Shown here piece by piece: positions 1 to 64,000 of a stretch of DNA of 64,000 nt (its first letter is position 1; every line of letters begins with the position of its first letter). The notes under the pieces are model-generated. The model ran no database searches. It worked only from the letters and a program-made list of their open reading frames with translations, and was not told where the DNA came from. The translations under genes were made by a program, and so were the position numbers. The stretch covers positions 124,001-188,000 of the forward strand of contig NZ_FNLC01000004.1 of the NCBI RefSeq assembly GCF_900104065.1, given 5' to 3'. Source of the stretch: Natronobacterium texcoconense (GTDB taxonomy: Archaea; Halobacteriota; Halobacteria; Halobacteriales; Natrialbaceae).

Positions 1-701
1 CGACGACCGACGGTGGCCCGGAGAGAGAGGAAAGCAACGACACGAAAGGCCAGGTGTCGCTAGATAGCTTCGTCGACGATACTCGCAAACTCCTGACGCT
101 GACGTTCGGGCTCGTCTTGCTCGTCGTGATGATGAGCGGTCTCTACTACAGGGCCTTCCTCACGTTCCTGCCGGACCTGCTGAGTGACTTCCTCGCCGGG
201 CTGGTCGATATCGAACTGGTCGATCCGGACAGCCCCTACGCCGAGGAGTTCGACCTCGCACGGTACTTCTACGTCGCGATCCTGGTGTTTGGCGTCTTCG
301 GCCAGTACCTGGGCGGCTACCTCGCGGACCGCATCCCGGTCGAGCGGGCGCTCGTCTACGTGCTCGTGACGCTGACGATACTTGCCGTGCTGTTCGTCCC
401 GGCGACCGCGACGACTCCCGCGTTCGTCGTCGTCTCACTGTTGCTCGGCGTCGCGCTCTTTACGATCCAGCCGCTCCAGCAGGCCACGGTCGCGAAACAC
501 ACCTCTCCCGGAACGCGAGGGATCTCCTTCGGCTACACGTTCCTCGTCATCTTCGGGATCGGTGCGCTCGGTGCCGGACTCGCCGGCTGGGTGCTGACGG
601 TCGCCGGCGCTCGAGAACTGTTCCTCGTCCTCGGGACGATCGCCGTGATCGGTGCGACGATCGCGTTCGTCCTGCGTCGCGTCGACCGAAGCGCCGAATA
701 A
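1..701 (+). CDS. MFS transporter, C-terminal part (5' truncated by window edge)
   Basis: The reading frame is open from the left edge, so the gene starts outside the window. About 232 residues are visible. They begin with a short hydrophilic stretch, as in the central loop of a 12-helix carrier, followed by roughly six hydrophobic helices. These include a GQYLGGYLADRIPVER segment, which resembles the loop motif between helices 2 and 3 of a major facilitator half. A GTG at 54 could start a shorter product but would leave only half a transporter, so I treat it as internal. The gene is convergent with the TRAP permease, with only 5 bp between stop codons. The substrate is unknown. Confidence 0.75.
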   Translation, partial: TTDGGPEREESNDTKGQVSLDSFVDDTRKLLTLTFGLVLLVVMMSGLYYRAFLTFLPDLLSDFLAGLVDIELVDPDSPYAEEFDLARYFYVAILVFGVFGQYLGGYLADRIPVERALVYVLVTLTILAVLFVPATATTPAFVVVSLLLGVALFTIQPLQQATVAKHTSPGTRGISFGYTFLVIFGIGALGAGLAGWVLTVAGARELFLVLGTIAVIGATIAFVLRRVDRSAE

Positions 702-706
702 AACGG

Positions 707-2893
707 CTACTCGCGTCTCCCTCCGATTCCGGCGGTCACGTTCTGGAGTTTCTCGAGCGGTGACGCTTCGCCGACGGCCGCCTGCGTGAGATAGAGGAAC
801 GCGGCGACGCCGAGTGCCCCGAGCTGGACGAGCAACTCCGGATGGACCATCACGACGATACCGAGCACGACGAACAGGCCGCGAAGCCCGTACGTCGGCC
901 ACGTTCCGAGGTCGAACCGGTAGTTCAGTCCGTGGATTATCACCAGCCCACCCAGGAGGACGAGGGCGCTGATGAACAGCAGTCCCGAGCCGAACTCGCC
1001 CTGATGGTTGACGATGTCGGTGTGGTAGATGAAGGAGAACGGCAGGACGAAAAGCGGTGCAGAGATCTTGATCGCCTCGAAACAGGTCCGCCAGAAGTTC
1101 GAGCCGGCGATCCCGGTCGCCACCGCGACACACGTCGCGATCGGCGGTGTCAGCCCCGCCAGAATTGCGGCGTAGAACACGAAGAAGTGTCCTGCGAATT
1201 CGGGCAGGAAGAACTGTTCGACCAGCGTCGGCGCGATCAACAGGGCGACGATCGTGTACGCTGCCGTCGTCGGCATCCCCAGTCCGAGCAGGATGCAGAT
1301 GATCATCGCCATGATCGCCGCGACGATCAACACGCCACCCGAGAGGTCCATCAGAGTCAGCGATATCGCCGTCGGAACGCCGGTTGCCATCAGGATGTCG
1401 ACGACGCCGTTGATCGCTGCCAGGATAATCGCCACCGGTGCGAGGACGACGATTCCTTCGCGGAAGCCGTCGAACGTCTGTTTCAGCGTCCCGACGAACG
1501 TCCAGAACGTCAGCCGCAGGCTCGTCGTGTCGAACGCTTGCTTGCCTGTCGGGATGACGATGCCGAGCGTCGCCATCGTGACGACAGTCCAGAACGCCGA
1601 GGTCATCACGGTGAACTGGACGATACCGAGCAGGTACACCAGCAGGGCAAGCGGTATGCCGAACTTGACGGCCTCGAGGCCGAGTTCGAACCGCGTGAGG
1701 CGCTGGTCGAACATCTCGTCCATGTCGGGTTCCTCGATCTGTGGGGCGGCCGCGTAGTGGACGGCGACGACGATCGTTATCATCAGGATCGCCGCGGGAA
1801 TGAGTCCGGCGATGATGACGTCGAAGTAGGACATGCCGGGAATGAGCGTCGCCATGACGAACGCACCGGCACCCATCACGGGCGGGAGCACCTGTCCGGA
1901 GGTCGAGGCGACCGATTCGATCCCGCCGGCGGTTTCGGGCTTGACGCCGCTCTGTTTCATCATCGGGATCGTAAAGGAGCCGGTCATACCGGCGTTTGCG
2001 GTCTGACTGCCGTTGACCGAGCCGATGACGGCACTTGCGATGACGGCGGTCTGGGCGACACCGGAGTCGAGGTACTTCGCCGATTGTACTGCAGCACGGA
2101 GGATCAGGTCGAACGCGCCGTAGGCCTTGAGCATCCCCGCATAGAGGAGAAACAGCGCGATCCAGGCTGCTGTCAGCTGTGTCAGGAAGCCGAAGAAGCC
2201 ATCCATGCTGATCACGAGCACGCGGAGCATCCGCTGGTAGCCGATCCCGGTGTGTCCGAGCGTCCCGGGGATGAGGTAGCCGAACAGCCCGTACCCGATC
2301 CCTGCCAGTAACACGGCGAGGAACGTAATCCCGAACGCCCGCCACGTGACGTAGATCATCACGAGCGTAAACAGCGCCGCCATCACGAGTTCCGGCTGAG
2401 TCGCGCCACCCCGCCCAGCCAGATCTAATGCGTTGACGTAGACGTAGACGACCGTCGGAATCATCAGGAGAACGGCGACGATCAACGTCAGCGTGTCCCC
2501 GATATTTTCACGGGAGAACAGCGCCTTCACGTCCGTCCAGATGAACCGCTGTCCGCCACCGACCCGCTGTGCCATCTCGTGGAGCGCGTACAGTGCGATG
2601 ATCCCGCCGAGGAACCCCGCCCCGAACTGTGCACGCGAGGGAGCCTGGCCGGTCAGCTCCGCCTGGAGGTACGCCATCCACATGACGTACAGCCAGAACG
2701 GGATCGAGAGGACGCCGAGTAGCGTCCACAGCGTCGTCTTTCGTTTCAGACTCTCCGCCCCGACTCGTTCCCGAACGGCCGCACCGATGGACCGTTCTGC
2801 GAGGTCCTCGTCGACGTCTTTGACGGTCGACTCCTCGCTCGAAATATCGATGGCCTCGGTGTCGTCCTCGTCTATCGGTGGTCCATCGTCCAT
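707..2893 (-). CDS. TRAP transporter fused permease subunit (TAXI type)
   Basis: This 728-residue polytopic membrane protein has an acidic N-terminus of about 45 residues, then some 16-18 hydrophobic segments. That fits the fused small plus large permeases (4TM/12TM) of TAXI-type TRAP transporters. The core contains NGSQTANAGMTGS and ASTSGQVLPPVMGAGAF, which match the conserved loop of this family. It lies 65 bp downstream of the periplasmic-type binding protein on the same strand and forms an operon with it. TRAP systems import organic acids using an ion gradient. The substrate cannot be read from the sequence. Confidence 0.92.
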   Translation of the reverse strand: MDDGPPIDEDDTEAIDISSEESTVKDVDEDLAERSIGAAVRERVGAESLKRKTTLWTLLGVLSIPFWLYVMWMAYLQAELTGQAPSRAQFGAGFLGGIIALYALHEMAQRVGGGQRFIWTDVKALFSRENIGDTLTLIVAVLLMIPTVVYVYVNALDLAGRGGATQPELVMAALFTLVMIYVTWRAFGITFLAVLLAGIGYGLFGYLIPGTLGHTGIGYQRMLRVLVISMDGFFGFLTQLTAAWIALFLLYAGMLKAYGAFDLILRAAVQSAKYLDSGVAQTAVIASAVIGSVNGSQTANAGMTGSFTIPMMKQSGVKPETAGGIESVASTSGQVLPPVMGAGAFVMATLIPGMSYFDVIIAGLIPAAILMITIVVAVHYAAAPQIEEPDMDEMFDQRLTRFELGLEAVKFGIPLALLVYLLGIVQFTVMTSAFWTVVTMATLGIVIPTGKQAFDTTSLRLTFWTFVGTLKQTFDGFREGIVVLAPVAIILAAINGVVDILMATGVPTAISLTLMDLSGGVLIVAAIMAMIICILLGLGMPTTAAYTIVALLIAPTLVEQFFLPEFAGHFFVFYAAILAGLTPPIATCVAVATGIAGSNFWRTCFEAIKISAPLFVLPFSFIYHTDIVNHQGEFGSGLLFISALVLLGGLVIIHGLNYRFDLGTWPTYGLRGLFVVLGIVVMVHPELLVQLGALGVAAFLYLTQAAVGEASPLEKLQNVTAGIGGRRE

Positions 2894-2958
2894 TGTCGTG
2901 TCTCGTCCGATCGCAGTTGTCTTCCCGCGCTATACGTGGTCGACGACTGGAACGGCAG

Positions 2959-4005
2959 CTACTCCGTTTCTCCCTCGGACCAGCTGTCGTCCCAGACGTC
3001 GTTGTCCTGGTAGAACTCGACCATTCCGGGGTGGACGTCGACGTCTTCCATGATCACCTCGGTCATCACTTCTGGATCGTACTCGAGCGTCGTCGGGTCG
3101 GACTCGCGCATCGTGTCGTGGTGTTCGTCGGCGATCCGTGCCATCTCGTAGACGGCGTCGGGATCGACGTCGGGGCCGAACGCCCACTGTCCCTGCAGTG
3201 CCCAGAAGCTGATTTCGTCGAGGCCGAGTTCGCTGGTGACGTCCTGTTCGTAGCCGTAGGGCTCCTGTTCGACGAGCGCGGCGCCTTCTAGCTCTTCGAT
3301 GGACTCGCGGAACTGGTCGTCGGCTTCGATGGCGTACAGTTCGCCACCGCTTCGAACGTCGACTTCCTGACACCAGCCGGCGAGTTCGATGCCGTTCGAG
3401 CCGTACAGTGCGAGTGCGTCGACGCGGTCTTCCTCGACGGCTCCGGGGATGTCGTCGGTGTCTTCGTTGTTGATATCGTTTGCGTCCCAGATGCCGTCTT
3501 CACGCAGGAGCTGTTCCGTGAGCAGCCGAGTCCCGAACCCGGGTTCGATCGGGTAGATCGTGTAGCCGCCGTCACGGAGGTCTTCCGTCGACTCGATGCC
3601 TGAGCCGTCCATCGCAACCCAGTGCATCTCGAGACTCGTGAACAGGAACCCCTGCATCGGCATGTTCTCGACGGGGTTGTCGGCGAAGTCTTCCTCCTCG
3701 TTGATCGCCGCCTGCCAGGAGTTGTTGTCGACGCCGATGGTACTGAACTCGCCCTCGTCGAATTCGTACATGTTCGCGGTCCAGCCTTCGGTCTCCTGGA
3801 CGTCGATCTGTAGTTCGTCGCTGTGTTCGGACGCGGCTCGAGCGAGTGCCTGTCCCGCTGCTTGCGTCGCGCTGCCGCTTGCGGTGCCGGCTATCGTGAT
3901 CGTATGGTCTGCGTCACCACCGAGACAGCCAGCAGCACTGACGATCCCCACCGTTGCTGCACCTTTCAGGAAATTCCGCCTTCCCTGTGAGCGATTATCT
4001 GGCAT
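2959..4005 (-). CDS. TAXI family TRAP transporter solute-binding lipoprotein
   Basis: The 348-residue extracytoplasmic binding protein starts with a twin-arginine signal (GRRNFLKGAATVG) and a lipobox (SAAGC), so it should be exported folded and anchored by lipid. I chose the ATG at 4005 because it places the Tat motif at the N-terminus. An in-frame start 28 codons further upstream would bury the signal. The mature part has the TAXI pattern (GTASGSATQAAGQALARAA near the N-terminus, then a GFGTRLLTEQLL segment). It is the first gene of the two-gene TRAP operon. The 286 bp upstream are AT-rich and separate it from the divergent stress-protein gene. Confidence 0.9.
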   Translation of the reverse strand: MPDNRSQGRRNFLKGAATVGIVSAAGCLGGDADHTITIAGTASGSATQAAGQALARAASEHSDELQIDVQETEGWTANMYEFDEGEFSTIGVDNNSWQAAINEEEDFADNPVENMPMQGFLFTSLEMHWVAMDGSGIESTEDLRDGGYTIYPIEPGFGTRLLTEQLLREDGIWDANDINNEDTDDIPGAVEEDRVDALALYGSNGIELAGWCQEVDVRSGGELYAIEADDQFRESIEELEGAALVEQEPYGYEQDVTSELGLDEISFWALQGQWAFGPDVDPDAVYEMARIADEHHDTMRESDPTTLEYDPEVMTEVIMEDVDVHPGMVEFYQDNDVWDDSWSEGETE

Positions 4006-4260
4006 ACAAAACGGGTTTCCATGAGGGTGGTGAAAAGTGTAACTCCTATTTTCTGCCCAAATGGGCGCTAATCCTCCATACAATGCCAAATATCACTAAT
4101 ATTTTAATGTGTGTAGTGACAGATCCAGTCGCAATTACTGATGGCTCGAACAGGAAGCAGTCCCTCACGTCAATTATTATTGGCAACATTCATTCACTAT
4201 TGAGCGGCCGGAACGAGACTCGAGTGAGAAAATAGATACTTGACAGGAACCCGTCGTCAC

Positions 4261-4290
4261 GTATATTGTACCTCCCCTCACACTGTGTGA
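4261..4290 (+). promoter_or_regulatory. Promoter and palindromic operator of the universal stress protein gene
   Basis: A TATA-like GTATATTGTA at 4261-4270 lies about 27 bp before the ATG at 4292, as for a leaderless or nearly leaderless haloarchaeal mRNA. Directly between box and start codon is a 13-bp perfect inverted repeat, TCACAC-T-GTGTGA (4278-4290). A protein bound there would cover the transcription start. The repressor is unknown. Confidence 0.5.
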
Positions 4291-4291
4291 T

Positions 4292-4726
4292 ATGTACCGA
4301 GTGCTCTTACCGGTCGACGCCGATCCAGACCGTGCCACCGAACAGGTAGAGACACTGTTGTCGCTACCCGGCGACGAGGACGATCTCTCGGTGACGATTC
4401 TCCACGTCATCGAGGAAATCGACGCGGCGGCCGACGAAGCAGGCCCCACGTTCATCGAGGACCTCAACGAGTCGTTGCCCGAAATTCGGGACATTCCCGA
4501 CTCCGTCGATCAGGCCCAGCAACGCCTCGAGGAACACGGCATCGACACCGATCGTACCGAGATGGTCGGCGATCCGGCCGACAGCATCCTGCAGATCGCC
4601 GAGGAGACCGACGCCGACACGATCGTACTCGGCGCTCGAGATCGAACTCCCGTCGGAAAAGCCGTCTTCGGAAGCGTTACGCAGTCGGTAATCCTGGAGA
4701 CGGACCGGCCCGTTCTCGTCAGCTAA
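4292..4726 (+). CDS. Universal stress protein (UspA family)
   Basis: At 144 residues this is a single-domain Usp protein. It opens with MYRVLLPVDADPDRA, the usual first strand and nucleotide loop, and ends with VLGARDRTPVGKAVFGSVT before a PVLVS terminal strand. That segment corresponds to the G-x2-G-x9-G-S/T ATP loop, but the second glycine is an aspartate here, so ATP binding is uncertain. It is a soluble cytoplasmic protein, often induced by stress in the family. It is monocistronic and convergent with the HTH regulator that follows. Confidence 0.88.
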   Translation: MYRVLLPVDADPDRATEQVETLLSLPGDEDDLSVTILHVIEEIDAAADEAGPTFIEDLNESLPEIRDIPDSVDQAQQRLEEHGIDTDRTEMVGDPADSILQIAEETDADTIVLGARDRTPVGKAVFGSVTQSVILETDRPVLVS

Positions 4727-4759
4727 TCCCACCGATCGAGCCGAACGGTCGAGTCCGGC

Positions 4760-5461
4760 TCACTCCTCGACGATCGTGTCGAGCAGTTTCGTCTGTGCTG
4801 CCGCCAGATGTTCGGTAAACGTCGACCGGGCGACCCCGAGTTCCTCGGCGACGTCGGTCGCGTTCGCTCCTTTCGGGTAATCGAAGTATCCCATCTCGTG
4901 GGCCGTCTGGAGGATCTCCTGCTGTCGGTCGGTCAGTTCCTCGCGATCGACGATGACGGGATCGCCCGAGGTCTCTTCGTCTTTGGTCAAATCCTCGACG
5001 AGAACGCCGTCGAACTGCTCCCGGAGGTCGGCGACGATCGCGGAGATATCGTCGAGGTTCAGCGTGTGAAAGGACAGCAACAACGCCCCGTTCTGTGCCC
5101 GAACCGACGAGATCGGCGTTCCCGTCTCCTCGACGACCTCGCACGCACAGCTGCCGGTACCGTCGCGTTCGAACCGGTACCGTTCCTCGCGTTCGTTCGC
5201 CTGCACCGCCGTCATCTCGAGGTCGGTCCCGAGTTCGTCGGGCTCGAGGTCCTCGAGCGAGGCGTTCGCGGAGATTTCGAACTCCTCGACGATGACGTCG
5301 TCTCGATCGGGGTTGGGTTCGTTTCCGTCACCGGACGGTGATCGGGGGCTGGCTCGCGTTCTGGTAACGGAGTCGATCGACTCCTCGGTGGTCGCCGAGA
5401 TACTGGCAACCGGACAGTCGGCGGGATCTCGGACGACGACGGTGGCTCGGAACCCGGTCAT
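4760..5461 (-). CDS. HTH-10 (Bat-like) transcriptional regulator
   Basis: The 233-residue protein ends with a helix-turn-helix of the bacterio-opsin-activator type at about residues 170-230. This covers ELTDRQQEILQTAHEMGYF, then ATDVAEELGVARSTFTEHL. The N-terminal half is an unassigned mixed alpha/beta sensor-like region opening with MTGFRATVVVRDPADCPVA. Regulators of this architecture are numerous in haloarchaea and usually act as dedicated activators or repressors. The signal is unknown. It lies on the same strand as sepF but is separated from it by a strongly structured 60-nt hairpin element. Confidence 0.88.
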   Translation of the reverse strand: MTGFRATVVVRDPADCPVASISATTEESIDSVTRTRASPRSPSGDGNEPNPDRDDVIVEEFEISANASLEDLEPDELGTDLEMTAVQANEREERYRFERDGTGSCACEVVEETGTPISSVRAQNGALLLSFHTLNLDDISAIVADLREQFDGVLVEDLTKDEETSGDPVIVDREELTDRQQEILQTAHEMGYFDYPKGANATDVAEELGVARSTFTEHLAAAQTKLLDTIVEE

Positions 5462-5548
5462 ACATGGTTGTACGGCTTCGTTCTAATAACGCGCTGTCGT
5501 AATTCCCGCCGACTGGCAACTGCCGAACGTGTTCCCGACGTTCATACG

Positions 5549-5608
5549 GGCTACTGTCCGCTTCGGCACGACTGCGACGGTTCGTGCCGGGGCGTCGTTA
5601 CAGTAGCC
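5549..5608. other. Compound inverted repeat 3' of sepF
   Basis: An outer 9-bp perfect repeat, GGCTACTGT (5549-5557) with ACAGTAGCC (5600-5608), encloses an inner 8-bp perfect repeat, CGGCACGA (5564-5571) with TCGTGCCG (5582-5589). The inner loop has 10 nt. It begins 4 nt beyond the end of sepF and could be a processing or termination hairpin of that mRNA. It could also be a leader structure of the HTH regulator gene or a small mobile palindrome. No TATA-like box lies 30 bp before it on the plus strand. Confidence 0.55.
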
Positions 5609-5612
5609 GGTC

Positions 5613-5969
5613 TCACTGGCCGAGTTTCTCCCGGCTGACGTGGACGCCGGTCGGGGTGATAATCATCTGGTCGTCGCCTTTTCGTACGATGTCGCCGTTG
5701 ACCTCTTCGGCGACCTGTCGTAACTCGTCGACGATGTGTTCGACGGTACTGTCTTCGGTCCGGAGCCGAGTGACGTCGGCGATGACGATATCGCCGTCGT
5801 AGACGGCGTCTTTGATGTCGATCGCGTCGGCCTGACCGCTGACCTCCGCGATATGGACCTGCATCGTTGCGGCTGCCGACTCAGCCGAAACGTCGTCGAG
5901 ATCCAGTTCGACGTAGTCCTCGGCGGTCCGCGACTGGTCCCCGCCAAGGATTTTGCTCATGAGTCCCAT
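5613..5969 (-). CDS. sepF: Cell division protein SepF
   Basis: This 118-residue protein matches haloarchaeal SepF in length and layout. It has a short amphipathic membrane-targeting N-terminus (MGLMSKILGG), a brief acidic linker beginning with YVELDLDD, and the compact alpha/beta core that polymerises and tethers FtsZ to the membrane. A TATA-like box 27-30 bp upstream supports the start at 5969 and a leaderless mRNA. An ATG three codons later is a possible alternative. It acts on the inner face of the membrane at the division site. Confidence 0.9.
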   Translation of the reverse strand: MGLMSKILGGDQSRTAEDYVELDLDDVSAESAAATMQVHIAEVSGQADAIDIKDAVYDGDIVIADVTRLRTEDSTVEHIVDELRQVAEEVNGDIVRKGDDQMIITPTGVHVSREKLGQ

Positions 5970-5994
5970 TGCCGGTATCCATCATCGCCGCCAG

Positions 5995-6001
5995 TATAGT
6001 T
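5995..6001 (-). promoter_or_regulatory. TATA-like box of sepF
   Basis: AACTATA on the minus strand is centred 29 bp before the sepF ATG, which fits a leaderless transcript and supports the chosen start codon. Confidence 0.45.
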
Positions 6002-6198
6002 CTTACGTCAGACGGAACGTCAGTCTCGCCGACCAGTCACCCCGAAAACGGCTGATTCGTCGCCTGTCCATGGGTTTATTGTGTGTTTCCCGCCGTTTGA
6101 GTTATCGCTCCGATCGATTCACCGATGATCGCGTGGGGAGACTCGTGACTACTGACGACGAGTACCGTTTTTACGATTCAGTCTGACAGTTCGTACGT

Positions 6199-6966
6199 AT
6201 GACGTTCAGCATCTGCGTCCACGAGAGCTACGAGACGGCAGACGGCCAGTCCCACGAGCGGTTCGGCGTCGCCGTGACGACCCGCCTGCCGGGAGTCGGC
6301 ACCCTCTGCCCGTTCGTCAGCGAGAACGGTGCCGTCGCCACCCAGAGCCTGGTCAACGTCGACCTCGGACGGCGTGGCGTCGAGTACATAGACGACGGAC
6401 TCGCCGTCGACGACGCACTCGAGGCGCTGTTAAACGCCGACGATGGCGCACCCCAGCGCCAGCTACACGGCGTCGACGCCGACGGGACGTTCACGTTCTC
6501 CGGCGAGGAGTGTGGCGACTGGTTCGGTCATCTCGAGGGCGAGCACTTCACTGTCGCCGGCAACCTGCTCACCGGCGAGAGCGTCATCGAAGCGACCGCG
6601 GACGCCTACGAGTCCAACGCAGTCCACGAGACAACCGACCCCACCACGGGTCCGAACGCCGCCAGACGCGACGACGAGGACGACCCGGACCCGCTCGCGA
6701 AACGACTGATCGACGCGCTGGCGGCCGGCCACCGCGAGGGCGGCGACAAACGCGAGGAACTCACCGTCCAGAGCGCCGCGGTCGTCGTCGAGTCGACCGA
6801 GAGCCACGACATGACGCCGCCGTACAACGATCTGCGGGTCGACGCAACCGAGACACCGATCGCCGACCTGCGCGAGACCTACGACCTCGCCATGCAAGGG
6901 TACGAGACGTCGCTCGAGAAGTACGAGGAGGCGTACGAAGAGGATTCGCTCGCCGAAACAGAATAA
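6199..6966 (+). CDS. DUF1028 family protein
   Basis: The 255-residue soluble protein begins TFSICVHESYE and continues with FGVAVTTRLPGVGTLCPF and GAVATQSLVN. This is the typical N-terminal half of the DUF1028 family, which has an Ntn-hydrolase-like fold. The enzymatic activity of the family is not established, so I give none. The C-terminal 50 residues are charged and probably helical. A TTTTTACGA box about 28 bp before the ATG supports the start. It is convergent with the PUA protein gene, with no bases between the two stop codons. Confidence 0.82.
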   Translation: MTFSICVHESYETADGQSHERFGVAVTTRLPGVGTLCPFVSENGAVATQSLVNVDLGRRGVEYIDDGLAVDDALEALLNADDGAPQRQLHGVDADGTFTFSGEECGDWFGHLEGEHFTVAGNLLTGESVIEATADAYESNAVHETTDPTTGPNAARRDDEDDPDPLAKRLIDALAAGHREGGDKREELTVQSAAVVVESTESHDMTPPYNDLRVDATETPIADLRETYDLAMQGYETSLEKYEEAYEEDSLAETE

Positions 6967-7446
6967 CTAGCCGGTGAACTCGTAGAGTTCGTCGCCGACG
7001 TGGTGCAGCGAGTCGACGACTTTCCCTTCGTCGCCCGCCATCTCCGAGCCGTCGACGCGGGCGCGGCCGACCGCGAGCACCTTTCCGTGGGACTCCTCGG
7101 CGATGACGACCAGGTCGTCGGGAGAGATGTCCTCGGTCGCCTCCGTGATTCCTGGCCGCATCACGTCCGCGCCGTCGCTGACGAACGAGATCGCGCCCGA
7201 GTCGACAGTGACGAGGCGTCGCTCGGGTTCGTAGGCGTTCGCGCCCCGAACCGTCAGGAACGGCTCCTCGTCGAAGTGTGCGACCTGTGGCTCCCCGTCG
7301 ATCAGTACGACCTCCCAGTCGGTGTCCTCGAACTCGACGCGCTCGTAGGCGTCGCCGTCCGGCGAGACGCCCAGTTTCTCCTCGAGACCACTCTCGAGGT
7401 CCGAGACGGCGTCACTCCGGAGATGATGTCGGGATTTGACGTCCAT
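6967..7446 (-). CDS. PUA-domain RNA-binding protein
   Basis: The 159-residue protein ends in a PUA domain at about residues 75-150 (FLTVRGANAYEPERRLVTVDSG, then RPGITEATEDISPDDLVVI and KVLAVGRARVDG). This places it with the small archaeal PUA proteins thought to bind structured RNA. The exact target is not known. The frame stays open far upstream, but I chose the ATG at 7446. It is preceded at about 28 bp by a TTAAAT box, and the upstream extension would be arginine/serine-rich and unlike haloarchaeal protein. Confidence 0.85.
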   Translation of the reverse strand: MDVKSRHHLRSDAVSDLESGLEEKLGVSPDGDAYERVEFEDTDWEVVLIDGEPQVAHFDEEPFLTVRGANAYEPERRLVTVDSGAISFVSDGADVMRPGITEATEDISPDDLVVIAEESHGKVLAVGRARVDGSEMAGDEGKVVDSLHHVGDELYEFTG

Positions 7447-7606
7447 ATCGGTGTGTTCTACCGTCCCGGCCCATTTAAGGATTCGAGTTCCGCGCTCGCC
7501 ACTCGACGACCGGTGAGAGACCACGTCTCGCTGCGAGCGGTGACGGGCTAGCGCTGCCGGCGTATGCTGCCCGGAACACCTACTCCTCTCGAGGTGAACC
7601 GTCGGT

Positions 7607-8101
7607 ATGGAATCGGTCAGTGGCTGGCGTCCGCGACTCTCCGCTCGCGAGTTGCTGGTCGCGCTCGCGCTCGTCGTCGGCGTCAACGTTCTCGGTTCGG
7701 CTCCCGGCGTGCTCTTCAGTTCCGACACCGGATGGATCGACGAACCCTGGTTCTTCCCGCCGACGATCCTTTTCCCCGTCGTCTGGACGCTCCTGTTTAC
7801 CCTGATGGGCGTCGCACTCTTTCTCGTCTTGCGGCGCGGCCTCGAGCGCCGTGACGTCCGAATTGCGATCGCTGCTTTCGCCGTCCAGTTCGCCCTGAAC
7901 CTCGCGTGGACGCCGGCCTTCTTCGGTATGCAGCGCCCGGACCTGGGGCTCGCGGTGATCGTCCCACTGTGGCTGGCGATCGTCGGGACGATCGTCGCCT
8001 TCGACCGCGTCGATCGACTGGCTGCGGCCCTCCTCGTCCCGTATCTCGCCTGGGTGTCGTTCGCGACCGTGCTCAACTACGCGATCTACGCCGGAACGTA
8101 G
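7607..8101 (+). CDS. TspO/MBR family membrane protein
   Basis: The 164-residue protein has five predicted membrane helices. It carries the tryptophan-rich signature of the TspO/benzodiazepine-receptor family: EPWFFPPTILFPVVWTLLFTLMGVAL, followed by LNLAWTPAFFG. TspO proteins bind porphyrins and related ligands in the membrane. In halophiles the role is not settled. The gene lies between the divergent PUA gene and the flavoprotein gene, 79 bp downstream, on the same strand. Confidence 0.88.
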   Translation: MESVSGWRPRLSARELLVALALVVGVNVLGSAPGVLFSSDTGWIDEPWFFPPTILFPVVWTLLFTLMGVALFLVLRRGLERRDVRIAIAAFAVQFALNLAWTPAFFGMQRPDLGLAVIVPLWLAIVGTIVAFDRVDRLAAALLVPYLAWVSFATVLNYAIYAGT

Positions 8102-8180
8102 CCTCGAGCGACGCCACGGATGATCACTCGAGCGCATAGTCACGCCGTACGGTCAACCGTCTCCGGACCACCGTTCTCCC

Positions 8181-9269
8181 ATGGAACGCGACCGATCGAA
8201 TCCCGACTACGAGGTCGTCGTCGTGGGCGGTGGCCCTGCCGGACTGACGACCGCGATCTACACTACCCGACTCGGCCACGAGACAGCCGTCTTCGAGAAG
8301 GAAGGTGGCCGCCACGCGGCGGTCGACCACGTCCACAACTTGCTCGGCGTCTCCGAGAACGTCTCCGGCCAGGAACTGGCGGCCCACGCCGTCGATCAAC
8401 TCGAGCACTACGGCGGCGACTTCTACCTCGACGCCGTCGAATCGGTCTCCCGGTTCGAGGACGACTCCGGCCCCCGATTTCGACTCGAGGCGAGTCACGC
8501 CACCGTCGACGCCGACCGCGTGGTCTTCGCGACCGGCTTTCGCGACCGCAGCCCGGAGGTGGCAGACCTCGAGCGCTTTACCGGCCGCGGCCTCCACTAC
8601 TGTCTGCACTGTGATGCGTACACGCTGGGTGACGGCTCCGTGTTCGTACTCGGTCACACCGAAAGCGCCGCTCACGTCGCGATGACGATGTGCAACTTCA
8701 CCGACGACGTCGACCTCCTGCTGGACGGTCGCGAGCCAGAGTGGGGCGACGAAACCGCGGAACTGCTCGAGGCTCACCCTGTCGACCGAATCGAGACGAC
8801 GGTCGTCTCGGCCTACGAGGACAGTGCCGCCGACTCGAGCGAACGGCCGTGGCTCGGCGGCCTCTCCTTCGGCGACGGCACCGAACGCGACTATCTCGGC
8901 GGGTTCGCGATGTACGGCACCGCGTACAACGCCGACCTCGCGGCAGAACTGGGCTGTGATCTCACCGACGACGGCGCGATCGACGTCGACGAACGCCGCG
9001 AGACGAGCGTCGACGGCGCCTACGCGGTCGGCGACGTCACCCACGGACAGAACCAGACCACGATCGCCATCGGTGACGGCGCCTACGCCGGTCTCGTGGT
9101 CCACAAGGACCTGCGCCGGTTCCCACTGTCACTCGAGGAGTGCCGGGACGAGGAGGACGCGACACACAACGACGCGCCCGGCGCTTCGGCCACACTGCGG
9201 GCACAGATGCGCCGCGTCCGGACGCTCGAGACCCATCCAGGGCTTCGCGATCCCTCCCCCGGCCGGTAA
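8181..9269 (+). CDS. Thioredoxin-reductase-like FAD/NAD(P) oxidoreductase
   Basis: The 362-residue protein has an N-terminal FAD-binding motif (GGGPAGLTTAIYTTRLG at about residue 14). A CLHC pair at about residue 140 sits where thioredoxin reductases carry the redox CxxC. Near the C-terminus is a GDVTHGQNQTTIAIGDG segment for FAD. It is longer than classical TrxB because of a C-terminal extension of about 45 residues. The CxxC suggests a disulfide substrate, but no thioredoxin gene is adjacent, so the partner is unknown. Confidence 0.85.
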   Translation: MERDRSNPDYEVVVVGGGPAGLTTAIYTTRLGHETAVFEKEGGRHAAVDHVHNLLGVSENVSGQELAAHAVDQLEHYGGDFYLDAVESVSRFEDDSGPRFRLEASHATVDADRVVFATGFRDRSPEVADLERFTGRGLHYCLHCDAYTLGDGSVFVLGHTESAAHVAMTMCNFTDDVDLLLDGREPEWGDETAELLEAHPVDRIETTVVSAYEDSAADSSERPWLGGLSFGDGTERDYLGGFAMYGTAYNADLAAELGCDLTDDGAIDVDERRETSVDGAYAVGDVTHGQNQTTIAIGDGAYAGLVVHKDLRRFPLSLEECRDEEDATHNDAPGASATLRAQMRRVRTLETHPGLRDPSPGR

Positions 9270-9353
9270 CGGACCGCGAGTCGTCCGGACTGACTGTCCT
9301 GACTCCCGAAACCTGTGACAATCGCTAAGTAATAGCATGGCATCGGATCAACC

Positions 9354-9656
9354 ATGCCCCTGTGGTCCTCCCGAAACCGCACCAGGACGGTTACCTGTCT
9401 CGCCTGCGGCGACGACGTGCCCCGAGACGACGCCCGGGAGTACGACAAACACGGCGACCGCTGGGACCGCCAGGACAAGACGTTCGAACACCTCTGCAAG
9501 TCCTGTCACGGCGACCTCTGTCATCACCCACGGGACGAACTCGAGGACCTGCTCGTCGAACTCGAGGCCGGCGAGACGACGCAGGCCGTCTTCCTCTCGC
9601 AGTACCTTTCGACGGTCGAGGACCGGTACGGGCCGCTCGAGGAAGGCCACGATTAG
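9354..9656 (+). CDS. Small zinc-ribbon protein (haloarchaeal conserved)
   Basis: The 100-residue protein contains CLAC near residue 15 and CKSCHGDLCHH near residue 48, which together could bind one zinc ion. The C-terminal half is a helical, acidic region. It resembles a family of conserved haloarchaeal hypothetical proteins. No function can be assigned. A TAAGTAATA box lies about 28 bp before the ATG. It is followed after 71 bp by the RNB nuclease gene on the same strand. Confidence 0.75.
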   Translation: MPLWSSRNRTRTVTCLACGDDVPRDDAREYDKHGDRWDRQDKTFEHLCKSCHGDLCHHPRDELEDLLVELEAGETTQAVFLSQYLSTVEDRYGPLEEGHD

Positions 9657-9727
9657 GACGATCCCAGGCGGAGCCACTCGCTTCTCGTCCCGACACGACT
9701 TTCATACCCACGTCCGTAACCTACCCT

Positions 9728-11032
9728 ATGAGCGACGACGCAGACACGCAGGCCGAAGCTGGGACGGCCGAAGGCCAGGGCCCCGTCGAGATCTCCGAGG
9801 ACCTCGCGCGTCACCTCGAGAACAAACGCGAGGAACTGTTCGAGAAGTTCGAGATTCCCGACGGGTTCCCGCCCGAGGTACTCGAGGAGGCCGAAGAACG
9901 AACCGAAGGCGTCCAGGCCGAGATTCAGGACGAGGTCGAGGAACGCGAGGATCTCCGCGATCTGACGACGTGGACGACCGACCCGATCGACGCCCAGGAC
10001 TTCGACGACGCGATCTCGATCGAGGAACGCGAGGACGAGTACGTCCTCTGGGTTCACATCGCCGACGTCACGCACTACGTCAACCCCGACACCGCGATGT
10101 GGGATTCGGCCGTCGAGCGCAGTAACACGGTCTACCTGCCGGGGTACACGATCCACATGCTGCCGCCGGTGCTCGCCGAGACGGTCTGTTCGCTGGTCCC
10201 CAACGAGGATCGACTCGCCCACACCGTCGAGATGCACCTCGACAAGGAGAACCTGGGCTACGAGAGCATCGACATCTACAAGTCGGTCATCCGGTCCGAC
10301 GAACGCCTCACCTACTCGCAGGCCGAAAGTCGACTGGACGACCCCGATGCGCCGCTGCACGAGGAGAACAAACTCGTTCACAAACTCGCCGACCGGATGC
10401 ACGAACAGCGCAAGGAGGACGGCTCGCTCGTTCTCAACCCTGCCCGCGATCGCGCCCACACCATCATCGAGGAGTGCATGCTGAAGGCGAACAAAGCCGT
10501 CACGCACACGCTGATGTGGGACCGGGGCGTCGAGGCGATGTACCGCGTCCACCCACAGCCCAGCCCCGACGAGTGGTCCGAAGCCCTCCAGGAGATTCAG
10601 GACTTAGACGGCGTCTCGATCCCCGGCGACTCCTGGGACGACCCGCGGAAGGCGGTCAACGCGACGCTCGAGGAGGCTCCTGGCCGACAGCTCGACAAGA
10701 TCCAGTGGGCCGTGATGAAGGTGATGCCCCGCGCGAAGTACATGAACGACCCGTTCGGCGGCCACCACGCGCTGAACTTCGAGATCTACGGCCACTTCAC
10801 GAGCCCCATTCGCCGGCTCTCGGACCTGATCAACCACTGGATCGTCTACCAGAACGACGTCCCCGAGAACCTCCTGGAACTCTGTGATCGCGCGAGCGAC
10901 AAGCAGAAAGACGCCGAGCAGTGCGAACGCGAGTACAAAGGATTCCTTCAGGAGGTCGGCCTCGATCCGATGGCGGTCAACAACCGTGGGATCGAAGTCG
11001 TGGATGAAGAGGAAGCGGAGAAGACGCTGTAG
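9728..11032 (+). CDS. rnr: RNB-domain exoribonuclease (RNase R type)
   Basis: The 434-residue enzyme is essentially an RNB catalytic domain. The motif DPIDAQDFDDAIS at residues 85-97 supplies the metal-binding aspartates of the RNase II/R family. The later segments NTVYLPGYTIHMLPPVLAE and FGGHHALNFEIYGHFTSPIRR are the usual conserved blocks. It degrades RNA 3' to 5'. The cold-shock and S1 domains of bacterial RNase R are absent, as is usual for haloarchaeal members. The frame is open upstream across the zinc-ribbon gene, but the ATG at 9728 gives an acidic, family-like N-terminus. Confidence 0.9.
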   Translation: MSDDADTQAEAGTAEGQGPVEISEDLARHLENKREELFEKFEIPDGFPPEVLEEAEERTEGVQAEIQDEVEEREDLRDLTTWTTDPIDAQDFDDAISIEEREDEYVLWVHIADVTHYVNPDTAMWDSAVERSNTVYLPGYTIHMLPPVLAETVCSLVPNEDRLAHTVEMHLDKENLGYESIDIYKSVIRSDERLTYSQAESRLDDPDAPLHEENKLVHKLADRMHEQRKEDGSLVLNPARDRAHTIIEECMLKANKAVTHTLMWDRGVEAMYRVHPQPSPDEWSEALQEIQDLDGVSIPGDSWDDPRKAVNATLEEAPGRQLDKIQWAVMKVMPRAKYMNDPFGGHHALNFEIYGHFTSPIRRLSDLINHWIVYQNDVPENLLELCDRASDKQKDAEQCEREYKGFLQEVGLDPMAVNNRGIEVVDEEEAEKTL

Positions 11033-11179
11033 CGAGTGCACGCCATCGGTTCCATCGTCGCCGCTAGGACCGAACTCTCGCGACTCGCTGACCGGTCGAA
11101 CGTCGCACCGCGCACCTCTCGGGAGGCCGCTCGAGTCCGGTCTCGTGCTGGCTGATTGTATCACAAGCGAGAGAGAAAC

Positions 11180-11680
11180 TCAGCGTTCGCGGAGGATGGT
11201 CGGTAACGACCAGATGGCCCATCCATCGTCGTCCTCGAAGAGGACGTAGATCGAATTGAACGTGAGCGTCTCGGCTTCGGCATCGTGACGAACGTATGCG
11301 TAGTCGTCGAATCCGTACTCGTCTTGAAGCGATTCTAACGCGGCTCTCTCTTCCTCAACGAACTCGTCGATCGGATGCTCGTCGGGATCGGCGTGCATGT
11401 GCCGCACACCCGTTTCGACGTCGACGGTCTCCGTTTCGTCGATCGTAATGCCCTCTGCGTCCAGAAAGAGCTCGTTCTCATCGTCGAGATAGTACTCACC
11501 GTCCGGATGTGCATAGTGGTTCGCGCGCTCCCGGTCACCTTCTCTCAGCGCCAGGAAATACTGCTCGACTGCGTCGGTAGCGGAGGTCGCCCCGTCTTCG
11601 CTCCGTCCATGCGCCTGGAGACAACCTGCTATCGCCGCTCCGAACGCAGTTCCACCGAACAATATTTCGCGTCGGTTCAT
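11180..11680 (-). CDS. Tat lipoprotein of unknown function
   Basis: The 166-residue protein starts MNRREILFGGTAFGAAIAGC, a twin-arginine-type signal with a lipobox cysteine at 20. It is probably exported folded and lipid-anchored. The mature part is acidic. Its segment DAVEQYFLALREGDRERANHY recalls SnoaL/NTF2-like small domains, but this is only a resemblance. A TATGATAA box about 36 bp upstream would give a leader of a few bases. It stands alone, between the RNB gene and the acetyltransferase gene. Confidence 0.7.
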   Translation of the reverse strand: MNRREILFGGTAFGAAIAGCLQAHGRSEDGATSATDAVEQYFLALREGDRERANHYAHPDGEYYLDDENELFLDAEGITIDETETVDVETGVRHMHADPDEHPIDEFVEEERAALESLQDEYGFDDYAYVRHDAEAETLTFNSIYVLFEDDDGWAIWSLPTILRER

Positions 11681-11888
11681 GTTTGAATAGCAGTATGTTC
11701 CAGAAGCAGTCTTATCATACCTGACGGTTTAGAACGTGAACTTAGCCTCGTAGGGCCGTGACCGCACGAGCGACAATAGAACAACGACGCGAGCGAGCGC
11801 GAGCACGAGCAGTACCTCCGAGAGGTTGGCCTCGTGTCGACAGCATCGAAGTCGTTTCCCGCGAAGAGATCGAAACGACGCCGTAGAA

Positions 11889-12440
11889 TTACAACAGCTT
11901 CTCGTAGACGTACTCCTCGAGTCCGCCGGGTAGATCCGTCTTCCGCGCCCCCATGCGGTCGAACCCCGTCGACTCGTAGAAGGAGATTCCGACGTCGTTG
12001 GTCGCGAGCACGGCCAGTCGAACCCGATCGAACGCATCCTCGAGGTCGGCCTCGAGACGCTCGAGCAACGCGGTTCCGATCCCCTCGCCCCAGCGGTCGG
12101 GACGGACGTAGAGCCGTACCAGATAGGCGACGTCACCGTCTTCGGGCCAGGGGACGACGTGAGCGAAACCGTCACAGGCACCGTCGACGCGACTCTCGTC
12201 GTCTGCGGTCGCCACGAGAAACTGTGCGTCGTCGCGCTCGCTTGCGTCGTCGATGGCGGACTCGAGGTCGCCGAGCGCGTACCAGTCGTCGACGATCTCG
12301 TCGACCGTCTCCGGCCCGAGTGCGTCGTCGTAGGCGGCATGCCAGCTCTCGCGTGCCGTCTTGTGGATCGCCCAGACATCGTCGGTCGTCGCCTCCCGCA
12401 CGACTCGGGTCACGGACGGACGTAGGCCAGCGACCGGCAA
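11889..12440 (-). CDS. GNAT family N-acetyltransferase
   Basis: The 183-residue protein has the GNAT fold. VREATTDDVWAIHKTARESW forms the first strand and helix. LVRLYVRPDRWGEGIGTALL contains the acetyl-CoA loop (R-x-x-G-x-G/A). VLATNDVGISFYESTGFDRMG is the terminal conserved block. A start eight or nine codons downstream (GTG) is possible, because the first residues do not belong to the fold. The substrate is unknown. Confidence 0.88.
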   Translation of the reverse strand: MPVAGLRPSVTRVVREATTDDVWAIHKTARESWHAAYDDALGPETVDEIVDDWYALGDLESAIDDASERDDAQFLVATADDESRVDGACDGFAHVVPWPEDGDVAYLVRLYVRPDRWGEGIGTALLERLEADLEDAFDRVRLAVLATNDVGISFYESTGFDRMGARKTDLPGGLEEYVYEKLL

Positions 12441-12610
12441 AAAGCGGCTGGCCGCAGTCGCCGGCCGGAGGCGACGATCGCTACGCCTCCTTGCGTTCGC
12501 AGCCGTCCAGTTTCGTCGTCTCGGTCATTACCTACTGCGTCGCCGTCGGTGTCAGCGACCACGCAGCCGACTCAAAAAGTGGTGGAGAACGGCCCGGACC
12601 GACAGACGAG

Positions 12611-13888
12611 TCAGTGCCGGACGCGGATGCCGATACCGATTAGTAGGGCAGCGAGGGCGGCAATTGCGCCGAACCCGGGGACGCTATCGAGCGCGCTATC
12701 GAGTTCGTCGGCGGGCTCGTCTTCGGCGTCCGTCGTTTCTGTGTCTTCGTCAGTTTCGTCCGCCGCGTCGTCCGTCTCTCCTTCGTCCGTGCCGTCGTCG
12801 GCACCGTCGGTTTCGTCGTCGGACGCGCCGTTCTCATCGGTATCGTCGCTACTTTCGATGGTCGCCGTGCGCTCGGAGAAGTGGTTGAACGCGATGTACA
12901 CCGTCGCCTCACCCTGTGCCTGGGCGTTCTGGGAGACCATGTAGCGCGACTCGTCGCCGTCGATCGCACCCTCGAGTTCGCTCTCGGACGAAGCTTCGAC
13001 GGCCGCCTCGCCGTCGACTGTCACCGCGAGGTCCTCGAGGTTCCCGACGGTTTCCTCGGAAACGGTCGTGATCGCGACCGTTCCTTCGCTGACGGTGCGC
13101 TCGACAGTGACCTCGACCTGGTTTTCGGCTTCCGCAGCGACCTCGGCGCTCGTCTCCTCGCCGTAGGTGACCGCGCTCGAGGCCGTCTCCTCGGTTCGGT
13201 CCTCGACGTGGACCTCGGCGGCCGCCTGACCGCTGGCGATCAGTGACTCCTCGTACTCGGCGCTGTCGTCGCGCTCGCCGTCCCCGTAGGAGCGGTACGC
13301 GAGGGTCGCGTCGCCCTCGAGGTCGGCCACGACGTCACCCTCCTCGTTGACGGTCACGTCGCCGTCGCCGACGACGAGGAAGGTCCCGGTCTGGCCGTCG
13401 GTTTCGACACGGACCGCGCCGTCACCCTCGCTTTCGGCTTCGGTACCCGCAGCGAGTTCGGCTTCGACGTACTGGGACTCGCCGCCAGCCTCGACGACGA
13501 GCGCTCCACGCTGGTTGTCGTGGGCCGACATCGTCGCACCGCTTTCCGCCTGCACCTGGGCGCTCGTCTCTGTCTCGGCTGCAAGCGACAGTTCTGCTCC
13601 CTCGAGGTTCGTCATCGCCTCGAGCGCGACGTCGGCACCGAGGCCGGCACCGACGTCAGCCTCGCTCTGGGACTGGACCGCGACCGACGAGAACGTCTGC
13701 TCGCCCCCGACGCGGTAGTCCGCGATAGCGTCACCATCGACCTCGAAGTCGACGTGTGCGCCCGCGTAGGCTTCGCCACTCGATTCGACCGTACTCGCCG
13801 ATGCCGTCGTTGCACCGGCAGTCGCCGTCATTCCGACGACGCTCGTAACCACCAGTAACGTAACAAGTAGTGTGATTCCACGACTCAT
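12611..13888 (-). CDS. PGF-CTERM surface protein
   Basis: The 425-residue secreted protein has an N-terminal signal peptide (MSRGITLLVTLLVVTSVVGM) and a beta-rich, very acidic body. An Asp/Glu/Thr-rich stalk covers about residues 345-395. The C-terminus is a PGF motif (residue 404) with a hydrophobic helix and a basic end. This is the PGF-CTERM signal, processed by archaeosortase A and replaced by a lipid anchor. The body is rich in polar residues with no domain I can name. The TATA-like box 28 bp upstream indicates a leaderless mRNA. Confidence 0.85.
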   Translation of the reverse strand: MSRGITLLVTLLVVTSVVGMTATAGATTASASTVESSGEAYAGAHVDFEVDGDAIADYRVGGEQTFSSVAVQSQSEADVGAGLGADVALEAMTNLEGAELSLAAETETSAQVQAESGATMSAHDNQRGALVVEAGGESQYVEAELAAGTEAESEGDGAVRVETDGQTGTFLVVGDGDVTVNEEGDVVADLEGDATLAYRSYGDGERDDSAEYEESLIASGQAAAEVHVEDRTEETASSAVTYGEETSAEVAAEAENQVEVTVERTVSEGTVAITTVSEETVGNLEDLAVTVDGEAAVEASSESELEGAIDGDESRYMVSQNAQAQGEATVYIAFNHFSERTATIESSDDTDENGASDDETDGADDGTDEGETDDAADETDEDTETTDAEDEPADELDSALDSVPGFGAIAALAALLIGIGIRVRH

Positions 13889-13911
13889 CGTACCAGGGAA
13901 CTAGAATACGG

Positions 13912-13949
13912 TTCAAAATAGTTTGCGGAGTGTCCCATCAAATGATGGG
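13912..13949 (-). promoter_or_regulatory. TATA box and upstream palindrome of the PGF-CTERM gene
   Basis: TATTTTGAA on the minus strand (13912-13920) is centred 28 bp before the ATG. Just upstream of it lies a 16-bp perfect inverted repeat, CCCATCA-AA-TGATGGG (13934-13949), a plausible regulator site. Confidence 0.45.
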
Positions 13950-13999
13950 TAAATGACCGGAACGGTCGTCGTTCGTGAGACGTCGAGACGGATCGGCCG

Positions 14000-14959
14000 T
14001 TATCGCGACAGCGCCTCGCCACCGTCGCGGACGACCGCTTCGACCTCTTCTTCCGTGATGAGGGCGATATCGCCCGGGATCGTTCGCTTCAGTGCCGCAG
14101 CCGCCGCAGCGTACTCGAGTGCGGTCGGAACGTCGTCGCCGTCGAGTCGACGAGCGATGAACGCGCCGGTGAAGGCGTCGCCGGTGCCGATCTTCGAGAC
14201 GGTGTCGGTCTCGAAAGCCGGCTGTTCGTGGACGACGCTGTCGTGCCAGCCGACCGCGCCTTCGGCGCCGCGGGTGACGACGACGGTCTCGAAGTCGTAC
14301 TCGGAGCCGAGCCTGTGTGCGAGCTGTCGCGGATCACCCTCGATGCCGAGCACCGTACGGGCGTCCCGTGCAGCGATCACGAGCAGGTCGATTCCGGGAA
14401 ACAGGTGGGTCATCGTCTCCGCTGCCTCCTCGGGCGACCAGAGCTTGTTTCGGTAGTTGAAGTCGACAGCGGTCGTCGTCCCGCCCGTCTGTGCCGCCTT
14501 GATCAGGCTCGCGGTCGTGTCCCGCAGCGTCGACGAGAGCGCGGGCGTGATCCCCGTCGTGAAGAACATCGACGCCGATTTGATCCGCTCGAGATCCAGT
14601 TGACGGGCCTTCGCGGTCGAGACGGCGGTGTTCTCCCGGTCGTAGATGACGTTCGTCCCGCGAGGTTCGCCGGCCCGCTCGAGGTAGTAGGTTCCCTGGC
14701 GCCCGCGGTGGCTCCAGACGACGTCGGTCTCGATACCGTGCTGGCGGAGTTCGCCGACCGCTCGCCGGCCAAGCGGCGTCTCCGGGACCTTCGACATCCA
14801 GGTTGCCGACGTTCCCAGTCGCTGGGCCGCGATCGCGACGTTGCTCTCTGCACCGCCGGCACACACCTCGAACTCGTCGGCGGACTCGATCCGTTCGTTT
14901 CCTGGCGGGGAGAGACGAAGCATCGTCTCGCCGAAGGCGACGAGGTCGTCCCCGCTCAC
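14000..14959 (-). CDS. kdgK: 2-keto-3-deoxygluconate kinase (PfkB/ribokinase family)
   Basis: The 319-residue sugar kinase opens with LVAFGETMLRLSPPG and a GGAESNVAIAAQRLG segment. It ends with the PfkB signature IGTGDAFTGAFIA, whose aspartate is the catalytic base. The whole is closest to the haloarchaeal KDG kinases, which phosphorylate 2-keto-3-deoxygluconate in the semi-phosphorylative Entner-Doudoroff route. A related aldolase gene lies 8 kb away. The start is GTG at 14959. An ATG upstream at 14997 is out of frame. A CTTATATCA box lies near 15035. Confidence 0.87.
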   Translation of the reverse strand: MSGDDLVAFGETMLRLSPPGNERIESADEFEVCAGGAESNVAIAAQRLGTSATWMSKVPETPLGRRAVGELRQHGIETDVVWSHRGRQGTYYLERAGEPRGTNVIYDRENTAVSTAKARQLDLERIKSASMFFTTGITPALSSTLRDTTASLIKAAQTGGTTTAVDFNYRNKLWSPEEAAETMTHLFPGIDLLVIAARDARTVLGIEGDPRQLAHRLGSEYDFETVVVTRGAEGAVGWHDSVVHEQPAFETDTVSKIGTGDAFTGAFIARRLDGDDVPTALEYAAAAAALKRTIPGDIALITEEEVEAVVRDGGEALSR

Positions 14960-15143
14960 GGTCGGACTCCCTCCCGTTCGGTGCGCGTTGCTGTCATATA
15001 TCGGAACACAACCGGGCGTGATATAAGACCGTTGCTGAGGCGGACGCCGTCCAGTCGAAAAACGAGATACGGGTATCCTCGCATATCTTGCGGCAGATTA
15101 CCTCCCCAAAATAGTAGGGTTCTGTCACAGACGGTACGGATAC

Positions 15144-15554
15144 ATGAAAAGATCTCGCCGGTACATTTTAGCGGTTGGTTCTTCGTCCCTTTTGCTCTCT
15201 GGGTGTACAGACGTCACTACTGACGGAGAGCTCGTAGAACTCGAATTGGAACTCGAGAACCGTGCTGAGACCGCAAACACCTTCTCGTTTGTCATAGAGA
15301 CGTCTGACGGGTTGAGCGAGTGGAACCAGCGGGACGTAGAACCGAACGATCGCGAAACAGTTTCTATGCCTCTGCCTGGAGACGGGACAGAAGAACGTAT
15401 ACATGCGGTTGTAAACGACGAAGTCGGAACAGGGGTGTTCCGTATGGAACGAACCGACGTCAAGGGAGACTACTGTGCCAAAATGATCGTCCGCTACACC
15501 GACTCGAGAACAGAGATAGATATTCTTACTCCCGAAGACCAGCCGGATTGTTGA
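15144..15554 (+). CDS. Small putative lipoprotein
   Basis: The 136-residue protein begins MKRSRRYILAVGSSSLLLSGC, with paired arginines and a lipobox. The mature part is beta-rich (LVELELELENRAETANTFSF) and probably forms a small immunoglobulin-like domain outside the cell. Two further cysteines near the C-terminus (SGC apart, in YCAKM and at the last residue) could form a disulfide. An AAAATAGTA box lies about 32 bp upstream. The function is unknown. Confidence 0.72.
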   Translation: MKRSRRYILAVGSSSLLLSGCTDVTTDGELVELELELENRAETANTFSFVIETSDGLSEWNQRDVEPNDRETVSMPLPGDGTEERIHAVVNDEVGTGVFRMERTDVKGDYCAKMIVRYTDSRTEIDILTPEDQPDC

Positions 15555-15616
15555 CGTCGGTCGACCGGATACAACGACGTCAGTGTCCAGACGGACAGTT
15601 TATCGGCCAGGTGTAA

Positions 15617-16684
15617 CTATTGGATCGTCGACTTCGAGTCGACCGTCACGACTGCAGTCTCCTCGTCGCTGACGTCGCGCTCGAGTTCCGTCACCACACT
15701 CATCTCCTCGAACAACTCGAGACTGCTCTCGACGTGGTCGGTCACGGCCGGAATTCGAACCTGGCCGCCAGCGATCGCGAGGTAGACGAGCAACTGGTCG
15801 GCCATATGTCGATCGACGGGTGCCGTCCCCTCGAGAAATCGGTTCGCGGCGTCGGCGGCGTCCTCGCCGACGCGCTCGGCCGGCTTTCCGCGCTCGCCGA
15901 GCGAACTGAAGCCCGCGATTCCCATCGGTTTCGAGCCCTCGAGTGCGTAATCGACGCAGATCACGACCGCCGATCCCGGCGAGGGGCTGTCCGCCGTTGT
16001 CTCCTGGCGCTCGAGGTCGCCGTCCCACTCGAGGCGCTCGAGTGCGCCCTCGGCCTGTCGGTGAGCGACGTCCCGGTCGGCGAGTGATTCGGATTCAGTC
16101 GAGTAGAGCCGCACCGTTTTGGGATCGCCGCGCGCTACGAGTTCGATGGGTTCGATCGCCGAGGGCTCGAGGTGGAGCGTCGCTTTGCCGCCACCGTCGG
16201 GGTAGAAGCCACGACGCTCGAGTTTACAGTCGGCGACGAGCCCGAACTGCCGGAGCAAGGGGAGTTTCACGTGCCGGACGTAATCCAGCGGCGGCGACCA
16301 CTTCACGTCCGTCCCGCCGGTAACGGTGAGTTCGAGCGGCGACTCGAGGACGGTCGCGAGCGGTAACACGGCGTCGAACAGCAGCGTCACGCTGCCCGCG
16401 GTCCCGATGTCGACGGCGTACTGGCCTCCCTCGAGTCCGTTGTCTAGTCCCGGATCGAACTCGATCGTCTCCGCGCCGAGTTCGACACCCGTCGCGTCGG
16501 CGTCGGCGAGTTCGACCATCGTCTCGAGAACCGCGAGGTGCTGGTGGGCGAGGCCGGGATCCGGCCGGTCGCCGCGGACGTTCTCGATACGGATCGGCTC
16601 GTTCTCGAGGACCGACAGTGCGAGTGCGGTCCGGACGAACTGGCCGCCGGCCTCGTTTCCGTCGAGTTCGTACGTCGGCGTCAC
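15617..16684 (-). CDS. rtcA: RNA 3'-terminal phosphate cyclase
   Basis: The 355-residue enzyme converts RNA 3'-phosphates to 2',3'-cyclic phosphates using ATP. It has the family start (YELDGNEAGGQFVRTALALS), the RRGFYPDGGG segment in the middle and the nucleotidyl-accepting histidine block RHMADQLLVYLAIAGG near residue 315. The frame continues far upstream over another gene. The first plausible start consistent with the family N-terminus is GTG at 16684. It is 53 bp downstream of the zinc-ribbon HTH gene on the same strand, so co-transcription is likely. Confidence 0.88.
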   Translation of the reverse strand: MTPTYELDGNEAGGQFVRTALALSVLENEPIRIENVRGDRPDPGLAHQHLAVLETMVELADADATGVELGAETIEFDPGLDNGLEGGQYAVDIGTAGSVTLLFDAVLPLATVLESPLELTVTGGTDVKWSPPLDYVRHVKLPLLRQFGLVADCKLERRGFYPDGGGKATLHLEPSAIEPIELVARGDPKTVRLYSTESESLADRDVAHRQAEGALERLEWDGDLERQETTADSPSPGSAVVICVDYALEGSKPMGIAGFSSLGERGKPAERVGEDAADAANRFLEGTAPVDRHMADQLLVYLAIAGGQVRIPAVTDHVESSLELFEEMSVVTELERDVSDEETAVVTVDSKSTIQ

Positions 16685-16737
16685 GGCTGGTGGTAGGGAC
16701 TCGAGTGCCGTAGCCGTACCGTTCGCAGCGAATCGTA

Positions 16738-17649
16738 CTACCGTTCGATTTCGCCGTCGTCGATGCGCGTAGACCGAACGACCAGTTCGTCGTCGACCGT
16801 CAGCACCAACGTCTCGTCCGCTATCGGAATGGGGACCGTACACCGCCACGGATCGGTCGACACTGACGCGGCCGCGTCGGAGACGCACCACTCGAGTTCC
16901 CAGAACCGCGTCTTCGAGAGCGACCGTCCGTGACTGCGGGCGAACTGTACGACGTGTTCGTCCGCCACGAGCGCCAGTCCCAGGTGTGGACGAAGCCGGT
17001 TGCCACACCGCTGACAGACGAAGATCGCGATCCTCTCTCCCTCGAGGTCGGCGTCGGTCGCGGTCTGCACCGTGACGGGGCCGGTACAACCCGGACAGAT
17101 CCCGTCCCGGGCGAGCGCCACGTGGGATCGGACGTGTCGGTCGAACGCCTCGAGAACCTCCGAAAGCGATCGCGACTCGAGTCCGCCCGGCGGAAACGGG
17201 TACCGGACGAGTCGTTCGTTGCAGGTGGGACACTCGACGGTGAGCCACTCCTCGCGATACGTCGCAGCGAGCGACGATTCGGTGCAGTGGGGACACCGAC
17301 CGTCGATTTCGGTTGGGCCGAACGCGGCCCGACGATTGTACGTCCCCGCGAGAATCGACGTCGCAACTTCCCAGCCTGCATACCGGAGTTCGTACCCGTC
17401 GTCGGTTCGCCTGACGAAGTGTCCCGTGAGTTCGTCGAGGTGATAGTTGAACTGCGAACTGACGTCGGCACCGACGCGCTCGCGCAGCGTCGAGAACGAC
17501 GCGGGATACTCCGCCCGCGTTCGGCTCAGTTCCAACAGGCCCCGCAGAATGTCGACCCGCAAGTCGTGACCGAGGAGGGAAAACGCGTCGGCAGGTGCAA
17601 GTCCGCCGGAATCCGACTGCTCACGGTCCATACCGTCGAGTAGTTCCAC
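16738..17649 (-). CDS. Winged-helix regulator with zinc ribbons (ArsR-like)
   Basis: The 303-residue protein has an ArsR-like winged helix at about residues 20-95 (LLGHDLRVDILRGLLE, then VGADVSSQFNYHLDELTG). Two zinc-ribbon pairs follow: CPHC with CPTC at about 135-165, and CPGC with CQRC at about 205-240. The C-terminal region is a beta-rich domain of unknown role. This layout occurs in several conserved haloarchaeal regulators. Its position directly upstream of rtcA suggests it could control RNA-repair genes, but that is inference. Confidence 0.82.
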   Translation of the reverse strand: MELLDGMDREQSDSGGLAPADAFSLLGHDLRVDILRGLLELSRTRAEYPASFSTLRERVGADVSSQFNYHLDELTGHFVRRTDDGYELRYAGWEVATSILAGTYNRRAAFGPTEIDGRCPHCTESSLAATYREEWLTVECPTCNERLVRYPFPPGGLESRSLSEVLEAFDRHVRSHVALARDGICPGCTGPVTVQTATDADLEGERIAIFVCQRCGNRLRPHLGLALVADEHVVQFARSHGRSLSKTRFWELEWCVSDAAASVSTDPWRCTVPIPIADETLVLTVDDELVVRSTRIDDGEIER

Positions 17650-17758
17650 TGATACGATAATCTTCGCGTCGACTTGCGCCGGATATGTTTGATTTCCAAC
17701 TAAAACGCGCGTTCGCGAGCGTATTTCGTGTTTCGGTCACAGGTACGGAGCACGATAC

Positions 17759-19021
17759 ATGGTGCGAGACGGACCGCAGCCAGTCGTTCTCACCTACTAC
17801 CTCTACCAGGCGGCTGACTCGGTCGGATTTATCTGGCCGATCTTCACGCTCTTCCTGCTGTGGAACGACCTCACTTACACTCAGATCGGAACGCTGAGCG
17901 CGCTCTCGGCGATACTCGTCGTCTCGCTCGAACTCCCGACGGGGTACGTCGCCGACAGATACGGTCGACGGACCGCACTCGCGATCGGGATGACCGCGAT
18001 GGCCGTCTCTACGGCCGGATTCGTCGTCGCGGATACGTTCCTCGAGTTCGCGGCGTTGTACGCGCTCTGGGCGCTTTCGATGGCGCTCCAGAGCGGAACC
18101 GCAGACGCGTGGCTGTACGACGCGTTACGCGGGGCGGTCGACGATCGCTCGTTCACGCACGTCCGGGGCCGAGGCGGTTCCGTCTACCAGTGGATGTCGG
18201 CGGTCACAATGGTCGCAGGCGGCTTCCTGTACGTCGTCCACCCCACCTACCCGTTCGTCGCATCGGCGCTTCTCAACGCGGTCGGGGTCCTGATCGTCCT
18301 CGCGATGCCCAGGAATCCGCGGTTCGAGTCGTCGACGGGCGACGATCGCGTCGGCGTCCGGGAGTCCGTCTCGATACTCACCACGCAGTTCGCAACCCCC
18401 GCACTTCGAGTGTTCGTCGTCTACGTCGCGCTGTTTTTCGGGGTGGTCCACGCGGCCGACGAATACATCCAGCCGATCACGGTCGACGTCGTCGAGGCCC
18501 GCGTCGGGGACGTCCTCTCGAGCCCGGAACTAGCTGGACTCCCGATCCAGGCGGAGACGACGCTCGGGTTCGTGTACGCCGGGTTCGCCGTCGTCGCCGC
18601 CGTCGCCAGCTACCACGCCGAGACCGTCCGCCGTCACGTCGGTCTCCGTCGCGCGCTCGTGGCGCTTCCCGTCTGCGTCGCCGCGGCGTTTCTCCTCCCA
18701 CTCGTGTTCCCGTTGCTCGCGATTCCAGTCTTCTTCGCGATGAAAGGCGGAGCGGAACTGGTCACGCCGCTCGTTGCACAGTACGTCAACGATCGAACGG
18801 GCGAGACCAGTCGGGCAACGGTGCTCAGTACGATTTCGATGGCGAAAGCGGGCGTGCGGGCACCGCTGATGCCCCTCGCTGGACTCGTCGCCGACGTCGC
18901 GTCGCCGATCACAGCCGTCGGCACGCTGGGCGGCGGCTTTCTCACTGTCGCAGTCCTCATCATTGCCGTCGCGTCGCCGGTCGTGATCGACGCGTCCGGT
19001 CGGCCACAGGACGAGGCGTGA
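17759..19021 (+). CDS. MFS transporter
   Basis: The 420-residue protein has about 12 hydrophobic helices. The loop GYVADRYGRRTALAIG is the classical motif between helices 2 and 3 of the major facilitator superfamily. An extra hydrophilic loop lies in the centre (about residues 185-205). It resembles haloarchaeal and bacterial drug/metabolite exporters of the fucose-permease or Bcr type, with no specific substrate visible. It is convergent with mutL, with stops 5 bp apart. Confidence 0.85.
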   Translation: MVRDGPQPVVLTYYLYQAADSVGFIWPIFTLFLLWNDLTYTQIGTLSALSAILVVSLELPTGYVADRYGRRTALAIGMTAMAVSTAGFVVADTFLEFAALYALWALSMALQSGTADAWLYDALRGAVDDRSFTHVRGRGGSVYQWMSAVTMVAGGFLYVVHPTYPFVASALLNAVGVLIVLAMPRNPRFESSTGDDRVGVRESVSILTTQFATPALRVFVVYVALFFGVVHAADEYIQPITVDVVEARVGDVLSSPELAGLPIQAETTLGFVYAGFAVVAAVASYHAETVRRHVGLRRALVALPVCVAAAFLLPLVFPLLAIPVFFAMKGGAELVTPLVAQYVNDRTGETSRATVLSTISMAKAGVRAPLMPLAGLVADVASPITAVGTLGGGFLTVAVLIIAVASPVVIDASGRPQDEA

Positions 19022-19026
19022 CTTCG

Positions 19027-21147
19027 TCAGCCGCCGTGACCCGGATAATCCCGCTCGAACCGCTCTTCGATCTCGCGCTCGTCGAACTGGACGATCACCG
19101 GCCGCCCGTGCGGACAGGCGTAGGGGTTCTCGCAGTCGTCTAACGCCGCGAACAAGTCGACGACCGAGCCCTCCGTCAGCGACGTGTTGCCCGTGACGGA
19201 GGGGTAACAGGCCAGGTCGCCGAGGAACTCGTCGGCCAGCGCGTCGACCGTCTCCGCGCCCGCCTCGCGGTCGCCCTCGACGAACGACGTGAGGACATCC
19301 CGCAGGTGTTCTGGCTCGAGCGTCTCCTCTAAGACTGCGGGAACGGTCGTGACGGCAACAGTGCGATCATCGACCTGATTCGCGTAGAACCCCAGCCGCT
19401 CGAGTGCTTCGCTGTACCCCGCGAACGCCTCGGCCTCGGCGGCCGTGAGTTCGAGTTCGACGGGTTCGGCCAGCGCCTGCGCGGGCGGATCGCTGGCGAA
19501 CGCCTCCTGCAGACGCTCGTAGTTCACCCGCTCGTCGGCCGCGTGCTGGTCGACCAGCGCGAGGCCGTCGGGCGTCTCGCAGACGATGTAGGTGTCCCCG
19601 AGCTGGCCGAGGACGCGCAGCGGTGGCAGGGAGTCGAAATCGGTCTCCTCGCCGGTCGCGCGGCCCCCCTCGAGCGTTCGCTGTTCGGTGGGGCCGTCGA
19701 ACTTGCGTTCCGGATCGCGTTCGGGGTGGCGGGAGTCGGTGGTTGCCTGCGCGTCGGGCTGAGGACTCGAGGCAGCCGGTTCAGTCGTCGGCTCCGGTTC
19801 CGGTGTGGGGCTGCCGGATTCGCTCGAGTCAGTCGCCGACTTCGGCGTGGGATCGACGGGTTGGCTTCCGGTCGATCTCGACCGTTCGGGCCGTTCCGAA
19901 CGCGGGGGGCTCGAGGGAGCACTGGATTCGACACCGGCCTCCGAATCGGCCGTTGCTGGTTCGTCGCTGGTAGGGGACTGCTCGCCCATCTCGTCGCTCG
20001 AGGGCGATGTTTCTGGCTCATCTCCGCTCGAGCCCTCGACCTCCGACTTCGACGGCCCGCGATCGGGTTCGACTCGAGCGTCCCCCGGGGCCGATCGGCC
20101 GCGCGGTGCTCGAGACCGCAACAGCCCGTGCTCGAGTAGCGCGGATTCGACGGCCGAATCGACCTGTCGGCGGACGGCATCGTCGTCGTCGAACCGCACC
20201 TCCCGCTTGCGCGGGTGGACGTTGACGTCGACGGCCTCGCTGGGAACCTCGAGGAAGAGGGTGACGAACGGGTAGCGGTCGCTTCCTAACTGAGTGCCGT
20301 AGGCTCCCATGATCCCCTCGCGGATCGCGTCCGAGGTCACGGCGCGGTCGTTGACGTACGTCGCGAGGTACTCGCGACTCGAGCGGTTCGTCTCAGGGTG
20401 GGAAACCAGCCCCGAGACCGAGTCGACCGGTCCCGGCGGGAGGTCTTCCTCGTCCACCTCGACTGGAATCATCGCCGAGGCGACCTCGCGGCCGTAGACC
20501 GAGAGGACGGCGGCCTGCAGGTCGCCCTGGCCCGTCGTGGCGAAGACCTCACGGCTGTCGTGGACCAGCGAGACCGCGACGTCCGGATTCGCGAGCGCGT
20601 AGCGGGTGACGACGCGGTTGACGTGAGCGAACTCCGTCGCCGTCGTCTTCAGGAATTTTCGGCGGGCAGGCGTATTGTAGAAGAGGTCCTCGACCTCGAC
20701 GACCGTCCCCTCGGGACAGCCTGCCGGTTCGACGCTCGTCACGTCGCCGCCCTCGTATACGAGTTCCGTCCCCGCCTCACTCCCGTCTCGAGGGCGCGAC
20801 CGGATCGTCAGCCGTGAAACCGAGCCGATGGTGTGTAAGGCTTCACCTCGGAAACCGAGGGTTCTGACCCCCGACTCGAGGTCCTCGAGCCCCTCGATCT
20901 TGCTCGTCGTATGCTGGCGAACCGCGGCCCGCAGGTCGGCCTCGGTCATCCCGTGGCCGTCGTCGGCCACCCGGATCGACTCGGTGCCACCCTCCTCGAC
21001 GGCGACCTCGACGCGGGAAGCGTCCGCGTCCAGGCTGTTCTCTACGAGTTCCTTCACCGCGCTCGCCGGCCGCTCGACGACCTCGCCGGCGGCGATGCGG
21101 GCGACCGTGTCCTCGTCTAGCTCGTGGATGTCTGTGTCGTCGGTCAT
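19027..21147 (-). CDS. mutL: DNA mismatch repair protein MutL
   Basis: The 706-residue protein has the GHKL ATPase at residues 1-340 (ELVENSLDADAS, VADDGHGM, GFRGEALHTIG). A long disordered Ser/Pro/Glu-rich linker covers about 350-500. The dimerisation/endonuclease domain contains DQHAADERVNYE at 533-544, the intact DQHA-x2-E-x4-E nuclease motif, and ACPHGRP near 680. It should therefore be a nicking MutL as in organisms lacking MutH. No mutS lies beside it in the window, unlike many genomes where the two are paired. Confidence 0.96.
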   Translation of the reverse strand: MTDDTDIHELDEDTVARIAAGEVVERPASAVKELVENSLDADASRVEVAVEEGGTESIRVADDGHGMTEADLRAAVRQHTTSKIEGLEDLESGVRTLGFRGEALHTIGSVSRLTIRSRPRDGSEAGTELVYEGGDVTSVEPAGCPEGTVVEVEDLFYNTPARRKFLKTTATEFAHVNRVVTRYALANPDVAVSLVHDSREVFATTGQGDLQAAVLSVYGREVASAMIPVEVDEEDLPPGPVDSVSGLVSHPETNRSSREYLATYVNDRAVTSDAIREGIMGAYGTQLGSDRYPFVTLFLEVPSEAVDVNVHPRKREVRFDDDDAVRRQVDSAVESALLEHGLLRSRAPRGRSAPGDARVEPDRGPSKSEVEGSSGDEPETSPSSDEMGEQSPTSDEPATADSEAGVESSAPSSPPRSERPERSRSTGSQPVDPTPKSATDSSESGSPTPEPEPTTEPAASSPQPDAQATTDSRHPERDPERKFDGPTEQRTLEGGRATGEETDFDSLPPLRVLGQLGDTYIVCETPDGLALVDQHAADERVNYERLQEAFASDPPAQALAEPVELELTAAEAEAFAGYSEALERLGFYANQVDDRTVAVTTVPAVLEETLEPEHLRDVLTSFVEGDREAGAETVDALADEFLGDLACYPSVTGNTSLTEGSVVDLFAALDDCENPYACPHGRPVIVQFDEREIEERFERDYPGHGG

Positions 21148-21329
21148 CGTTGGCTGGATTCTCCCTCGCTCGGCGCGTCGACTCCCCCGATATCGGTCGA
21201 CGCGACTCGAGTCGCGTTCACTGTTCGCCTAGGACGGGCGGATCGGCAAAGTCCTTGCGTGTCCTCGTCTATGCTTTCCGACTCGAGCGATTCGTGGACC
21301 CTATCGCTCGAGACGGCTACTTCTCCCTA

Positions 21330-21695
21330 TCAGTCCTCTACTCCCCAGAATACGGACACCTCGTCGTCATAGAGATGGATATTGAAAATGTCTACCCCTT
21401 CTTCCTCCGCTACGACGTCGAATTCCTCTCCCCACGATACGGTATCGGATTCGATCTCGAACCGGTAGATGTCGCGAGTCAGTTCGATCAGGTCTTTGCC
21501 TTTCTCGGGATCCAGACTGAACTCCTCGGCGAGTATCTCCTCGTCGTTTTTGTAGGCTCTCACCGTCCCCTGCTGTTGCTGATCTGTCTGGTTCCAGAGC
21601 GTGACAGTCGCGTCGACTTCTGGTGACCGCATGCGAGAGAGACAGCCAGAGAGACCGATCAGTCCGAACGTGGCGAGCACCCGTCGCCGGTTCAT
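21330..21695 (-). CDS. Small Tat lipoprotein of unknown function
   Basis: Starting at the ATG at 21695, the 121-residue product begins MNRRRVLATFGLIGLSGC, a twin-arginine signal with a lipobox. An upstream in-frame start would put 21 residues before the signal. The mature part (ATVTLWNQTDQQQQGTVRAY and DIYRFEIESDTVSWGEEFDV) is predicted beta-rich and resembles small extracellular immunoglobulin-like lipoproteins that are common in haloarchaea. The function is unknown. Confidence 0.75.
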   Translation of the reverse strand: MNRRRVLATFGLIGLSGCLSRMRSPEVDATVTLWNQTDQQQQGTVRAYKNDEEILAEEFSLDPEKGKDLIELTRDIYRFEIESDTVSWGEEFDVVAEEEGVDIFNIHLYDDEVSVFWGVED

Positions 21696-22238
21696 ACAAG
21701 AAATCCGATCGATTCGCGTAAAGTCTTTCTGTGAATTCGGACGTCGTAGTGCGGTCAAATCGTTGTTCGTCGAACTCTTACTCTCGAAACCCTCGACGTG
21801 CCTTGCTTCTGCTCGAGATCACTCACTGTACGTGATTGGAACGATGTGGGGTGATCCACGAAACGATCGAGTTGTCGATCGTTCGCTTCGAACCGCTCGC
21901 GGATTTTTCGTTCGCGTCCTGTAATCACTCGAGTACTCTTGCTCGCATCCTGCTATCGTGGCAACGATGAGTGGCCACGCCCTCCCCAGCCGACTCGTTC
22001 GTCGCTTCGCTTCCTCACTCGTCCCTCGCAAGTTAGCGAGGCGTCCTCGCGATTGCTCGGACGCCTCGCCTGCGCGCCAGTGAGCCCGTTCTGTCGGTGG
22101 CTCTGCTGAACTGCTCTGTAGCTACCAGAAATTCTCGCTGAATTCAGAGGGTGATTTAGTACAACAGACCCGTTGCTGGAGGCTATCCTGTTACCTCGCC
22201 GAAGAAGAATTAATAGGATCGATACTCTTGACATCCCA
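21696..22238. other. 543-bp intergenic region with one arm of a long inverted repeat
   Basis: I see no credible gene here. The only longer frames have shadow-like composition and no start context. It contains the left arm of the 44-bp inverted repeat (21986-22029). Beyond 22140 the sequence becomes AT-richer and leads into the promoter of the membrane microprotein. Confidence 0.5.
21986..22029. repeat. Left arm of 44-bp inverted repeat
   Basis: This segment, starting CCAGCCGACTCGTTCG and ending CCCTCGC, is the reverse complement of 22580-22623 with a single mismatch. The arms are 550 bp apart and enclose the gene at 22239. The core GAAGCGAAGCGACGAACGAG type of sequence is a recurrent haloarchaeal intergenic motif. 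Confidence 0.75.
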
Positions 22239-22481
22239 ATGAATAATTCCAGGCTAAGTATCGCGCTCGGCGGAATTGGCCTTATATTGGTCGGGATTAC
22301 GATGTATCTCCAGCAGAATCTAATCGCAGCAAGTTTTTGTATGGTATTGGCCGTGTTTACCGCCTTACAACTCGTCTCAAAATCAGTAGATGAGTGGATG
22401 AACGAGGTAAGTGAGAATATTCTACTCGTAATTTCGATTCTCGCACTCGCATCGGCTATTATAATTTTAGAGTATTCTTAG
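22239..22481 (+). CDS. Two-helix membrane microprotein
   Basis: The 80-residue protein has two hydrophobic segments (SIALGGIGLILVGITMYL and LLVISILALASAIIILEY) with a short hydrophilic link between further nonpolar residues, so it is an integral membrane protein. The gene is clearly richer in A+T than its neighbours, and codon use differs, which suggests later arrival or relaxed selection. I took the ATG at 22239 and not an earlier in-frame start because the upstream residues are basic and lie before the likely promoter. The gene is bracketed by the 44-bp inverted repeat. The function is unknown. Confidence 0.55.
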   Translation: MNNSRLSIALGGIGLILVGITMYLQQNLIAASFCMVLAVFTALQLVSKSVDEWMNEVSENILLVISILALASAIIILEYS

Positions 22482-22579
22482 ATAGGTTTGGTAAATGATA
22501 CGTATGTAGTGAATGACCAGTGTCACGTTTTGGCGCGCGCGGAGGCGCGGTAAACGACAGAACCGCGTCTCGATTCTGC

Positions 22580-22623
22580 GCGAGGGGCGAGTGAGGAAGC
22601 GAAGCGACGAACGAGTCGGCTGG
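22580..22623. repeat. Right arm of 44-bp inverted repeat
   Basis: It begins GCGAGGGGCGAGTGAGG and ends GAGTCGGCTGG, pairing with 21986-22029 in opposite orientation with one mismatch. Confidence 0.75.
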
Positions 22624-22652
22624 CGAGGCTCGAGGTGCTGTACGGGCGGGAC

Positions 22653-22674
22653 TGAAAGGGCCCGGGGGCTTTCG
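22653..22674. repeat. GAAAG...CTTTC hairpin repeat, copy 1
   Basis: TGAAAGGGCCC followed by GGGGGCTTTC forms a short GC-rich hairpin, preceded by CGGGCGGGA. The same arrangement occurs at 61441-61471 inside the cobalamin cluster, so this is a dispersed intergenic repeat. Confidence 0.5.
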
Positions 22675-22787
22675 GAGTGGTAGGGAAACGCGTTCGCCGA
22701 ATTCGTGTTTACAGAATTTCGAACGGGCGACTCGAGTGGTCCGGAGCTTTCGGGGTGTTCGAGACGTCTTTTCTGAATTCGACTCGC

Positions 22788-23678
22788 TCACTTCTCGAGC
22801 AACGCGTCGCCGCCCTCCGCCACCCCAGCCTGCCCCTCCTCCGGAACCGGAACCAGCGGCGGACGAACGGCATCGCTCGGAATTACGCCACGATACTCGA
22901 GTGCGGTCTTCGTCGCCGGTGCGAACCCGTACTCTGCACAGGCGCCAAACAGCGGTTCGATGGCGTCCTGCAGTTCGATCCCACGCTCGTCGTCGAACGA
23001 GTCGTACAGCTCCGCATACGTGGCGGGCGCGACGTTCGACCCCGCGTTCAGACCACCGTCGGCTCCCATCCGGAGCGCGGGGGCGAGCAGAGCATCGTAC
23101 CCCTGGAGGACGACGAACTCGTTGGGTGTCCGGCGGATCACCGACAGCATGTACTCGAGGTCGCCGCTCGAGTCCTTGATCCCGATCACGTTCTCGTGGG
23201 TGGCGACGGCCTCGAGCGTCTCGACCGCAATCTTCCCGCCGGTACAGGGCGGGATGTTGTACAGCAGGACGGGCAGTGGCGATCGGTCGGCCACGCGCTC
23301 GAAGAACCGCCGGTTCCCGGTGGGTGCGTTAGGGCCGTGGAAGTACGGTTCCGTGACGACCGCGACGTCAGCACCGATCTCGGCGGCGTGTTCGGTGTAG
23401 TCGACCGCCTCCTCGACGGTCGTCGCGGCCGCGCCCGCAAGCACCGGTACTTCGCCGTCTACACGATCCACGACGACCTCGTGGACGCGCCGGCGTTCTG
23501 CGGGCGTCAGGCTGGCGAACTCGCCGGTCGTCCCGCAGGGAAAGAGGCCGTCGATACCGTTCTCGAGGAGGTGATCGACGAGGTCCTCGAGTGCCGATTC
23601 GTCAATTTCCTCGGCATCCGCGTCGAACGGGGTGACCAGCGGCGTGGTGATCCCCTGCAGGTCGTGCTCGAGTGTCAT
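22788..23678 (-). CDS. DapA/KDG aldolase family protein
   Basis: The 296-residue TIM-barrel aldolase carries FPCGTTGEFASLTPAER, a LYNIPPCTGG block with the tyrosine of the proton relay, and GIKDSSGD with the Schiff-base lysine. The YNIP pattern and the presence of a KDG kinase in the window favour 2-keto-3-deoxy(phospho)gluconate aldolase. Dihydrodipicolinate synthase or another pyruvate aldolase of the same family cannot be excluded. The start at 23678 (MTLEHDLQG) fits the family. An upstream start would add a basic extension. Confidence 0.82.
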   Translation of the reverse strand: MTLEHDLQGITTPLVTPFDADAEEIDESALEDLVDHLLENGIDGLFPCGTTGEFASLTPAERRRVHEVVVDRVDGEVPVLAGAAATTVEEAVDYTEHAAEIGADVAVVTEPYFHGPNAPTGNRRFFERVADRSPLPVLLYNIPPCTGGKIAVETLEAVATHENVIGIKDSSGDLEYMLSVIRRTPNEFVVLQGYDALLAPALRMGADGGLNAGSNVAPATYAELYDSFDDERGIELQDAIEPLFGACAEYGFAPATKTALEYRGVIPSDAVRPPLVPVPEEGQAGVAEGGDALLEK

Positions 23679-23781
23679 GGGTCGAACTCTCTCCGTCGGA
23701 AGTAAACGTCTTCGCTCGAGGCGAGCGTCGTGGGACAGGTCGATCGAACGACATTTGATTCGAGCGAGCAACCGGGGGAGT

Positions 23782-24126
23782 ATGCGACGACTCACCCGCT
23801 ACGCGATTTCGGTAGTAGTCGGTCTCGCCGTAACGGTCCCCGTGTTGCTGGTCGGATACGATAGCCCGACGATCCTGCTCGCGATTCCGCTCGTGTATGC
23901 TACCACGACTGCCATCGCACACTGGGACGCGCTTCCAACCAGCCTGTTCGGTAGCCGAGAGTCTCGAGCAGGGTGGAAGATGGGTGCAATCGCTGGCGGC
24001 GTCAGCGCCTTCGTCTGCATCGGCTTGCTGCAGGTTTCGATTCCCGCCGGCATCGCCGGATACGGGTTGCTGCTGTTCGGATCGGTGCTCACGACCGCAG
24101 AGTTGGACGTGACTGACGAATCGTGA
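23782..24126 (+). CDS. Small membrane protein, four helices
   Basis: The 114-residue protein has four hydrophobic stretches (YAISVVVGLAVTVPVLLVGY, ILLAIPLVYATTTAIA, MGAIAGGVSAFVCIGLLQV, GIAGYGLLLFGSVLTT). I took the ATG at 23782. The frame is open further upstream but overlaps the aldolase gene. I recognise no family. It lies 104 bp before the M48 protease gene on the same strand and divergently from the aldolase. Confidence 0.65.
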   Translation: MRRLTRYAISVVVGLAVTVPVLLVGYDSPTILLAIPLVYATTTAIAHWDALPTSLFGSRESRAGWKMGAIAGGVSAFVCIGLLQVSIPAGIAGYGLLLFGSVLTTAELDVTDES

Positions 24127-24229
24127 CTCGAAGGCGAACCGGTTCGACTCGAGCGCCACTTCTCGAGCCTTCACGAAGCTATCAGAACCGACCAGTTACT
24201 TATTTGACCGTACTCGCCCAAGGGTGTGT

Positions 24230-25099
24230 ATGGACTGGTCCTCCGATCGCCGCCTCCAGCGGCGGATGCTCCTCGCGCTCACCCTCACCCTCGCGGGCTA
24301 CGGCGTCCTCCTCTGGCTCCTGTTCTGGGTGCTTCCGACGGCGCTCGCGCTGTTTGCCTGCGTCGTACTCGGTATCGTCATGATCGCCAGCGTCTACTGG
24401 GCTGACTACATCGCCTACTGGGCGACGAGCGCGGTCGCCATCGAACGCGAACAGCACCCGCTCGTCTACGATCTCACCGACCGCCTCGCCCAGCAAGCCG
24501 ACGTCCCGCGACCGCCGGTCGCCGTGATCCCCTCCGACGAACCGAACGCGCTCTCGGCGGGGACGGGCAACCGAACCGTGATCTGCGTGACCACCGGCCT
24601 CCTGAAGACGCTCGAGGAGGACGAACTCGAGGCGGTGCTGGCCCACGAACTCGCCCACCTCAAGAACAGCGACTCGAGCGTGCTGACCGTTGCCGGGTTC
24701 CCGACGGCCGTCTCGATCGTCGCGCTCTCGACGGCCAGCCGAGCGATTACCCCTGCGTCGATGCTTCTGGGGTTCCCGTTCTGGATCGCCACGTACCTGC
24801 TGTTCGTCGGCCTCCCCGTCTACGTCGCCAGCCTCCCCGGGACGCTCGTGCTCTCGCGGTACCGCGAGTACGCCGCCGACCGCGGTGCCGTCGCGATCAC
24901 GGGCAAGCCGTTCGCACTCGCCAGCGCGCTCGCGACCATCCACGGCGAGTCGACGCCGCCGAACGAAGACCTCCGCTCGGTCGCTGCCTTCAACGCGTTC
25001 TGTATCGTCCCGACGGCGTCGATGCTCCCGGTCCCAACCCATCCGCCGACCCACAAACGGATTCAACGGTTGCGAGAGGAATTCGCCGACGGGGTGTGA
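24230..25099 (+). CDS. HtpX-like M48 family membrane metalloprotease
   Basis: The 289-residue protein has two N-terminal membrane helices, a zinc-binding HELAH motif (HExxH) at about residue 140, two further helices, and REYAADRGAV carrying the third zinc ligand. This is the architecture of HtpX, a membrane protease in quality control. A TTATTT box about 28 bp upstream favours the ATG at 24230 over the GTG two codons earlier. Confidence 0.88.
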   Translation: MDWSSDRRLQRRMLLALTLTLAGYGVLLWLLFWVLPTALALFACVVLGIVMIASVYWADYIAYWATSAVAIEREQHPLVYDLTDRLAQQADVPRPPVAVIPSDEPNALSAGTGNRTVICVTTGLLKTLEEDELEAVLAHELAHLKNSDSSVLTVAGFPTAVSIVALSTASRAITPASMLLGFPFWIATYLLFVGLPVYVASLPGTLVLSRYREYAADRGAVAITGKPFALASALATIHGESTPPNEDLRSVAAFNAFCIVPTASMLPVPTHPPTHKRIQRLREEFADGV

Positions 25100-25335
25100 C
25101 AGCGGTGAGATCGACTCCTCGAGAAGAACAATAACCGACGCTCCGAGAAGTTCGTCGCTCTCGACTCCGCCGCCGACTGTGTCCGGTTGCGACTCGAGTA
25201 CGAGACGATTGGTGAGGCCGGCCCGCCGCTCACGAAGAGTACGACTGACGGCTGCTGAGAAGGAATGCAGTCGTACCGCTCGAGTGCGCCACGAGCAGGG
25301 TCCCGCTTTTTGTCCGCCGAACCCGTACTTGTCCC

Positions 25336-26142
25336 GTGGCGGAACCGGATCTCGTCCTCGTGGTTGCCGTCGCGCTGGTCGCCGGCTGTGCCACCGGGAT
25401 CGGCGCGCTGCCGACGCTTCTTACCTCCCGCGTGAGCCATCGCGTCTACGACGGTGCGATCGGCTTCGCCGCGGGCGTCATGGTCGGCGCTGCCGTCTTC
25501 GCGCTGATCGTTCCCGGCCTCGAGTTCGGCACGCCCTGGGAGGTCGTTGCCGGCCTCGCGGCCGGAACCGGCTTTCTGCTCGTCGCGAACGCCGTCCTCC
25601 CTCACCTCCATCTCCGCTTTCGAGGGCCGCGCGTCGAGGGAACGGCTCCCCGCAGAATCGACGATACGGGCGCCGACGAAACTCCCGAGGACGACCTCCG
25701 GCGAGCGCTGCTGGTCGGTTCCGCGGTGACGATCCACAACGTTCCCGAGGGACTTGCGGTCGGCATCGCCTTCGGCAGCGGCGAGGCCGGACTCGGCTTC
25801 GCCATCGCGACCGCCATCGCCGTCCAGAACGTCCCCGACGGGTTCGCGATGGCCGTCCCCGCCGCTCGAGCCGGCGTCTCGAGCCCGAAGACGATACTCT
25901 ACACAACTCTCTCAGGTGGTGTTCCGGAGCCGATCGCCGCCGCCGTCGGCTTCACGCTGGTCGTATTGGTCACCGGCCTCTTTCCGCTGGCCGCCGGCTT
26001 CGCGGCGGGTGCGATGATCGCCGTCGTCTTCCGGGAGCTGATCCCCTCGAGTCACGGCCACGGCTACGCCGACACGGCGACGGTGACGTTCGTCGCGGGC
26101 TTCGCGCTGATGCTGGTCGTGGATACGGTGCTCGCGGTCTGA
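25336..26142 (+). CDS. ZIP family metal transporter
   Basis: The 268-residue protein has about eight helices. The HNVPEG motif in the fourth helix and QNVPDG in the fifth are the metal-binding centre of ZIP transporters (Zn2+ and related divalent ions). The cytoplasmic loop before helix 4 (RRIDDTGADETPEDDLRR) is acidic and lacks the histidine run of many homologues. It starts with GTG. It is monocistronic, with the aldolase gene 40 bp behind. Confidence 0.88.
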   Translation: MAEPDLVLVVAVALVAGCATGIGALPTLLTSRVSHRVYDGAIGFAAGVMVGAAVFALIVPGLEFGTPWEVVAGLAAGTGFLLVANAVLPHLHLRFRGPRVEGTAPRRIDDTGADETPEDDLRRALLVGSAVTIHNVPEGLAVGIAFGSGEAGLGFAIATAIAVQNVPDGFAMAVPAARAGVSSPKTILYTTLSGGVPEPIAAAVGFTLVVLVTGLFPLAAGFAAGAMIAVVFRELIPSSHGHGYADTATVTFVAGFALMLVVDTVLAV

Positions 26143-26182
26143 GACGTGTACGCTTTTGTTCACCGTGACCGGATGGCGAGTT

Positions 26183-26956
26183 GTGACCCTCGCCAGCAAA
26201 CTCCGCGACCGCGACCCCGTCGTCGGCAACTGGCTGACGCTCGCCGATCCGGCCGTCACCGAAGCCTCTGCGCAACTCGAGTTCGACGTCGCCGTGATCG
26301 ACCGCGAGCACACGCCGATCTCGCTCGAGACGACGACCGAGATGGCACGGGCGGTCGACGCCACCAGAACCGACACCGAAACGCTCGTTCGCGTCTCCGA
26401 AAACGACGCCACTGAGATCAAACGCGTCCTCGACGCCGGCGTCGCCGGCGTGATGGGACCGATGATCGAGACCGCGGCCGAAGCGCAGGAATTAGTCGCC
26501 GCGACTCGGTACCCGCCCGAGGGCGTCCGTGGCGTCGGTATCGGCCGCGCCACCGGCTACGGTGATTCATTGGCCGACTCCGTCGAGAACGCCGATCCCG
26601 TCACGATCGCCCAGATCGAAACCCGCGACGGCCTCGCGAACGTCGAGGAAATCGCTGCCGTCGACGGACTCGACGGCCTGTTCGTCGGCCCCGCCGACCT
26701 CTCGGCCGCGCTCGGAATCTTCGGGGAGACCGACAGCGAGGACTTTCTCGAGGCCGTCGACCGCATTCTCGAGGCCGGCCACACCGTGGACAAACCCGTG
26801 GCGACGATCGCACTCGAGGAAGCAGACGTCGAACGCTGGCTCGAGCGCGGGTTCGATGCCGTGATGGTCGGCGTCGACGTCGACTACGTACTCTCCGGTA
26901 GTAAACGGGCAAAACGGGCGTTCGAGGAGGCCGTCGGCGAGCAGGACGTGGAATAA
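26183..26956 (+). CDS. HpcH/HpaI aldolase family protein
   Basis: The 257-residue TIM-barrel aldolase of the HpcH/HpaI type cleaves or forms 2-keto-3-deoxy acids with a divalent metal. VVGNWLTLADPAVTEA opens the fold. VIDREHTPIS, VGIGRATGYGDSL and LFVGPADLSAALG are the conserved blocks, with the metal ligands Glu and Asp near IAQIE and GPADLS. I chose GTG at 26183 because it aligns with the family start. GTG 26165 or TTG 26156 would add 6-9 residues. The substrate is unknown. Confidence 0.85.
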   Translation: MTLASKLRDRDPVVGNWLTLADPAVTEASAQLEFDVAVIDREHTPISLETTTEMARAVDATRTDTETLVRVSENDATEIKRVLDAGVAGVMGPMIETAAEAQELVAATRYPPEGVRGVGIGRATGYGDSLADSVENADPVTIAQIETRDGLANVEEIAAVDGLDGLFVGPADLSAALGIFGETDSEDFLEAVDRILEAGHTVDKPVATIALEEADVERWLERGFDAVMVGVDVDYVLSGSKRAKRAFEEAVGEQDVE

Positions 26957-26980
26957 TTCGACGTATCGAATCAGTTCTGC

Positions 26981-27406
26981 TTATTCCACCAGTATCGAGA
27001 ACTCCTCGGTCGTCGCGTCCGACCTGATGTCGTCGGTCGCCGTCACGGTGACTGCGTACTGGTACTCACCTGGCGGCGAATCAGGGGGAATCCGAATCGG
27101 GACGCGCACCTCGACGCTCCAGCGAGCGAACCGCCAGTACCAGTCCGGCGGATACGACTCGGCGATCCTCGACGGGCTGGGTTCGATCTCGGCGTCGCCT
27201 ATCTCGAGAACTGCGTGCGTTTCGTCCGGCAACTCCTCGAATCTGAGCCCTCGAGCCGAGCGTGCCTCGATGGAGAGCGTCGCTTCCTCACCCGGCGAGA
27301 GCGTCGGCTCGTCGCCGATCACTTCCGGCGGACGAATCCGTCCGAGACAGCCCGAAAGGGACGCCGTAGTACCGATAGCCAGCCCGAGAAGGGGCCGTCG
27401 CTTCAT
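26981..27406 (-). CDS. Small Tat-type lipoprotein
   Basis: From the ATG at 27406 the 141-residue product begins MKRRPLLGLAIGTTASLSGC, a signal with a lipobox. The mature sequence is a beta-sandwich-like domain (SPGEEATLSIEARSARGLRF, RVPIRIPPDSPPGEYQYAVT) similar to extracellular immunoglobulin-like modules. The upstream residues of the longer frame are not signal-like. The function is unknown. Confidence 0.72.
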   Translation of the reverse strand: MKRRPLLGLAIGTTASLSGCLGRIRPPEVIGDEPTLSPGEEATLSIEARSARGLRFEELPDETHAVLEIGDAEIEPSPSRIAESYPPDWYWRFARWSVEVRVPIRIPPDSPPGEYQYAVTVTATDDIRSDATTEEFSILVE

Positions 27407-27523
27407 GGACGTGCTTCTCGCCCGACGTATTAATTCGTTGTCCAGAATAGCGGGATCGACCGGGCAGTCGATCCACATTCGACGGGAATCGGAAAACGGG
27501 CCCGAACTCCGTGCGACGGCCGA

Positions 27524-29191
27524 TCAGAGCCGTTTGCTCACGTACGGCCCGTCCTGGTAGTATCCAAGCTTCTCGCGGTAGTACTCTCGAGCGCCGATGC
27601 CCGAAATTACGCTCACTTTGTCGTAGCCGGCGTCGGCGGCGAGTTCCTCGGCCCGGTTCATCAGTCGGGTGCCGTAGCCCTGATGCTGGTGCTGGTCGCC
27701 GTCGCCCTCGTCGCCCATCGCGACCTCCGAGCCGTAGACGTGCAGTTCCCGGATGAGTGCGGTGTTCTCGAGTTCCGGCCGGATCGGGTCATCTGGGAAC
27801 CGCAGCCGACAGAACCCGATCAGGAGGTCCTTCTCGAAGTCCTCGAAGGAGATGAAGTGTTCCGTGCCACCGCAGGCGTCGTACTTCATGACGTCGAGTT
27901 CGACGGTCTCGGGTTCCTCGTCGTTCATCCCGACCTCGCGACAGCGGATGCAGTCACACGACCAGCCGTGTTCGTCCATGCGCTGTCGGGCGAGTTGTCG
28001 GAGGTTCGACTTCCAGACGCCGGCGTCGATGAAGTCCGCCGGAATGTCCCGCTGGACGCGCTGAAGCCGCGTGTACCGGGGGATCATGTCCTTGATCTCG
28101 GCGATCAGTTCGGCGGCCTCCTCGTTGCCCAGCGGTTCGAACTCGCCTTCGTGCCACCAGTCGTAGGTCGCCGTCCCGCGGACGATCAGCGTCGGATAGA
28201 TCTTCAGATAGTCGGGCTTCCACTGCTCTTCCTCGAACAGCCGGCGGAAGTCCTCGAGACACATCTCCTTGCTCATTCCGGGCTGGCCGGGCATCATGTG
28301 GAAGCCGACCTTGAACGCCGCATCGCGCAGGCGCTGGTTGGCGTCGATCGACTCGGCGACGCCGTGGCCGCGGTGCATCTCGCGGTTGATCCGCTCGTAG
28401 GTGGTCTGGACGCCGACCTCGACTTTCGTTCCGCCCAGATCGAGCATCCGGTCGACCTGTTCGGGATCACACCAGTCGGGCTTGGTCTCGAAGGTCGTCC
28501 CGATGTTACGAATGTCGCCGCGTTCGTTCTCCGCGATGACGTCCTCTACGTACTTCCACTCGTACTCCTCGGGATCCTGGGCGAAGCTGACGCCCTCGGC
28601 CGGTTCGGGCTCCTTGTCGACGTCGAAGTCGTTCATCGCCTCGAGTGCTCGCTTGACGAACCACTCCTGGTAGTCGTGAGAGCGGGCGGTCATCGTCCCG
28701 CCCATCAGGATGAGTTCGACCTTGTCCACGGGGTGACCGATCTCCCGTAGCTGCTCGAGACGCAGCCGAACCTGTCCATAGGGATCGTAGTCGTTCTGGA
28801 CGCCGCGGGCGGCCGCGGGTTCCTCTCCCGTGTAGCTCTGCGAACTCGAGAACTCCGAGTCCGGGCCACCGGGACAGTAGAGACACTTCCCGTGCGGACA
28901 GCGTTCGGGCGACGTCATGATCGCGACCGGCGAGACTCCCGACGCGGTGCGGACGGGTTTGCGCTGGAGCACCGTCTCCAAGTCCTCGCGGTGCTCCTGG
29001 GGCGCGTAGTCGAGCAGTTCGGAGTTTTTCGGCACCTTCGGCGCCGAGTGTTCCGAACAGGCCTCGAGTTTGGCCTTCTCGACCTCGTCGCGTTCGATCT
29101 CGCCCGCGAGGATCCGTTCGACGAGCGTCTCACAGACCTGCTGGAACGCTTCGGTTTCCGTTGGATCGGAATCGGGCGTCTCGGTACTCAC
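27524..29191 (-). CDS. elp3: Elp3 family tRNA uridine-34 modification enzyme (radical SAM/GNAT)
   Basis: The 555-residue protein has the radical SAM cluster motif Cys98-x4-Cys103-x2-Cys106 (CPHGKCLYC) and a C-terminal acetyltransferase domain (about residues 460-555). The latter includes GYGTRLMNRAEELAADAGY. This is the Elp3 layout. It forms carboxymethyl-type groups at the wobble uridine of tRNA. The archaeal protein works alone without the rest of Elongator. It is the only gene of its unit, 80 bp from the SHOCT protein. Confidence 0.93.
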   Translation of the reverse strand: MSTETPDSDPTETEAFQQVCETLVERILAGEIERDEVEKAKLEACSEHSAPKVPKNSELLDYAPQEHREDLETVLQRKPVRTASGVSPVAIMTSPERCPHGKCLYCPGGPDSEFSSSQSYTGEEPAAARGVQNDYDPYGQVRLRLEQLREIGHPVDKVELILMGGTMTARSHDYQEWFVKRALEAMNDFDVDKEPEPAEGVSFAQDPEEYEWKYVEDVIAENERGDIRNIGTTFETKPDWCDPEQVDRMLDLGGTKVEVGVQTTYERINREMHRGHGVAESIDANQRLRDAAFKVGFHMMPGQPGMSKEMCLEDFRRLFEEEQWKPDYLKIYPTLIVRGTATYDWWHEGEFEPLGNEEAAELIAEIKDMIPRYTRLQRVQRDIPADFIDAGVWKSNLRQLARQRMDEHGWSCDCIRCREVGMNDEEPETVELDVMKYDACGGTEHFISFEDFEKDLLIGFCRLRFPDDPIRPELENTALIRELHVYGSEVAMGDEGDGDQHQHQGYGTRLMNRAEELAADAGYDKVSVISGIGAREYYREKLGYYQDGPYVSKRL

Positions 29192-29271
29192 TACACGCGT
29201 TTCGGACCGCGGCGCGAATAAGCGTGTCGGACTCGCAACCCCTCTCGGGCTTCGACCGTGGACGCTACTCG

Positions 29272-29751
29272 CTACGTCTCGTACTCCAGATCACGGTCCC
29301 GATCGTCGTTCGCGTCCCGCTGTCGGTCGCGTTCGGCGCGGGCCTGCCGTCGCCACCGGTCGGCGTCCTCGAGCGTCTCCGTCTCGAGCAGGCGCTCGAG
29401 TTTCCGCTCGAACTGCTCGTCGGTGAGTTCACCGGCAGCGTAGCGGTCGCGCAGCGTCTCGAGGGCGTCGCGGTTGGACCGTGGCGCGACACTCGTTTCG
29501 CCGGAATCGGCGGGTTCGTCGGCAGATTCCGACTCCTCGTCCCACCAGTCGTCGTCCCACCACTCCGCCCGGTCTTCCTCGTCCCCGAACAGCAAGGCGA
29601 TCAGTGGCACGACGACGATGTATCCGATCAACAGCGCCCCCAGCCACCAGCCCTGGCCGGTCAGCAGTGCCGCGAGCCAGATGCCGGTGACGACGGTCGC
29701 CGCGATTTCAGTCACGTTCTCGCGGAACCGGCGCTTCGGATCGTCGTCCAT
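29272..29751 (-). CDS. Membrane protein with C-terminal SHOCT domain
   Basis: The 159-residue protein has two adjacent hydrophobic helices (residues about 14-55), a tryptophan- and acid-rich linker (AEWWDDDWWDEESES) and a SHOCT motif at about 95-125 (LETLRDRYAAGELTDEQFERKLERLL). SHOCT is a short oligomerisation or recruitment helix pair. The function is unknown, and similar proteins are frequent in haloarchaea. Confidence 0.75.
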   Translation of the reverse strand: MDDDPKRRFRENVTEIAATVVTGIWLAALLTGQGWWLGALLIGYIVVVPLIALLFGDEEDRAEWWDDDWWDEESESADEPADSGETSVAPRSNRDALETLRDRYAAGELTDEQFERKLERLLETETLEDADRWRRQARAERDRQRDANDDRDRDLEYET

Positions 29752-29831
29752 ACGAAATCTCGTCTGTCGACCACGAAAGATGTTTCTCCCGGGTAGTAGG
29801 CAGCGATGCCGCGAGGACAGCGACAGGAGGT

Positions 29832-31991
29832 TTAGTTCAGCGTCTCGTCGAGTGCGTCGAGCGCGGCCTCGCGGACGGCCTCCCGTTCGCCGGGGAGGAA
29901 CTCGACGTGGCCGTCCTGACCGCCGACGACGCGGACGCCGGCGTCGGGCGCTGCGTCAGCGATTTCGTTACCGAGGTCGCGGACGTTCAGCGACTCGGTC
30001 GTACGGACGTGCAGTTCGTCGTCGCCGACGCCGAGGGTAACGAACGGCCCCTCGTCGTGCTGTCGACGGTGGAGTTCGTCGAGCAGCAGCGTCGTCGTCG
30101 GGAAGTTGTACCGGTGGGTGAACGCCGCGGTGTCGAGGACGGCGACGGTGATGCCGTCGACTTCCTCGGTCTCTACGTTCTCCCGTGCGGTCTCGAGTTC
30201 GGTATCGAGTTTTGCGCGGAACTGCTCGGAGACGTGGGCGGCGAGGTCGCCGTCCCGTGCCTCCGGCGACTCGTTGTCGCCAAAGAGCAGGTCAGCGACG
30301 AGTTCGCGCTTGTCCTTGTAGGACTGGTAGTAGGCCTCGAGCGCGACGGCTTCGCGGCGCTCGGAGATCGCGGTCTCGTCGTAGCCGGCGTCGGTCGCGA
30401 GTTCGAGATAGTCCTCGGGAGTGTCCTCCCAGTAGCTGATCGCCGGCAGGTGTTCGATCTCGCTTCGAACGTCGTCGTTGACGTGGGCGGCGACGTTGGC
30501 GGCGAGTGCCGTCGACGTGACGTCGGAGACGTCGGCGCCGGCGAGCGACGGTGCGACGGTTACCTCGACGGCGTCGGTGATCTCCTCGTCGGCGCGGCTG
30601 TCGTCGATGACGATCGCGTTCGCGTCGTACAGCGAGAGCAGGTCGTAGCCGTCGACCGACTCGACGGTCGACCCGACGTCGACGAGCACGACCAGCGGCA
30701 GCTGTTCGCCGTGGCGGTCGCGAGCCTCGAGCATCGAGGTGACGTCGTCGGTTGCGGCGTCCATGTCGTAGACACGGTCGTCGAGGGGACGCCGTTCGAA
30801 GTAGTGGTATTCCGCGTCCTCGCGGGTGTGTTTCTCCCGGATCAATGGGAGGACGGCGCGTTCGATAGCGGCACCGGCGACGTAGCCGTCGGCGGTCGCA
30901 CCGTGGCGGACGACGACCGGTCGCGCTTCCATGACGGCACGTCGGATCGCGGTGACGGCGTCGGCGAGTCCGTCCTCGACGGCGACGACGGCGTCGTGCT
31001 CGGCCAGCAGGTCGATTTCGGCCGGCTGTGCCTCCTGCTGGATCGCGCTCTCGAGGCGGTCGCGAACGGTCTCGCGGTCTTCGTCCTCGAGTACGTCGAG
31101 CGTCTCGGTCTCGATCTGGAGGTCGCCGTGGTGACGTTCGACTTCGCCCTCGAGGGCGACGACGTCGTCGACCTCGACGCTGGGGTAGGCGCGGACGCCG
31201 GCCTCCTCGAAGGCGGCACACTCGACGGTCGCGGTCTCGTCGCTCAGTTCGAAGACGGTCGGACCGCTCGTCTGGCGGACGCCAGTGATCTCGCCCTCGA
31301 GACGGACGATGCTACCGACCTGGTTCTCGATGGCGTCGACGGTCGTCCGGTTGAGTGCGGGCTCCGCGTCGGTGGTGGGCTCGGCGTCGGCCGCGTCGTC
31401 GGTTGCGGCCGTCGACCCGGACGACGTCTCGGTGGTCACCGTAGTGCTCGCGCCGCCGGAACCGCTGGCGGCGACAGCGTCACCGCCGCTTGAGGGAGAC
31501 TGGTCCTCTTCGGCGGCCGCCTGCAGGTCACCGGCAGCGACGTCGTCGGCGTCCGCGGTCGAGTCGTCGCTTGCCGACTCGCTTTCGGTGCTCTCGGACT
31601 CGTCGTCGAACTCCTCGGGCTGGAACTCGTCGTCGGCCGTCTCGATCAGCTTGCCGCGGAACTCGCGTTCGCGCTGGCGGATCGACCAGCCCAGGTCGAC
31701 GTTACCGTTGTCCCGAACGTCGAGCACCTGGACGAAGACTTCGTCCCCGGGCTCCCAGTCGAGACTCTCGAGTCGTTGGTCGAGTTCGCTTCTGTGCAAC
31801 AGGCCAGTGACGTGATCGCCGACGTCGACGAAGACGCCGAAGTCGGCATAGCCGTCGACGGTCCCCCGGTAGTACCGGCCGGGGGAGAGATGCGAAGCGG
31901 AGGTACCGCGAAATTCGAAAGCGACGTCCTCCTCGTGACTCTCGCAGACTTCTCCGTCGACAGCTGTGCCACAGATGATACAGTTACCCAT
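29832..31991 (-). CDS. S1/OB-fold/DHH-family RecJ-like protein with degenerate DHH motifs
   Basis: The 719-residue protein begins with a small Cys/His knuckle (residues 4-19), then an S1 domain at 36-108 and a disordered acidic linker at 115-215. An OB-fold follows at 218-300, then a DHH domain at about 335-480 and a DHHA1-like end (VGGQDGHVEF). It resembles the RecJ/GAN nucleases of DNA or RNA processing. However, the HxDxD motif is HGATAD (363-368) and the DHH triad is DDS (463-465), so several metal ligands are missing. It is probably a nucleic-acid-binding partner rather than an active nuclease. Confidence 0.8.
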   Translation of the reverse strand: MGNCIICGTAVDGEVCESHEEDVAFEFRGTSASHLSPGRYYRGTVDGYADFGVFVDVGDHVTGLLHRSELDQRLESLDWEPGDEVFVQVLDVRDNGNVDLGWSIRQREREFRGKLIETADDEFQPEEFDDESESTESESASDDSTADADDVAAGDLQAAAEEDQSPSSGGDAVAASGSGGASTTVTTETSSGSTAATDDAADAEPTTDAEPALNRTTVDAIENQVGSIVRLEGEITGVRQTSGPTVFELSDETATVECAAFEEAGVRAYPSVEVDDVVALEGEVERHHGDLQIETETLDVLEDEDRETVRDRLESAIQQEAQPAEIDLLAEHDAVVAVEDGLADAVTAIRRAVMEARPVVVRHGATADGYVAGAAIERAVLPLIREKHTREDAEYHYFERRPLDDRVYDMDAATDDVTSMLEARDRHGEQLPLVVLVDVGSTVESVDGYDLLSLYDANAIVIDDSRADEEITDAVEVTVAPSLAGADVSDVTSTALAANVAAHVNDDVRSEIEHLPAISYWEDTPEDYLELATDAGYDETAISERREAVALEAYYQSYKDKRELVADLLFGDNESPEARDGDLAAHVSEQFRAKLDTELETARENVETEEVDGITVAVLDTAAFTHRYNFPTTTLLLDELHRRQHDEGPFVTLGVGDDELHVRTTESLNVRDLGNEIADAAPDAGVRVVGGQDGHVEFLPGEREAVREAALDALDETLN

Positions 31992-32161
31992 CTATTCGAG
32001 TCAAGCAGGTTCGTCCTAAAACGGTTGTCGAAATGCGCTCGACAAATCTCCGTGCTGACGATCAGTCACCAGCTATGAGAGTTATCGGCTGACGGCACGT
32101 CATTTTCGGCACAATCGCCGAACGGTCCGCGGTTGCGACAGCAACCCGTCGGCCATTCGTC

Positions 32162-32425
32162 TCAGTCGAAGACGGGGGAGTCCTCCTCGAGCGCCTCGAC
32201 GTCGTCGGTGAGCTTCTGGACGTCCTCGGGGAACAGCGAAATCTGGATCTCGTTTCCGTCGTCGTCCTCGAAGACGAGTTTGACGCGTTTATCGCCGAAC
32301 TCGCGGGCCTCGACCGACTCGACGTCGAACAGTTTCGCGGTCGCTGCCTTGTTCTTCGGGCCGACGTTCTTGATCGATCCGTCGTTCAGTTCCACCATGA
32401 AGTCCTCGAGCGTGAGTGCGAGCAT
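32162..32425 (-). CDS. Conserved haloarchaeal hypothetical protein
   Basis: The 87-residue acidic, soluble protein begins LALTLEDFMVELNDGS and contains a strand-rich VKLVFEDDDGNEIQISLFP segment. I took the ATG at 32425. The frame is open a further 34 codons upstream but without haloarchaeal character. I recognise no domain. It is convergent with nothing nearby and sits 170 bp from the start of the S1/OB/DHH gene. Confidence 0.65.
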   Translation of the reverse strand: MLALTLEDFMVELNDGSIKNVGPKNKAATAKLFDVESVEAREFGDKRVKLVFEDDDGNEIQISLFPEDVQKLTDDVEALEEDSPVFD

Positions 32426-32772
32426 GGTCGCTCTACGGCCCCCGGGTAAAAAACGACACGGCATCGCCGGGACGACGGTATCCGTGGACGTAACGCCCTC
32501 GGCCGTGATCTGTGGAATTTCGACCACGCCGCCGAACCGCGCTCTGCCTGGTGAGGTGATCGCGCGTTGCGATCGGACCGCATGCGTGGTGTGTCAGATC
32601 GCCTGCGGTCGCCTGTAAGTGGATACGGTATGGTTGATAAGTGTTGGTGATCGTACATTCTCCGCGTCAGGGCCTCGTACCGCCGAACAGCCGAAACGCC
32701 GATTTTGTTCGGCTACGTCCCCCTGCTACTCAGCCAATTTTAAGGTATCCTCGAACCAACAGTTCGAACGCT
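32426..32772. other. 347-bp intergenic region
   Basis: No gene or repeat is visible. Near its right end a TTTTAAGG box (about 32738-32745) lies roughly 30 bp before the MBL gene and is its likely promoter. Confidence 0.4.
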
Positions 32773-33480
32773 ATGGAGCTCACCTGGCACGGTCACTCGA
32801 CGTGGCACGTATCGGTTGGCGACACCGACCTGCTGATCGACCCGTTCTTCGACAACCCGAAGACGGATCTGGAGCCCTCGGAGGTCGACACGCCCGATTA
32901 CGTCCTGTTGACTCACGGCCACGCCGACCACATCGCCCACGCCGGCGAGTTTTCGGACGCGATGCTGGTCGCGACGCCGGAACTCGTCTCCTACTGCGAG
33001 GAGGAGTTCGGCTTCGAGGACGCCGTCGGCGGGATGGGGATGAACCTCGGCGGCACCGTCGAGTGTGGCGACGCCTACGTCACCATGGTCCGGGCCGACC
33101 ACACCAACGGGATCATGACCGAGTACGACGTCGACGCCGGGATGCCCGCCGGTTTCGTCATCTCGGACGAACACCCACACGACGCCGGTCCGGACGCCAC
33201 GACCGTCTACAACGCCGGTGACACCTCGCTGATGTCCGAGATGCGCGACGTCATCGGCGAGCATCTCGAGCCTGACGCCGCGATCCTCCCCATCGGCGAC
33301 CACTTCACGATGGGCACCCAGCAGGCCGCCATCGCCACCGACTGGCTCGACGTCGATCACGTCCTCCCACAGCACTACGACACCTTCCCACCGATCGAGA
33401 CCGACCCCGAGGCGTTCGCCGAGTACGTCGACGACGCCGAGGTCCACGTCCTCTCTGGCGACGAGACGTTCGACCTGTAA
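32773..33480 (+). CDS. MBL-fold metal-dependent hydrolase (UPF0173 type)
   Basis: The 235-residue protein has the metallo-beta-lactamase fold. [13 protein letters not shown] opens it, [15 protein letters not shown] gives the HxHxDH metal motif, and later metal-binding residues include a GD in YNAGDTSL and a final H in [10 protein letters not shown]. It is the type annotated as UPF0173 hydrolases, with unknown substrate. It is 107 bp upstream of the OsmC gene, on the same strand. Confidence 0.87.
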
Positions 33481-33587
33481 CGCGATCACCAGTCCCCGTT
33501 CGTTCTCACGCGCATTCGTCGCTCGAGCGAACGGTACCCTCCGGGAGAACAACGTTTACAGCATCGGCCGTGGACGTCCCGACTGCC

Positions 33588-33983
33588 ATGTCGAAAGCAG
33601 TCACCACGACCTCCGAGGAGGGGTTCAGCGCGACGAACGACATCCGAGACTTCGAACAGACGATCGACCCCAACGGCGAGGAGGCCCCCGACACCCTCGA
33701 GGCGCTGCTTGCCGCCTACGGCTCCTGTTACGTCCCCGCGCTTCGGGTCGGCGGTCAGCAACGCGACGTCGAGGATCTCGGCAAGATCGAGATCGAAACG
33801 ACGGGCGAACTCAACGACGACGACAAACTCGAGTCGATCCAGTTCGACATCCGCGTCGAGGCCGATGTCGACGACGAGACGGGCGAGAAGATCCTCGAGC
33901 GCGCGTTCGAACTCTGCAAGGTCCACGACGCGCTGAAGGAGAGTCTCCACGCTGAGACGAGTTTCGAAGGCGGCGCGTTCTAA
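33588..33983 (+). CDS. OsmC family protein
   Basis: The 131-residue protein has the OsmC/Ohr fold. One cysteine lies in LLAAYGSCYVPALR at about residue 46. A second is in LCKVHDAL near the end of the protein. These are the two redox positions used by OsmC peroxidases to reduce organic hydroperoxides. An ATG six codons upstream is also in frame, but the chosen start (MSKAVTTTSEEG) fits better. Confidence 0.85.
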   Translation: MSKAVTTTSEEGFSATNDIRDFEQTIDPNGEEAPDTLEALLAAYGSCYVPALRVGGQQRDVEDLGKIEIETTGELNDDDKLESIQFDIRVEADVDDETGEKILERAFELCKVHDALKESLHAETSFEGGAF

Positions 33984-34340
33984 CGCTCTCGAGTGTGGTG
34001 CCGTTCGTCGGCATCTCGAGCCAGAAGTTGCTGCTCGTTTTGCGGAGTTCGAGTCGGGGAACTCACCAGTCGCGACTGTTCGGCACGGGATCGGAAGGGG
34101 GATGGGTAGGGGAAAGGGAGGGAGGGAGTGCCTCGGTCGCCGATTGGGGTGGGAAGTGGGGTGAGTCGGTGGAAGGTGGTCAGCGGTACGCCCGGCTGGG
34201 AACGGGCCGCGACGTCCGCTGCATCAGTTCGTGCAACGACGCTGGTATTATTGGTGACGCCAAAGTACGTTGGGATCGCTTGTACCTGCCGGGCTCGACC
34301 GATAGCCACCTTCAAGACGCTGCTCGAGACAGGAACCACC
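33984..34340. other. 357-bp intergenic region with G-rich tract
   Basis: No gene is visible. It contains the G-rich tract at 34097-34126 and a second run of G triplets to about 34165. The rest holds the probable promoter region of the carbonic anhydrase gene. Confidence 0.4.
34097..34126 (+). repeat. G-rich tract, potential G-quadruplex
   Basis: Six runs of three or more G occur at 34097-34101, 34104-34106, 34109-34112, 34116-34118, 34120-34122 and 34124-34126, with loops of one to three bases. This fits the usual four-run G-quadruplex pattern on the plus strand. More G runs follow at 34146-34161. Confidence 0.5.
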
Positions 34341-34841
34341 ATGTTACGTTCGTTCGACGGGACAGAACCCGACGTCGCCGACTCGGCGTACGTCGACGAG
34401 ACGGCGGTCGTCATCGGCGACGTGGTCGTCGAAGCCGACGCGAGCATCTGGCCGAATACGACGATCCGTGGCGATCACGGGACCATCGTCGTCGGCGAGG
34501 GGGCGAACGTCCAGGACAACGCCGTCCTCCACGAGGAAGCGGAACTCGAGCCGTACGCGACGGTCGGCCACAGCGCGATCGTCCACGACGCCACCGTCGC
34601 CGAACGCGCCCTCGTTGGGATGAACGCGGTCGTCCTCGACGGCGCCCACGTCGGGGAGAAGGCCGTCGTCGCGGCTGGAAGCGTCGTCACCGAGGGAACC
34701 GAGGTCCCTCCGGAGACGCTCGTCGCCGGTTCGCCGGCCGAACCGAAAGCCGAGGTGGACGATCCGCGACTCGAGGTGACCGCAGAACGGTACATGCAGC
34801 TCTCGAGCGAACACGAGGAAACGTCGGAGCGACTGGACTGA
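34341..34841 (+). CDS. Gamma-class carbonic anhydrase-like protein
   Basis: The 166-residue protein is a left-handed beta-helix of hexapeptide repeats. Three histidines are placed as zinc ligands (AVLHEE at about residue 62, then VGHSAIVHD at about 78 and 83). It is homologous to Cam-type carbonic anhydrase and the related YrdA proteins. Enzyme activity is plausible but not certain. The frame is open upstream for 71 codons into the G-rich region. I took the ATG at 34341. Confidence 0.85.
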   Translation: MLRSFDGTEPDVADSAYVDETAVVIGDVVVEADASIWPNTTIRGDHGTIVVGEGANVQDNAVLHEEAELEPYATVGHSAIVHDATVAERALVGMNAVVLDGAHVGEKAVVAAGSVVTEGTEVPPETLVAGSPAEPKAEVDDPRLEVTAERYMQLSSEHEETSERLD

Positions 34842-34904
34842 CCGCTCGAACCGTATCTCGAGCGATGGGAAACGCTGATACAGCCACCGGCCGAACCGAC
34901 GGTC

Positions 34905-35366
34905 ATGAGCGAGAGGTCGTGGACCGACCGGATCGTCGGCGAGCGAATGACCGTCGATCAGGAGTTTTCGTCACGTATCGCGTCGTCGGAGCTGTCGAAC
35001 CAGCAGTGGAGTCTGGTGATGACGGCCACCGAGTTCGAGATCGAACACCCCGACGATCCCGACCGCGCTCGGATCGTCGCGAACACGGATCAGGTCGAAC
35101 AGATCATTCCGGAACTCGAGAACGTCCAGGCCGGCATGGGGGCGATGGGCGGTCCGGGCGCACAGGGCGGCGGTTCGGGCGCTTCGGGTGGGCTCGTCGA
35201 CTCGATCAAGGGCGCGCTCGGACTCGGCGGTGGCGGCAACGATCACGACGAGAAACTCGAGATCGCCGAACGACTCACCCAGGAGTACGCCGACGAACTA
35301 CAGGCCCACCTCGAGGAGAACGGCCGCTGGGACTCGGTTCGCGAGGCAGCAGCCGAAAGCGAGTAA
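34905..35366 (+). CDS. Conserved haloarchaeal protein (DUF5799-like)
   Basis: The 153-residue soluble protein begins SERSWTDRIVGERMTVDQEF and has a central Gly/Ala-rich flexible segment (GAQGGGSGASGG) followed by a charged helix. It resembles a haloarchaea-restricted family of unknown function. It is 63 bp downstream of the carbonic anhydrase gene on the same strand, and convergent with the ribbon-helix-helix gene. Confidence 0.7.
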   Translation: MSERSWTDRIVGERMTVDQEFSSRIASSELSNQQWSLVMTATEFEIEHPDDPDRARIVANTDQVEQIIPELENVQAGMGAMGGPGAQGGGSGASGGLVDSIKGALGLGGGGNDHDEKLEIAERLTQEYADELQAHLEENGRWDSVREAAAESE

Positions 35367-35375
35367 CGAGGGGTA

Positions 35376-35519
35376 TCAGTCGCCAGCCCGGAACATCGTG
35401 TACTCGCTGGCCTCGTAGATGTTGATGAGTTCCGTGACCAGTTCGTCGTAGGATTCGTCCTCGACGCGCAGCCTGTCCAGCCGTTCGACGGTCTCCTCCT
35501 CGAGTTCGACGGTTGGCAT
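35376..35519 (-). CDS. Small ribbon-helix-helix/antitoxin-like protein
   Basis: The 47-residue protein (from the ATG at 35519) begins with a short basic-lacking strand PTVELEEETVERLDRL, then two helices. This is the pattern of ribbon-helix-helix regulators such as VapB-type antitoxins, though no toxin gene is adjacent. A longer in-frame start exists upstream but does not look coding. Confidence 0.55.
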   Translation of the reverse strand: MPTVELEEETVERLDRLRVEDESYDELVTELINIYEASEYTMFRAGD

Positions 35520-35657
35520 AGCTACTGGTTCGACGTCGACGAGCAAAAGCGCCACGGGGCCGTCGACTTTCCGTGCTTGCTGGTGCTGGGTGGCGAATAT
35601 CGATCCGCGCACCTGCAAGTCACAGCACCTTTAGGTACGCTTCCCGACCGTCACTGT

Positions 35658-35942
35658 ATGTCCGACGTAGACACGATCACTGTCTCGATCGACGCCGACG
35701 ACTCGACCGACGAAGTCACCATTCCCGCCGGCCTCGTCGACCTCGTCGCGGAAGGCGACCAGACGTCCGCCGAGACGATCGGCGACGTCACCCTGCTGTC
35801 GTTCGCCAGCCGCGCCCACCACATCGTCCACCACGGCGACGGCGCGGACGAGGAACTCGAGGCCCAGGAGGAACGCATTATGGACCTGTTCGAGGAACGG
35901 TTCGGCGTCACGTTCGGCGAAGCGACCGGCCACCAGCACTGA
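35658..35942 (+). CDS. Conserved haloarchaeal protein (DUF7545-like)
   Basis: The 94-residue acidic protein begins SDVDTITVSIDADDSTDEV. It has a strand-rich first half, then a helix (EELEAQEERIMDLFEERFG). It belongs to a small family seen in haloarchaea, without known function. It lies in the gap between the divergent ribbon-helix-helix gene and the convergent giant protein. Confidence 0.65.
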   Translation: MSDVDTITVSIDADDSTDEVTIPAGLVDLVAEGDQTSAETIGDVTLLSFASRAHHIVHHGDGADEELEAQEERIMDLFEERFGVTFGEATGHQH

Positions 35943-35990
35943 CTCGAGCGTTCGACCGACCTTTCGTTTTTCCACTCGCGAGTTCCGGTG

Positions 35991-38900
35991 CTACGCCGAC
36001 CCTGCCGTCTCGTCCGGCGAATCGCTGGCCGCTGGTCCGTCCTCGATCTGTGGCCCATCGTCGCCAGTGGCCGGCTCGTCGGTCGCTCCCGGTTCTGACC
36101 CGTCGTCCTGAATCCCGTCTGGCCCCGTCGCTTCGTCCGGACTGTCCGGGAGACCGGTATCAGTTTCCTCGTCGCCCGCATCCGTTTCGTCGTCTTCGTC
36201 AGTCTCTGCATCCGGTTCCTCGAGGCCGTCGTCCGGCACCTCGAGACTGTCGTCCGTTTCCGTCTCGTCGTCAACGTCGGTCTCGTCGCCGGGGTCTTCG
36301 AACTCGTCGTCGGCTTCAGTCGGTAGTTCGTTGTCGGTCTCCTCTTCGGTCTCGACGTCCTCCATCTCGTCCTCGGCTTCCTCGACCACCAGCGTCATTT
36401 CGACGCTCTCGTTTTCGGTCGAGAGCGTCGCAGTGTACGTGTCGGGCTCGAGATCGTCGGTCTCCGCGGCAAGCGACGCGGTCGCCGACTCACCGGCCTC
36501 GAGCGTGAGTTCGCTCGTGTCGACGGTCTCGTTCTCGAGCGCGAGTTCGACGTCCTGGGTACCGGCTTCGTCGCCGACGTTCGTGATCGTCGCGTCGATG
36601 TCGAGGTCTTCGCCCTGTTCGATCGGCGAGTTCGTCGCCACCTCGCTGATCTCGAACGTCGCGGGCTCTTCCTCGGGAACGTCGACGATCTCGCCTGCAG
36701 GATCGGTCTCCGCGGTGAGCACCTCGTCGTAGTCGTAGATCGTCATGTCCACCGTCCAGACGAGTTGTTCCTCGTCGGTCTCGGGCGTCCACTCGACGGT
36801 GAACGTGTTCTCGCCGGGCTCGAGTTCGTCGATCGGTTCGTCGTCGGTCGTCCCCTCGAGTTCCGTCCCGACGAAGATGCTCGCGTCGTTGGGGTTTTCG
36901 TAGCCGAAGGTGACGTCGATCGTCGGCGGTTCGTCGGTGTCGCCCTCGTCGACGACGGTCGTCTCCTCGACGGAGACCGTCGGCAGGTCGGGCCGCGTCT
37001 CCGCGATGCACTCGGCGCTGTCCGGGTTCGGATGATCGATACTCGCGGTCGGCACCGCCTCGGGCGAACTGATGCCCGTGATGGTCGTTCCGTAGTCGCC
37101 GTAGTCGCCGACGTCGACGACGACCTCGTCCTCGTCGGCTTCGACGACACCCTCGCCGTCACCGATCTCGAAGACTATCGTTCCGGTGAACGGCGCTTCG
37201 ACGTCTTCTCCGACCGTCACGAAGTCCTCGATGATCGTGTTCCCGAACCCGCCGGCGGTGTAGAACCCGGTGCTGGCCGCCACAGTGTCTCCCTCCTCGA
37301 GCGAGTCGCTGACCTCCGCGCGCGTGCAGTCGACGAACTCGACTTCGAACGCCTCGTCGAGGGTGTACTCGAGCGTGTCGCTCGCGAGCACCTCGTCGTC
37401 GGCGACGTCGACGATCGAGACCTCGAGCGTCGCGTTATCCTCGAGTGGGTCGTCGAACTCGATCGACTCGTTTTCGATTCCCTCACTGGCCGGGAACGGA
37501 TCGGTCTCGACGAGGAAGTCGTCTTCGCCTTCCTCGGCGACGGTGAGGCTGTAGTCGACCGTCGCGTTCGCCTCGCCGATCGTTACCGCCTCGCCGTCGC
37601 CGCGCTGATCCGAGACCTCGAGTTCGGCTTCGGGGACGGGTTCGGGGTCGTCCTCGAGCGCGTACGCGATCGTCTCGCTCGCGAGTACCTCGTCGTCTTC
37701 GACGTCACGGACGGAGACGTCGACGCTGGTGTCGGCGTCGATCGGTGGCTCGAGTTCCAGCTCGAGGTCTTCGACTCCGTCGTCTGCATCGAACGCCTCG
37801 CTGTCGACGCGTTCGCCGTCGTCGTACTCGGCCGACACCGTGTAGTCGACGGAGGCGTTGGCCTCGTCGACGGTCAGTGTCTCGCCGTCACCGGTCTGAT
37901 CCGAGACGTCGAGTTCCGCCTCGGGTTCGGGTTCCGGCTCTTCGTCGACGGTGACGAACGCGCTGTCGAGCACCGGCGCACCACCCTCAGAGACGTACGG
38001 TTCGTCCTCGGAGCCGTCGCTCTCGACGTACTGGAACGTCTCGTCGCCGGTCGTGTCGTGGTGGACGACCGCGGTCAGCGGTTGGCTCTCCTCGAGCGAC
38101 TCGTCGAGTTCGACGGTCACGTTGTCGTACGCGCCGGCCTCGAGGTACTCCGAGGAGCCCAGGACGGCCTCGGGATCGGCGTCGACCGCTAGCTCGTCGT
38201 AGACTGCGACGAAGCCGCCTTCGGAGAGCTCTATCGCGTCGATCACGACGCTGTCGCCGTCGGAGTCCTGATCCTGGAAGGTGATCGTCGCCTCGCCCTC
38301 GAGTTCGTCGATCTCCTCGACCCGCTGGACGACCTCGATTTCGACGTACTGGACGACCGCGGTCGCGTCGTCGATGCCTTCGGCGACCGCGTACCCCGTC
38401 GCGTCGGCGGCGGTCTCCTGAGTCAACACCTGGAGTTGGGTGACGCTGATCTGCTGGTACTGGATCGCGCGGGCGGTCTCCTGGCTCGCGCTCGCGGCCC
38501 CGATCTGTATCTGTTCGACCGTCGCCTCCTGATGCTGGGAGAGGGCACCGCTTGCACTTCCGCTGGCTAGTTGCTGGACCTGCGTCACGTCGACGACCTG
38601 CTGCTGGACTACTGCGCCCTCACCGGCGCCGAAGGCGGCGCTCTGGATCTGTTCGATCTCGACGACCTGATACTGGATCGCCGACTCGACGGCTCCTTTC
38701 GAGGCCCCGGTCGCGGCAGACTGGATCTGCGTGATTGTGACCTCCTGCTGCTGGACGAGCACTCCCTGTGCACCCCCGTCTGCGGCGGCCTGGATCTGCT
38801 CGACGGTCGCCTCCTGACTCTGATAGATCGCTCCCTTGGCCGCGCCGAACGAGGCCTCCTGCACCCCGGTTATCGTGACCCGCTGGACCTGCTCGACGGT

Positions 38901-39962
38901 TACCGACTGCACTCCCTTCAGCGCCCCCGCGCTGGCTCCCCAGGCCGCGGACTGGGTCTGTTCGACCGTCACCGTCTGACGCTGAACGAGTGCGCCCTTC
39001 GCGGCTCCCGTCGCCGCCTTCTGGATCTGCTTGGCGTCTGCACGCTGGTACTGGTCGGCCTCGAGGTCGACTTCTTCGTCCACGACGTCCACTTCGTCCG
39101 AACCCTCAATCGCTCCCGCACCCGCACCCGCGGCCGCGTGCTGGACGTGCTCGAGGGTGACCTGCTGGCGCTGTTCGACCGTAATCGACTGGTACTGCTC
39201 GAGGACGCCGTAGGCTGCTCCCTTGGCGGCTTCCTCCGTCTTGGTGCCGTCCTCGACGCCGCGTTCACCGGCTTCGCTCGCAGCGCCGGACGCAGCACCG
39301 CGCGTCGCGACCTGGATCTGTTCGACGGTCACGCGCTGTTCCTGCGTGATCGCGCCGAAGGTCGCTCCTTTGGCTGCACGCTGTAGCTGGCTCGCCTCGA
39401 CCGTCGCGTGCTGGGCGAGCGCGCCGTCGACCGCACCACCGACGGCGTACTGGGTCGCGGTGACGTTTACCTCCTGGGCGGCGAGCAGCGAGCCGTGGAC
39501 GGCCCCTTTCGTCGCCTCCCGGACCTGTTCGTCGTCGGCGTCGTCGTGCTCTGTGACGAACTCGCTTGCTCCCTGGATGGCGGCCTCGCGCTCGTCGTCG
39601 GTCACCTCGACGCCCTCTTCCTCGGCGAGGGAGATTCCCTCGTCGACCCCGGCTTCGACGGCCTCGCTGCGGTCCTCCTGGAGTTGTGCCGTCGGGCTCC
39701 CGCCGGTATCACCCGCAGCCTCCTCGATTTCCGGTGATTCCATCGAGATCAACTCGAGGTCGTCGCTCGCTTCGGCACCGATCGAAGCCGACGCTCCATC
39801 GTCCTGGCTCTCGGCTGCCCCATCGTTCACGGCGGGCGCTTCGTCGTCCTCCGCCGAACCGAACCCGCCGCCGAGAAACGGCAACGCGACGACGCTCGTC
39901 GCCATGAGGACGGCGAACGCGACCGCGATCACGACGACCGTCCGCGTTCGTCGCTGCGTCAT
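35991..39962 (-). CDS. Giant secreted protein with Gln/Ala repeats and DUF7282-like domain
   Basis: The 1323-residue protein has an N-terminal signal helix (VVVIAVAFAVLMATSVVALPF). Residues 145-550 contain about a dozen repeats of 28-32 residues built on VTVEQIQxAAxGAAxGA. A DUF7282-like beta domain follows at about 557-680. Two homologous domains of about 100 residues start ELDVSDQ and ELEVSDQ. After them come a Cys-containing region and a CARDB-like domain (TNSPIEQGEDLDIDATI). The acidic tail of about 150 residues has no membrane anchor or PGF-CTERM. I chose the start at 39962 because the upstream 20 residues precede the signal. Confidence 0.82.
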   Translation of the reverse strand: MTQRRTRTVVVIAVAFAVLMATSVVALPFLGGGFGSAEDDEAPAVNDGAAESQDDGASASIGAEASDDLELISMESPEIEEAAGDTGGSPTAQLQEDRSEAVEAGVDEGISLAEEEGVEVTDDEREAAIQGASEFVTEHDDADDEQVREATKGAVHGSLLAAQEVNVTATQYAVGGAVDGALAQHATVEASQLQRAAKGATFGAITQEQRVTVEQIQVATRGAASGAASEAGERGVEDGTKTEEAAKGAAYGVLEQYQSITVEQRQQVTLEHVQHAAAGAGAGAIEGSDEVDVVDEEVDLEADQYQRADAKQIQKAATGAAKGALVQRQTVTVEQTQSAAWGASAGALKGVQSVTVEQVQRVTITGVQEASFGAAKGAIYQSQEATVEQIQAAADGGAQGVLVQQQEVTITQIQSAATGASKGAVESAIQYQVVEIEQIQSAAFGAGEGAVVQQQVVDVTQVQQLASGSASGALSQHQEATVEQIQIGAASASQETARAIQYQQISVTQLQVLTQETAADATGYAVAEGIDDATAVVQYVEIEVVQRVEEIDELEGEATITFQDQDSDGDSVVIDAIELSEGGFVAVYDELAVDADPEAVLGSSEYLEAGAYDNVTVELDESLEESQPLTAVVHHDTTGDETFQYVESDGSEDEPYVSEGGAPVLDSAFVTVDEEPEPEPEAELDVSDQTGDGETLTVDEANASVDYTVSAEYDDGERVDSEAFDADDGVEDLELELEPPIDADTSVDVSVRDVEDDEVLASETIAYALEDDPEPVPEAELEVSDQRGDGEAVTIGEANATVDYSLTVAEEGEDDFLVETDPFPASEGIENESIEFDDPLEDNATLEVSIVDVADDEVLASDTLEYTLDEAFEVEFVDCTRAEVSDSLEEGDTVAASTGFYTAGGFGNTIIEDFVTVGEDVEAPFTGTIVFEIGDGEGVVEADEDEVVVDVGDYGDYGTTITGISSPEAVPTASIDHPNPDSAECIAETRPDLPTVSVEETTVVDEGDTDEPPTIDVTFGYENPNDASIFVGTELEGTTDDEPIDELEPGENTFTVEWTPETDEEQLVWTVDMTIYDYDEVLTAETDPAGEIVDVPEEEPATFEISEVATNSPIEQGEDLDIDATITNVGDEAGTQDVELALENETVDTSELTLEAGESATASLAAETDDLEPDTYTATLSTENESVEMTLVVEEAEDEMEDVETEEETDNELPTEADDEFEDPGDETDVDDETETDDSLEVPDDGLEEPDAETDEDDETDAGDEETDTGLPDSPDEATGPDGIQDDGSEPGATDEPATGDDGPQIEDGPAASDSPDETAGSA

Positions 39963-40309
39963 CGTCGCCACCCGCCACCGATCCGACGGCACGCGCCATC
40001 GACCTGTCGTGGTGTCGCCCATCCACCCGTTCGATACCCTCGATATCCGAACCGCGGCCGATCGAAGCGCATTCTCTCACCACCCAGCCGAATCGGTCCA
40101 TAAGTACGCCGGTCGTTTCGGCCTGTTGTCTGACACAATACGCGATTACTACGCCGTGGCAACCGATTCGATCCGCCAGTCTATCGACGACGACGCCGTA
40201 TTCGTCGTCCGAGCCGATCGAAAATCCCTCACGAATCCCGACAGGAAGCGGCCGATTTCGACCGATGGCGGCGACTCTCTCCCTCGTCGTCGAGTCGACC
40301 CGACCGATC
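39963..40309. other. Intergenic region between the giant protein gene and the biotin operon
   Basis: About 350 bp with no credible gene. It must hold the promoter of the giant protein gene (minus strand) and upstream parts of the bioY promoter. Confidence 0.35.
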
Positions 40310-40341
40310 TCGGAAACCGAAGTTTTGAACTGGGTTTACGA
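40310..40341 (+). promoter_or_regulatory. BirA-type operator before bioY
   Basis: TCGGAAACC (40310-40318) and GGTTTACGA (40333-40341) flank 14 bp. They match the published BirA signal TTGTAAACC-N14/15-GGTTTACAA at seven and eight of nine positions. The site covers the region 14-45 bp before the bioY ATG, including the TTTTGAA box, so a bound biotin-protein ligase with HTH domain would block transcription when biotin is plentiful. Confidence 0.55.
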
Positions 40342-40354
40342 GAGAGCGAGGTGC

Positions 40355-40945
40355 ATGGAAACCGAACATGGCTCGGTTCAGGCGGTCGATGACGTCGTCG
40401 TCAGGCAGTTCGCACGAGCAGCGTTGCTCGCCGCGTTGATCGGTGTCGGGGCACAGATTGCGTTTCCGAACCCGTTCTCACCGGCACCGGTCACGTTACA
40501 GGTGCTGTTCGTCTTCCTGGCCGGTATCGTGCTCGGCCCCGTCTGGGGGTCCGTTTCGATGGTGCTGTACCTGGCGGCCGGTGCCGTCGGCGCGCCCGTT
40601 TTCGCCGCGTTCACCGCCGGTCCCGGCGTCTTGCTCGGGGACAGTGGCGGCTACCTCTGGGCGTATCCGATCGCTGCCGGGCTGATCGGCCTGCTCGTTC
40701 ACCGCGGCCGCGACCTCCGTGATCCAGCGACGGTCTCCACACCCGTGCTCGTCGCCGCGCTCGTGGCAGGGACGGCGGTCATCTACGCGATGGGCGTCGG
40801 CTACATGGCCTGGCTCTTCGAACTAGGTCTCGTCGAAGCGATCCTCGTCGGTGCGGTTCCGTTCATCCCCTTCGAACTCCTCAAGATGGCCGCTGCGCTC
40901 GCGATCGTCAAGAGCGGGCGGATCACGCCGGTCGGCGCCCGATGA
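40355..40945 (+). CDS. bioY: Biotin transporter BioY (S component)
   Basis: The 196-residue membrane protein has six helices and the BioY pattern: GAQIAFPNPFSPAPVTLQVLF, then AGAVGAPVFAAFTAGPGVLLGDSGGYLWAYPIAAG. It binds biotin as the substrate-specific subunit of an energy-coupling factor transporter. The start ATG at 40355 lies just after the BirA-type operator. The frame is open upstream for 30 codons but these are not BioY-like. The stop overlaps the next start by 4 bp (ATGA), so the operon is translationally coupled. Confidence 0.93.
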   Translation: METEHGSVQAVDDVVVRQFARAALLAALIGVGAQIAFPNPFSPAPVTLQVLFVFLAGIVLGPVWGSVSMVLYLAAGAVGAPVFAAFTAGPGVLLGDSGGYLWAYPIAAGLIGLLVHRGRDLRDPATVSTPVLVAALVAGTAVIYAMGVGYMAWLFELGLVEAILVGAVPFIPFELLKMAAALAIVKSGRITPVGAR

Positions 40946-41646
40946 TCGAGTTCCGCTCGGTCACCTACGCCTTCGAGGACGTCCCCGTCCTCGAGGACCT
41001 CTCGCTATCGATCGCGGACGGCGAGTTCGTCCTCGTCGCGGGCGCGAACGGCAGCGGGAAGACCACCCTGTTGCGACACTGTAACGGGCTGTTGTCGCCC
41101 GACTCGGGGACCGTCCTCGTCGACGGCACGCCCGTCGAGGAGAATGTCGTCGCCGCCCGCGCGAGCGTCGGCATGGTCTTTCAACACCCGCGAGACCAGT
41201 TCGTCGCCGCAACGATCGGCGCGGACGTCGCCTTCGGCCCCGAGAACCTCGGTCTCGACCGCGAAGAGATCGACCGTCGTGTCGCGGTCGCACTCGAGGC
41301 CGTCAACCTCGCGGGCCGCGAGGACGATCGAATCGACGGTCTTTCGGGCGGCGAACAGGCCCGCGTCGCGATCGCCGGCGCGCTGGCGATGGAACCGACC
41401 CACCTCGTTCTCGACGAGCCGTTTACCGGACTCGACGAACCCGCCCGGCAGTCGGTACTCGAGCGCCTCGAGGCGCTGTCGGTCGACGGTACCGGCGTCT
41501 TGCTCGCGACCCACGACCTCCGGGACGTCCTCGACCTGGCGGACCGCGTGATCGCGATGTGTGACGGCGAGGTGGTCGTCGACGCACCGCCGGCACAGGC
41601 CGTGGAACGACTGGAGGGACTTGCGGTTCGCGTGCCACGATGTTGA
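40942..41646 (+). CDS. bioM: Energy-coupling ATPase of biotin transporter (BioM/EcfA)
   Basis: The 234-residue ABC ATPase has a Walker A loop GANGSGKTTLLRHCNGL, a Q loop in MVFQHPRDQFV, an LSGGEQARVAIAGAL signature and a Walker B LVLDEPFTGLD. ATPases of this group with the HPRDQ sequence belong to ECF-type transporters. Located between bioY and the EcfT gene, it powers biotin uptake. Confidence 0.93.
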   Translation: MIEFRSVTYAFEDVPVLEDLSLSIADGEFVLVAGANGSGKTTLLRHCNGLLSPDSGTVLVDGTPVEENVVAARASVGMVFQHPRDQFVAATIGADVAFGPENLGLDREEIDRRVAVALEAVNLAGREDDRIDGLSGGEQARVAIAGALAMEPTHLVLDEPFTGLDEPARQSVLERLEALSVDGTGVLLATHDLRDVLDLADRVIAMCDGEVVVDAPPAQAVERLEGLAVRVPRC

Positions 41647-42344
41647 GCTACGAACCCGACGACACGCTGGCCCATCGACTCGATCCGCGGTCGAAGCTGG
41701 CGGTCCAGATGGGGTTCGCCGTGACTGCGCTGGCTCACACGAGCCTGCCTGCGTTGCTCGCACTGTCGGCCGTCACTGCCGGAATCCTGGCCGTTGCAGG
41801 CGTTTCGCTTCTGCGGACGCTGTACGCCTACCGGTTCGCACTGGTGATAATCGCGATAGCGCCGCTCGTCGCCGCCGTGACGCTTGGCCCACCCTGGATC
41901 GACGTCTCGGACGGCCTCGCGTCCGCGCGCGCCAGCTATCGCGTGTTGCTCATCCTGCTGGTCAGTGCCGCTTACGTTCGGTCGACACCCGTACGCGACT
42001 CTCGGGCTGCGATCCAGCGGACGATCCCGGGCAAACCGGGGCAGCTACTGGGCGTCGGGATTGCCCTCGTCTTCCGGTTTCTCCCCGTCCTGCAGGCCGA
42101 CGTCCGGACGATCCGCCAGGCGTCGGCTGCTCGTCTCGGCACCGAACGCGGCGCGGTCGATCGGGCGAGTCGACTCGGACTGCTCAGTGTTACCCGGGCG
42201 TTCGATCGGGCCGATCGGCTCTCGCTGGCCCTGCAGGCCCGCTGTTTCGCCTGGAATCCGACGCTGCCATCGCTATCCTTCTCCCGACTCGACGTGCCCG
42301 TACTGGGAGTCGCACTTTTGCTCGCCGTGACTGCGGTTCTCTAG
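41640..42344 (+). CDS. bioN: Energy-coupling factor transmembrane protein (BioN/EcfT)
   Basis: The 234-residue membrane protein starts with YEPDDTLAHRLDPRSKLAVQ, the EcfT opening. The coupling-helix arginine motifs are recognisable in RTIRQASAARLG and RAFDRADRLSLALQARCF. The gene overlaps the ATPase stop by 7 bp. Together the three genes form a complete BioMNY-type importer. Confidence 0.9.
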   Translation: MLSYEPDDTLAHRLDPRSKLAVQMGFAVTALAHTSLPALLALSAVTAGILAVAGVSLLRTLYAYRFALVIIAIAPLVAAVTLGPPWIDVSDGLASARASYRVLLILLVSAAYVRSTPVRDSRAAIQRTIPGKPGQLLGVGIALVFRFLPVLQADVRTIRQASAARLGTERGAVDRASRLGLLSVTRAFDRADRLSLALQARCFAWNPTLPSLSFSRLDVPVLGVALLLAVTAVL

Positions 42345-42457
42345 CGAGAAACGTCAGTCGGCGATGAGATTTATGTTCTCTGCAATGAGTGTACTGGGAC
42401 AGTGACAGGACCGCGGCTCGCGACGCGTGGGGGAGTCGCACGCGGGAGAGAATTGAT

Positions 42458-43294
42458 ATGAGGGGAATTACAGTTACGTTGCAGAAGGGGGGAGTCGGGA
42501 AGACGACCGTCGCCATCAACCTGGCCGAACGGCTCGCGGCCCGAGGACACGACGTCCTGCTGGTCGACGTCGACCCGCAGGGAAGCGCGACCGAGGGCGT
42601 CGGCTGTGGCGATGCCTACACCGGTGATACCCACCTGGGGCAGGTCTTCGATCCGTCCGATCCGACGACGCCCGGCGACGTGGTCCGATCCACCGGAACC
42701 GAACTGTCGTTCGATCTCGTCCCGTCGCACGCGTCGCTCGACCGACTCGCGGCGGAGATCCAGGCCACCGAAAACGGCGAGGCACAGCTCTATCGAAAGC
42801 TCGTTCGCCCGCTTGCCGACCGGTACGACTGGATCGTCCTCGACTCGCCGCCGACGATCGGACCGCTCTCGAACTCGGCCATCGTCGCGACGCGACAGGC
42901 AGTCGTCCCGCTGCAGCTATCGAAACCGAGCGCCGACGCACTGACGCGGACGGTCACGAACCAGCTATTCGCGCTCAACGACCGGCTGCCGGAACGGGAA
43001 CCGATCGAAATTCTCGCGATCGTTCCGAACCGCGTCAGCGGGGACAACGAGGAAAAGCGCGTCCTCGAGGCACTCGAAGACAGCCAGTTCGAGCCGTACC
43101 TGCCGGCGTTCGCCCGCTCGAGCCTGCTCCAGGACGCGGACTCGCCCGGTCCGGGAATCCGCGAACGAGTGGCGTTTCGCCGGGCGTACCGCAGCGGCGT
43201 CCCGCTCGCGTCCTACGATCCGGACGTCGACATGCTCGACCGACTCGACTCGCTCACGAACAAGATCGAAGAGAAGGGACGGGAGATCGCCTGA
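42458..43294 (+). CDS. ParA/Soj family ATPase (orphan)
   Basis: The 278-residue protein carries the deviant Walker A KGGVGKTTVAINLAERLA, the DVDPQGSATEGVG block and a Walker B LDSPPTIG. This is the ParA family of partition and positioning ATPases. No ParB-like gene lies beside it. The ATG at 42458 starts directly at MRGITVTLQKGGVGKTT, as in the family. Earlier in-frame codons are not conserved. Haloarchaea carry several such orphan ParA proteins. Confidence 0.88.
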   Translation: MRGITVTLQKGGVGKTTVAINLAERLAARGHDVLLVDVDPQGSATEGVGCGDAYTGDTHLGQVFDPSDPTTPGDVVRSTGTELSFDLVPSHASLDRLAAEIQATENGEAQLYRKLVRPLADRYDWIVLDSPPTIGPLSNSAIVATRQAVVPLQLSKPSADALTRTVTNQLFALNDRLPEREPIEILAIVPNRVSGDNEEKRVLEALEDSQFEPYLPAFARSSLLQDADSPGPGIRERVAFRRAYRSGVPLASYDPDVDMLDRLDSLTNKIEEKGREIA

Positions 43295-43406
43295 TTCCGG
43301 CAAAATACTCGCCGAGCCGTCAATAGTAGTTGTCAGAACCGTAACTACAGTACGATGAATACCCTGAACGTCGATCCTTATAAAAAATATATGTGGGTGC
43401 CTGTAT

Positions 43407-43766
43407 ATGCAAGCCGATAGAACTCCCAGTATTGCCCTCTCATTTGTCATTGGATTTGTCGTCCTTTCCACGATAAACATCGGATGGCGATTCCTGGTCT
43501 CCTTCGGTTTCCACCCTCGTTGGGCCCTCTACGCGATTCTCACTACCACTGGTCTGCTGGGAATGTATGCCTCTCTTTGGCGAGCGCATCGTATCGGTCT
43601 CGTCGTTATCCCCGTTCACCTCGGGATTGTGATGGTGTACTTCGGCGTCTTCGAAATCGGATATCGAACGTCGACAGAGTGGACAGCGGTGGTGGTCTCC
43701 TGGGGTTTGCTGGTTGGCATCGTCTTCCTGAACGCCGACTACTTTACCACGGATACACCGAGATAG
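43407..43766 (+). CDS. Small membrane protein, four helices
   Basis: The 119-residue protein has four hydrophobic helices (ALSFVIGFVVLSTINIGWRF, YAILTTTGLLGMYAS, GLVVIPVHLGIVMVYFGVF, AVVVSWGLLVGIVFLNAD). I recognise no family. A CTTATAAAAAATATA stretch lies 20-30 bp before the ATG and is the likely TATA box. The promoter region is AT-rich. Confidence 0.65.
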   Translation: MQADRTPSIALSFVIGFVVLSTINIGWRFLVSFGFHPRWALYAILTTTGLLGMYASLWRAHRIGLVVIPVHLGIVMVYFGVFEIGYRTSTEWTAVVVSWGLLVGIVFLNADYFTTDTPR

Positions 43767-43808
43767 GCCTCGAGACGTGTTCTGCCCTGCCCCTCCCAGA
43801 AGATAAAA

Positions 43809-44537
43809 TCAGACGACGTCGACGACTGGGTTCTCCTCGAGCAGACTGGTCACGACTACTCGCGGGACGTCGCGTCGATCGTGTATTGCGGCGGCGATCT
43901 CTCGAGCGGTTTCCGCGAGTTCTGGCGTATCCGCCATGTTGAGCAGCGGGACGACCGTCGCACCGTCGGGAACGTCCTTGCAGCCACCCGCCTCGCTCGC
44001 GAGCACGGTCGCGACGTCGGCCGGCGAGATTCGGTCACCCATCTCGAGTTCAGTGACCGCAGCGACTCGTTCGGGCCTGTGGACGTGTTCGTCCTCGAGT
44101 CGTTCGCCGACGACGCGTGTGCTCGCGATCGGAACGACGGTATTCGCAGTCGACGGCAACTGTGGCTCCTTTTCCGCCGGGGCCTTGAACCAGCGGGTTC
44201 GTGCGCCGTCGGCTTTCACGAGTATCGGAACGCCCTCGAGGTCCGCGAGCGCATCGACGGTCTCCCGCCCGTAGCCGCGATACCGGTCGTCCCCCTCTCG
44301 AGCGGGAACCAGACCGAGCGGCCACGTTTCGTTCGACCGGGCGACCTCGAGTGGCCGCTCGGTTATCGCGAGGTCCGCGACCTGCTCTTCGAACGGCGGA
44401 ATGCGTACCGTCGCCGTTACGATCGCCCGCTCGAGTCGTGCTGCGAGTGCGTACAGCGTCGACTTCTTCCCACCCGCTCCGACGACGCAGGTCACGCCGG
44501 TTTCGGCCTCGAGTGCGTCGACGAGCGAATCGGTCAC
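43809..44537 (-). CDS. yqeC: YqeC family (selenium-dependent hydroxylase accessory) protein
   Basis: The 242-residue protein starts with a P-loop-like block (TCVVGAGGKKSTLYALAARL) and has VKADGARTRWFKAPAEKEPQLP in the centre, which is typical of YqeC. YqeC is linked to molybdenum hydroxylases with a labile selenium, but its reaction is not established. No hydroxylase gene lies nearby in this window. The gene is single and convergent with the membrane protein gene. Confidence 0.82.
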   Translation of the reverse strand: MTDSLVDALEAETGVTCVVGAGGKKSTLYALAARLERAIVTATVRIPPFEEQVADLAITERPLEVARSNETWPLGLVPAREGDDRYRGYGRETVDALADLEGVPILVKADGARTRWFKAPAEKEPQLPSTANTVVPIASTRVVGERLEDEHVHRPERVAAVTELEMGDRISPADVATVLASEAGGCKDVPDGATVVPLLNMADTPELAETAREIAAAIHDRRDVPRVVVTSLLEENPVVDVV

Positions 44538-44647
44538 GGATTCTCACCCGGACTCGGACGTGGTCGTGTATCGCTCATTCGACTCTCAAGACGGTCGCCG
44601 AACTGAAATAGATCGGTCTCCGGCAATCGCTGTATCTTAATAAATTG

Positions 44648-44676
44648 ATACTGGTGTATGAGTTGGAGACCAGTAT
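44648..44676. promoter_or_regulatory. 8-bp inverted repeat in AT-rich intergenic region
   Basis: ATACTGGT (44648-44655) and ACCAGTAT (44669-44676) are perfect inverted repeats 13 bp apart, about 65 bp before the next start codon. They may be an operator or an RNA hairpin. Confidence 0.35.
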
Positions 44677-44740
44677 ACAGCGGGACGAAAATACATATCG
44701 GGGAGTAGAACTTAGTAGTCTCGTTATATCTAGTACCGGT

Positions 44741-45073
44741 ATGAAATCTTGCAGGAACCCGGAGCTAGTTGACGAATTTCTCACCGTTCTCTCTGACTGC
44801 CGCCGACGGACTGTCGTTCTCTACCTCCGCGATACGACCGACGGGACGGCGACGTTCCCAGAACTCGCGACGCAACTCGCTACCAACTGCTCGAATGCCA
44901 GAGACGAAGACGCCGAAATGATTCGTCTCGTCCACCAGGTACTGCCAGCACTCGTAGACCACAGCGTGGTCGAGTACGACGTCCGAAGCGAGGTCGTCAG
45001 ATACCGTCCGACCGCGTTCGTCGAAGACGTTTTCGAGTGTCTCGAGGAGTACGGGCCGGCAGGGAACGAATAA
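44741..45073 (+). CDS. Winged-helix-like protein (DUF7344-type)
   Basis: The 110-residue protein has the pattern LVDEFLTVLSDCRRRTVVLYLRD, then a helix segment and VLPALVDHSVVEYDVRSEVVRY. It resembles the small winged-helix domains (DUF7344) that haloarchaea use in regulators. I took the ATG at 44741. A longer frame begins 32 codons upstream inside an AT-rich promoter-like stretch. Its target is unknown. Confidence 0.68.
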   Translation: MKSCRNPELVDEFLTVLSDCRRRTVVLYLRDTTDGTATFPELATQLATNCSNARDEDAEMIRLVHQVLPALVDHSVVEYDVRSEVVRYRPTAFVEDVFECLEEYGPAGNE

Positions 45074-45175
45074 GCGAGGGCATCGTTCTCGAGTCGAGCC
45101 AGCGATTCATCCGGGCCGCTGTAAGCCATTTCCGCGTCCTGCAGTCGTTCCGGTAAATCGTTACAGCGTTCCGTA

Positions 45176-45439
45176 TCAGTCGTTGTACGTTCCGTGCTGG
45201 GGTCCACCGTCCCGGTCGGTAGAAGAGAGTGAGACGGTGCCGGATTCGTCGATACGGATCGCGTACCCACAGTACGTAAAGGTAACCGCCGTCCCTCGAG
45301 TAGCCGACTCGAGTAGGTTGTCGAGTGCGTCGGGATCGATCGTCTCGTACAGCGGTCGATCCAGCGCTACCGGTTCGATCTCCTCGGCTGCAGCTACCTC
45401 TTCGACGACCATCTGACTCGGCCGCTTGCCCCGATCCAT
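45176..45439 (-). CDS. HalOD1 output domain protein
   Basis: The 87-residue protein matches HalOD1 (VVEEVAAAEEIEPVALDRPLYETIDPDALDNLL, then AVTFTYCGYAIRIDESGTVSL). HalOD1 is a haloarchaeal output domain of unknown action that occurs alone or fused to receiver domains. I used the ATG at 45439, which lies 29 bp from a TTTATC box. It is divergent from the RNA array on its left side. Confidence 0.8.
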   Translation of the reverse strand: MDRGKRPSQMVVEEVAAAEEIEPVALDRPLYETIDPDALDNLLESATRGTAVTFTYCGYAIRIDESGTVSLSSTDRDGGPQHGTYND

Positions 45440-45605
45440 GCCAGTCGGTACGACGAGCCACCTGATAAACATATTGGCAAGCAAGAACGTACGGAAAATG
45501 AAGGGCTTCAGCTCTCCCTTTCAGGGAACGCAACCGGCCGTTAGAACGGTAGACACTGTCAATATGGCCAACAGTTTTAGTATGGAGAGCCACCTTCGCT
45601 CAACT

Positions 45606-45670
45606 GGCAGGGATTGGGGGATTCAGTCGTTGCCACGGTTGGTCCCGTTCGACTCGTGACACACCCTGCC
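45606..45670 (+). ncRNA. Putative small RNA, unit A
   Basis: GGCAGGG (45606-45612) pairs with CCCTGCC (45664-45670). The intervening 51 nt start ATTGGGGG and contain a nested stem, AGTCG with CGACT and ACGG with CCGT. The A-T pair at position 4 replaces the G-C pair of the other units, a compensatory change. TTTAGTA begins 30 bp upstream. Confidence 0.5.
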
Positions 45671-45846
45671 GCCTCCACTGTCGACACATCGATTCAACCA
45701 CCACATCTTCCCGATCACCCACACTGGGGGCATTCGGCCGGTCGGTTCACCACCCGGCCAACTTCGAACCGTAACGTCCCGAAATCGATGGACTGCGTAC
45801 TGTTTCGGCCAACGCCTTTACTACCGGCTACGAGCAACGTCTACCC

Positions 45847-45910
45847 GGCGGGAAATTGGGGTTCAATCGTTCGTCGGTTGATCTCGTCCGATACGTGACA
45901 GTACCCCGCC
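45847..45910 (+). ncRNA. Putative small RNA, unit B
   Basis: GGCGGG (45847-45852) pairs with CCCGCC (45905-45910). The middle is clearly homologous to unit A and keeps the inner stem as ATCG with CGAT, where one G-C pair of unit A became A-T. TTTACTA lies 30 bp upstream (45817-45823). Confidence 0.5.
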
Positions 45911-46094
45911 AATCCGTGTCACTCCAGGGTGACTTCCCCGATCGTATCTTCCCGATTCGATCATGGACTGATTCGTTCGACCGGCCATCCTGTCTCTTTC
46001 GGCCGGTTTCATTCGTTCTCATCCGTAAACGGTGACCAACCGTTTCGACGATCGAACCAACTGACCTTACTACCCGCCCACAAAATACACTCCC

Positions 46095-46146
46095 TGCGGG
46101 GATGGGGACTCGTCAATAGTCGTTCGGGCCAGACGCCACGACCCGT
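46095..46146 (+). ncRNA. Putative small RNA, unit C (weak)
   Basis: GCGGGGATGGGGACTCG has the conserved start but lacks a clear 3' CCCCGC partner. The best local stem is GCGGG (46096-46100) with CCCGT (46142-46146), including one G-U pair. The CTTACTA box is 30 bp upstream. This unit may be degenerate or end differently. Confidence 0.3.
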
Positions 46147-46231
46147 CTCCGTTCCTGGGACTTCTACTGCGGTCGTCGTTACCTGTGAACGAATCGATAA
46201 ATTTACTGCCGAACAACTGGGTTTTCCGCAT

Positions 46232-46293
46232 GGCGGGGAGATTGGGGACCGCGACTGCCGTCTCGTGCTCGTTCGACTGGTACTATCCCCGCC
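46232..46293 (+). ncRNA. Putative small RNA, unit D
   Basis: GGCGGGGA (46232-46239) pairs perfectly with TCCCCGCC (46286-46293), an 8-bp closing stem with a 46-nt middle. GATTGGGGA follows the 5' stem. TTTACTG lies 30 bp upstream (46202-46208). Confidence 0.5.
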
Positions 46294-46346
46294 ACCTGCT
46301 CCGGTTTGCCAGTAGCTTTAATCGATATTAGTGTAATCTCCCATCC

Positions 46347-46407
46347 GGCGGGGATTGGGGAGTTTACCGTCATGAGTGAGTCCACTGAACTCGTGGAGTT
46401 CCCCGCC
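46347..46407 (+). ncRNA. Putative small RNA, unit E
   Basis: GGCGGGGA (46347-46354) pairs with TCCCCGCC (46400-46407), with a further C-G pair outside. A second hairpin, TCCAC with GTGGA, lies inside. TTTAATC is 30 bp upstream (46317-46323). Read-through from here would run antisense into cbiE. Confidence 0.5.
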
Positions 46408-46456
46408 GAATGCGGTTTTACGTCCTAAAGTAGCGACGCTGCTCGGTCGATTCGAC

Positions 46457-47251
46457 CTACTCGATCTCTACCGGTCGGCGAACCGCGAGTACGACCAGAT
46501 CCGAAAACGGCGTATCCGATTTCTCGTCGCCACCGGCGTACGCCGCGAGTTCCGCGAGTCCGAACCGATGGATTTCCTCGTCATCGTGAGTTAGTTTTTC
46601 GAGAACCAGCGCCTCGAGTTCGGGATCTGCGCCGTTCTCGAGCAGAAACGCCGCGATATCGCCGGGCATGCGGTCGTACGGTCGGGGGAGCACGAGCAGG
46701 TGTCGGTCGCCGACGGCCGCCGCGAGTCGATCCATGTCGTCGGCGAGGTCGCCGCTCTTGTGCAGCGTCACGAACTCGGTGTCTTCCATCGGCGTTCGAG
46801 CACGGCTGGCGGCGACCTGCAGCGAGGAGATACCTGGTATCACCTGCACCGGTTTCTCGGGTGCTTCGCGTTCGACGGCCCGCTTTACCTTCCCGACGAA
46901 CTGGTATCCCGAGTGGTTCGGATCGCCCATCGCGACGGCGGTCCCCGACTTGCCGGCGGCGACCCGTTCGGCGAACGTCTCGAGCGTCTCTCCCTCGTCG
47001 CTGTAGCCACAGGTCAACAGCTCCGCGTCGGTTCGATCCGCGACGAACTCGACGACGGTCGAGAACCCGACGACGACGTCGGCCTCTCGGATCGCTCGCT
47101 CGCCACGTGGGGTGAGATACTCGAGGTTTCCCGGCCCCACACCGACCGCGTAGACGGGATCGACGGCCGAGCCGTCGATATCCGGTTCCGGGTCGGCGGC
47201 CGCGAACGTCGCCGGATCGGGGCCGCTCTCGAGGTCGTACCCGTCGCTCAT
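46457..47251 (-). CDS. cbiE: Cobalt-precorrin-7 C5-methyltransferase (CbiE)
   Basis: The 264-residue SAM-dependent tetrapyrrole methylase carries VGVGPGNLEYLTPRGERAI and an AMGDPNHSG loop, with IPGISSLQVAASR in the middle and EKLTHDDEE near the end, as in CbiE. The N-terminal 30 residues are an acidic extension. It methylates C5 (and with CbiT C15 plus decarboxylation) of the corrin ring. It is the last gene of the cobN-cbiC-cbiE unit and overlaps cbiC by 4 bp. Confidence 0.82.
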   Translation of the reverse strand: MSDGYDLESGPDPATFAAADPEPDIDGSAVDPVYAVGVGPGNLEYLTPRGERAIREADVVVGFSTVVEFVADRTDAELLTCGYSDEGETLETFAERVAAGKSGTAVAMGDPNHSGYQFVGKVKRAVEREAPEKPVQVIPGISSLQVAASRARTPMEDTEFVTLHKSGDLADDMDRLAAAVGDRHLLVLPRPYDRMPGDIAAFLLENGADPELEALVLEKLTHDDEEIHRFGLAELAAYAGGDEKSDTPFSDLVVLAVRRPVEIE

Positions 47252-47991
47252 CGATCCTCCGTGCTCGCTCGAGCGTCGGCCGTCTGCTCGAGGTCGAGCG
47301 CATCCGTTCGAACGTCTTTGGCGACGTGGATCAGTTCGTTCGTCAGCGCGGCGGCGAGTCCGCTTCCGCCACGTCGGCCGACGTTCGTGATCGCCGGGAC
47401 ACCGTACTCGTCGCTGATCTCGCGGATGCGCTGTCGACTCTCTTCGGCTTTGACGAACCCGACGGGGGTCGCGACGACGACTGCCGGACGGGTTCCGTTC
47501 TCGATACAGTCGGCCAGCGCGAACGCGGCCGTCGGCGCGTTGCCGATCGTCGCTATCGATCCGTCGTAGACGCCTTCTTTGTCGAGTTCGAGCACGCCAG
47601 CGGCGGTCCGGGTCATCCCCGTCTCGTTCGCCAACTCGGACCCGTGGCCGATCGCCTTGTGTTTCTCGCAGTCGTGCCCGCGGCCCGTGATGCCGGCCTG
47701 GGCCATCGTGATGTCCGTGACCACGTTCGCCTCCTCGAGGACCGCTCGAGCGCCCGCCCGGACGGGAGCGTCCTCGTCGTCGCCGATTTCGTCTTCGCCG
47801 GTAAACCGTATCATGTGCTGGAACTCGATGTCGCCCATCGAGTGAACCGACTTCTGACGGACTCGATCGGCGAGCGTCTCGTCGGGGACGAACTGCCGGA
47901 CGATGTCGATGCTCGTCTCGGCGATGTCCATCGCTTCCTGTGTCGTTGCGCCCAGATCCGCGTACTCGTCTTCGTATTCGCTGTCAGTCAT
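47248..47991 (-). CDS. cbiC: Cobalt-precorrin-8 methylmutase (CbiC)
   Basis: The 247-residue protein has the CbiC/CobH pattern. IVRQFVPDETLADRVRQKSVHSMGD holds the catalytic histidine (His50), which shifts the C11 methyl to C12. The segments ANVVTDITMAQAGI and TPVGFVKAEESR are the other conserved blocks. It overlaps cobN by 8 bp upstream and cbiE by 4 bp downstream. Confidence 0.92.
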   Translation of the reverse strand: MTDSEYEDEYADLGATTQEAMDIAETSIDIVRQFVPDETLADRVRQKSVHSMGDIEFQHMIRFTGEDEIGDDEDAPVRAGARAVLEEANVVTDITMAQAGITGRGHDCEKHKAIGHGSELANETGMTRTAAGVLELDKEGVYDGSIATIGNAPTAAFALADCIENGTRPAVVVATPVGFVKAEESRQRIREISDEYGVPAITNVGRRGGSGLAAALTNELIHVAKDVRTDALDLEQTADARASTEDR

Positions 47992-50900
47992 CGTTGGTTA
48001 CCTCCGTCAGCTCGTTCGTCGTTCGCGCCTCCAGATCGCCCTCTACGGAGAGGTTGATGTCACGCAGTCTGTCCTCGATATCGTCGTCTGCGTCCCAGAG
48101 CCCTCGGTCGATCGCCTCGAGCAACGTCGCCGTGATCGACTCGAGTGCCCACGGGTTGACGTCTTTCATCCACTCCTGTCGATCCTCGTCGAAGGCGTAC
48201 GCGTCGGCGACGTCCTCCCAGAGTCGGTCGCTGATTACGCCCGTCGTGGCGTCCCAGCCGAGCGTGACGTCGACCGTCGTCGAGAGGTCGCCGGCACCCT
48301 TGTAGCCGTGTTCCTCCATGGACTCGAGCCAGTCGGGGTTCAGGACGCGGGCCCGCATCGCCTTCCGGACCTTCTCCTCGTTGGTGTAGACCGAGACGTT
48401 GTCGGGGTCCGAGGAGTCGCCGACGTAGGAAGCGGGCTCTTCGCCCGAGACCTCCGAGACGGCGGAGATGAATCCGCCGTGGAAGGCGTACCAGTCCGAG
48501 GAGTCGAACTCGTCCTGTTCCATCGTGTCCTCGATCTTCACGGTGGCGTCGACGCTCGAGAGTCGCCGCTCGAAGGCGTCGTGGGCGTCGGAGACGCGCC
48601 CTCTCGACCCCATGGCGTAGCCACCCCACTGGACGTAGACGTCGGCGAGGTCCGAGCGATCCTCCCAGTTGCCTTCGTCGACGGCCTTGTTCGTCCCGGC
48701 CCCGTAGCCGCCGGGTTTCGTGGTGAAGACGCGATGCTTCGCGGCTTTCAGGGCGTCGGATTCCTCGAGTCCGTCGTCCTCGAGTTCGGCAGTTTCCTCC
48801 TCGACGTGCTTTTTCACGTAGTTCATCTCGTGCGGTTCGTCGAGATCGACGACAGCGTCCACCGCATCGTGAATCACGCCCGCGGCCGCGGGGAAGGCGT
48901 CCCGGAACAGGCCCGAAACCCGAGTCGTCACGTCGACTCGCGGCCGGCCCAGTTCCTCGAGCGGAATCGGCTCGACGTCGTCGATCCGGCCCGCGTCGGT
49001 CCAGACGGGTTCGACGCCCATCATCGCGAGCACCTGGGCGATGGTCTCCCCGCGCGTGCGGATCGTGGGGGTGCCCCAGGCGACGACGCCGATCTCCTCG
49101 GGATACTCGCCCGCTCCGGCGGCTTCGCCGCCTTCTCGCGACTCCTCCGGAGTCGCGCTCTCGTCGTAGTGGCGCTCGAGCACACCCTCGGCGACCTCCT
49201 TGCCGACCTGCCAGGCGGCTTTCGCCGGCACCTTGCGCGGATCGAGCGTGTAGAAGTTTCGCGCGGTCGGCAGCAGGTCGACGCCGCCGCGGGTGGGTGC
49301 GCCCGACCCTCCCGGTGGGACGTACTTGCCCTCGAGGGCGTCGACAGTCCGTGGAACCTCCTCGTCGGCCCCCTGGACGCGGGGCTGGGCTTTCTCACAG
49401 ATGAACGCCAGCACCTCCCGCAGGTCGTCGTGTGCGCCCGGTTTCGCCTTCGCGTCACCGATCGTCTCGAGGTCGACGATCAGCAAGTTGACGTTGACCT
49501 CGTCTTCGGGACCACCCTCCAACTCGGAGACGGGAACGTCGAAGTCGTGGGCCGCGAGCGTCTCGATCAACTCGACGCTTTGCTCGTATACGACGTCCGC
49601 TGCCTCGGCGTAGGTCATGCCGAGTTCCTCGTCGTACTCGCCTGGCGACTCGAGCATCGTCTCGTAGTCGACGCCCAGCGCCCCCGCAACGCTTTCGCGC
49701 AGACTCGGCGCGCCGGGGTTCTCGAGACGAGTGAGCGCGACGAGATACTCGACGAGTCGCTCGCCCTCGGGGGGTTCGCTCATCGTATGCAGCCCCATCC
49801 GGATCTGGGTCGTCTTGACGTCGGTGAGGTACTCGTGGATGCGTTCGACGAGTTCGTCGATATCGACCTCGTCGCCGTCTACGTCGCCCTCCGCCAGAGT
49901 CGACCCAGCCTCGTCGGGACCACGAACGTCGGCTTTCTCGTCTACCGTTCCTGCAATACCGAGTTCCACTGCGAGATCTAGTTCCTCGACTTTCTCCCGG
50001 AGCAGACGCTCGAGATGCTCGCCCTCGTCGCTTCGCGCGTCTTCCATCCCGGCTTCGCGGTACTCGCTCGCCAGCTCCTCGAGTTCGGCCAGGTCGTCGT
50101 AGGTTCCCGCGGCACGCATCACGGGCGTGAGGTAGTCGACGATAGCGGCGTACGAACGGCGTTTCGCCTGAGTTCCCTCGCCGGGATTGTTGACGATGTA
50201 GGGGTAGACGTTCGGGAGGTCGGCGACGAGCGCATCGGGGGCGCTCTCGCCGTTCAATCCGACCGTCTTGCCGGGGAGCCACTCGAGGCTGCCGTGGGTG
50301 CCGAGGTGGACGACGGCGTCGGCCTCGAACTCCTCGCGCAGCCACGCGTAGAACGCATAGTAGTCGTGTGGCGGCTGCAGGTCGGAATCGTGGTAGACCT
50401 TCGAGGGATCCATCCCGAACCCGCGGGGCGGCTGAACGGTCACGAGAACGTTGCCACACTCCATGCCCGGAATCGCGAACGGGCGTTCCGGCGGTTCGCC
50501 CCACTCCTCGACGACGTGTTCCTGGAAGCGGTCGTCCGCGTCCTCGAACCACTCCGCGTACTGCTCGGACGAGACGGTGTCGACGCTCAATTCGCGGACG
50601 TCCTCGGGAGCGACCCACCGATCCTCGAGCGTGAGTTGCGAAGTCAACTCGTCGATTAGTTCCCCGCCGCCCTCGGGCCGATTCTCGAGGTCGTAGCCGC
50701 GGGCCTCGAGTTCCTCGAGCAGGTTGATCGTGCTCTCGGGGCTGTCGAGGCCGAAGGCGGTCCCGATGCCGTCGTCGCTCGGCGGGTAGTTGTGGAGGAC
50801 GACGGCGACGTTCTTCTCCTCGTTGGGCGTGTGACGAAGCTGTGCCCAGTTGACTGCCAGCGAGGCGACGTGGTCGATCCGGTCCTCGATCGGGAAGTGC

Positions 50901-51907
50901 TGTTTCGGCGCGCTGCCGACGCCGGCCTCGTCGTCCATCCGCTCCTTTCCGCTGACGGGATGAGTGACCACGTTGCCGTCGAACTCCGGCAGCGCTACGG
51001 ACAGTGCGAGTTCGAACCCCATCACGCCCGTGTCGCTCGCCTCGTAGCGAGACCGCGAGCGCATCGTCGTGATCGCCTGCAGGACTGGAACGCCCAGTTC
51101 TTCGAGGAAGATGTCCTCCGTGTTTCCTTCGTCGCTGGCCGACCGGCCCCGTTCGCTCATCCCCAGCGAGAACATGAAGGAACTGACGACGGCGTCGACG
51201 ATCGGCCCGTCCTCGTCGCTGAACCAGTTTCTCGCGACCCACTCGGCGTTCTCCTGACCCTCCTCGTCGGTCGCCGGATTACAGAACGCTGGCAGGACGT
51301 TCACGTCTCGGTCCTCGAGCGCCCGGACGAGCGCGTCGACGTAGCGCGTGTTGGCGTGCGTCCAGTGGGACTCGTAGAACCAGACGCCGATCGTCGGCTT
51401 CTCGTCGTCGTGGGTCTCGAGCAGTTCCTCGTACTCGACGGCGGGGTAGTCGGGGTGGTAGACGCCCTCCGTCGGCAATTCGACGGGATCGTCGTAGTCG
51501 CCATCGTAGTCGCCGTACGCCGCCGCGAGGTACCGACAGCAGTTCGCGACGTTGACCGTCCCGCCGCGCTCGAGGTACTCGTAGACCTGCTCGCGGTCGC
51601 TTTCGGCGACCGTCGTGTCCTCGAACGCGTAGGCGTCGCCGGTCGATTTCACGACCAGTGGGACGCCCGCGTCCTCGAGTCGCTCGGTCGCCAGATCGTA
51701 CCCTGGCATGCTGTCTTCGGCCCCGTGAAGCCAGAAGACCGCCGCGTCGACGGACTCGAGTGCCTCTATGTACGCTTCGAGTTCGGCCTCGTCCTCGAGG
51801 TCGCTCTCGGAGCGAACTTCGAGGTCGATTCCCTCGAGCCGGTCCGCGGCCTCCTGTATCGCGCCCAACTCGTTTTCGGTCGCCGTGTATAACCCGATGG
51901 TCGGCAT
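47984..51907 (-). CDS. cobN: Cobaltochelatase large subunit CobN
   Basis: The 1307-residue protein is of the CobN/ChlH/BchH type. It has GVWFYESHWTHANTRYVDALV near the N-terminus, ALHNY-type blocks (VVLHNYPPSDDGIGTAFGLDSP) and HLGTHGSLEWLPGKTVGL with metal-binding histidines. Later it has GTPTIRTRGETIAQ and a C-terminal WGGYAMG segment. It inserts metal into the corrin ring together with the ATPase encoded divergently. It is the first gene of cobN-cbiC-cbiE. Confidence 0.94.
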   Translation of the reverse strand: MPTIGLYTATENELGAIQEAADRLEGIDLEVRSESDLEDEAELEAYIEALESVDAAVFWLHGAEDSMPGYDLATERLEDAGVPLVVKSTGDAYAFEDTTVAESDREQVYEYLERGGTVNVANCCRYLAAAYGDYDGDYDDPVELPTEGVYHPDYPAVEYEELLETHDDEKPTIGVWFYESHWTHANTRYVDALVRALEDRDVNVLPAFCNPATDEEGQENAEWVARNWFSDEDGPIVDAVVSSFMFSLGMSERGRSASDEGNTEDIFLEELGVPVLQAITTMRSRSRYEASDTGVMGFELALSVALPEFDGNVVTHPVSGKERMDDEAGVGSAPKQHFPIEDRIDHVASLAVNWAQLRHTPNEEKNVAVVLHNYPPSDDGIGTAFGLDSPESTINLLEELEARGYDLENRPEGGGELIDELTSQLTLEDRWVAPEDVRELSVDTVSSEQYAEWFEDADDRFQEHVVEEWGEPPERPFAIPGMECGNVLVTVQPPRGFGMDPSKVYHDSDLQPPHDYYAFYAWLREEFEADAVVHLGTHGSLEWLPGKTVGLNGESAPDALVADLPNVYPYIVNNPGEGTQAKRRSYAAIVDYLTPVMRAAGTYDDLAELEELASEYREAGMEDARSDEGEHLERLLREKVEELDLAVELGIAGTVDEKADVRGPDEAGSTLAEGDVDGDEVDIDELVERIHEYLTDVKTTQIRMGLHTMSEPPEGERLVEYLVALTRLENPGAPSLRESVAGALGVDYETMLESPGEYDEELGMTYAEAADVVYEQSVELIETLAAHDFDVPVSELEGGPEDEVNVNLLIVDLETIGDAKAKPGAHDDLREVLAFICEKAQPRVQGADEEVPRTVDALEGKYVPPGGSGAPTRGGVDLLPTARNFYTLDPRKVPAKAAWQVGKEVAEGVLERHYDESATPEESREGGEAAGAGEYPEEIGVVAWGTPTIRTRGETIAQVLAMMGVEPVWTDAGRIDDVEPIPLEELGRPRVDVTTRVSGLFRDAFPAAAGVIHDAVDAVVDLDEPHEMNYVKKHVEEETAELEDDGLEESDALKAAKHRVFTTKPGGYGAGTNKAVDEGNWEDRSDLADVYVQWGGYAMGSRGRVSDAHDAFERRLSSVDATVKIEDTMEQDEFDSSDWYAFHGGFISAVSEVSGEEPASYVGDSSDPDNVSVYTNEEKVRKAMRARVLNPDWLESMEEHGYKGAGDLSTTVDVTLGWDATTGVISDRLWEDVADAYAFDEDRQEWMKDVNPWALESITATLLEAIDRGLWDADDDIEDRLRDINLSVEGDLEARTTNELTEVTNDD

Positions 51908-51932
51908 CGATGGTAAAGTATTATTTCGGTAC

Positions 51933-51948
51933 TACAAATAAAGTTGTA
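51933..51948. promoter_or_regulatory. Inverted repeat in the cobN/chlID divergent promoter
   Basis: TACAA (51933-51937) and TTGTA (51944-51948) are inverted repeats with a 6-bp spacer in the 48-bp, AT-rich gap between two divergent chelatase genes. A regulator bound here could control both directions. The repeat is short, so the call is weak. Confidence 0.3.
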
Positions 51949-51955
51949 CATCGAC

Positions 51956-54058
51956 ATGGAGCGTCACCGAGCGCCGTTTTCGGCGATCGTCGGACAGGAG
52001 GAACTGAAGCGGGCGCTGCTCACCGTCGCGGTCGACGACGGGCTCGACGGCCTGCTCGTCCAGGGTGAGAAGGGGACCGCGAAGTCGACGGCCGTCCGCG
52101 GACTCGTCGACCTGCTGCCCGAGCAACGGGCCGTCGCGGACTGTCCGTACGGCTGTCCACCCGACGATCCGGCCAGCCAGTGTGAGACGTGTCGCTCACG
52201 CGATCCCGACGACCTCGCAGTAGAAACCCGGCCCGTCCCCCTGGTGACGCTCCCGCTCGGGGCGACCCGCGAGCGCGTCGTCGGCACGCTCTCGGTCGCC
52301 AACGCCCTCGAGGGCGAGGCCGAGTTCGATCCCGGCCTGCTCGCACGGGCGAACCGTGGCTTCCTCTACGTCGACGAGGTCAACCTGCTCGAGGACCACC
52401 TCGTGGACGTCCTCCTCGATGCAGCCGCGAGCGGCGTCAATCGCGTCGAGCGCGACGGCGTGAGCGTCTCTCATCCCGCCGACTTCACCCTGATCGGGAC
52501 GATGAACCCCGAAGAGGGCGAGTTGCGGCCACAGCTTCGGGATCGATTTTCCCTCCAGGCGACCGTAACCGGCTGTCGTGACCCCGAGGACCGGATCGAG
52601 ATCATCGACCGCGCACTCGAGCGAAATGTCGATCCCGAGACGTTCGCTGACAACTACGAGGCTGACACCGCCGCTCGACGAACGCAGTTACGCGAGGCCC
52701 GAGACCTGCTCGAGACGGTCGCCCTTCCCGACGAGTTCAAACGCGACATCGCCGAACTCTGTCTCGAGGCGGGCGTCGACGGCCACCGGGGAGACATCGC
52801 CATCGCCCGTACTGCCAGAACGCTCGCTGCGCTGGACGGTCGACGGAAGGTGATCGAACCCGACGTGGAGGAAGCCGCTCGGCTGGCGCTTCCACACCGT
52901 CTCCAGAGTCGACCGTTCGAGGACGCGCCGGACCCGGAGGACGTACTCGAGGATCACTTCGACGAAGAGGACGAGGAGAGAGACGGCGAGGGCGAAGCCG
53001 ATGAACCGGAAGCGAGCAGCGACGAAGCGAGTGAGGACGACGAGCCCCAAACCGACGCTCGAGGCGACAGCGAAGACGACGGCTCCGGCGACTCGAGTGA
53101 CACCGGCAGTAGCGGCGCTAACGGCTCGAGCCAGCCTTCGAATGATGCCCTCGACGATGACGACGGAGACGGAGACGGTGGGACACAGGATACGGACGCG
53201 CCAGCCGAGGGCGACGACGAAGACGAGGCGACACCGCTCGTCCCGGGCCAGCAACGGGCCGAAATCGGTGATGCAGAACGGCCGACTGTCGACGACGTCG
53301 AGGCCGACACCTCGACTCGAGGCGATGGCGCTCGAGTGCGCGCACGGGCGTCGGATCGGGGCCGTGGCGCGCGGGTGCGGACCGAGCGTGCAACTGCAGA
53401 CGAGTCGGTCGACGCGGCCGCGTCGGTCCGGGCCGCCGCGACTGACGGCCGGACACACGTCGAGGAAGGGGACCTCCGCAAGTCCGTCAGGCAATCTCGA
53501 GCCGGTTCCCTGATCGTCTTCGTCGTCGACGCCAGCGCCTCCATGCGTCCGGCGATGGCCGAGGCCAAGGGGACGGTCATGAACCTGCTGCAGGACGCCT
53601 ACGAACACCGCGACGAGGTGGCGTTCGTGGCCGTCGCCGGCGAGGAGGCCGAAGCCGTGTTGCCGCCGACCGACAGCGTCACGCTCGCCGCTCGCCATCT
53701 GAAAGAACTCCCGACCGGCGACCGGACGCCGCTGCCGTCGGGTCTCGAGGAAGCGACCCGCCTCGTGACGCGAACCGACGCCGACGCGAGCCTCGTGGTC
53801 GTCGTGACCGACGGGCGGGCAAACGTCGCGGAGGGGAGTCCGACGGCGAGCACGCGAGAAGCAGCGCGTCGACTCGCTCGAACCGATTCCGAGGTCGTGG
53901 TCGTCGACGCCGGCGACGACGGGGCGGGATTGATCGGCATCCTCGAGGCCGAAACCGGGGGGAAACGGATACCGCTCTCGGAGCTCTCAGCCGAGCGAGT
54001 GGCAGAAACTGCATCGGCGATCGGACGCGGAGAAAATACAGTTCAGAGAGACAAATGA
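51956..54058 (+). CDS. Chelatase ATPase subunit, fused ChlI/ChlD type with VWA domain
   Basis: The 700-residue protein has an AAA+ module at 1-330: FSAIVGQEELKRAL, Walker A GEKGTAKST, Walker B LYVDEVNLL, sensor GTMNPEEG. A Cys cluster (CPYGCPP, then CETC) follows the Walker A region. A disordered acidic linker covers about 335-500. The VWA domain contains the MIDAS motif DASAS. It provides the ATP-driven work for CobN-type metal insertion. I chose the ATG at 51956 over a TTG 12 bp upstream. It is divergent from cobN. Confidence 0.9.
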   Translation: MERHRAPFSAIVGQEELKRALLTVAVDDGLDGLLVQGEKGTAKSTAVRGLVDLLPEQRAVADCPYGCPPDDPASQCETCRSRDPDDLAVETRPVPLVTLPLGATRERVVGTLSVANALEGEAEFDPGLLARANRGFLYVDEVNLLEDHLVDVLLDAAASGVNRVERDGVSVSHPADFTLIGTMNPEEGELRPQLRDRFSLQATVTGCRDPEDRIEIIDRALERNVDPETFADNYEADTAARRTQLREARDLLETVALPDEFKRDIAELCLEAGVDGHRGDIAIARTARTLAALDGRRKVIEPDVEEAARLALPHRLQSRPFEDAPDPEDVLEDHFDEEDEERDGEGEADEPEASSDEASEDDEPQTDARGDSEDDGSGDSSDTGSSGANGSSQPSNDALDDDDGDGDGGTQDTDAPAEGDDEDEATPLVPGQQRAEIGDAERPTVDDVEADTSTRGDGARVRARASDRGRGARVRTERATADESVDAAASVRAAATDGRTHVEEGDLRKSVRQSRAGSLIVFVVDASASMRPAMAEAKGTVMNLLQDAYEHRDEVAFVAVAGEEAEAVLPPTDSVTLAARHLKELPTGDRTPLPSGLEEATRLVTRTDADASLVVVVTDGRANVAEGSPTASTREAARRLARTDSEVVVVDAGDDGAGLIGILEAETGGKRIPLSELSAERVAETASAIGRGENTVQRDK

Positions 54059-54182
54059 GGTTTCAATCGATGGACGAATTGCAACTTACTCCGGCGATAC
54101 GAAGGTGGAATCGAGCGAGAAACCGCAACCGACGAGGTTCTCGTCAGCACGTGAACGAACCCGTCGTCCGTTCCGAATACGA

Positions 54183-54530
54183 ATGAAACGCCGCACGACC
54201 GAACAGCGAGAACGGCTCGACGCCCACGTCTTCGTCTGTACGACCGACCGCGACTCCGAGTACGCGTGCTGTCACGATGCCGGAGCCGAAGAGACGCTCG
54301 AAGCCGTCAAAGACTGGCTTCGAGAGCGGAACGCGTTCTGGTCGCCGATCGGCGTGTCGACCACGGGCTGTCTCGCACTCTGTAGCGAAGGTGGGACGGC
54401 GATCACGATCCAGCCCCACAACGAGTGGTACTCCGACGTTCGCCCCGAAGACGTCCCCGCGTTGCTCGAACGCGAGTTCGGCCCCGAGGCGTCCCGCGTC
54501 GACGACGAGCCTCCCGAGGACCGCGAGTAA
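54183..54530 (+). CDS. [2Fe-2S] thioredoxin-like ferredoxin
   Basis: The 115-residue protein has four conserved cysteines (Cys19, Cys29/30, Cys63, Cys67) in a thioredoxin-like ferredoxin fold (VFVCTTDRDSEYACCHDAG, then TTGCLALCSEGG). It follows the chelatase ATPase after 124 bp on the same strand, and a homologous domain is fused to CbiX in this cluster. It may supply electrons for ring contraction or cobalt reduction. Confidence 0.8.
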   Translation: MKRRTTEQRERLDAHVFVCTTDRDSEYACCHDAGAEETLEAVKDWLRERNAFWSPIGVSTTGCLALCSEGGTAITIQPHNEWYSDVRPEDVPALLEREFGPEASRVDDEPPEDRE

Positions 54531-54644
54531 CCCTCGAGACCGGAGAACCGACGCCGCGGTCGACAGTCGTCGATCAACTCCGCCAGTCGATGGTTTTACG
54601 CTCGAAGGCTCGGGGGAACGCGCTCGATCGCGCCTCCGGGGTGC

Positions 54645-55922
54645 TTACCGCTCGAGTCGCCACGTGTGGAGCCGATAGGCTCCTCGCGTAACCCCTTCGT
54701 CGTGGTACTCGACGGGTTCCTCGATCACGACGAGTCGATCGTTCGACAGGGAAGCCACAGTCGAGATGCCCTCGATCGGACAAATCTCGACCGGCCCTGT
54801 TTCGGGATCGACGACGTGGACAGCGTGGGTCTCGGCGTCCCGCTCGCGGAAGTTCTGTGCCGACGGGATCACTACGAGATCGCCGTCTCGAGCGACACAG
54901 CGGGCAAAGCCGCGGACGTCGTGCGACCAGCGTTTCGTCCCGTCCTCGAGGTCGACCCCGATTGCCGTGTGTTCGTTCGGATGGCGACCGTCGGGATCGC
55001 GACTGTCCTCGGCGAAGGTGTTTCCGGTGACGAAAACGGCGGTGCCGTCGGCGACGGTAGCGTGATTCGGATAGGCGTACAGTGTCTCATCCTCGAGGCT
55101 GCGCTCGCTCGCCAGATCGATGTGCCATACTTCGCCGCAGTCGTCGTCGAGGAAATAGCCGTGTTTGTCGCCGTGGCTGGCGACAGCGATTCCCTCGTCG
55201 GTGAGAGCGACGTCACCGACGCGGCGCTCGCCCGACGTACCGGGGTCCCAGGTCGCGACCTCGTCGCCGGTCTCGAGGTCGAGGACGACGAGTCCGTGAT
55301 CGTGCTCGTGGTTCGGCGGACAGCGATTGTAGCCGACGGCTACCCGCCGATCGTCGACGTCGACCGCGATCGGGGAAGCCCGGGCGTCGTAGGCCCACTC
55401 GAGGCCACCCTCGAGGTCGAAGCCGTAGACGACGCTCGACCAGTGCTGGACGTCGCCGTCGCGTTCGTACCGTCTGGCAGCGGCGACGACCGTTCCGTCG
55501 GCGATCCGAACGTCGACGACGAACGGCTGGGCGAAGAACGTCTCGTCGGCGGGCGAACCGACGTCTTCGGCGGTGACGTACTCCCACAGGAGGTCGCCAG
55601 TCTCGCTCGAGCGGACGCGAACCCGTCCCTCGGGACCCCGTTCCCCGACGACGAGGTAGCCGTCGGCGACGGCCATCGAGACGACGTATCGCTCCCCGTC
55701 GCCGTCGACGGTCCAGCGTTCCCGTGGCTCGCCGTCCGCGAGGTCGTAGGTGCTCACTCGCCCGTCCGCAAGACCGGCGAAGACGCACTCCTCGCCGACG
55801 GCGACGGCGGATCGACGCCAGTTGTGTCGGCTCGCAGCCGGACCGAGATCCCCGAGCGATACTCGCGTCTCGCGTTCGAGGACGCCGTCACCGTCGTCAC
55901 ACAGCGGTTCGTTCATGCTCAC
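54645..55922 (-). CDS. Cytoplasmic PQQ-type beta-propeller protein of the cobalamin cluster
   Basis: The 425-residue protein has repeated beta-blade sequences (VFAGLADGRVSTYDLADGE, GLVVLDLETGDEV, AVFVTGNTFAEDS and others) of the PQQ/WD-like propeller type. It lacks a signal peptide. It overlaps the DUF3209 gene by 4 bp and is the last gene of the long cbi unit. Its role is unknown. Since it travels with cbi genes it may scaffold or carry an intermediate. Confidence 0.7.
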   Translation of the reverse strand: MSMNEPLCDDGDGVLERETRVSLGDLGPAASRHNWRRSAVAVGEECVFAGLADGRVSTYDLADGEPRERWTVDGDGERYVVSMAVADGYLVVGERGPEGRVRVRSSETGDLLWEYVTAEDVGSPADETFFAQPFVVDVRIADGTVVAAARRYERDGDVQHWSSVVYGFDLEGGLEWAYDARASPIAVDVDDRRVAVGYNRCPPNHEHDHGLVVLDLETGDEVATWDPGTSGERRVGDVALTDEGIAVASHGDKHGYFLDDDCGEVWHIDLASERSLEDETLYAYPNHATVADGTAVFVTGNTFAEDSRDPDGRHPNEHTAIGVDLEDGTKRWSHDVRGFARCVARDGDLVVIPSAQNFRERDAETHAVHVVDPETGPVEICPIEGISTVASLSNDRLVVIEEPVEYHDEGVTRGAYRLHTWRLER

Positions 55923-56296
55923 TCCTCGACCGGGAACGCCTCGTGGAGCGTGTGGTGCGTTTCGCCGAGGTCCTCGAGCAGTCCGTCGGTTCGCTCGCGG
56001 AGCCGTCGAATCCGCTGTTCGGCGTCCCGGACCGCGACGAGTCGCCCCCGGAGGTAGGCCCCGTATGGGTCGGTCGAGTCAGCGTCGGCTGCTTCCTCCT
56101 CGAGGTCGACCAGCGCCGCGTCGAGGTGGCGCTGGATCTCCTCGAGCGTCTCCGCGTTCGCCAGGGCCGCGATCGGCCCGTTCTCCTCGAGTGCGTCGCC
56201 GATTTCGGCCTCGGCGTGTTGTTTGACCTGTTCGTCGACGCTACCGTTGACGTTCATCAGTGCGAGTCTCAGTGCTTCGAGTTCTGCGCAAGCCAT
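55919..56296 (-). CDS. DUF3209 family protein
   Basis: The 125-residue protein is almost wholly helical (ELEALRLALMNVNGSVDEQV, LEEIQRHLDAALVDLEEEA, RRLRERTDGLLEDLGET). It matches the DUF3209 family, found beside cbiX in haloarchaea and some bacteria. I took the ATG at 56296. Its function is unknown. A chaperone-like or CbiX-partner role fits the neighbourhood. Confidence 0.72.
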   Translation of the reverse strand: MACAELEALRLALMNVNGSVDEQVKQHAEAEIGDALEENGPIAALANAETLEEIQRHLDAALVDLEEEAADADSTDPYGAYLRGRLVAVRDAEQRIRRLRERTDGLLEDLGETHHTLHEAFPVEE

Positions 56297-56319
56297 GTTG
56301 TATTGTCGTGTTCGTGGTC

Positions 56320-57549
56320 CTACAGCGTCTGATGGACCAGATCGGAAACGATGCGGTCCCGTTCCAGGTGGGACGAAACGATGCGTTCGGTGTCCTCGGG
56401 CGTGACGCCGCCGTACCAGATCCCGTCGGGGTAGACGGCGACCATCGGGCCGTCGCCACACTGCCCGAGACAGGAACTTCGGGTGACGTGGGCGTCACAC
56501 TCGTCGGCGTCGCGTATCTCCTGTCGAAGGCGCTCGAGAACGGTCGTCGCACCACTTGCCGCACAGGTCTGGTTCGTACAGACCGCGACGTGGTGGTCGG
56601 GCGCGTCGTGGACGTGGGGGTCGTCGCCGACGTCCTCTCGGTCCGCGTGTTCGGCCTGGTGGACCAGCGAGCGTAACATCGCTCGAGCGCCGCCCCGGTC
56701 GTCCTCGTAGCCGTCGAGTTCGACCTTGTACTTGCAGGTGTCACAGGACATCTCGACGCTGCCGGTGCGTGCCTCCCGGAAGCGATCCGCGAGCACGTCG
56801 ACGATCCGCTCGTCGGTTCCGAGCGGATCGCCGCTCCCAGCAGCCACGTAGGGATACTCCGAATCGAACTCTGCAGTTCGGTCCCTGATCCGCTGGGTCA
56901 GAACGCCGTCACCCAGCATGTACGGGAGCACGACCACCGCGTCGGGCCTGTTCTTCGCGACGGTGTGGAGGGCGTCCTCGAGTCGGGGCTCCGTCACCCC
57001 GATGAACGCGGTCTCGACTCGCGAGAACGATCGCCCCTCGTAGAGCAGTCGCGCGAGTTTGTGGGCGTCGGCGTTGGCGTCCGGATCGCTCGAGCCCCGG
57101 GCACAGACGACGACCGCGACGTCGTCGTCCTCGCGGTCGACGCCCAGGTCGGCCTCGACCGCCCGTGCCCGTTCGTCGAGCAACTCGACGAGTGCAGGGT
57201 GAACGCCGAGGTGAGCGCCACAGTACAGCGACAGGTCGTCGTATCGCGCCCGCGCCGTCTGGACGGCCAGTGGCACGTCGTTTTTGACGTGGCTCGCGCC
57301 GAACAGCGACAGCGGGACGACCGACAGGTGCTCACACGTCGGTGCGAGCCCCTCGATTGCGTCGGGAATCGATGGCTTCGCGAGCTCGAGATAGGCGACG
57401 TCGACCGGCACGTCGACGCGCTCCTCGAGCATCGCCGCGAGCGTTTTGACCTGTTCGTTCGACTTCTCGCGTCGCGACCCGTGGCCGACGACGAGCACGG
57501 TGTCGTCCTCGAGTACGTCGTCCGCGAGGTCCGGGCTATCGACGCTCAT
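56320..57549 (-). CDS. cbiX: Sirohydrochlorin cobaltochelatase CbiX fused to [2Fe-2S] ferredoxin
   Basis: The 409-residue protein has a CbiX double domain at about 1-270 (VVGHGSRREKSN with His23, then LSLFGASHVKNDVPL and VVCARGSSDPDANADA). Then come Cys residues in MSCDTCKYKVEL. The C-terminal [2Fe-2S] thioredoxin-like ferredoxin is at about 315-400 (VCTNQTCAAS and SSCLGQCGDGP). It inserts Co2+ into sirohydrochlorin, the early step of this route. It overlaps the next gene upstream by 4 bp. The start at 57549 fits the family. Confidence 0.9.
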   Translation of the reverse strand: MSVDSPDLADDVLEDDTVLVVGHGSRREKSNEQVKTLAAMLEERVDVPVDVAYLELAKPSIPDAIEGLAPTCEHLSVVPLSLFGASHVKNDVPLAVQTARARYDDLSLYCGAHLGVHPALVELLDERARAVEADLGVDREDDDVAVVVCARGSSDPDANADAHKLARLLYEGRSFSRVETAFIGVTEPRLEDALHTVAKNRPDAVVVLPYMLGDGVLTQRIRDRTAEFDSEYPYVAAGSGDPLGTDERIVDVLADRFREARTGSVEMSCDTCKYKVELDGYEDDRGGARAMLRSLVHQAEHADREDVGDDPHVHDAPDHHVAVCTNQTCAASGATTVLERLRQEIRDADECDAHVTRSSCLGQCGDGPMVAVYPDGIWYGGVTPEDTERIVSSHLERDRIVSDLVHQTL

Positions 57550-58226
57550 GCGTGTTCGGCCTGTTCGAGGCTGCGCTCGAGTTTCCGTTTCCGACTCGGT
57601 GCGTACAGCCTCGTTGCCTCGCTCCCGTCGTAGACCCACTCGCCGAAAGCTGGAGCGGCCGCGTCCTCGAGGCCGAACCAGTAGCCGCCCGAGGAGGTCT
57701 CACCGACCTCTCCCGTGGGCGCGTCGACGGGACAGGCCGCGAGCAGGTTGTCGATCACCTCGAGTAACTCGCGGTCGTCGTGGACGAACGATATCCCGAC
57801 CGTACCGCTCGAGGACTTGAAACAGACCGTTCCACAGCCCTCGAGCAGTCCGCGAAGGAGTTCACGCTCGTGGCCGGTGAAGGCGCCGAAGCGGTAGTTG
57901 CCGCGACCGTCGACCGGCAGTCCGAGCGGGCCGCTCACCCCGTAGAGGTCCGCCCCGTCGATCGAGACGGTGTACTCCTCGTCGGTTCGGGTGATCGACG
58001 CGTCGTGGGCGTACTCGCGGGTCGTGGTCTCGCGTTCGGGGTCGGCGGCTGGGCCGCCCGCGATCGCCGCGAGCACCTCGGCCGATTCCTCGTCGTTCGC
58101 GACGATTTCGAGGCCTTCGTCGGTCACCTCGCCGCTGCCGGCGACGTGGCCCCAGAGGTAGGCGGTCGCCGGATGGCCGGCGAGGAGATCCGACGGGCGC
58201 TCGATCTCGAGAGCGTCGGCGCTCAT
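57546..58226 (-). CDS. Cobalamin-cluster protein with degenerate LAGLIDADG-like repeats
   Basis: The 226-residue protein has two helices with the LAGLIDADG layout: LWGHVAGSG at residues 24-32 and LRGLLEGCG at 124-132. Each is followed by strand blocks (LEIVANDEESAEVL and VGISFVHDDRELLEVIDNLL). The acidic residue at position 8 of each motif, which in active homing endonucleases is catalytic, is Ser in the first and Cys in the second. It is therefore not a nuclease, but possibly a binding protein of this fold. It sits between the ferredoxin and cbiX with 4-bp overlaps on both sides. Confidence 0.6.
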   Translation of the reverse strand: MSADALEIERPSDLLAGHPATAYLWGHVAGSGEVTDEGLEIVANDEESAEVLAAIAGGPAADPERETTTREYAHDASITRTDEEYTVSIDGADLYGVSGPLGLPVDGRGNYRFGAFTGHERELLRGLLEGCGTVCFKSSSGTVGISFVHDDRELLEVIDNLLAACPVDAPTGEVGETSSGGYWFGLEDAAAPAFGEWVYDGSEATRLYAPSRKRKLERSLEQAEHA

Positions 58227-58495
58227 TCGCCCACCTCCCTGACCTCGATCGCGTTCACCGGACAGGCCTCGGCTGCCTGCTTCGTGTCCTCGAGGCGGTC
58301 GTCGTCGAACGTAGCGACGATTCGGTCGTCTTCGACCGTGACGGTCTCCTCGCCCGTCGCGTCGTAGACGGGGTCGGCGTCGGGGTCGATCGTCGCCAAC
58401 CCGTCGTCGTCCTCGACGAACCGCGGATCGCGCGTCAGGCAGGCGAAGATGCCGTCACAGGTCGCTTTCTCGAGAGTGACTTCGTACTCGGGCAT
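58223..58495 (-). CDS. Ferredoxin-like protein
   Basis: The 90-residue protein contains Cys13, Cys19 and Cys78 (CDGIFAC and ACPVNAI), as in single-cluster ferredoxins with a 3Fe-4S or incompletely ligated 4Fe-4S centre. The middle region is an acidic, beta-rich insert. It probably donates electrons within the cobalamin pathway. It overlaps the upstream gene by 4 bp. Confidence 0.75.
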   Translation of the reverse strand: MPEYEVTLEKATCDGIFACLTRDPRFVEDDDGLATIDPDADPVYDATGEETVTVEDDRIVATFDDDRLEDTKQAAEACPVNAIEVREVGE

Positions 58496-58498
58496 GGT

Positions 58499-59503
58499 TC
58501 AGTAGTCGTACTTCGTCTCGTACCCGCGCGGGGTGACCATCCGATCGTCCCAGACGTACGTCTCCTCGTTGCCGACGACGATGGTGGTCGTCATGTCGAT
58601 GATCTCGCTTTCGCCCAGGTCCTCGAGTTCGCCGAGTTCGGTGATCATCACTTCCTCGTCCTCGCGGCCGGCGGCGTGGACGATGCCGACGGGCGTCTCC
58701 GGATCGCGGTGGGTCAGCAGAATCTCACAGCACTTCTGGAAGTTCTCCCGGCGCTTGCGGCTCCAGGGGTTGTAGATCGTGATCGTGAACGACTCCTTGG
58801 CGGCAGCGTGCAGCCGCGACTCGATCTCTGGCATTGGCACGAGATGATCGGACAGCGAGATCGAGACGGTGTCGTTCACGAGCGGTGCACCCAGGCGCGC
58901 GCCACAGGACTGCGCCGCCGGAACGCCCGGCACGACCTCGAACTCGACCATCGACGCCGTCGCACCCTTCGACTCGAGGATCTCGAGGGCGAGCCCCGCC
59001 AGCGCGTAGACGTTCGGATCGCCGCTGCCGACAATGGCGACGTCGTTGCCCGCGAGCGTCCGGTCGACCGACTCCTCGGTTCGCGAGACCTCGCCACACA
59101 TCGGCGTGTCGTAGATGTCCTCGGCCTGCTCGGTGATCTCGTCGGGGATGAGTTCGATGTAGGTCGTGTAGCCGACGATGTGGTCTGCCTCGAGCAGTGC
59201 GTCTTTTGCACGCTGGGTCATCCCCTCCGGATGTCCCGGACCGAGACCGACGGCGATCAACTGGCCAGGGTCGGCGTCGAAGTCGTCGACCGTCGCGCCG
59301 ACTTTCTCCTCGGTCGTCTCTTTCTTGCTCGAGGAACCGCAGTTCGAACTCGAGTCGCTCGAACTCGATCCACCGCACTTCGAGGAACTCGAGTCGTCGC
59401 TACTCGAGGCCCCGCATTTAGAGCCGGAGTCGCTCGAGGTGTCAGTTTTCGCGCCACAGTTCGAAGTCGATTCGTTGGATTCGGTGTCGGTATCGTTGCT
59501 CAT
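58499..59503 (-). CDS. cbiH: Precorrin-3B C17-methyltransferase homologue with Cys-rich N-terminal tail
   Basis: The 334-residue tetrapyrrole methylase has GLGPGHPEGMTQRAKDALLEA, GSGDPNVYALAG and VPAAQSCGARLGAPLVND as in CbiH. The first 75 residues are a Ser/Asp-rich tail with four Cys-Gly pairs (Cys16, 30, 43, 55) that the family lacks. This might bind a metal or an iron-sulfur cluster. It is followed by the second CbiH copy after 2 bp. It forms ring-contracted intermediates with C17 methylation. Confidence 0.82.
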   Translation of the reverse strand: MSNDTDTESNESTSNCGAKTDTSSDSGSKCGASSSDDSSSSKCGGSSSSDSSSNCGSSSKKETTEEKVGATVDDFDADPGQLIAVGLGPGHPEGMTQRAKDALLEADHIVGYTTYIELIPDEITEQAEDIYDTPMCGEVSRTEESVDRTLAGNDVAIVGSGDPNVYALAGLALEILESKGATASMVEFEVVPGVPAAQSCGARLGAPLVNDTVSISLSDHLVPMPEIESRLHAAAKESFTITIYNPWSRKRRENFQKCCEILLTHRDPETPVGIVHAAGREDEEVMITELGELEDLGESEIIDMTTTIVVGNEETYVWDDRMVTPRGYETKYDY

Positions 59504-59505
59504 GG

Positions 59506-60381
59506 TTAGAAATCGTCGACGTCACGCCCGCCACGCGGGGTGACCAGGTACGTTCGATCGTCGTTGCTCCAGGTTTCGGTCTCGTGGTTGCCGATGATCA
59601 GCGAGGTACCCATGCCCGAGACCTTGTCGTCGTGGTCGGCGGCCTCGCCGAGCGACGTGATGAAGTGGTCCTCGCCGTTTCGTCCGGCGTCTGCTCGGCC
59701 GGCGTCGTTGACGATCGCCACGAGTGCGTCGTCGGTGCGTTCCTCGCGGACGATCTCGACTGCCTTCTCGTAGTTGCGCCAGCAGTTGTACAGCACGATC
59801 ACGAAGTCGCTGATCGCCGCCGCGCGTAGTTTCTCCTCGATCTCGTCCCAGCCGCGCCACTTGTCCGACAGCGAGACGGTACAGAAGTCGTTACACAGCG
59901 GTGCGCCGACGTTTGCTGCTCCCCCGAGTGCTGCGGTGAGTCCGGGGACGATCTCGATCGGGACGTCCGTCGCCGACTCCTCCTCTGCCATCTTGAAGAT
60001 GAGGTCGGACTTGCCGTAGACGGAGGGATCGCCGCCCGAAACGTGAGCGACGTCTTTCCCCTCGCGGACGTACTCGAACGCTGCACGGGCGAGTTCGATC
60101 TGTCGCCCCATCGACGAGCGGACGATCTGCTGTTCGTGGCCGTTAGATCGAGTTACGAAGCCGTCGTCGTCGACGGCGTCTTCGGGTGACAACGTACCGT
60201 CCGCTCGCAGGAACTCCTGGTAGAGGTTCGAGGCAATGACCACGTCCGCCGATTCGATCACTGCCTTCGCCCGCTTGGTCATGTGCTCGGGGAGGCCGGG
60301 CCCGATGCCGACGACGTAGAGCGTGCCGTGGTCGTCAGGGGTACCATCGGCCGAATTCGTGGAGTCGACGTCCGAACTCAT
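59506..60381 (-). CDS. Precorrin-3B C17-methyltransferase homologue, second copy (CbiH/CobJ)
   Basis: The 291-residue tetrapyrrole methylase is homologous to the preceding gene (GIGPGLPEHMTKRAKAVIESAD, VSGGDPSVYGKSDL, GGAANVGAPLCND) but lacks the Cys tail. Two CbiH-like genes in tandem are usual in haloarchaeal cobalamin clusters. One copy may have taken over a related methylation or ring-contraction step. It overlaps cbiG by 4 bp. Confidence 0.8.
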   Translation of the reverse strand: MSSDVDSTNSADGTPDDHGTLYVVGIGPGLPEHMTKRAKAVIESADVVIASNLYQEFLRADGTLSPEDAVDDDGFVTRSNGHEQQIVRSSMGRQIELARAAFEYVREGKDVAHVSGGDPSVYGKSDLIFKMAEEESATDVPIEIVPGLTAALGGAANVGAPLCNDFCTVSLSDKWRGWDEIEEKLRAAAISDFVIVLYNCWRNYEKAVEIVREERTDDALVAIVNDAGRADAGRNGEDHFITSLGEAADHDDKVSGMGTSLIIGNHETETWSNDDRTYLVTPRGGRDVDDF

Positions 60382-61346
60382 CGACCGATCGCCACCGTTA
60401 CCTCGTCCTCGTAGCTGATCTTCTCTAAGACCAGTTCCTGCTCGCGGCCGCCGGCGATCGCCGAGGACTCCGAGACGCCCGGCCAGCCGATCAACTCCTT
60501 GGACTTCGAGGGCGTCGGCCCTTCGTGAGCGAGCAGCGTCTCCTTGTCGAAGGCGACGACCCCCAGGCCGAGCTCGTCTGCAGCCTCGAGCAACCCTTCC
60601 TCGTCTTCCTTCCGCGTCGCCGTCGCGACGAACTCGACGTCCGCGAAGGCGTAGTCGGTTTGCTCGAGGGCGATCTCCCAGGCCTCGAGGAACGTCTCTT
60701 TGTTCGCACCCGAAACGCTCCCGGTGCCGATGACGACGCCGTCGTCTTTGTTCCGCTCGAGGACGGTCACGTCGTCGCCGACCAGCACCGCCTGGGGGCC
60801 GTCGAGTCGCGCGACCGGTCCGAGTTCGTCGTCGAGGACGGCGAGGTTGGTCTGAACGGTCGAGTCACCGTTGACGACGTGGGCGTCCATCGCCTTCGCG
60901 CGGGACTCGACGCCTTGCTTTCCGGCGGCCTCGCTCGCGGTCGTCATCGCCGGAATCGCGCCCATCGTCGCCAGATCCTGTGCGACCTGATTCGCGCCGT
61001 GATGACCACCCGTGATCGGGATGGCCCACGTCAGTTCCTCGTCGACGACACAGATCGCGGGATCGTCCCACTTGTCGTCGAGCAGATGGGCCGTCTTTCG
61101 CATCGCGATCCCCGAGGCCATCAAGCCGATAAAGCAGTCGTACTCGCCCCAATGCTCCTCGAAGACGTCGCCGTGGTACTCGAGGATCTCGATCGTCTCG
61201 TACCGATCGCCGATACCGTCGACGATCTCCTCGGCGGTCTCCATCTTCCGCTCGAAGGCGACGATAGCGATTTCTTCGGCTACTTCGCCGTCGCTGTCGG
61301 GCGTTTTACAGTGTCCACTGTCGGAATCGTTGTCGTCAGTACTCAT
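60378..61346 (-). CDS. cbiG: Cobalt-precorrin-5A hydrolase CbiG
   Basis: The 322-residue protein has IAIVAFERKMETAEEIVDGI at the N-terminus, then FIGLMASGIAMRKTAHLLDDKWDDPAICVVDE and TGGHHGANQVAQDLA. The C-terminal domain has GTGSVSGANKETFLEAW. CbiG opens the delta-lactone and releases C20 as acetaldehyde. The frame extends 42 codons upstream without similarity. The ATG at 61346 is preferred. A repeat-containing gap of 167 bp separates it from cbiF. Confidence 0.9.
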   Translation of the reverse strand: MSTDDNDSDSGHCKTPDSDGEVAEEIAIVAFERKMETAEEIVDGIGDRYETIEILEYHGDVFEEHWGEYDCFIGLMASGIAMRKTAHLLDDKWDDPAICVVDEELTWAIPITGGHHGANQVAQDLATMGAIPAMTTASEAAGKQGVESRAKAMDAHVVNGDSTVQTNLAVLDDELGPVARLDGPQAVLVGDDVTVLERNKDDGVVIGTGSVSGANKETFLEAWEIALEQTDYAFADVEFVATATRKEDEEGLLEAADELGLGVVAFDKETLLAHEGPTPSKSKELIGWPGVSESSAIAGGREQELVLEKISYEDEVTVAIGR

Positions 61347-61440
61347 TGTATACCTCCGAATTATCGGTCGTTCCACGATCGAATCGCGTGATCGAGCGGC
61401 CGCTCGAGTCGCCTCGCCGACCAGCAACCCCGGGCGGGAA

Positions 61441-61471
61441 TGAAAGGGGCCGGCTGGGTCGGGGGCTTTCA
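61441..61471. repeat. GAAAG...CTTTC hairpin repeat, copy 2
   Basis: TGAAAGGGGCC with GGGGGCTTTCA gives a 6-bp stem, preceded by CGGGCGGGA as at 22653-22674. It lies between cbiF and cbiG within the operon. Confidence 0.5.
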
Positions 61472-61513
61472 CCCTGTCGTTGGCTCCGGTTCCGGGCTGT
61501 ACGACTAGTCATC

Positions 61514-62335
61514 TCAGTCCGAACACCCCTCTTCGCTCTCCTCGGAACTACCAGAGCCACGATTGGCCCAGTCCCCGTAGAGGTAGGATCGTTCGTATCC
61601 TGCGCCGGTAACGGCCTCGCCGATCAGTACGAGCGCCGAGGCCCGATACCCTGCCTCCTCCACTTCGTCTGCGATCGTCTCGAGCGTCCCCGTGATGACG
61701 TCCTCGTCCGGCCACGAGGCGTGGTAGACGACCGCGACGGGCGTCTCGGGGTCGTGGCCGTCCGCGAGCAACCGGTCCATCGTCTCGCGAACGGCGTGGG
61801 TCCCGAGGTAGATACAGGTCGTCACGTCACCCATCCCGACGAAGTCGCTGATGTGATCTTCCTCCTCGCTCAGGGTCTTGCCCTGCGGACGGGTGAACGC
61901 AACGTGGTTGGCGACCTCGTTCAACGTCAACTGCGTCCCGAGCGTCGCACTCGCCGCAAAGGAGGAGGTGACCCCGGGAACGAAGTACGTCGGAACGTCT
62001 TCGGCCTCGAGCGCGTCCATCTGTTCGAGTGCGGCCCCGTAGATCGCCGGATCGCCGCTGTGGAGCCGGACGACCTCCCGTCCCTCGTGGTAGGCGTCGG
62101 CCATCAGCGGAACGAGTTCCTCGAGGTCCTTGCCGACGGAGTTGACCAGTTCGGCGTGATCGCAGTACGCCTCGAGCAGTTCGCTGTTGACCAGCGAGCC
62201 AGCGTGGACGACGAGGTCGGCGCGCTCGAGCAGTTCCTTGCCCGTCACGGTCAGCAGACCGGGGTCGCCGGGACCGGCCCCGACGAAGGGGATCCCCTCG
62301 CGGACGTCGCCGGCGGTGTACTCCTCGTCGCTCAT
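61514..62335 (-). CDS. cbiF: Cobalt-precorrin-4 C11-methyltransferase (CbiF)
   Basis: The 273-residue tetrapyrrole methylase has VGAGPGDPGLLTVTGKELLERAD, VVRLHSGDPAIYGAALEQM and VPGVTSSFAASATLGTQLTLNE, as in CbiF/CobM. It adds the C11 methyl group with SAM. It overlaps cbiL by 4 bp. A 167-bp gap with a repeat separates it from the next genes. Confidence 0.92.
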   Translation of the reverse strand: MSDEEYTAGDVREGIPFVGAGPGDPGLLTVTGKELLERADLVVHAGSLVNSELLEAYCDHAELVNSVGKDLEELVPLMADAYHEGREVVRLHSGDPAIYGAALEQMDALEAEDVPTYFVPGVTSSFAASATLGTQLTLNEVANHVAFTRPQGKTLSEEEDHISDFVGMGDVTTCIYLGTHAVRETMDRLLADGHDPETPVAVVYHASWPDEDVITGTLETIADEVEEAGYRASALVLIGEAVTGAGYERSYLYGDWANRGSGSSEESEEGCSD

Positions 62336-63060
62336 GCTGTCCCCTCCAGTTCGGTGTCGGTGTCCGCATCGTCGTCGACGTCGAACTCCGCCGTCGCGAG
62401 GTCTCGCTCGAGATCCTCGCGTTCGGCGTAGGCCAGCGTGTAGTAATCGCGCTCGTCGATCTCGGCCGGGTCGTCGGTGACGACGGTCTCGCCTTGTTCC
62501 ATGAACAGCCGACGGCCGAAGCGGATGTCGTAGCCCGCCTCGGTCAGCTTTTCGTACGTGGCCGGCGCGTCGGTGACCTTGAACAGGATCATCCGATCCG
62601 GCCCCGTCGGTGCCGTGCCGTTCGCGGCCTCTCGGAGCGCGAGTCCGGTCCCGGCCTCGACCTCGACCCCCAGCGCCGTCGCGAACGCCGTCATCGCGCT
62701 CACGCCAGGGACGACCTCGAGTTCCACCTCGGGGTGGAACGTCTCGAGCGTCCGCCGGAGGTGGCCGAACGTCGAGTAGACGTTCGGGTCGCCGAGCGTA
62801 ACGAAGGCGACGTCGTCCTCGTGGGCCTCGCTCGCTACTTCCGCGGCGGCCTCTTTCCAGGCGCTCCGGAGCTTCTCCGGGTCCCGCGTCATCGGGAAGT
62901 CGAGGTCGCCGATCTTCGACTCGTCGACGTACTCGAGTGCCACCGACCGCGAGAGACGGCCCGGAGAGTAGACGGTCTCGACCGACTCGAGGGCGCGTTT
63001 CCCTTTCACCGTCACCAGGTCCGCGTCCCCGGGGCCGAGGCCGATACCGTAGACCGTCAC
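62332..63060 (-). CDS. cbiL: Cobalt-factor II C20-methyltransferase (CbiL)
   Basis: The 242-residue methylase begins TVYGIGLGPGDADLVTVKGK and contains FVTLGDPNVYSTFGHLRRTLE and VPGVSAMTAFATALGVE, the CbiL/CobI pattern. It methylates C20, the first step after cobalt insertion. The C-terminal 30 residues are acidic. It overlaps cbiT and cbiF by 4 bp on both sides. Confidence 0.92.
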   Translation of the reverse strand: MTVYGIGLGPGDADLVTVKGKRALESVETVYSPGRLSRSVALEYVDESKIGDLDFPMTRDPEKLRSAWKEAAAEVASEAHEDDVAFVTLGDPNVYSTFGHLRRTLETFHPEVELEVVPGVSAMTAFATALGVEVEAGTGLALREAANGTAPTGPDRMILFKVTDAPATYEKLTEAGYDIRFGRRLFMEQGETVVTDDPAEIDERDYYTLAYAEREDLERDLATAEFDVDDDADTDTELEGTA

Positions 63061-63635
63061 GTCAACCCCTCCGCGTCGCGGCGGCCGACGACGACGTACA
63101 CCGGGTTCTGTGAGTCGAAACTCGTCGCGCCGACGAGGTCGTAACCGTGACTCACCTGTAGTTGGACGACTTCGTCCAGAATTCCGCGCTCGCGGAACGC
63201 CTCCACGGCTTTGCCCGCGACCTCGAGACGAGCGACGTTCATCACGATCCGGTCGACACCGGACTCGAGGGCGCAGTCGAGCACGGCCTCGAAGTTCCGG
63301 CTACCACCGAGAAACGCAGCGTCGGCGTCTTCGGGGAACCCCTCGGGTGCTTCCGCGTTTCGCACCGTCACTTCGGCGTCGTATTCGTTCATTTCGAGGT
63401 TCTGCTCCGTGACCTCGACCCGTTCGGGTTTCCGCTCGAGTGCCGTCACGCGTGCGACTCGGCGGGCCGCTTCGATGGTGACCGCGCCGGTACAGGAGCC
63501 GACGTCGACGAAGTGATCCGACGGCCGAAGGCCGAGTTTCGACAGCGTCACCGCACGGACCTCCGCTTTTGTCGGCCCGGCTTTCGCGTCGTGTGGCAAG
63601 GCTACCTGGGACATCACCTGAACCGTTTCGCTCAT
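63057..63635 (-). CDS. cbiT: Cobalt-precorrin-6B C15-methyltransferase/decarboxylase (CbiT)
   Basis: The 192-residue Rossmann methyltransferase has DVGSCTGAVTIEAARRVARVTALE, with the SAM loop DVGSCTG, as CbiT. It decarboxylates the C12 acetate side chain and methylates C15. It is the first gene of the cbi unit. I used ATG at 63635. The ATG at 63614 (MSQVALPHD) is equally plausible, because an AAACAAAA box about 27 bp before that region could set the transcription start inside the longer form. Confidence 0.85.
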   Translation of the reverse strand: MSETVQVMSQVALPHDAKAGPTKAEVRAVTLSKLGLRPSDHFVDVGSCTGAVTIEAARRVARVTALERKPERVEVTEQNLEMNEYDAEVTVRNAEAPEGFPEDADAAFLGGSRNFEAVLDCALESGVDRIVMNVARLEVAGKAVEAFRERGILDEVVQLQVSHGYDLVGATSFDSQNPVYVVVGRRDAEGLT

Positions 63636-63659
63636 CCGTAAAATCAATTTTGTTTGTGC

Positions 63660-63713
63660 TACTCCAAGCGTGATTTCACACCTGGTGTTGGAGTACTCCA
63701 ACTACGATTTCAC
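63660..63713 (-). promoter_or_regulatory. Palindromic operator candidate upstream of cbiT
   Basis: A 14-bp perfect palindrome TTGGAGTACTCCAA (63688-63701) has an extra TACTCCAA half-site at 63660-63667. TACTCCAA-N4-GATTTCAC also occurs twice as a 34-bp spaced direct repeat (63660-63679 and 63694-63713). It is between the cbiT promoter and the upstream precorrin-2 dehydrogenase stop, a likely site for cobalt- or corrinoid-responsive control. Confidence 0.5.
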
Positions 63714-64000
63714 TCGAGGGCGTCGACGAGTTCCCACGCCCGCTCCCGTGCGTCGGCCTCGCGATCCGCGTCGAGAAACTCCCAGACGGCTTCATCTTCG
63801 AGGACCGCCCGGAGTGCTTCGCGGCGCTTTGCCGACGGAAGCTTCCCGCTGGACTGCAACTCCGTCCGAAGTTCCGACTGGAGCACGACCATCGGATGGG
63901 CGCGCTCGAGCATCGGTTCGATCCGCTGTCTGAGGTACTTCGTCGTCGCCGGACTCGCTCCGTGGGTCGAAATGGCGACCGTAACTCGCTCGGATTCCAC
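63710..64000 (-). CDS. Precorrin-2 dehydrogenase/siroheme synthase-like protein (C-terminal part)
   Basis: Ninety-six residues are visible up to the edge, so the NAD-binding N-terminus lies outside the window. VTVAISTHGASPATTKYLRQRIEPML matches the segment of Met8p/SirC/CysG-N proteins that follows the NAD domain. These oxidise precorrin-2 to sirohydrochlorin, the substrate of CbiX. The C-terminal helices complete a small dimerisation region. It runs in the same direction as cbiT, with its stop 75 bp before the cbiT start. Confidence 0.72.
   Translation of the reverse strand: MESERVTVAISTHGASPATTKYLRQRIEPMLERAHPMVVLQSELRTELQSSGKLPSAKRREALRAVLEDEAVWEFLDADREADARERAWELVDALE

Follow-up and report, generated by a model that had tools for sequence, protein, structure and literature searches.

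The window, that is, the whole 64-kb stretch of DNA analysed here, contains a sepF gene on the minus strand whose stop codon directly adjoins a hairpin. The next gene on the same strand, with its start at 5461, encodes a regulator. The features discussed below are the following:

5613..5969, minus strand: sepF (Pfam SepF, 118 aa); its stop codon served as the insertion target
5613..5615, minus strand: TGA stop codon of sepF, which is also one of the two 3-bp target repeats
5545..5612, minus strand: inserted body between the duplicated TGAs, with a TACGG end at 5545-5549
5542..5544, minus strand: the other 3-bp target repeat (TGA on the minus strand)
5541..5616, minus strand: diverged element copy including its flanking repeats, 76 bp for a family consensus of 88 bp, aligned to the young copy L125; it scores 56.5 bits with covariance model R1, partly by construction since it was one of the nine training sequences
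5484..5509, minus strand: promoter-like block of the regulator gene, between hairpin and gene, with GCGGGAATT at 5509-5501 and TTATTA at 5489-5484
4760..5461, minus strand: regulator gene (DmsR_N + HTH_10), downstream of sepF
45106..45179, minus strand: second element copy, 50.3 bits, located on the stop codon (45176-45178) of a predicted gene of 87 aa

The hairpin behind sepF

A reading made from the sequence only had described two nested perfect stems at this place. Both are present, with arms at 5549-5557/5600-5608 and 5564-5571/5582-5589, and within the window no other perfect inverted repeat is nested in this way (9-bp arms separated by 20-60 nt and enclosing 8-bp arms). At least one such repeat is found in 5 of 20 dinucleotide shuffles of the window, and the nested geometry by itself is only mildly unusual, not far above chance. 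On the plus strand, the segment 5530-5630 folds with z = -3.12, one of 200 shuffles folding equally well; for the longer stretch 5463-5625, taken in the sepF sense, z is -0.77 and 48 of 200 shuffles are equally good. The hairpin stands above chance because it is homologous to a dispersed repeat family. It is a worn, diverged 76-bp copy of a dispersed palindrome of about 88 bp and not a sepF-specific RNA. With respect to the consensus, it is 12 nt shorter and the 3' half of a conserved internal loop is gone.

A dispersed palindrome with a 3-bp target duplication

A search for further copies in the genome, proposed by the sequence-only reading, was carried out with model R1 and yields about 80 dispersed copies. 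The model gives at least 149 matches, both strands counted (150 of 1616 candidates scored), corresponding to at least 78 distinct copies at 40 bits or more and at least 84 at 30 bits or more, two of the latter belonging to a second family. Duplications and stop codons were counted on a set of 88 copies that includes these second-family members (L178:685 and L188:2392, with TATAGTA ends). The best strand was kept at each place, and partial or adjacent matches (C1:330211, C1:1137253, C1:1137279) and the weakest ones (C2:1089948, C4:156081, C1:513815) were left out. A further worn copy, C1:513819, lies on a predicted stop codon outside this set. In the window, positions 32081-32165 could hold another, very weak copy (19.9 bits, E 0.24). 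A plain DNA search of the genome returned weak partial matches only, one of which (L007) is a full family member. The paired pattern TACTGT...ACAGTA occurs at five places besides the window copy; L121 and L123 are family members, and the other three were judged by eye to be chance.

Matches at E<=1e-12 occur in 91 of 125 genomes of the family, in very uneven numbers per genome, and matches at E<=1e-9 in 12 of 59 genomes of an order-level sample. They are also found in 19 plasmid records from ten genera, some of them partial. The phage collection searched gave no match, and viral contigs gave two exact pattern matches. Behind sepF itself, a look-alike palindrome is seen in L010 and L011 (the window's genus), L025 and L017 (another genus of the family), and L114 (a Haloarcula metagenome-assembled genome). 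Of the 109 other sepF loci, 96 were searched with the model (near-duplicates being left out by eye), and the element stands close behind the gene in these same five and nowhere else among them.

In the model orientation, the 5' half of the element reads TSA, TACGG, nnn, RCTGTAA, CGATTTA, CCGGCGCAACCGC, followed by the loop, and the 3' half reads GCGGTTGCGCCGG, AAATGAC, TTACAGY, nnn, CCGTA, TSA. Covariation, another proposed check, is found: among 188 unique copies scoring at least 40 bits, taken from a set of 216, double changes affect 21 of the 28 stem pairs. Across the same copies, the internal loop CGAT/TGAC (C20, G21, A22, T23 / T66, G67, A68, C69) is unpaired and 84-99% conserved. Two variants were noticed. 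A subfamily in G117 (L337, L341, L343, L345, L348, L353, etc.) has the same ends and TSA borders with another inner stem, GGTGATTGCC/GGCAATCACC. The second, related palindrome family has TATAGTA...TACTATA-like ends and a similar subterminal core, CTGCAACTATTTACAC...GCATTGACTTGCAGT; it is found at L178:685-772, L188:2392-2479, and L308:4302-4387, and also near sepF in L026 (1966-2053).

The 3-bp repeat outside the palindrome is direct, not inverted: it is TGA/TGA or TCA/TCA, in either orientation with respect to the interior. The same 3 bp are present at both ends in 45 of the 88 copies (31 TGA, 13 TCA, 1 TGC). In relatives, matching TGA or TCA pairs border 24/31 copies in G001, 23/29 in G118, 13/14 in G019, and 12/12 in G042, that is, 72/86 when pooled. 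Moreover, identical 80-bp cores occur at two to seven places per genome with different flanks and intact repeats (eight groups, the largest being the seven copies in G001). Empty sites were sought for 51 elements in the stretches compared, where both flanks were present for six element-genome pairs, with diverged flanks; the empty sites are approximate, none being letter-perfect on both sides. One G003 copy sits on a stop codon whose counterpart in G000 carries no element; there the gene-side flank aligns well and the other is diverged. Conversely, a weak G000 copy is absent from G003, where the gene end is TGA. A third case is G001, in which no element separates sepF from its neighbour; the sequence there, TGA-ACTGAACC, exceeds a perfect empty site by about 12 nt. 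The remaining three pairs concern the two different insertions at sepF. The G003 copy (L010) lies 18 nt past the sepF stop codon. Since this is another site than that of the window copy, the two probably arose by separate insertions. The L017 copy starts at the sepF stop codon itself.

Identical cores at different loci with intact repeats, together with approximate empty sites, thus designate a mobile element that duplicates its target. Hence, of the three suggestions made from the sequence alone, that of a mobile palindrome is borne out by dispersed copies, target duplications, and approximate empty sites; those of a stable sRNA and of a leader of the regulator are not supported (see below). 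Adjacent pairs of elements are seen in L264, L265, L278, L282, and L302, as if new copies inserted into the TSA border of an older one.

Partial searches in this genome and in relatives found no transposase with matching ends. In the genome, the end pattern with at most one mismatch gives 65 matches, all inside copies (C1:513819 being the further worn one) except C3:137320. In 1.32 Mb of sequence, eight end pairs were retrieved, with at most 10 of 22 letters alike. An end search in 34 element-poor genomes returned 28 matches, attributed by eye to chance and to the G117 subfamily with its other interior. PF01609 gave 81 matches, 30 of which were examined as loci; in none of these does an end pair flank a transposase, and two contain ordinary copies. 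Four unpaired ends were met there: L380 is a full copy, L365 and L369 look like chance, and L372 is end-like. The latter stretch, L372:984-1002 in G001, reads TGATACGG...CTGTAAC about 500 nt upstream of the PF01609 transposase match and may be a remnant, chance, or a partner end. PF00665 has no match in four of four genomes, the end search in G019 covered 100 of 177 places, and no transposase-like gene was noticed between copies when nine loci with neighbouring copies were inspected with the gene finder.

Stop codons as insertion sites

Stop codons were predicted with a codon-usage gene finder made for this analysis. In 55 of the 88 copies, both window copies included, the terminal TSA position is the stop codon of a predicted gene. 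Of the 235 TSA sites available in the window, 34 are stop TGAs and 201 are non-coding TSAs, which corresponds to an enrichment with odds of 9.9 (55/88 vs. 34/235, p 1e-16). On the gene side, the 55 stop-codon copies carry 51 TGA, 3 TAA, and 1 TAG, whereas 30 intact TGAs remain on the far side, a difference to be expected if one repeat is under selection and the other decays. In relatives, the stop-codon share varies and is for the most part lower: such copies amount to 9/31 in G001 (11/36 in another region), 11/29 in G118, 2/14 in G019, 9/12 in G042, and 5/6 in G003. For G001, G118, G019, and G042 pooled, the share is 31/86 (odds 4.9, p 1e-9); in G019 by itself, stop-codon enrichment is not seen (2/14, p 0.66). 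Public annotation places a stop codon within the terminal TSA at four of four plasmid loci, selected for having a CDS beneath the match.

The target motif is approximately GAC-TSA-GnC. It is also shown by 57 intact copies away from stop codons, and is therefore a property of the insertion. It resembles haloarchaeal gene ends. When sites are weighted by the motif as learned from these 57 copies, the expected stop-codon share rises from 10% to 23%; 63 of 120 copies are observed (p 2e-12; intact duplications, at least 60 bits, adjacent pairs excluded). The excess over the motif-weighted expectation presumably reflects selection against insertions elsewhere.

A dispersed family, a 3-bp duplication, and recent copying are thus observed, as is enrichment at stop codons both here and in most of the relatives tested. 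Very probably, the hairpin behind sepF derives from an old insertion of a miniature inverted-repeat transposable element; this element would be non-autonomous, mobilized by a transposase acting in trans, and inserted with duplication of TSA at sites resembling GAC-TSA-GnC. We infer this transposase itself, as well as the respective shares of targeting and selection. The enzyme would most likely be of the DDE type, since the duplication is short and of fixed length and the target is near-symmetric, and it would act on the near-palindromic ends TACGG-nnn-RCTGTAA. Upon insertion, the central TSA (TGA or TCA) would be duplicated. When a stop codon provides the TGA, the stop would survive in the gene-side repeat, the element would become the 3' flank of an intact gene, and the outer TGA would be free to decay. 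Haloarchaeal genes often end with GAC-TGA, so the target motif would steer insertions to gene ends, and loss of insertions from coding and control regions would further enrich the survivors there.

Alternative readings and known elements

Several features of the element are those of miniature inverted-repeat transposable elements (MITEs). It has terminal inverted repeats, no coding capacity, a length well within the limit of about 500 bp, and a target duplication of fixed length (3 bp, TGA or TCA); identical cores with different flanks indicate mobility, with empty sites that are only approximate. As described in PMC2229807, MITEs are likewise short and non-coding, carry terminal inverted repeats, duplicate their target, reach high copy numbers, and fold into a long hairpin. 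In contrast to them, the present element restores stop codons through its 3-bp TSA duplication and has TACGG rather than TA termini, and a partner transposon was not found in the searches above. The short mobile repeats SMR-A/B of Haloquadratum walsbyi, as described in PMC3119063, are similar in being haloarchaeal, 80-110 bp long, and present in tens of copies, with a target preference and prominent inverted repeats unrelated to known transposons. According to the same source, however, SMRs do not duplicate their target and insert into other mobile elements, whereas the present element makes a TSA duplication and is located on stop codons or in spacers. PATEs, related to IS605-type elements, are also palindromic, transposase-free, and haloarchaeal, but the same source describes them as devoid of terminal inverted repeats and target duplications (PMC3119063), both of which are found here, which also separates the element from the IS200/IS605 type. 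MITEs and the Haloquadratum short mobile repeats (PMC3119063) are the closest published kinds. Searches of the open-access literature gave no description of this family, which may have been described elsewhere.

Could the hairpin have been domesticated as a functional 3'-UTR RNA, kept by selection to stabilise or end the upstream mRNA, the structured RNA blocking exonucleases or polymerase from the stop codon onward? Its stems covary while the CGAT/TGAC loop stays unpaired and conserved. Stop-codon copies of this genome are mostly in sense orientation (46 sense vs. 9 antisense; 4:1 in G003), with sense:antisense ratios of 8:5 at 85 bits or more vs. 33:4 at 40-85 bits (p 0.04). The stronger bias of diverged copies may hint that useful 3' hairpins were retained. 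Nevertheless, no sense bias exists in G001 (3:6 and 5:7), G118 (4:7), G019 (1:1), or G042 (5:4), and sense orientation was consequently rejected as a general RNA signature. Non-stop copies of this genome show 48 G-U vs. 29 A-C cells in the model orientation. When every pair of the covariation analysis is counted, the figures are 255 vs. 162, but this surplus comes largely from pair 13-76, whose commonest type is G-T. With pairs 10-79 and 13-76 excluded, stop-codon copies read on the gene-sense strand have nearly equal numbers of G-U and A-C (47 vs. 41 in sense, 8 vs. 10 in antisense copies); RNA-pairing selection is therefore not seen where it would be expected to be strongest. The window copy, moreover, has lost the 3' half of the conserved loop. 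We thus regard a selected 3'-UTR hairpin as unlikely. The proposal of a stable sRNA processed from sepF mRNA has no support: stop-codon copies lack a clear G-U excess, the element stands close behind only five of the 96 other sepF genes searched, and Rfam gave no match at the curated threshold and, at a relaxed threshold over 4700-6300, seven sub-threshold matches at chance level, none of them at the hairpin.

The position directly after the sepF stop codon would suit an intrinsic terminator, but there is neither a T-rich tail nor a terminator-like match at the hairpin and 91 of the 96 other sepF loci have no element close behind the gene, making this function very improbable. Even less credible, and close to negligible, is the idea that the hairpin serves the DmsR_N/HTH_10 regulator as a leader or riboswitch: it does lie upstream of that gene, but its body stops 84 nt short of the start codon, and in between stands a conserved promoter-like block also present in L012, where no element separates sepF from the regulator orthologue. 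This arrangement, under a strict pattern, occurs in 9 of 97 distinct sepF 3' regions, window and L012 included, and suggests a possible promoter or regulator site with leaderless transcription start of the regulator. A conserved block, CGGGAATT followed after about 10 nt by GTTAT, precedes the sepF-neighbour gene in the window, L012, L018, L019, L021, L023, L031, L053, and L078. Finally, the hairpin might belong with REP/BIME-like binding sites or with palindromes derived from IS200/IS605 (PATEs), moving as single-stranded DNA. Bacterial REP/BIME elements are extragenic palindromes with conserved mismatches, which are typical of folded single-strand substrates, and the present element resembles them by its conserved imperfect hairpin, high copy number, and mostly extragenic location. 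However, its 3-bp duplication occurs in either orientation with respect to the interior, which is not expected from single-strand IS200/IS605 chemistry, and REPs are not known to duplicate their target; this origin is quite improbable.

The miniature transposable element therefore remains the preferred reading. One may go further and imagine a stop-codon-homing family, whose target choice (GAC-TSA-GnC, the duplication being identical to the stop codon) evolved as a safe-harbour strategy that renders insertions at gene ends harmless, and whose sense copies were later kept in this lineage as modular 3' ends of host mRNAs; this extension is speculative and rather unlikely. In the preferred reading, what looked like an isolated strange hairpin belongs to a mobile family that is widespread in haloarchaea and that, through its target duplication, restores the stop codon it strikes, a simple and testable route by which a transposon can use gene ends as safe sites. 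The element also gives many host genes at once a ready-made 3' hairpin. For annotation, it follows that a palindrome right behind a stop codon in such genomes may be a transposon copy and not a gene-specific RNA signal.

Follow-up and report, generated by a model that had tools for sequence, protein, structure and literature searches.

What does the tandem array of short repeats in a protein-free gap of the Natronobacterium texcoconense genome encode? The window analysed here is a stretch of 64,000 nt from this 4.0-Mb Natrialbaceae genome, and the gap lies between two minus-strand genes, a HalOD1 gene (45176–45439, Pfam match) and a gene for cobalt-precorrin-7 methyltransferase (46457–47251). 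The initial annotation had proposed five tandem units, four of them giving putative structured RNAs of 61 to 65 nt. That the array holds members of an RNA gene family with their own promoters is, in our view, hardly in doubt. The assembly of the genome was rated 99% complete, though no archaeal SSU rRNA was found in it.

Units and promoters of the array

The G+C content of the array stretch was 56% compared to 64% for the whole window. The two longest plus-strand open reading frames in the array had a flat G+C profile over codon positions and encoded proteins that were not acidic; the neighbouring genes showed the normal pattern. No open reading frame conserved across the units was found, and the stretch is non-coding, with no convincing protein. 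An Rfam search of the window at the gathering threshold gave no matches. A tRNA-like RNA was rejected, since ARAGORN found no tRNA or tmRNA genes in the window.

Units A, B, D and E begin with GGCRGGG and finish with CCCYGCC, with the exception of B, where the closing stem has 6 bp (GGCGGG/CCCGCC). All four carry ATTGGGG. Their positions, lengths (65, 64, 62 and 61 nt) and closing stems were as first annotated. Of the five annotated units, C turned out to be a degenerate remnant, as its lack of a matching 3′ end in the initial annotation had already half suggested, so that the array stands with a likely number of four functional units.

The features are given below with scores from three models. 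The promoter matrix (20 nt) was derived from 30 copies in other genomes only and was used to scan both strands of the window (128,000 sites). The covariance model R1 was built from eight copies that included A and B and excluded D and E, while R2 modelled the core only and was built from 24 sequences, A and B included.

45565–45584, plus strand: predicted promoter of unit A (TGGCCAACAGTTTTAGTATG), rank 1 of 128,000, 41 nt before the unit
45606–45670, plus strand: 5′ domain of unit A (65 nt) with P1 GGCAGGG/CCCTGCC, P2 and P3, supported by covariation; 74 bits with R1 and 53 bits with R2, by construction, as A is in both models
45671–45764, plus strand: putative 3′ domain of unit A, a first hairpin at about 45671–45731 and then a GC-rich hairpin at 45736–45759; from homology with the genome G003 and from folding
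45806–45825, plus strand: predicted promoter of unit B, rank 7 of 128,000, 41-nt spacing
45847–45910, plus strand: 5′ domain of unit B (64 nt); 69 bits with R1 and 50 bits with R2, by construction, as B is in both models
45911–46010, plus strand: putative 3′ domain of unit B, with the terminator-like final hairpin 45980–45986/46001–46007 and TTT; from folding and 3′-half homology
46055–46160, plus strand: unit C, degenerate copy starting at about 46095 with GCGGGGATGGGG; broken promoter (rank 1392), 3′ arm not seen
46191–46210, plus strand: predicted promoter of unit D, rank 10 of 128,000, 41-nt spacing
46232–46293, plus strand: unit D (62 nt), putative short form with P1 GGCGGGGA/TCCCCGCC and a different interior; 16.4 bits with R1 (E-value 0.08), D being outside the model
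46306–46325, plus strand: predicted promoter of unit E, rank 2 of 128,000, 41-nt spacing
46347–46407, plus strand: unit E (61 nt), putative short form with P1 GGCGGGGA/TCCCCGCC and a different interior; 19.9 bits with R1 (E-value 0.009), E being outside the model; folding z-score −2.9
46403–46419, plus strand: terminator-like hairpin CCGC/GCGG with TTTT, overlapping the 3′ arm of E, read from the sequence

The distance from the start of the matrix site to the unit was exactly 41 nt in A, B, D and E. This identical spacing, the promoter ranks of 1, 2, 7 and 10 and the rarity of GGCGGGGATTGGGG, which at one mismatch or fewer has three occurrences in the 4.0-Mb genome, two of them units A and E, argue that the array is not a product of chance. 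A pattern of the promoter followed by GGCRGG, with a gap of 20 to 26 allowed, had 12 matches in the five genomes of the window's genus, all with a gap of 26, compared to one match for the reversed control. The promoter pattern also led us to further copies: one in the genome of the window itself (L133) and two in tandem in G003.

We also observed a motif similar to the family promoter in front of the HalOD1 gene (45461–45480, minus strand, rank 4 of 128,000). The ATG is situated 41 nt past the motif start; at this distance the transcript may lack a leader, and the gene and the RNAs of the array may share their regulation.

Structure and extent of the predicted RNAs

The compensatory change in P1 pointed out in the initial annotation, GGCAGGG/CCCTGCC in A versus GGCGGGG/CCCCGCC in D and E, is real and recurs in many relatives. 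For P1, the strands of which were picked by hand, double changes were seen in 6 of the 7 pairs, in 24 cells compared to 7.4 in shuffled alignments, with none of 500 shuffles as high. For P2 and P3, double changes were seen in 7 of the 16 pairs; there were 16 such cells versus 7.8 after shuffling (none of 500 shuffles reached 16), the covariation score was 0.271 versus 0.215, and in slid controls the paired fraction fell to 20–49%. Such shuffle tests overstate significance for related sequences; the slid controls, and also the occurrence in several genera, are a partial safeguard.

The folding energies of the 5′ domains compared to shuffles gave z-scores of −0.5 for A, −1.6 for B, −1.7 for D and −2.9 for E. 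The minimum free energy of A is not unusual, and energy alone is insufficient to reveal the structure. The consensus made by RNAalifold from the full MAFFT alignment was poor because variable linkers misalign, and helices P4 to P6 were read from the sequences, unscored. In the 3′ half, many full-length copies, though not all, have a P4-loop GUCAAU complementary to the P5 loop AUUGAC (for example, L037, L081 and the second copy of L054), an unscored complementarity that would form a possible pseudoknot.

The repeats shared by A and B reach beyond the 65-nt unit at both ends, taking in promoter sequence as well as sequence on the 3′ side, a first hint of a longer unit. The best blastn match, in G003, was 88% identical over 45557–45764, with unrelated flanks on both sides; the unit of homology thus runs from promoter to terminator. 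Full-length members in Natrinema and other genera have lengths of 170–200 nt and end, in the aligned sequences, with a GC-rich hairpin and a U-run, apparently their own terminator. In the window's genus, two hairpins follow the 5′ domain, the first with a loop of the GATCACCCA type and the second resembling a terminator. Within the window, terminators were clear in B and E, weak in A and not seen in D.

From the longer homology and the 3′ hairpins we infer transcripts of about 160 nt, at about 45606–45764 for A and 45847–46010 for B. The lengths of 61–65 nt initially given for the RNAs would therefore describe only the 5′ domain of these two units, and we consider it quite likely that A and B transcripts exceed 65 nt. 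Between unit D and the promoter of E there is too little space for a 3′ half, and E is followed by a short hairpin with TTTT; D and E are probably short forms that end after the 5′ domain.

Neighbouring copies retain the promoter, P1 and the 3′ end, and differ in the interior of P1, in line with the strongly differing middles noted at the outset. The interiors of A and B hold P2 and P3, while those of D, E, L133 and one member of the tandem pair in G003 hold TTGGGG and then other hairpins. The other member of that pair is without even the TTGGGG. The two copies in the halovirus HJTV-4 differ in their P2 loops. Altogether, a constant frame with a variable interior was seen in A/B/D/E, in the pair in L129/L141, in L133 and in the two virus copies.

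Distribution of the family

When 60 relatives were searched by blastn with the array, each of the other four genomes of the window's genus had matches at several dispersed loci; outside the genus there was one 21-nt match, which was taken for chance. The R1 model found copies in all five genomes of the genus and in ten genomes of three other genera. Within the window, R1 ranked E third and D fourth, although neither is in the model. The copies found by R1 have the same promoter and a common core TTCAGTCGTTGCC..GTCCGACNCGAGACA; their 3′ half, also conserved, terminates in a GC-rich hairpin and a U-run.

With R2 the family was detected in 42 of 125 Natrialbaceae genomes and in 6 of 29 genera, Natrinema among them, with up to 11 copies per genome. 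A few of the weakest matches look false. Among the 391 genomes of the class, R2 gave two weak matches outside Natrialbaceae, both apparently false. The weak model matches L088, L089, L091 and L094 all appear to be false. Judged by these model searches, the family is specific to Natrialbaceae and occurs essentially nowhere else in the class.

Unannotated copies are present on Natrinema plasmids and megaplasmids; a plasmid search with the window array as query gave no match. The HJTV-4 genome (L054:3866–4430) carries two tandem, diverged, unannotated copies upstream of gp44, a member of the small protein family sORF2, and the first of these copies is also carried by a related viral contig (L266). 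In two pattern scans of viral contigs, a real copy occurred only in the HJTV-4 lineage among the stretches examined. Homologous arrays thus exist elsewhere, with tandem pairs in G003 and HJTV-4.

An Rfam 15 search with six family loci at E-values up to 1 gave no matches, in agreement with the initial view that no such family had been described, and no published description was found in the literature searched, which included few subscription journals. With a promoter at a fixed distance, a terminator and no conserved open reading frame, the family falls within a known kind, the autonomous intergenic sRNA. We regard it as a new RNA family of that kind, with an unusual layout of frame and interior.

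Genomic neighbours, candidate roles and known systems

The neighbours of the copies vary and include genes for Usp, Rpb4 with a Cys/Met-metabolism enzyme, aspartokinase with a beta-eliminating lyase, methylaspartate mutase, pilin, HTH regulators and TnpB. A cis-acting leader or attenuator (riboswitch-like) of a downstream gene could account for a copy just upstream of the Cys/Met enzyme gene in two genomes of the genus, for the copy between aspartokinase and the lyase in all five, and for the copy upstream of the methylaspartate mutase genes in one genome. On the other hand, neighbours differ widely, no consistent same-strand related downstream gene was found, and terminators are followed by long gaps. 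The array in the window is not a leader because the next downstream gene is convergent, with no close downstream same-strand gene to control. We consider such a role improbable for the family.

An accessory cassette on mobile DNA, in which the RNA would work with the flanking proteins sORF2 and sORF1 as, for example, an addiction or copy-control module, gains from the copies on Natrinema plasmids and in HJTV-4. It also gains from the proximity of sORF2, found within 1.5 kb of 11 of 49 RNA loci (12 of 49 with sORF1), always on the same strand, compared to about 0.1 expected, by our estimate, from the density of sORF2. Still, three quarters of the RNA loci, the window and its whole genome included, are without sORF2, and sORF2 often occurs without the RNA. 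We found this undescribed protein of about 60 aa (for example, L055:5280–5492, L057:5286–5465, L058:5277–5471 and L054:4467–4649) in 67 of the 125 Natrialbaceae genomes; a genome often has more than one copy, and stop codons frequently interrupt the reading frame. It had no match in Pfam, NCBIfam, PHROGs or PADLOC, and its single-sequence predicted structure (three helices, pLDDT 70) was too poor for a fold search. Thus, sORF2 was rejected as an obligate partner and is neither necessary nor sufficient for the RNA loci, and we consider the cassette reading rather doubtful. A DNA element (a repeat, an array of binding sites or the end of a mobile element) would agree with the dispersed, multi-copy, plasmid- and virus-borne occurrence; it is very improbable given the compensatory changes in three helices, the fixed promoter spacing and the ends with a hairpin and a U-run. 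Least probable of all is a guide of an RNA-guided nuclease such as TnpB, suggested by the constant frame with a variable part and by TnpB-like genes within 1.5 kb of L050 and L052. These are only 2 of the 49 loci, no overlap or abutment with a tnpB 3′ end characteristic of an omega-RNA was seen, the variable segment is enclosed by a stem rather than placed at a free 3′ end, and no TnpB-like gene was seen beside the window array. A type III toxin-antitoxin RNA was rejected, as no gene of the ToxN, CptN or TenpN kind was among the flanking proteins examined and each unit has its own promoter.

Two observations concern individual loci. The subgroup of copies at the aspartokinase locus (L012, L017, L018, L021 and L022) has a different inner hairpin, of the ACGATCACTC/GAGCGATCGT type. 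In G003, the interval from the RNA to the genes for methylaspartate mutase contains an inverted repeat TAGGGATTATCGTAG/CTACGATAATCCCTA (L010:1326–1429, minus strand), possibly a mobile-element end.

That the copies come with promoters and terminators of their own, between unrelated flanking sequences, points to autonomous genes. The most likely explanation, which we favour at somewhat better than an even chance, is that they encode trans-acting regulatory RNAs, by analogy with studied archaeal sRNAs (PMC6560208, PMC3510493). The array would then comprise four genes and a decayed one of a Natrialbaceae-specific family, each transcribed alone from its own promoter GGCCAAYA-NN-TTTA, the first base of which would lie 41 nt ahead of the transcription start. 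The RNA would open with a domain closed by the 7–8 bp stem P1. In A and B, P1 would enclose a three-way junction, with P2 bearing a near-constant UCGUUGCC loop and with P3, and the RNA would proceed through the 3′ hairpin region to the terminator, while D and E would stop after the 5′ domain. Within the constant frame of promoter, P1 and 3′ end, copies with one shared promoter type would expose segments that differ from copy to copy, namely the UUGGGGG strand, rich in G, and the loop of P2. Such segments may pair with mRNAs or serve as sites for a common protein, and a contact with a protein or a tertiary contact would explain the conservation of the P2 loop equally well.

The explanation we rated second, an unlikely one, is a scaffold or decoy RNA, CsrB-like or Y-RNA-like, that would bind and titrate a protein, with tandem multi-copy genes setting the dose. 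The conservation of several helices and loops, not just of one seed, would fit, as would the many copies, the tandem arrays and the near-invariant P2 loop. The wholly different P1 interior of some copies with the frame kept would be odd for a decoy of one protein, and there is no known partner protein.

For the favoured trans-acting role, duplex scores against neighbouring genes or mRNAs and sORF2 gave no cognate preference, a weak result as the scoring ignores intramolecular folding. A 16S rRNA target for the P2 loop was rejected; the 12-nt match UCGUUGCCUGAC is present in some Natrinema copies only, and shuffles give similar lengths. Among these candidates, then, the analysis identified no target. 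More broadly, and only tentatively, hosts and viruses of Natrialbaceae may carry different repertoires of one regulatory RNA class, in which the promoter, the closing stem, the 3′ hairpin and the terminator would form a constant frame for interchangeable interiors and which would multiply in tandem and move between chromosome, plasmids and viruses. The virus copies raise the question of whether the regulatory RNAs of the host are exploited by viruses or counteracted by them.

Among bacterial systems, the Qrr and OmrA/OmrB sets likewise consist of several paralogous sRNAs, some of them in tandem, that have their ends in common and differ in other parts; they differ from the present family in being bacterial and Hfq-dependent. 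The CreA/CreT RNAs are also small accessory haloarchaeal RNAs, and CreA carries CRISPR-repeat-like segments (PMC8501985); in the present family, inspection by eye showed one short stretch partly resembling these (GTTTCAG), confined to one subgroup. The sRNA162 of Methanosarcina mazei, also a structured sRNA of an archaeon, reportedly targets mRNAs through separate domains (PMC3510493); it is a single gene of a different taxon, and the likeness drawn here is one of description.

The closest comparison is with the sRNAs of Haloferax volcanii, likewise autonomous intergenic haloarchaeal genes presumed to act in trans (PMC3956466; sRNA132, PMC6560208). Of 27 intergenic sRNAs tested there, 22 were confined to one species and three were found in more than ten haloarchaea (PMC3956466); such confinement of most haloarchaeal sRNAs tested so far makes comparative work difficult. 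Unlike the hardly conserved H. volcanii sRNAs, the present family comes in multiple copies and tandem arrays and is conserved from genus to genus. With its strong covariation, recognisable promoter and virus copies, it offers an archaeal sRNA class open to modelling, mapping and knock-out.
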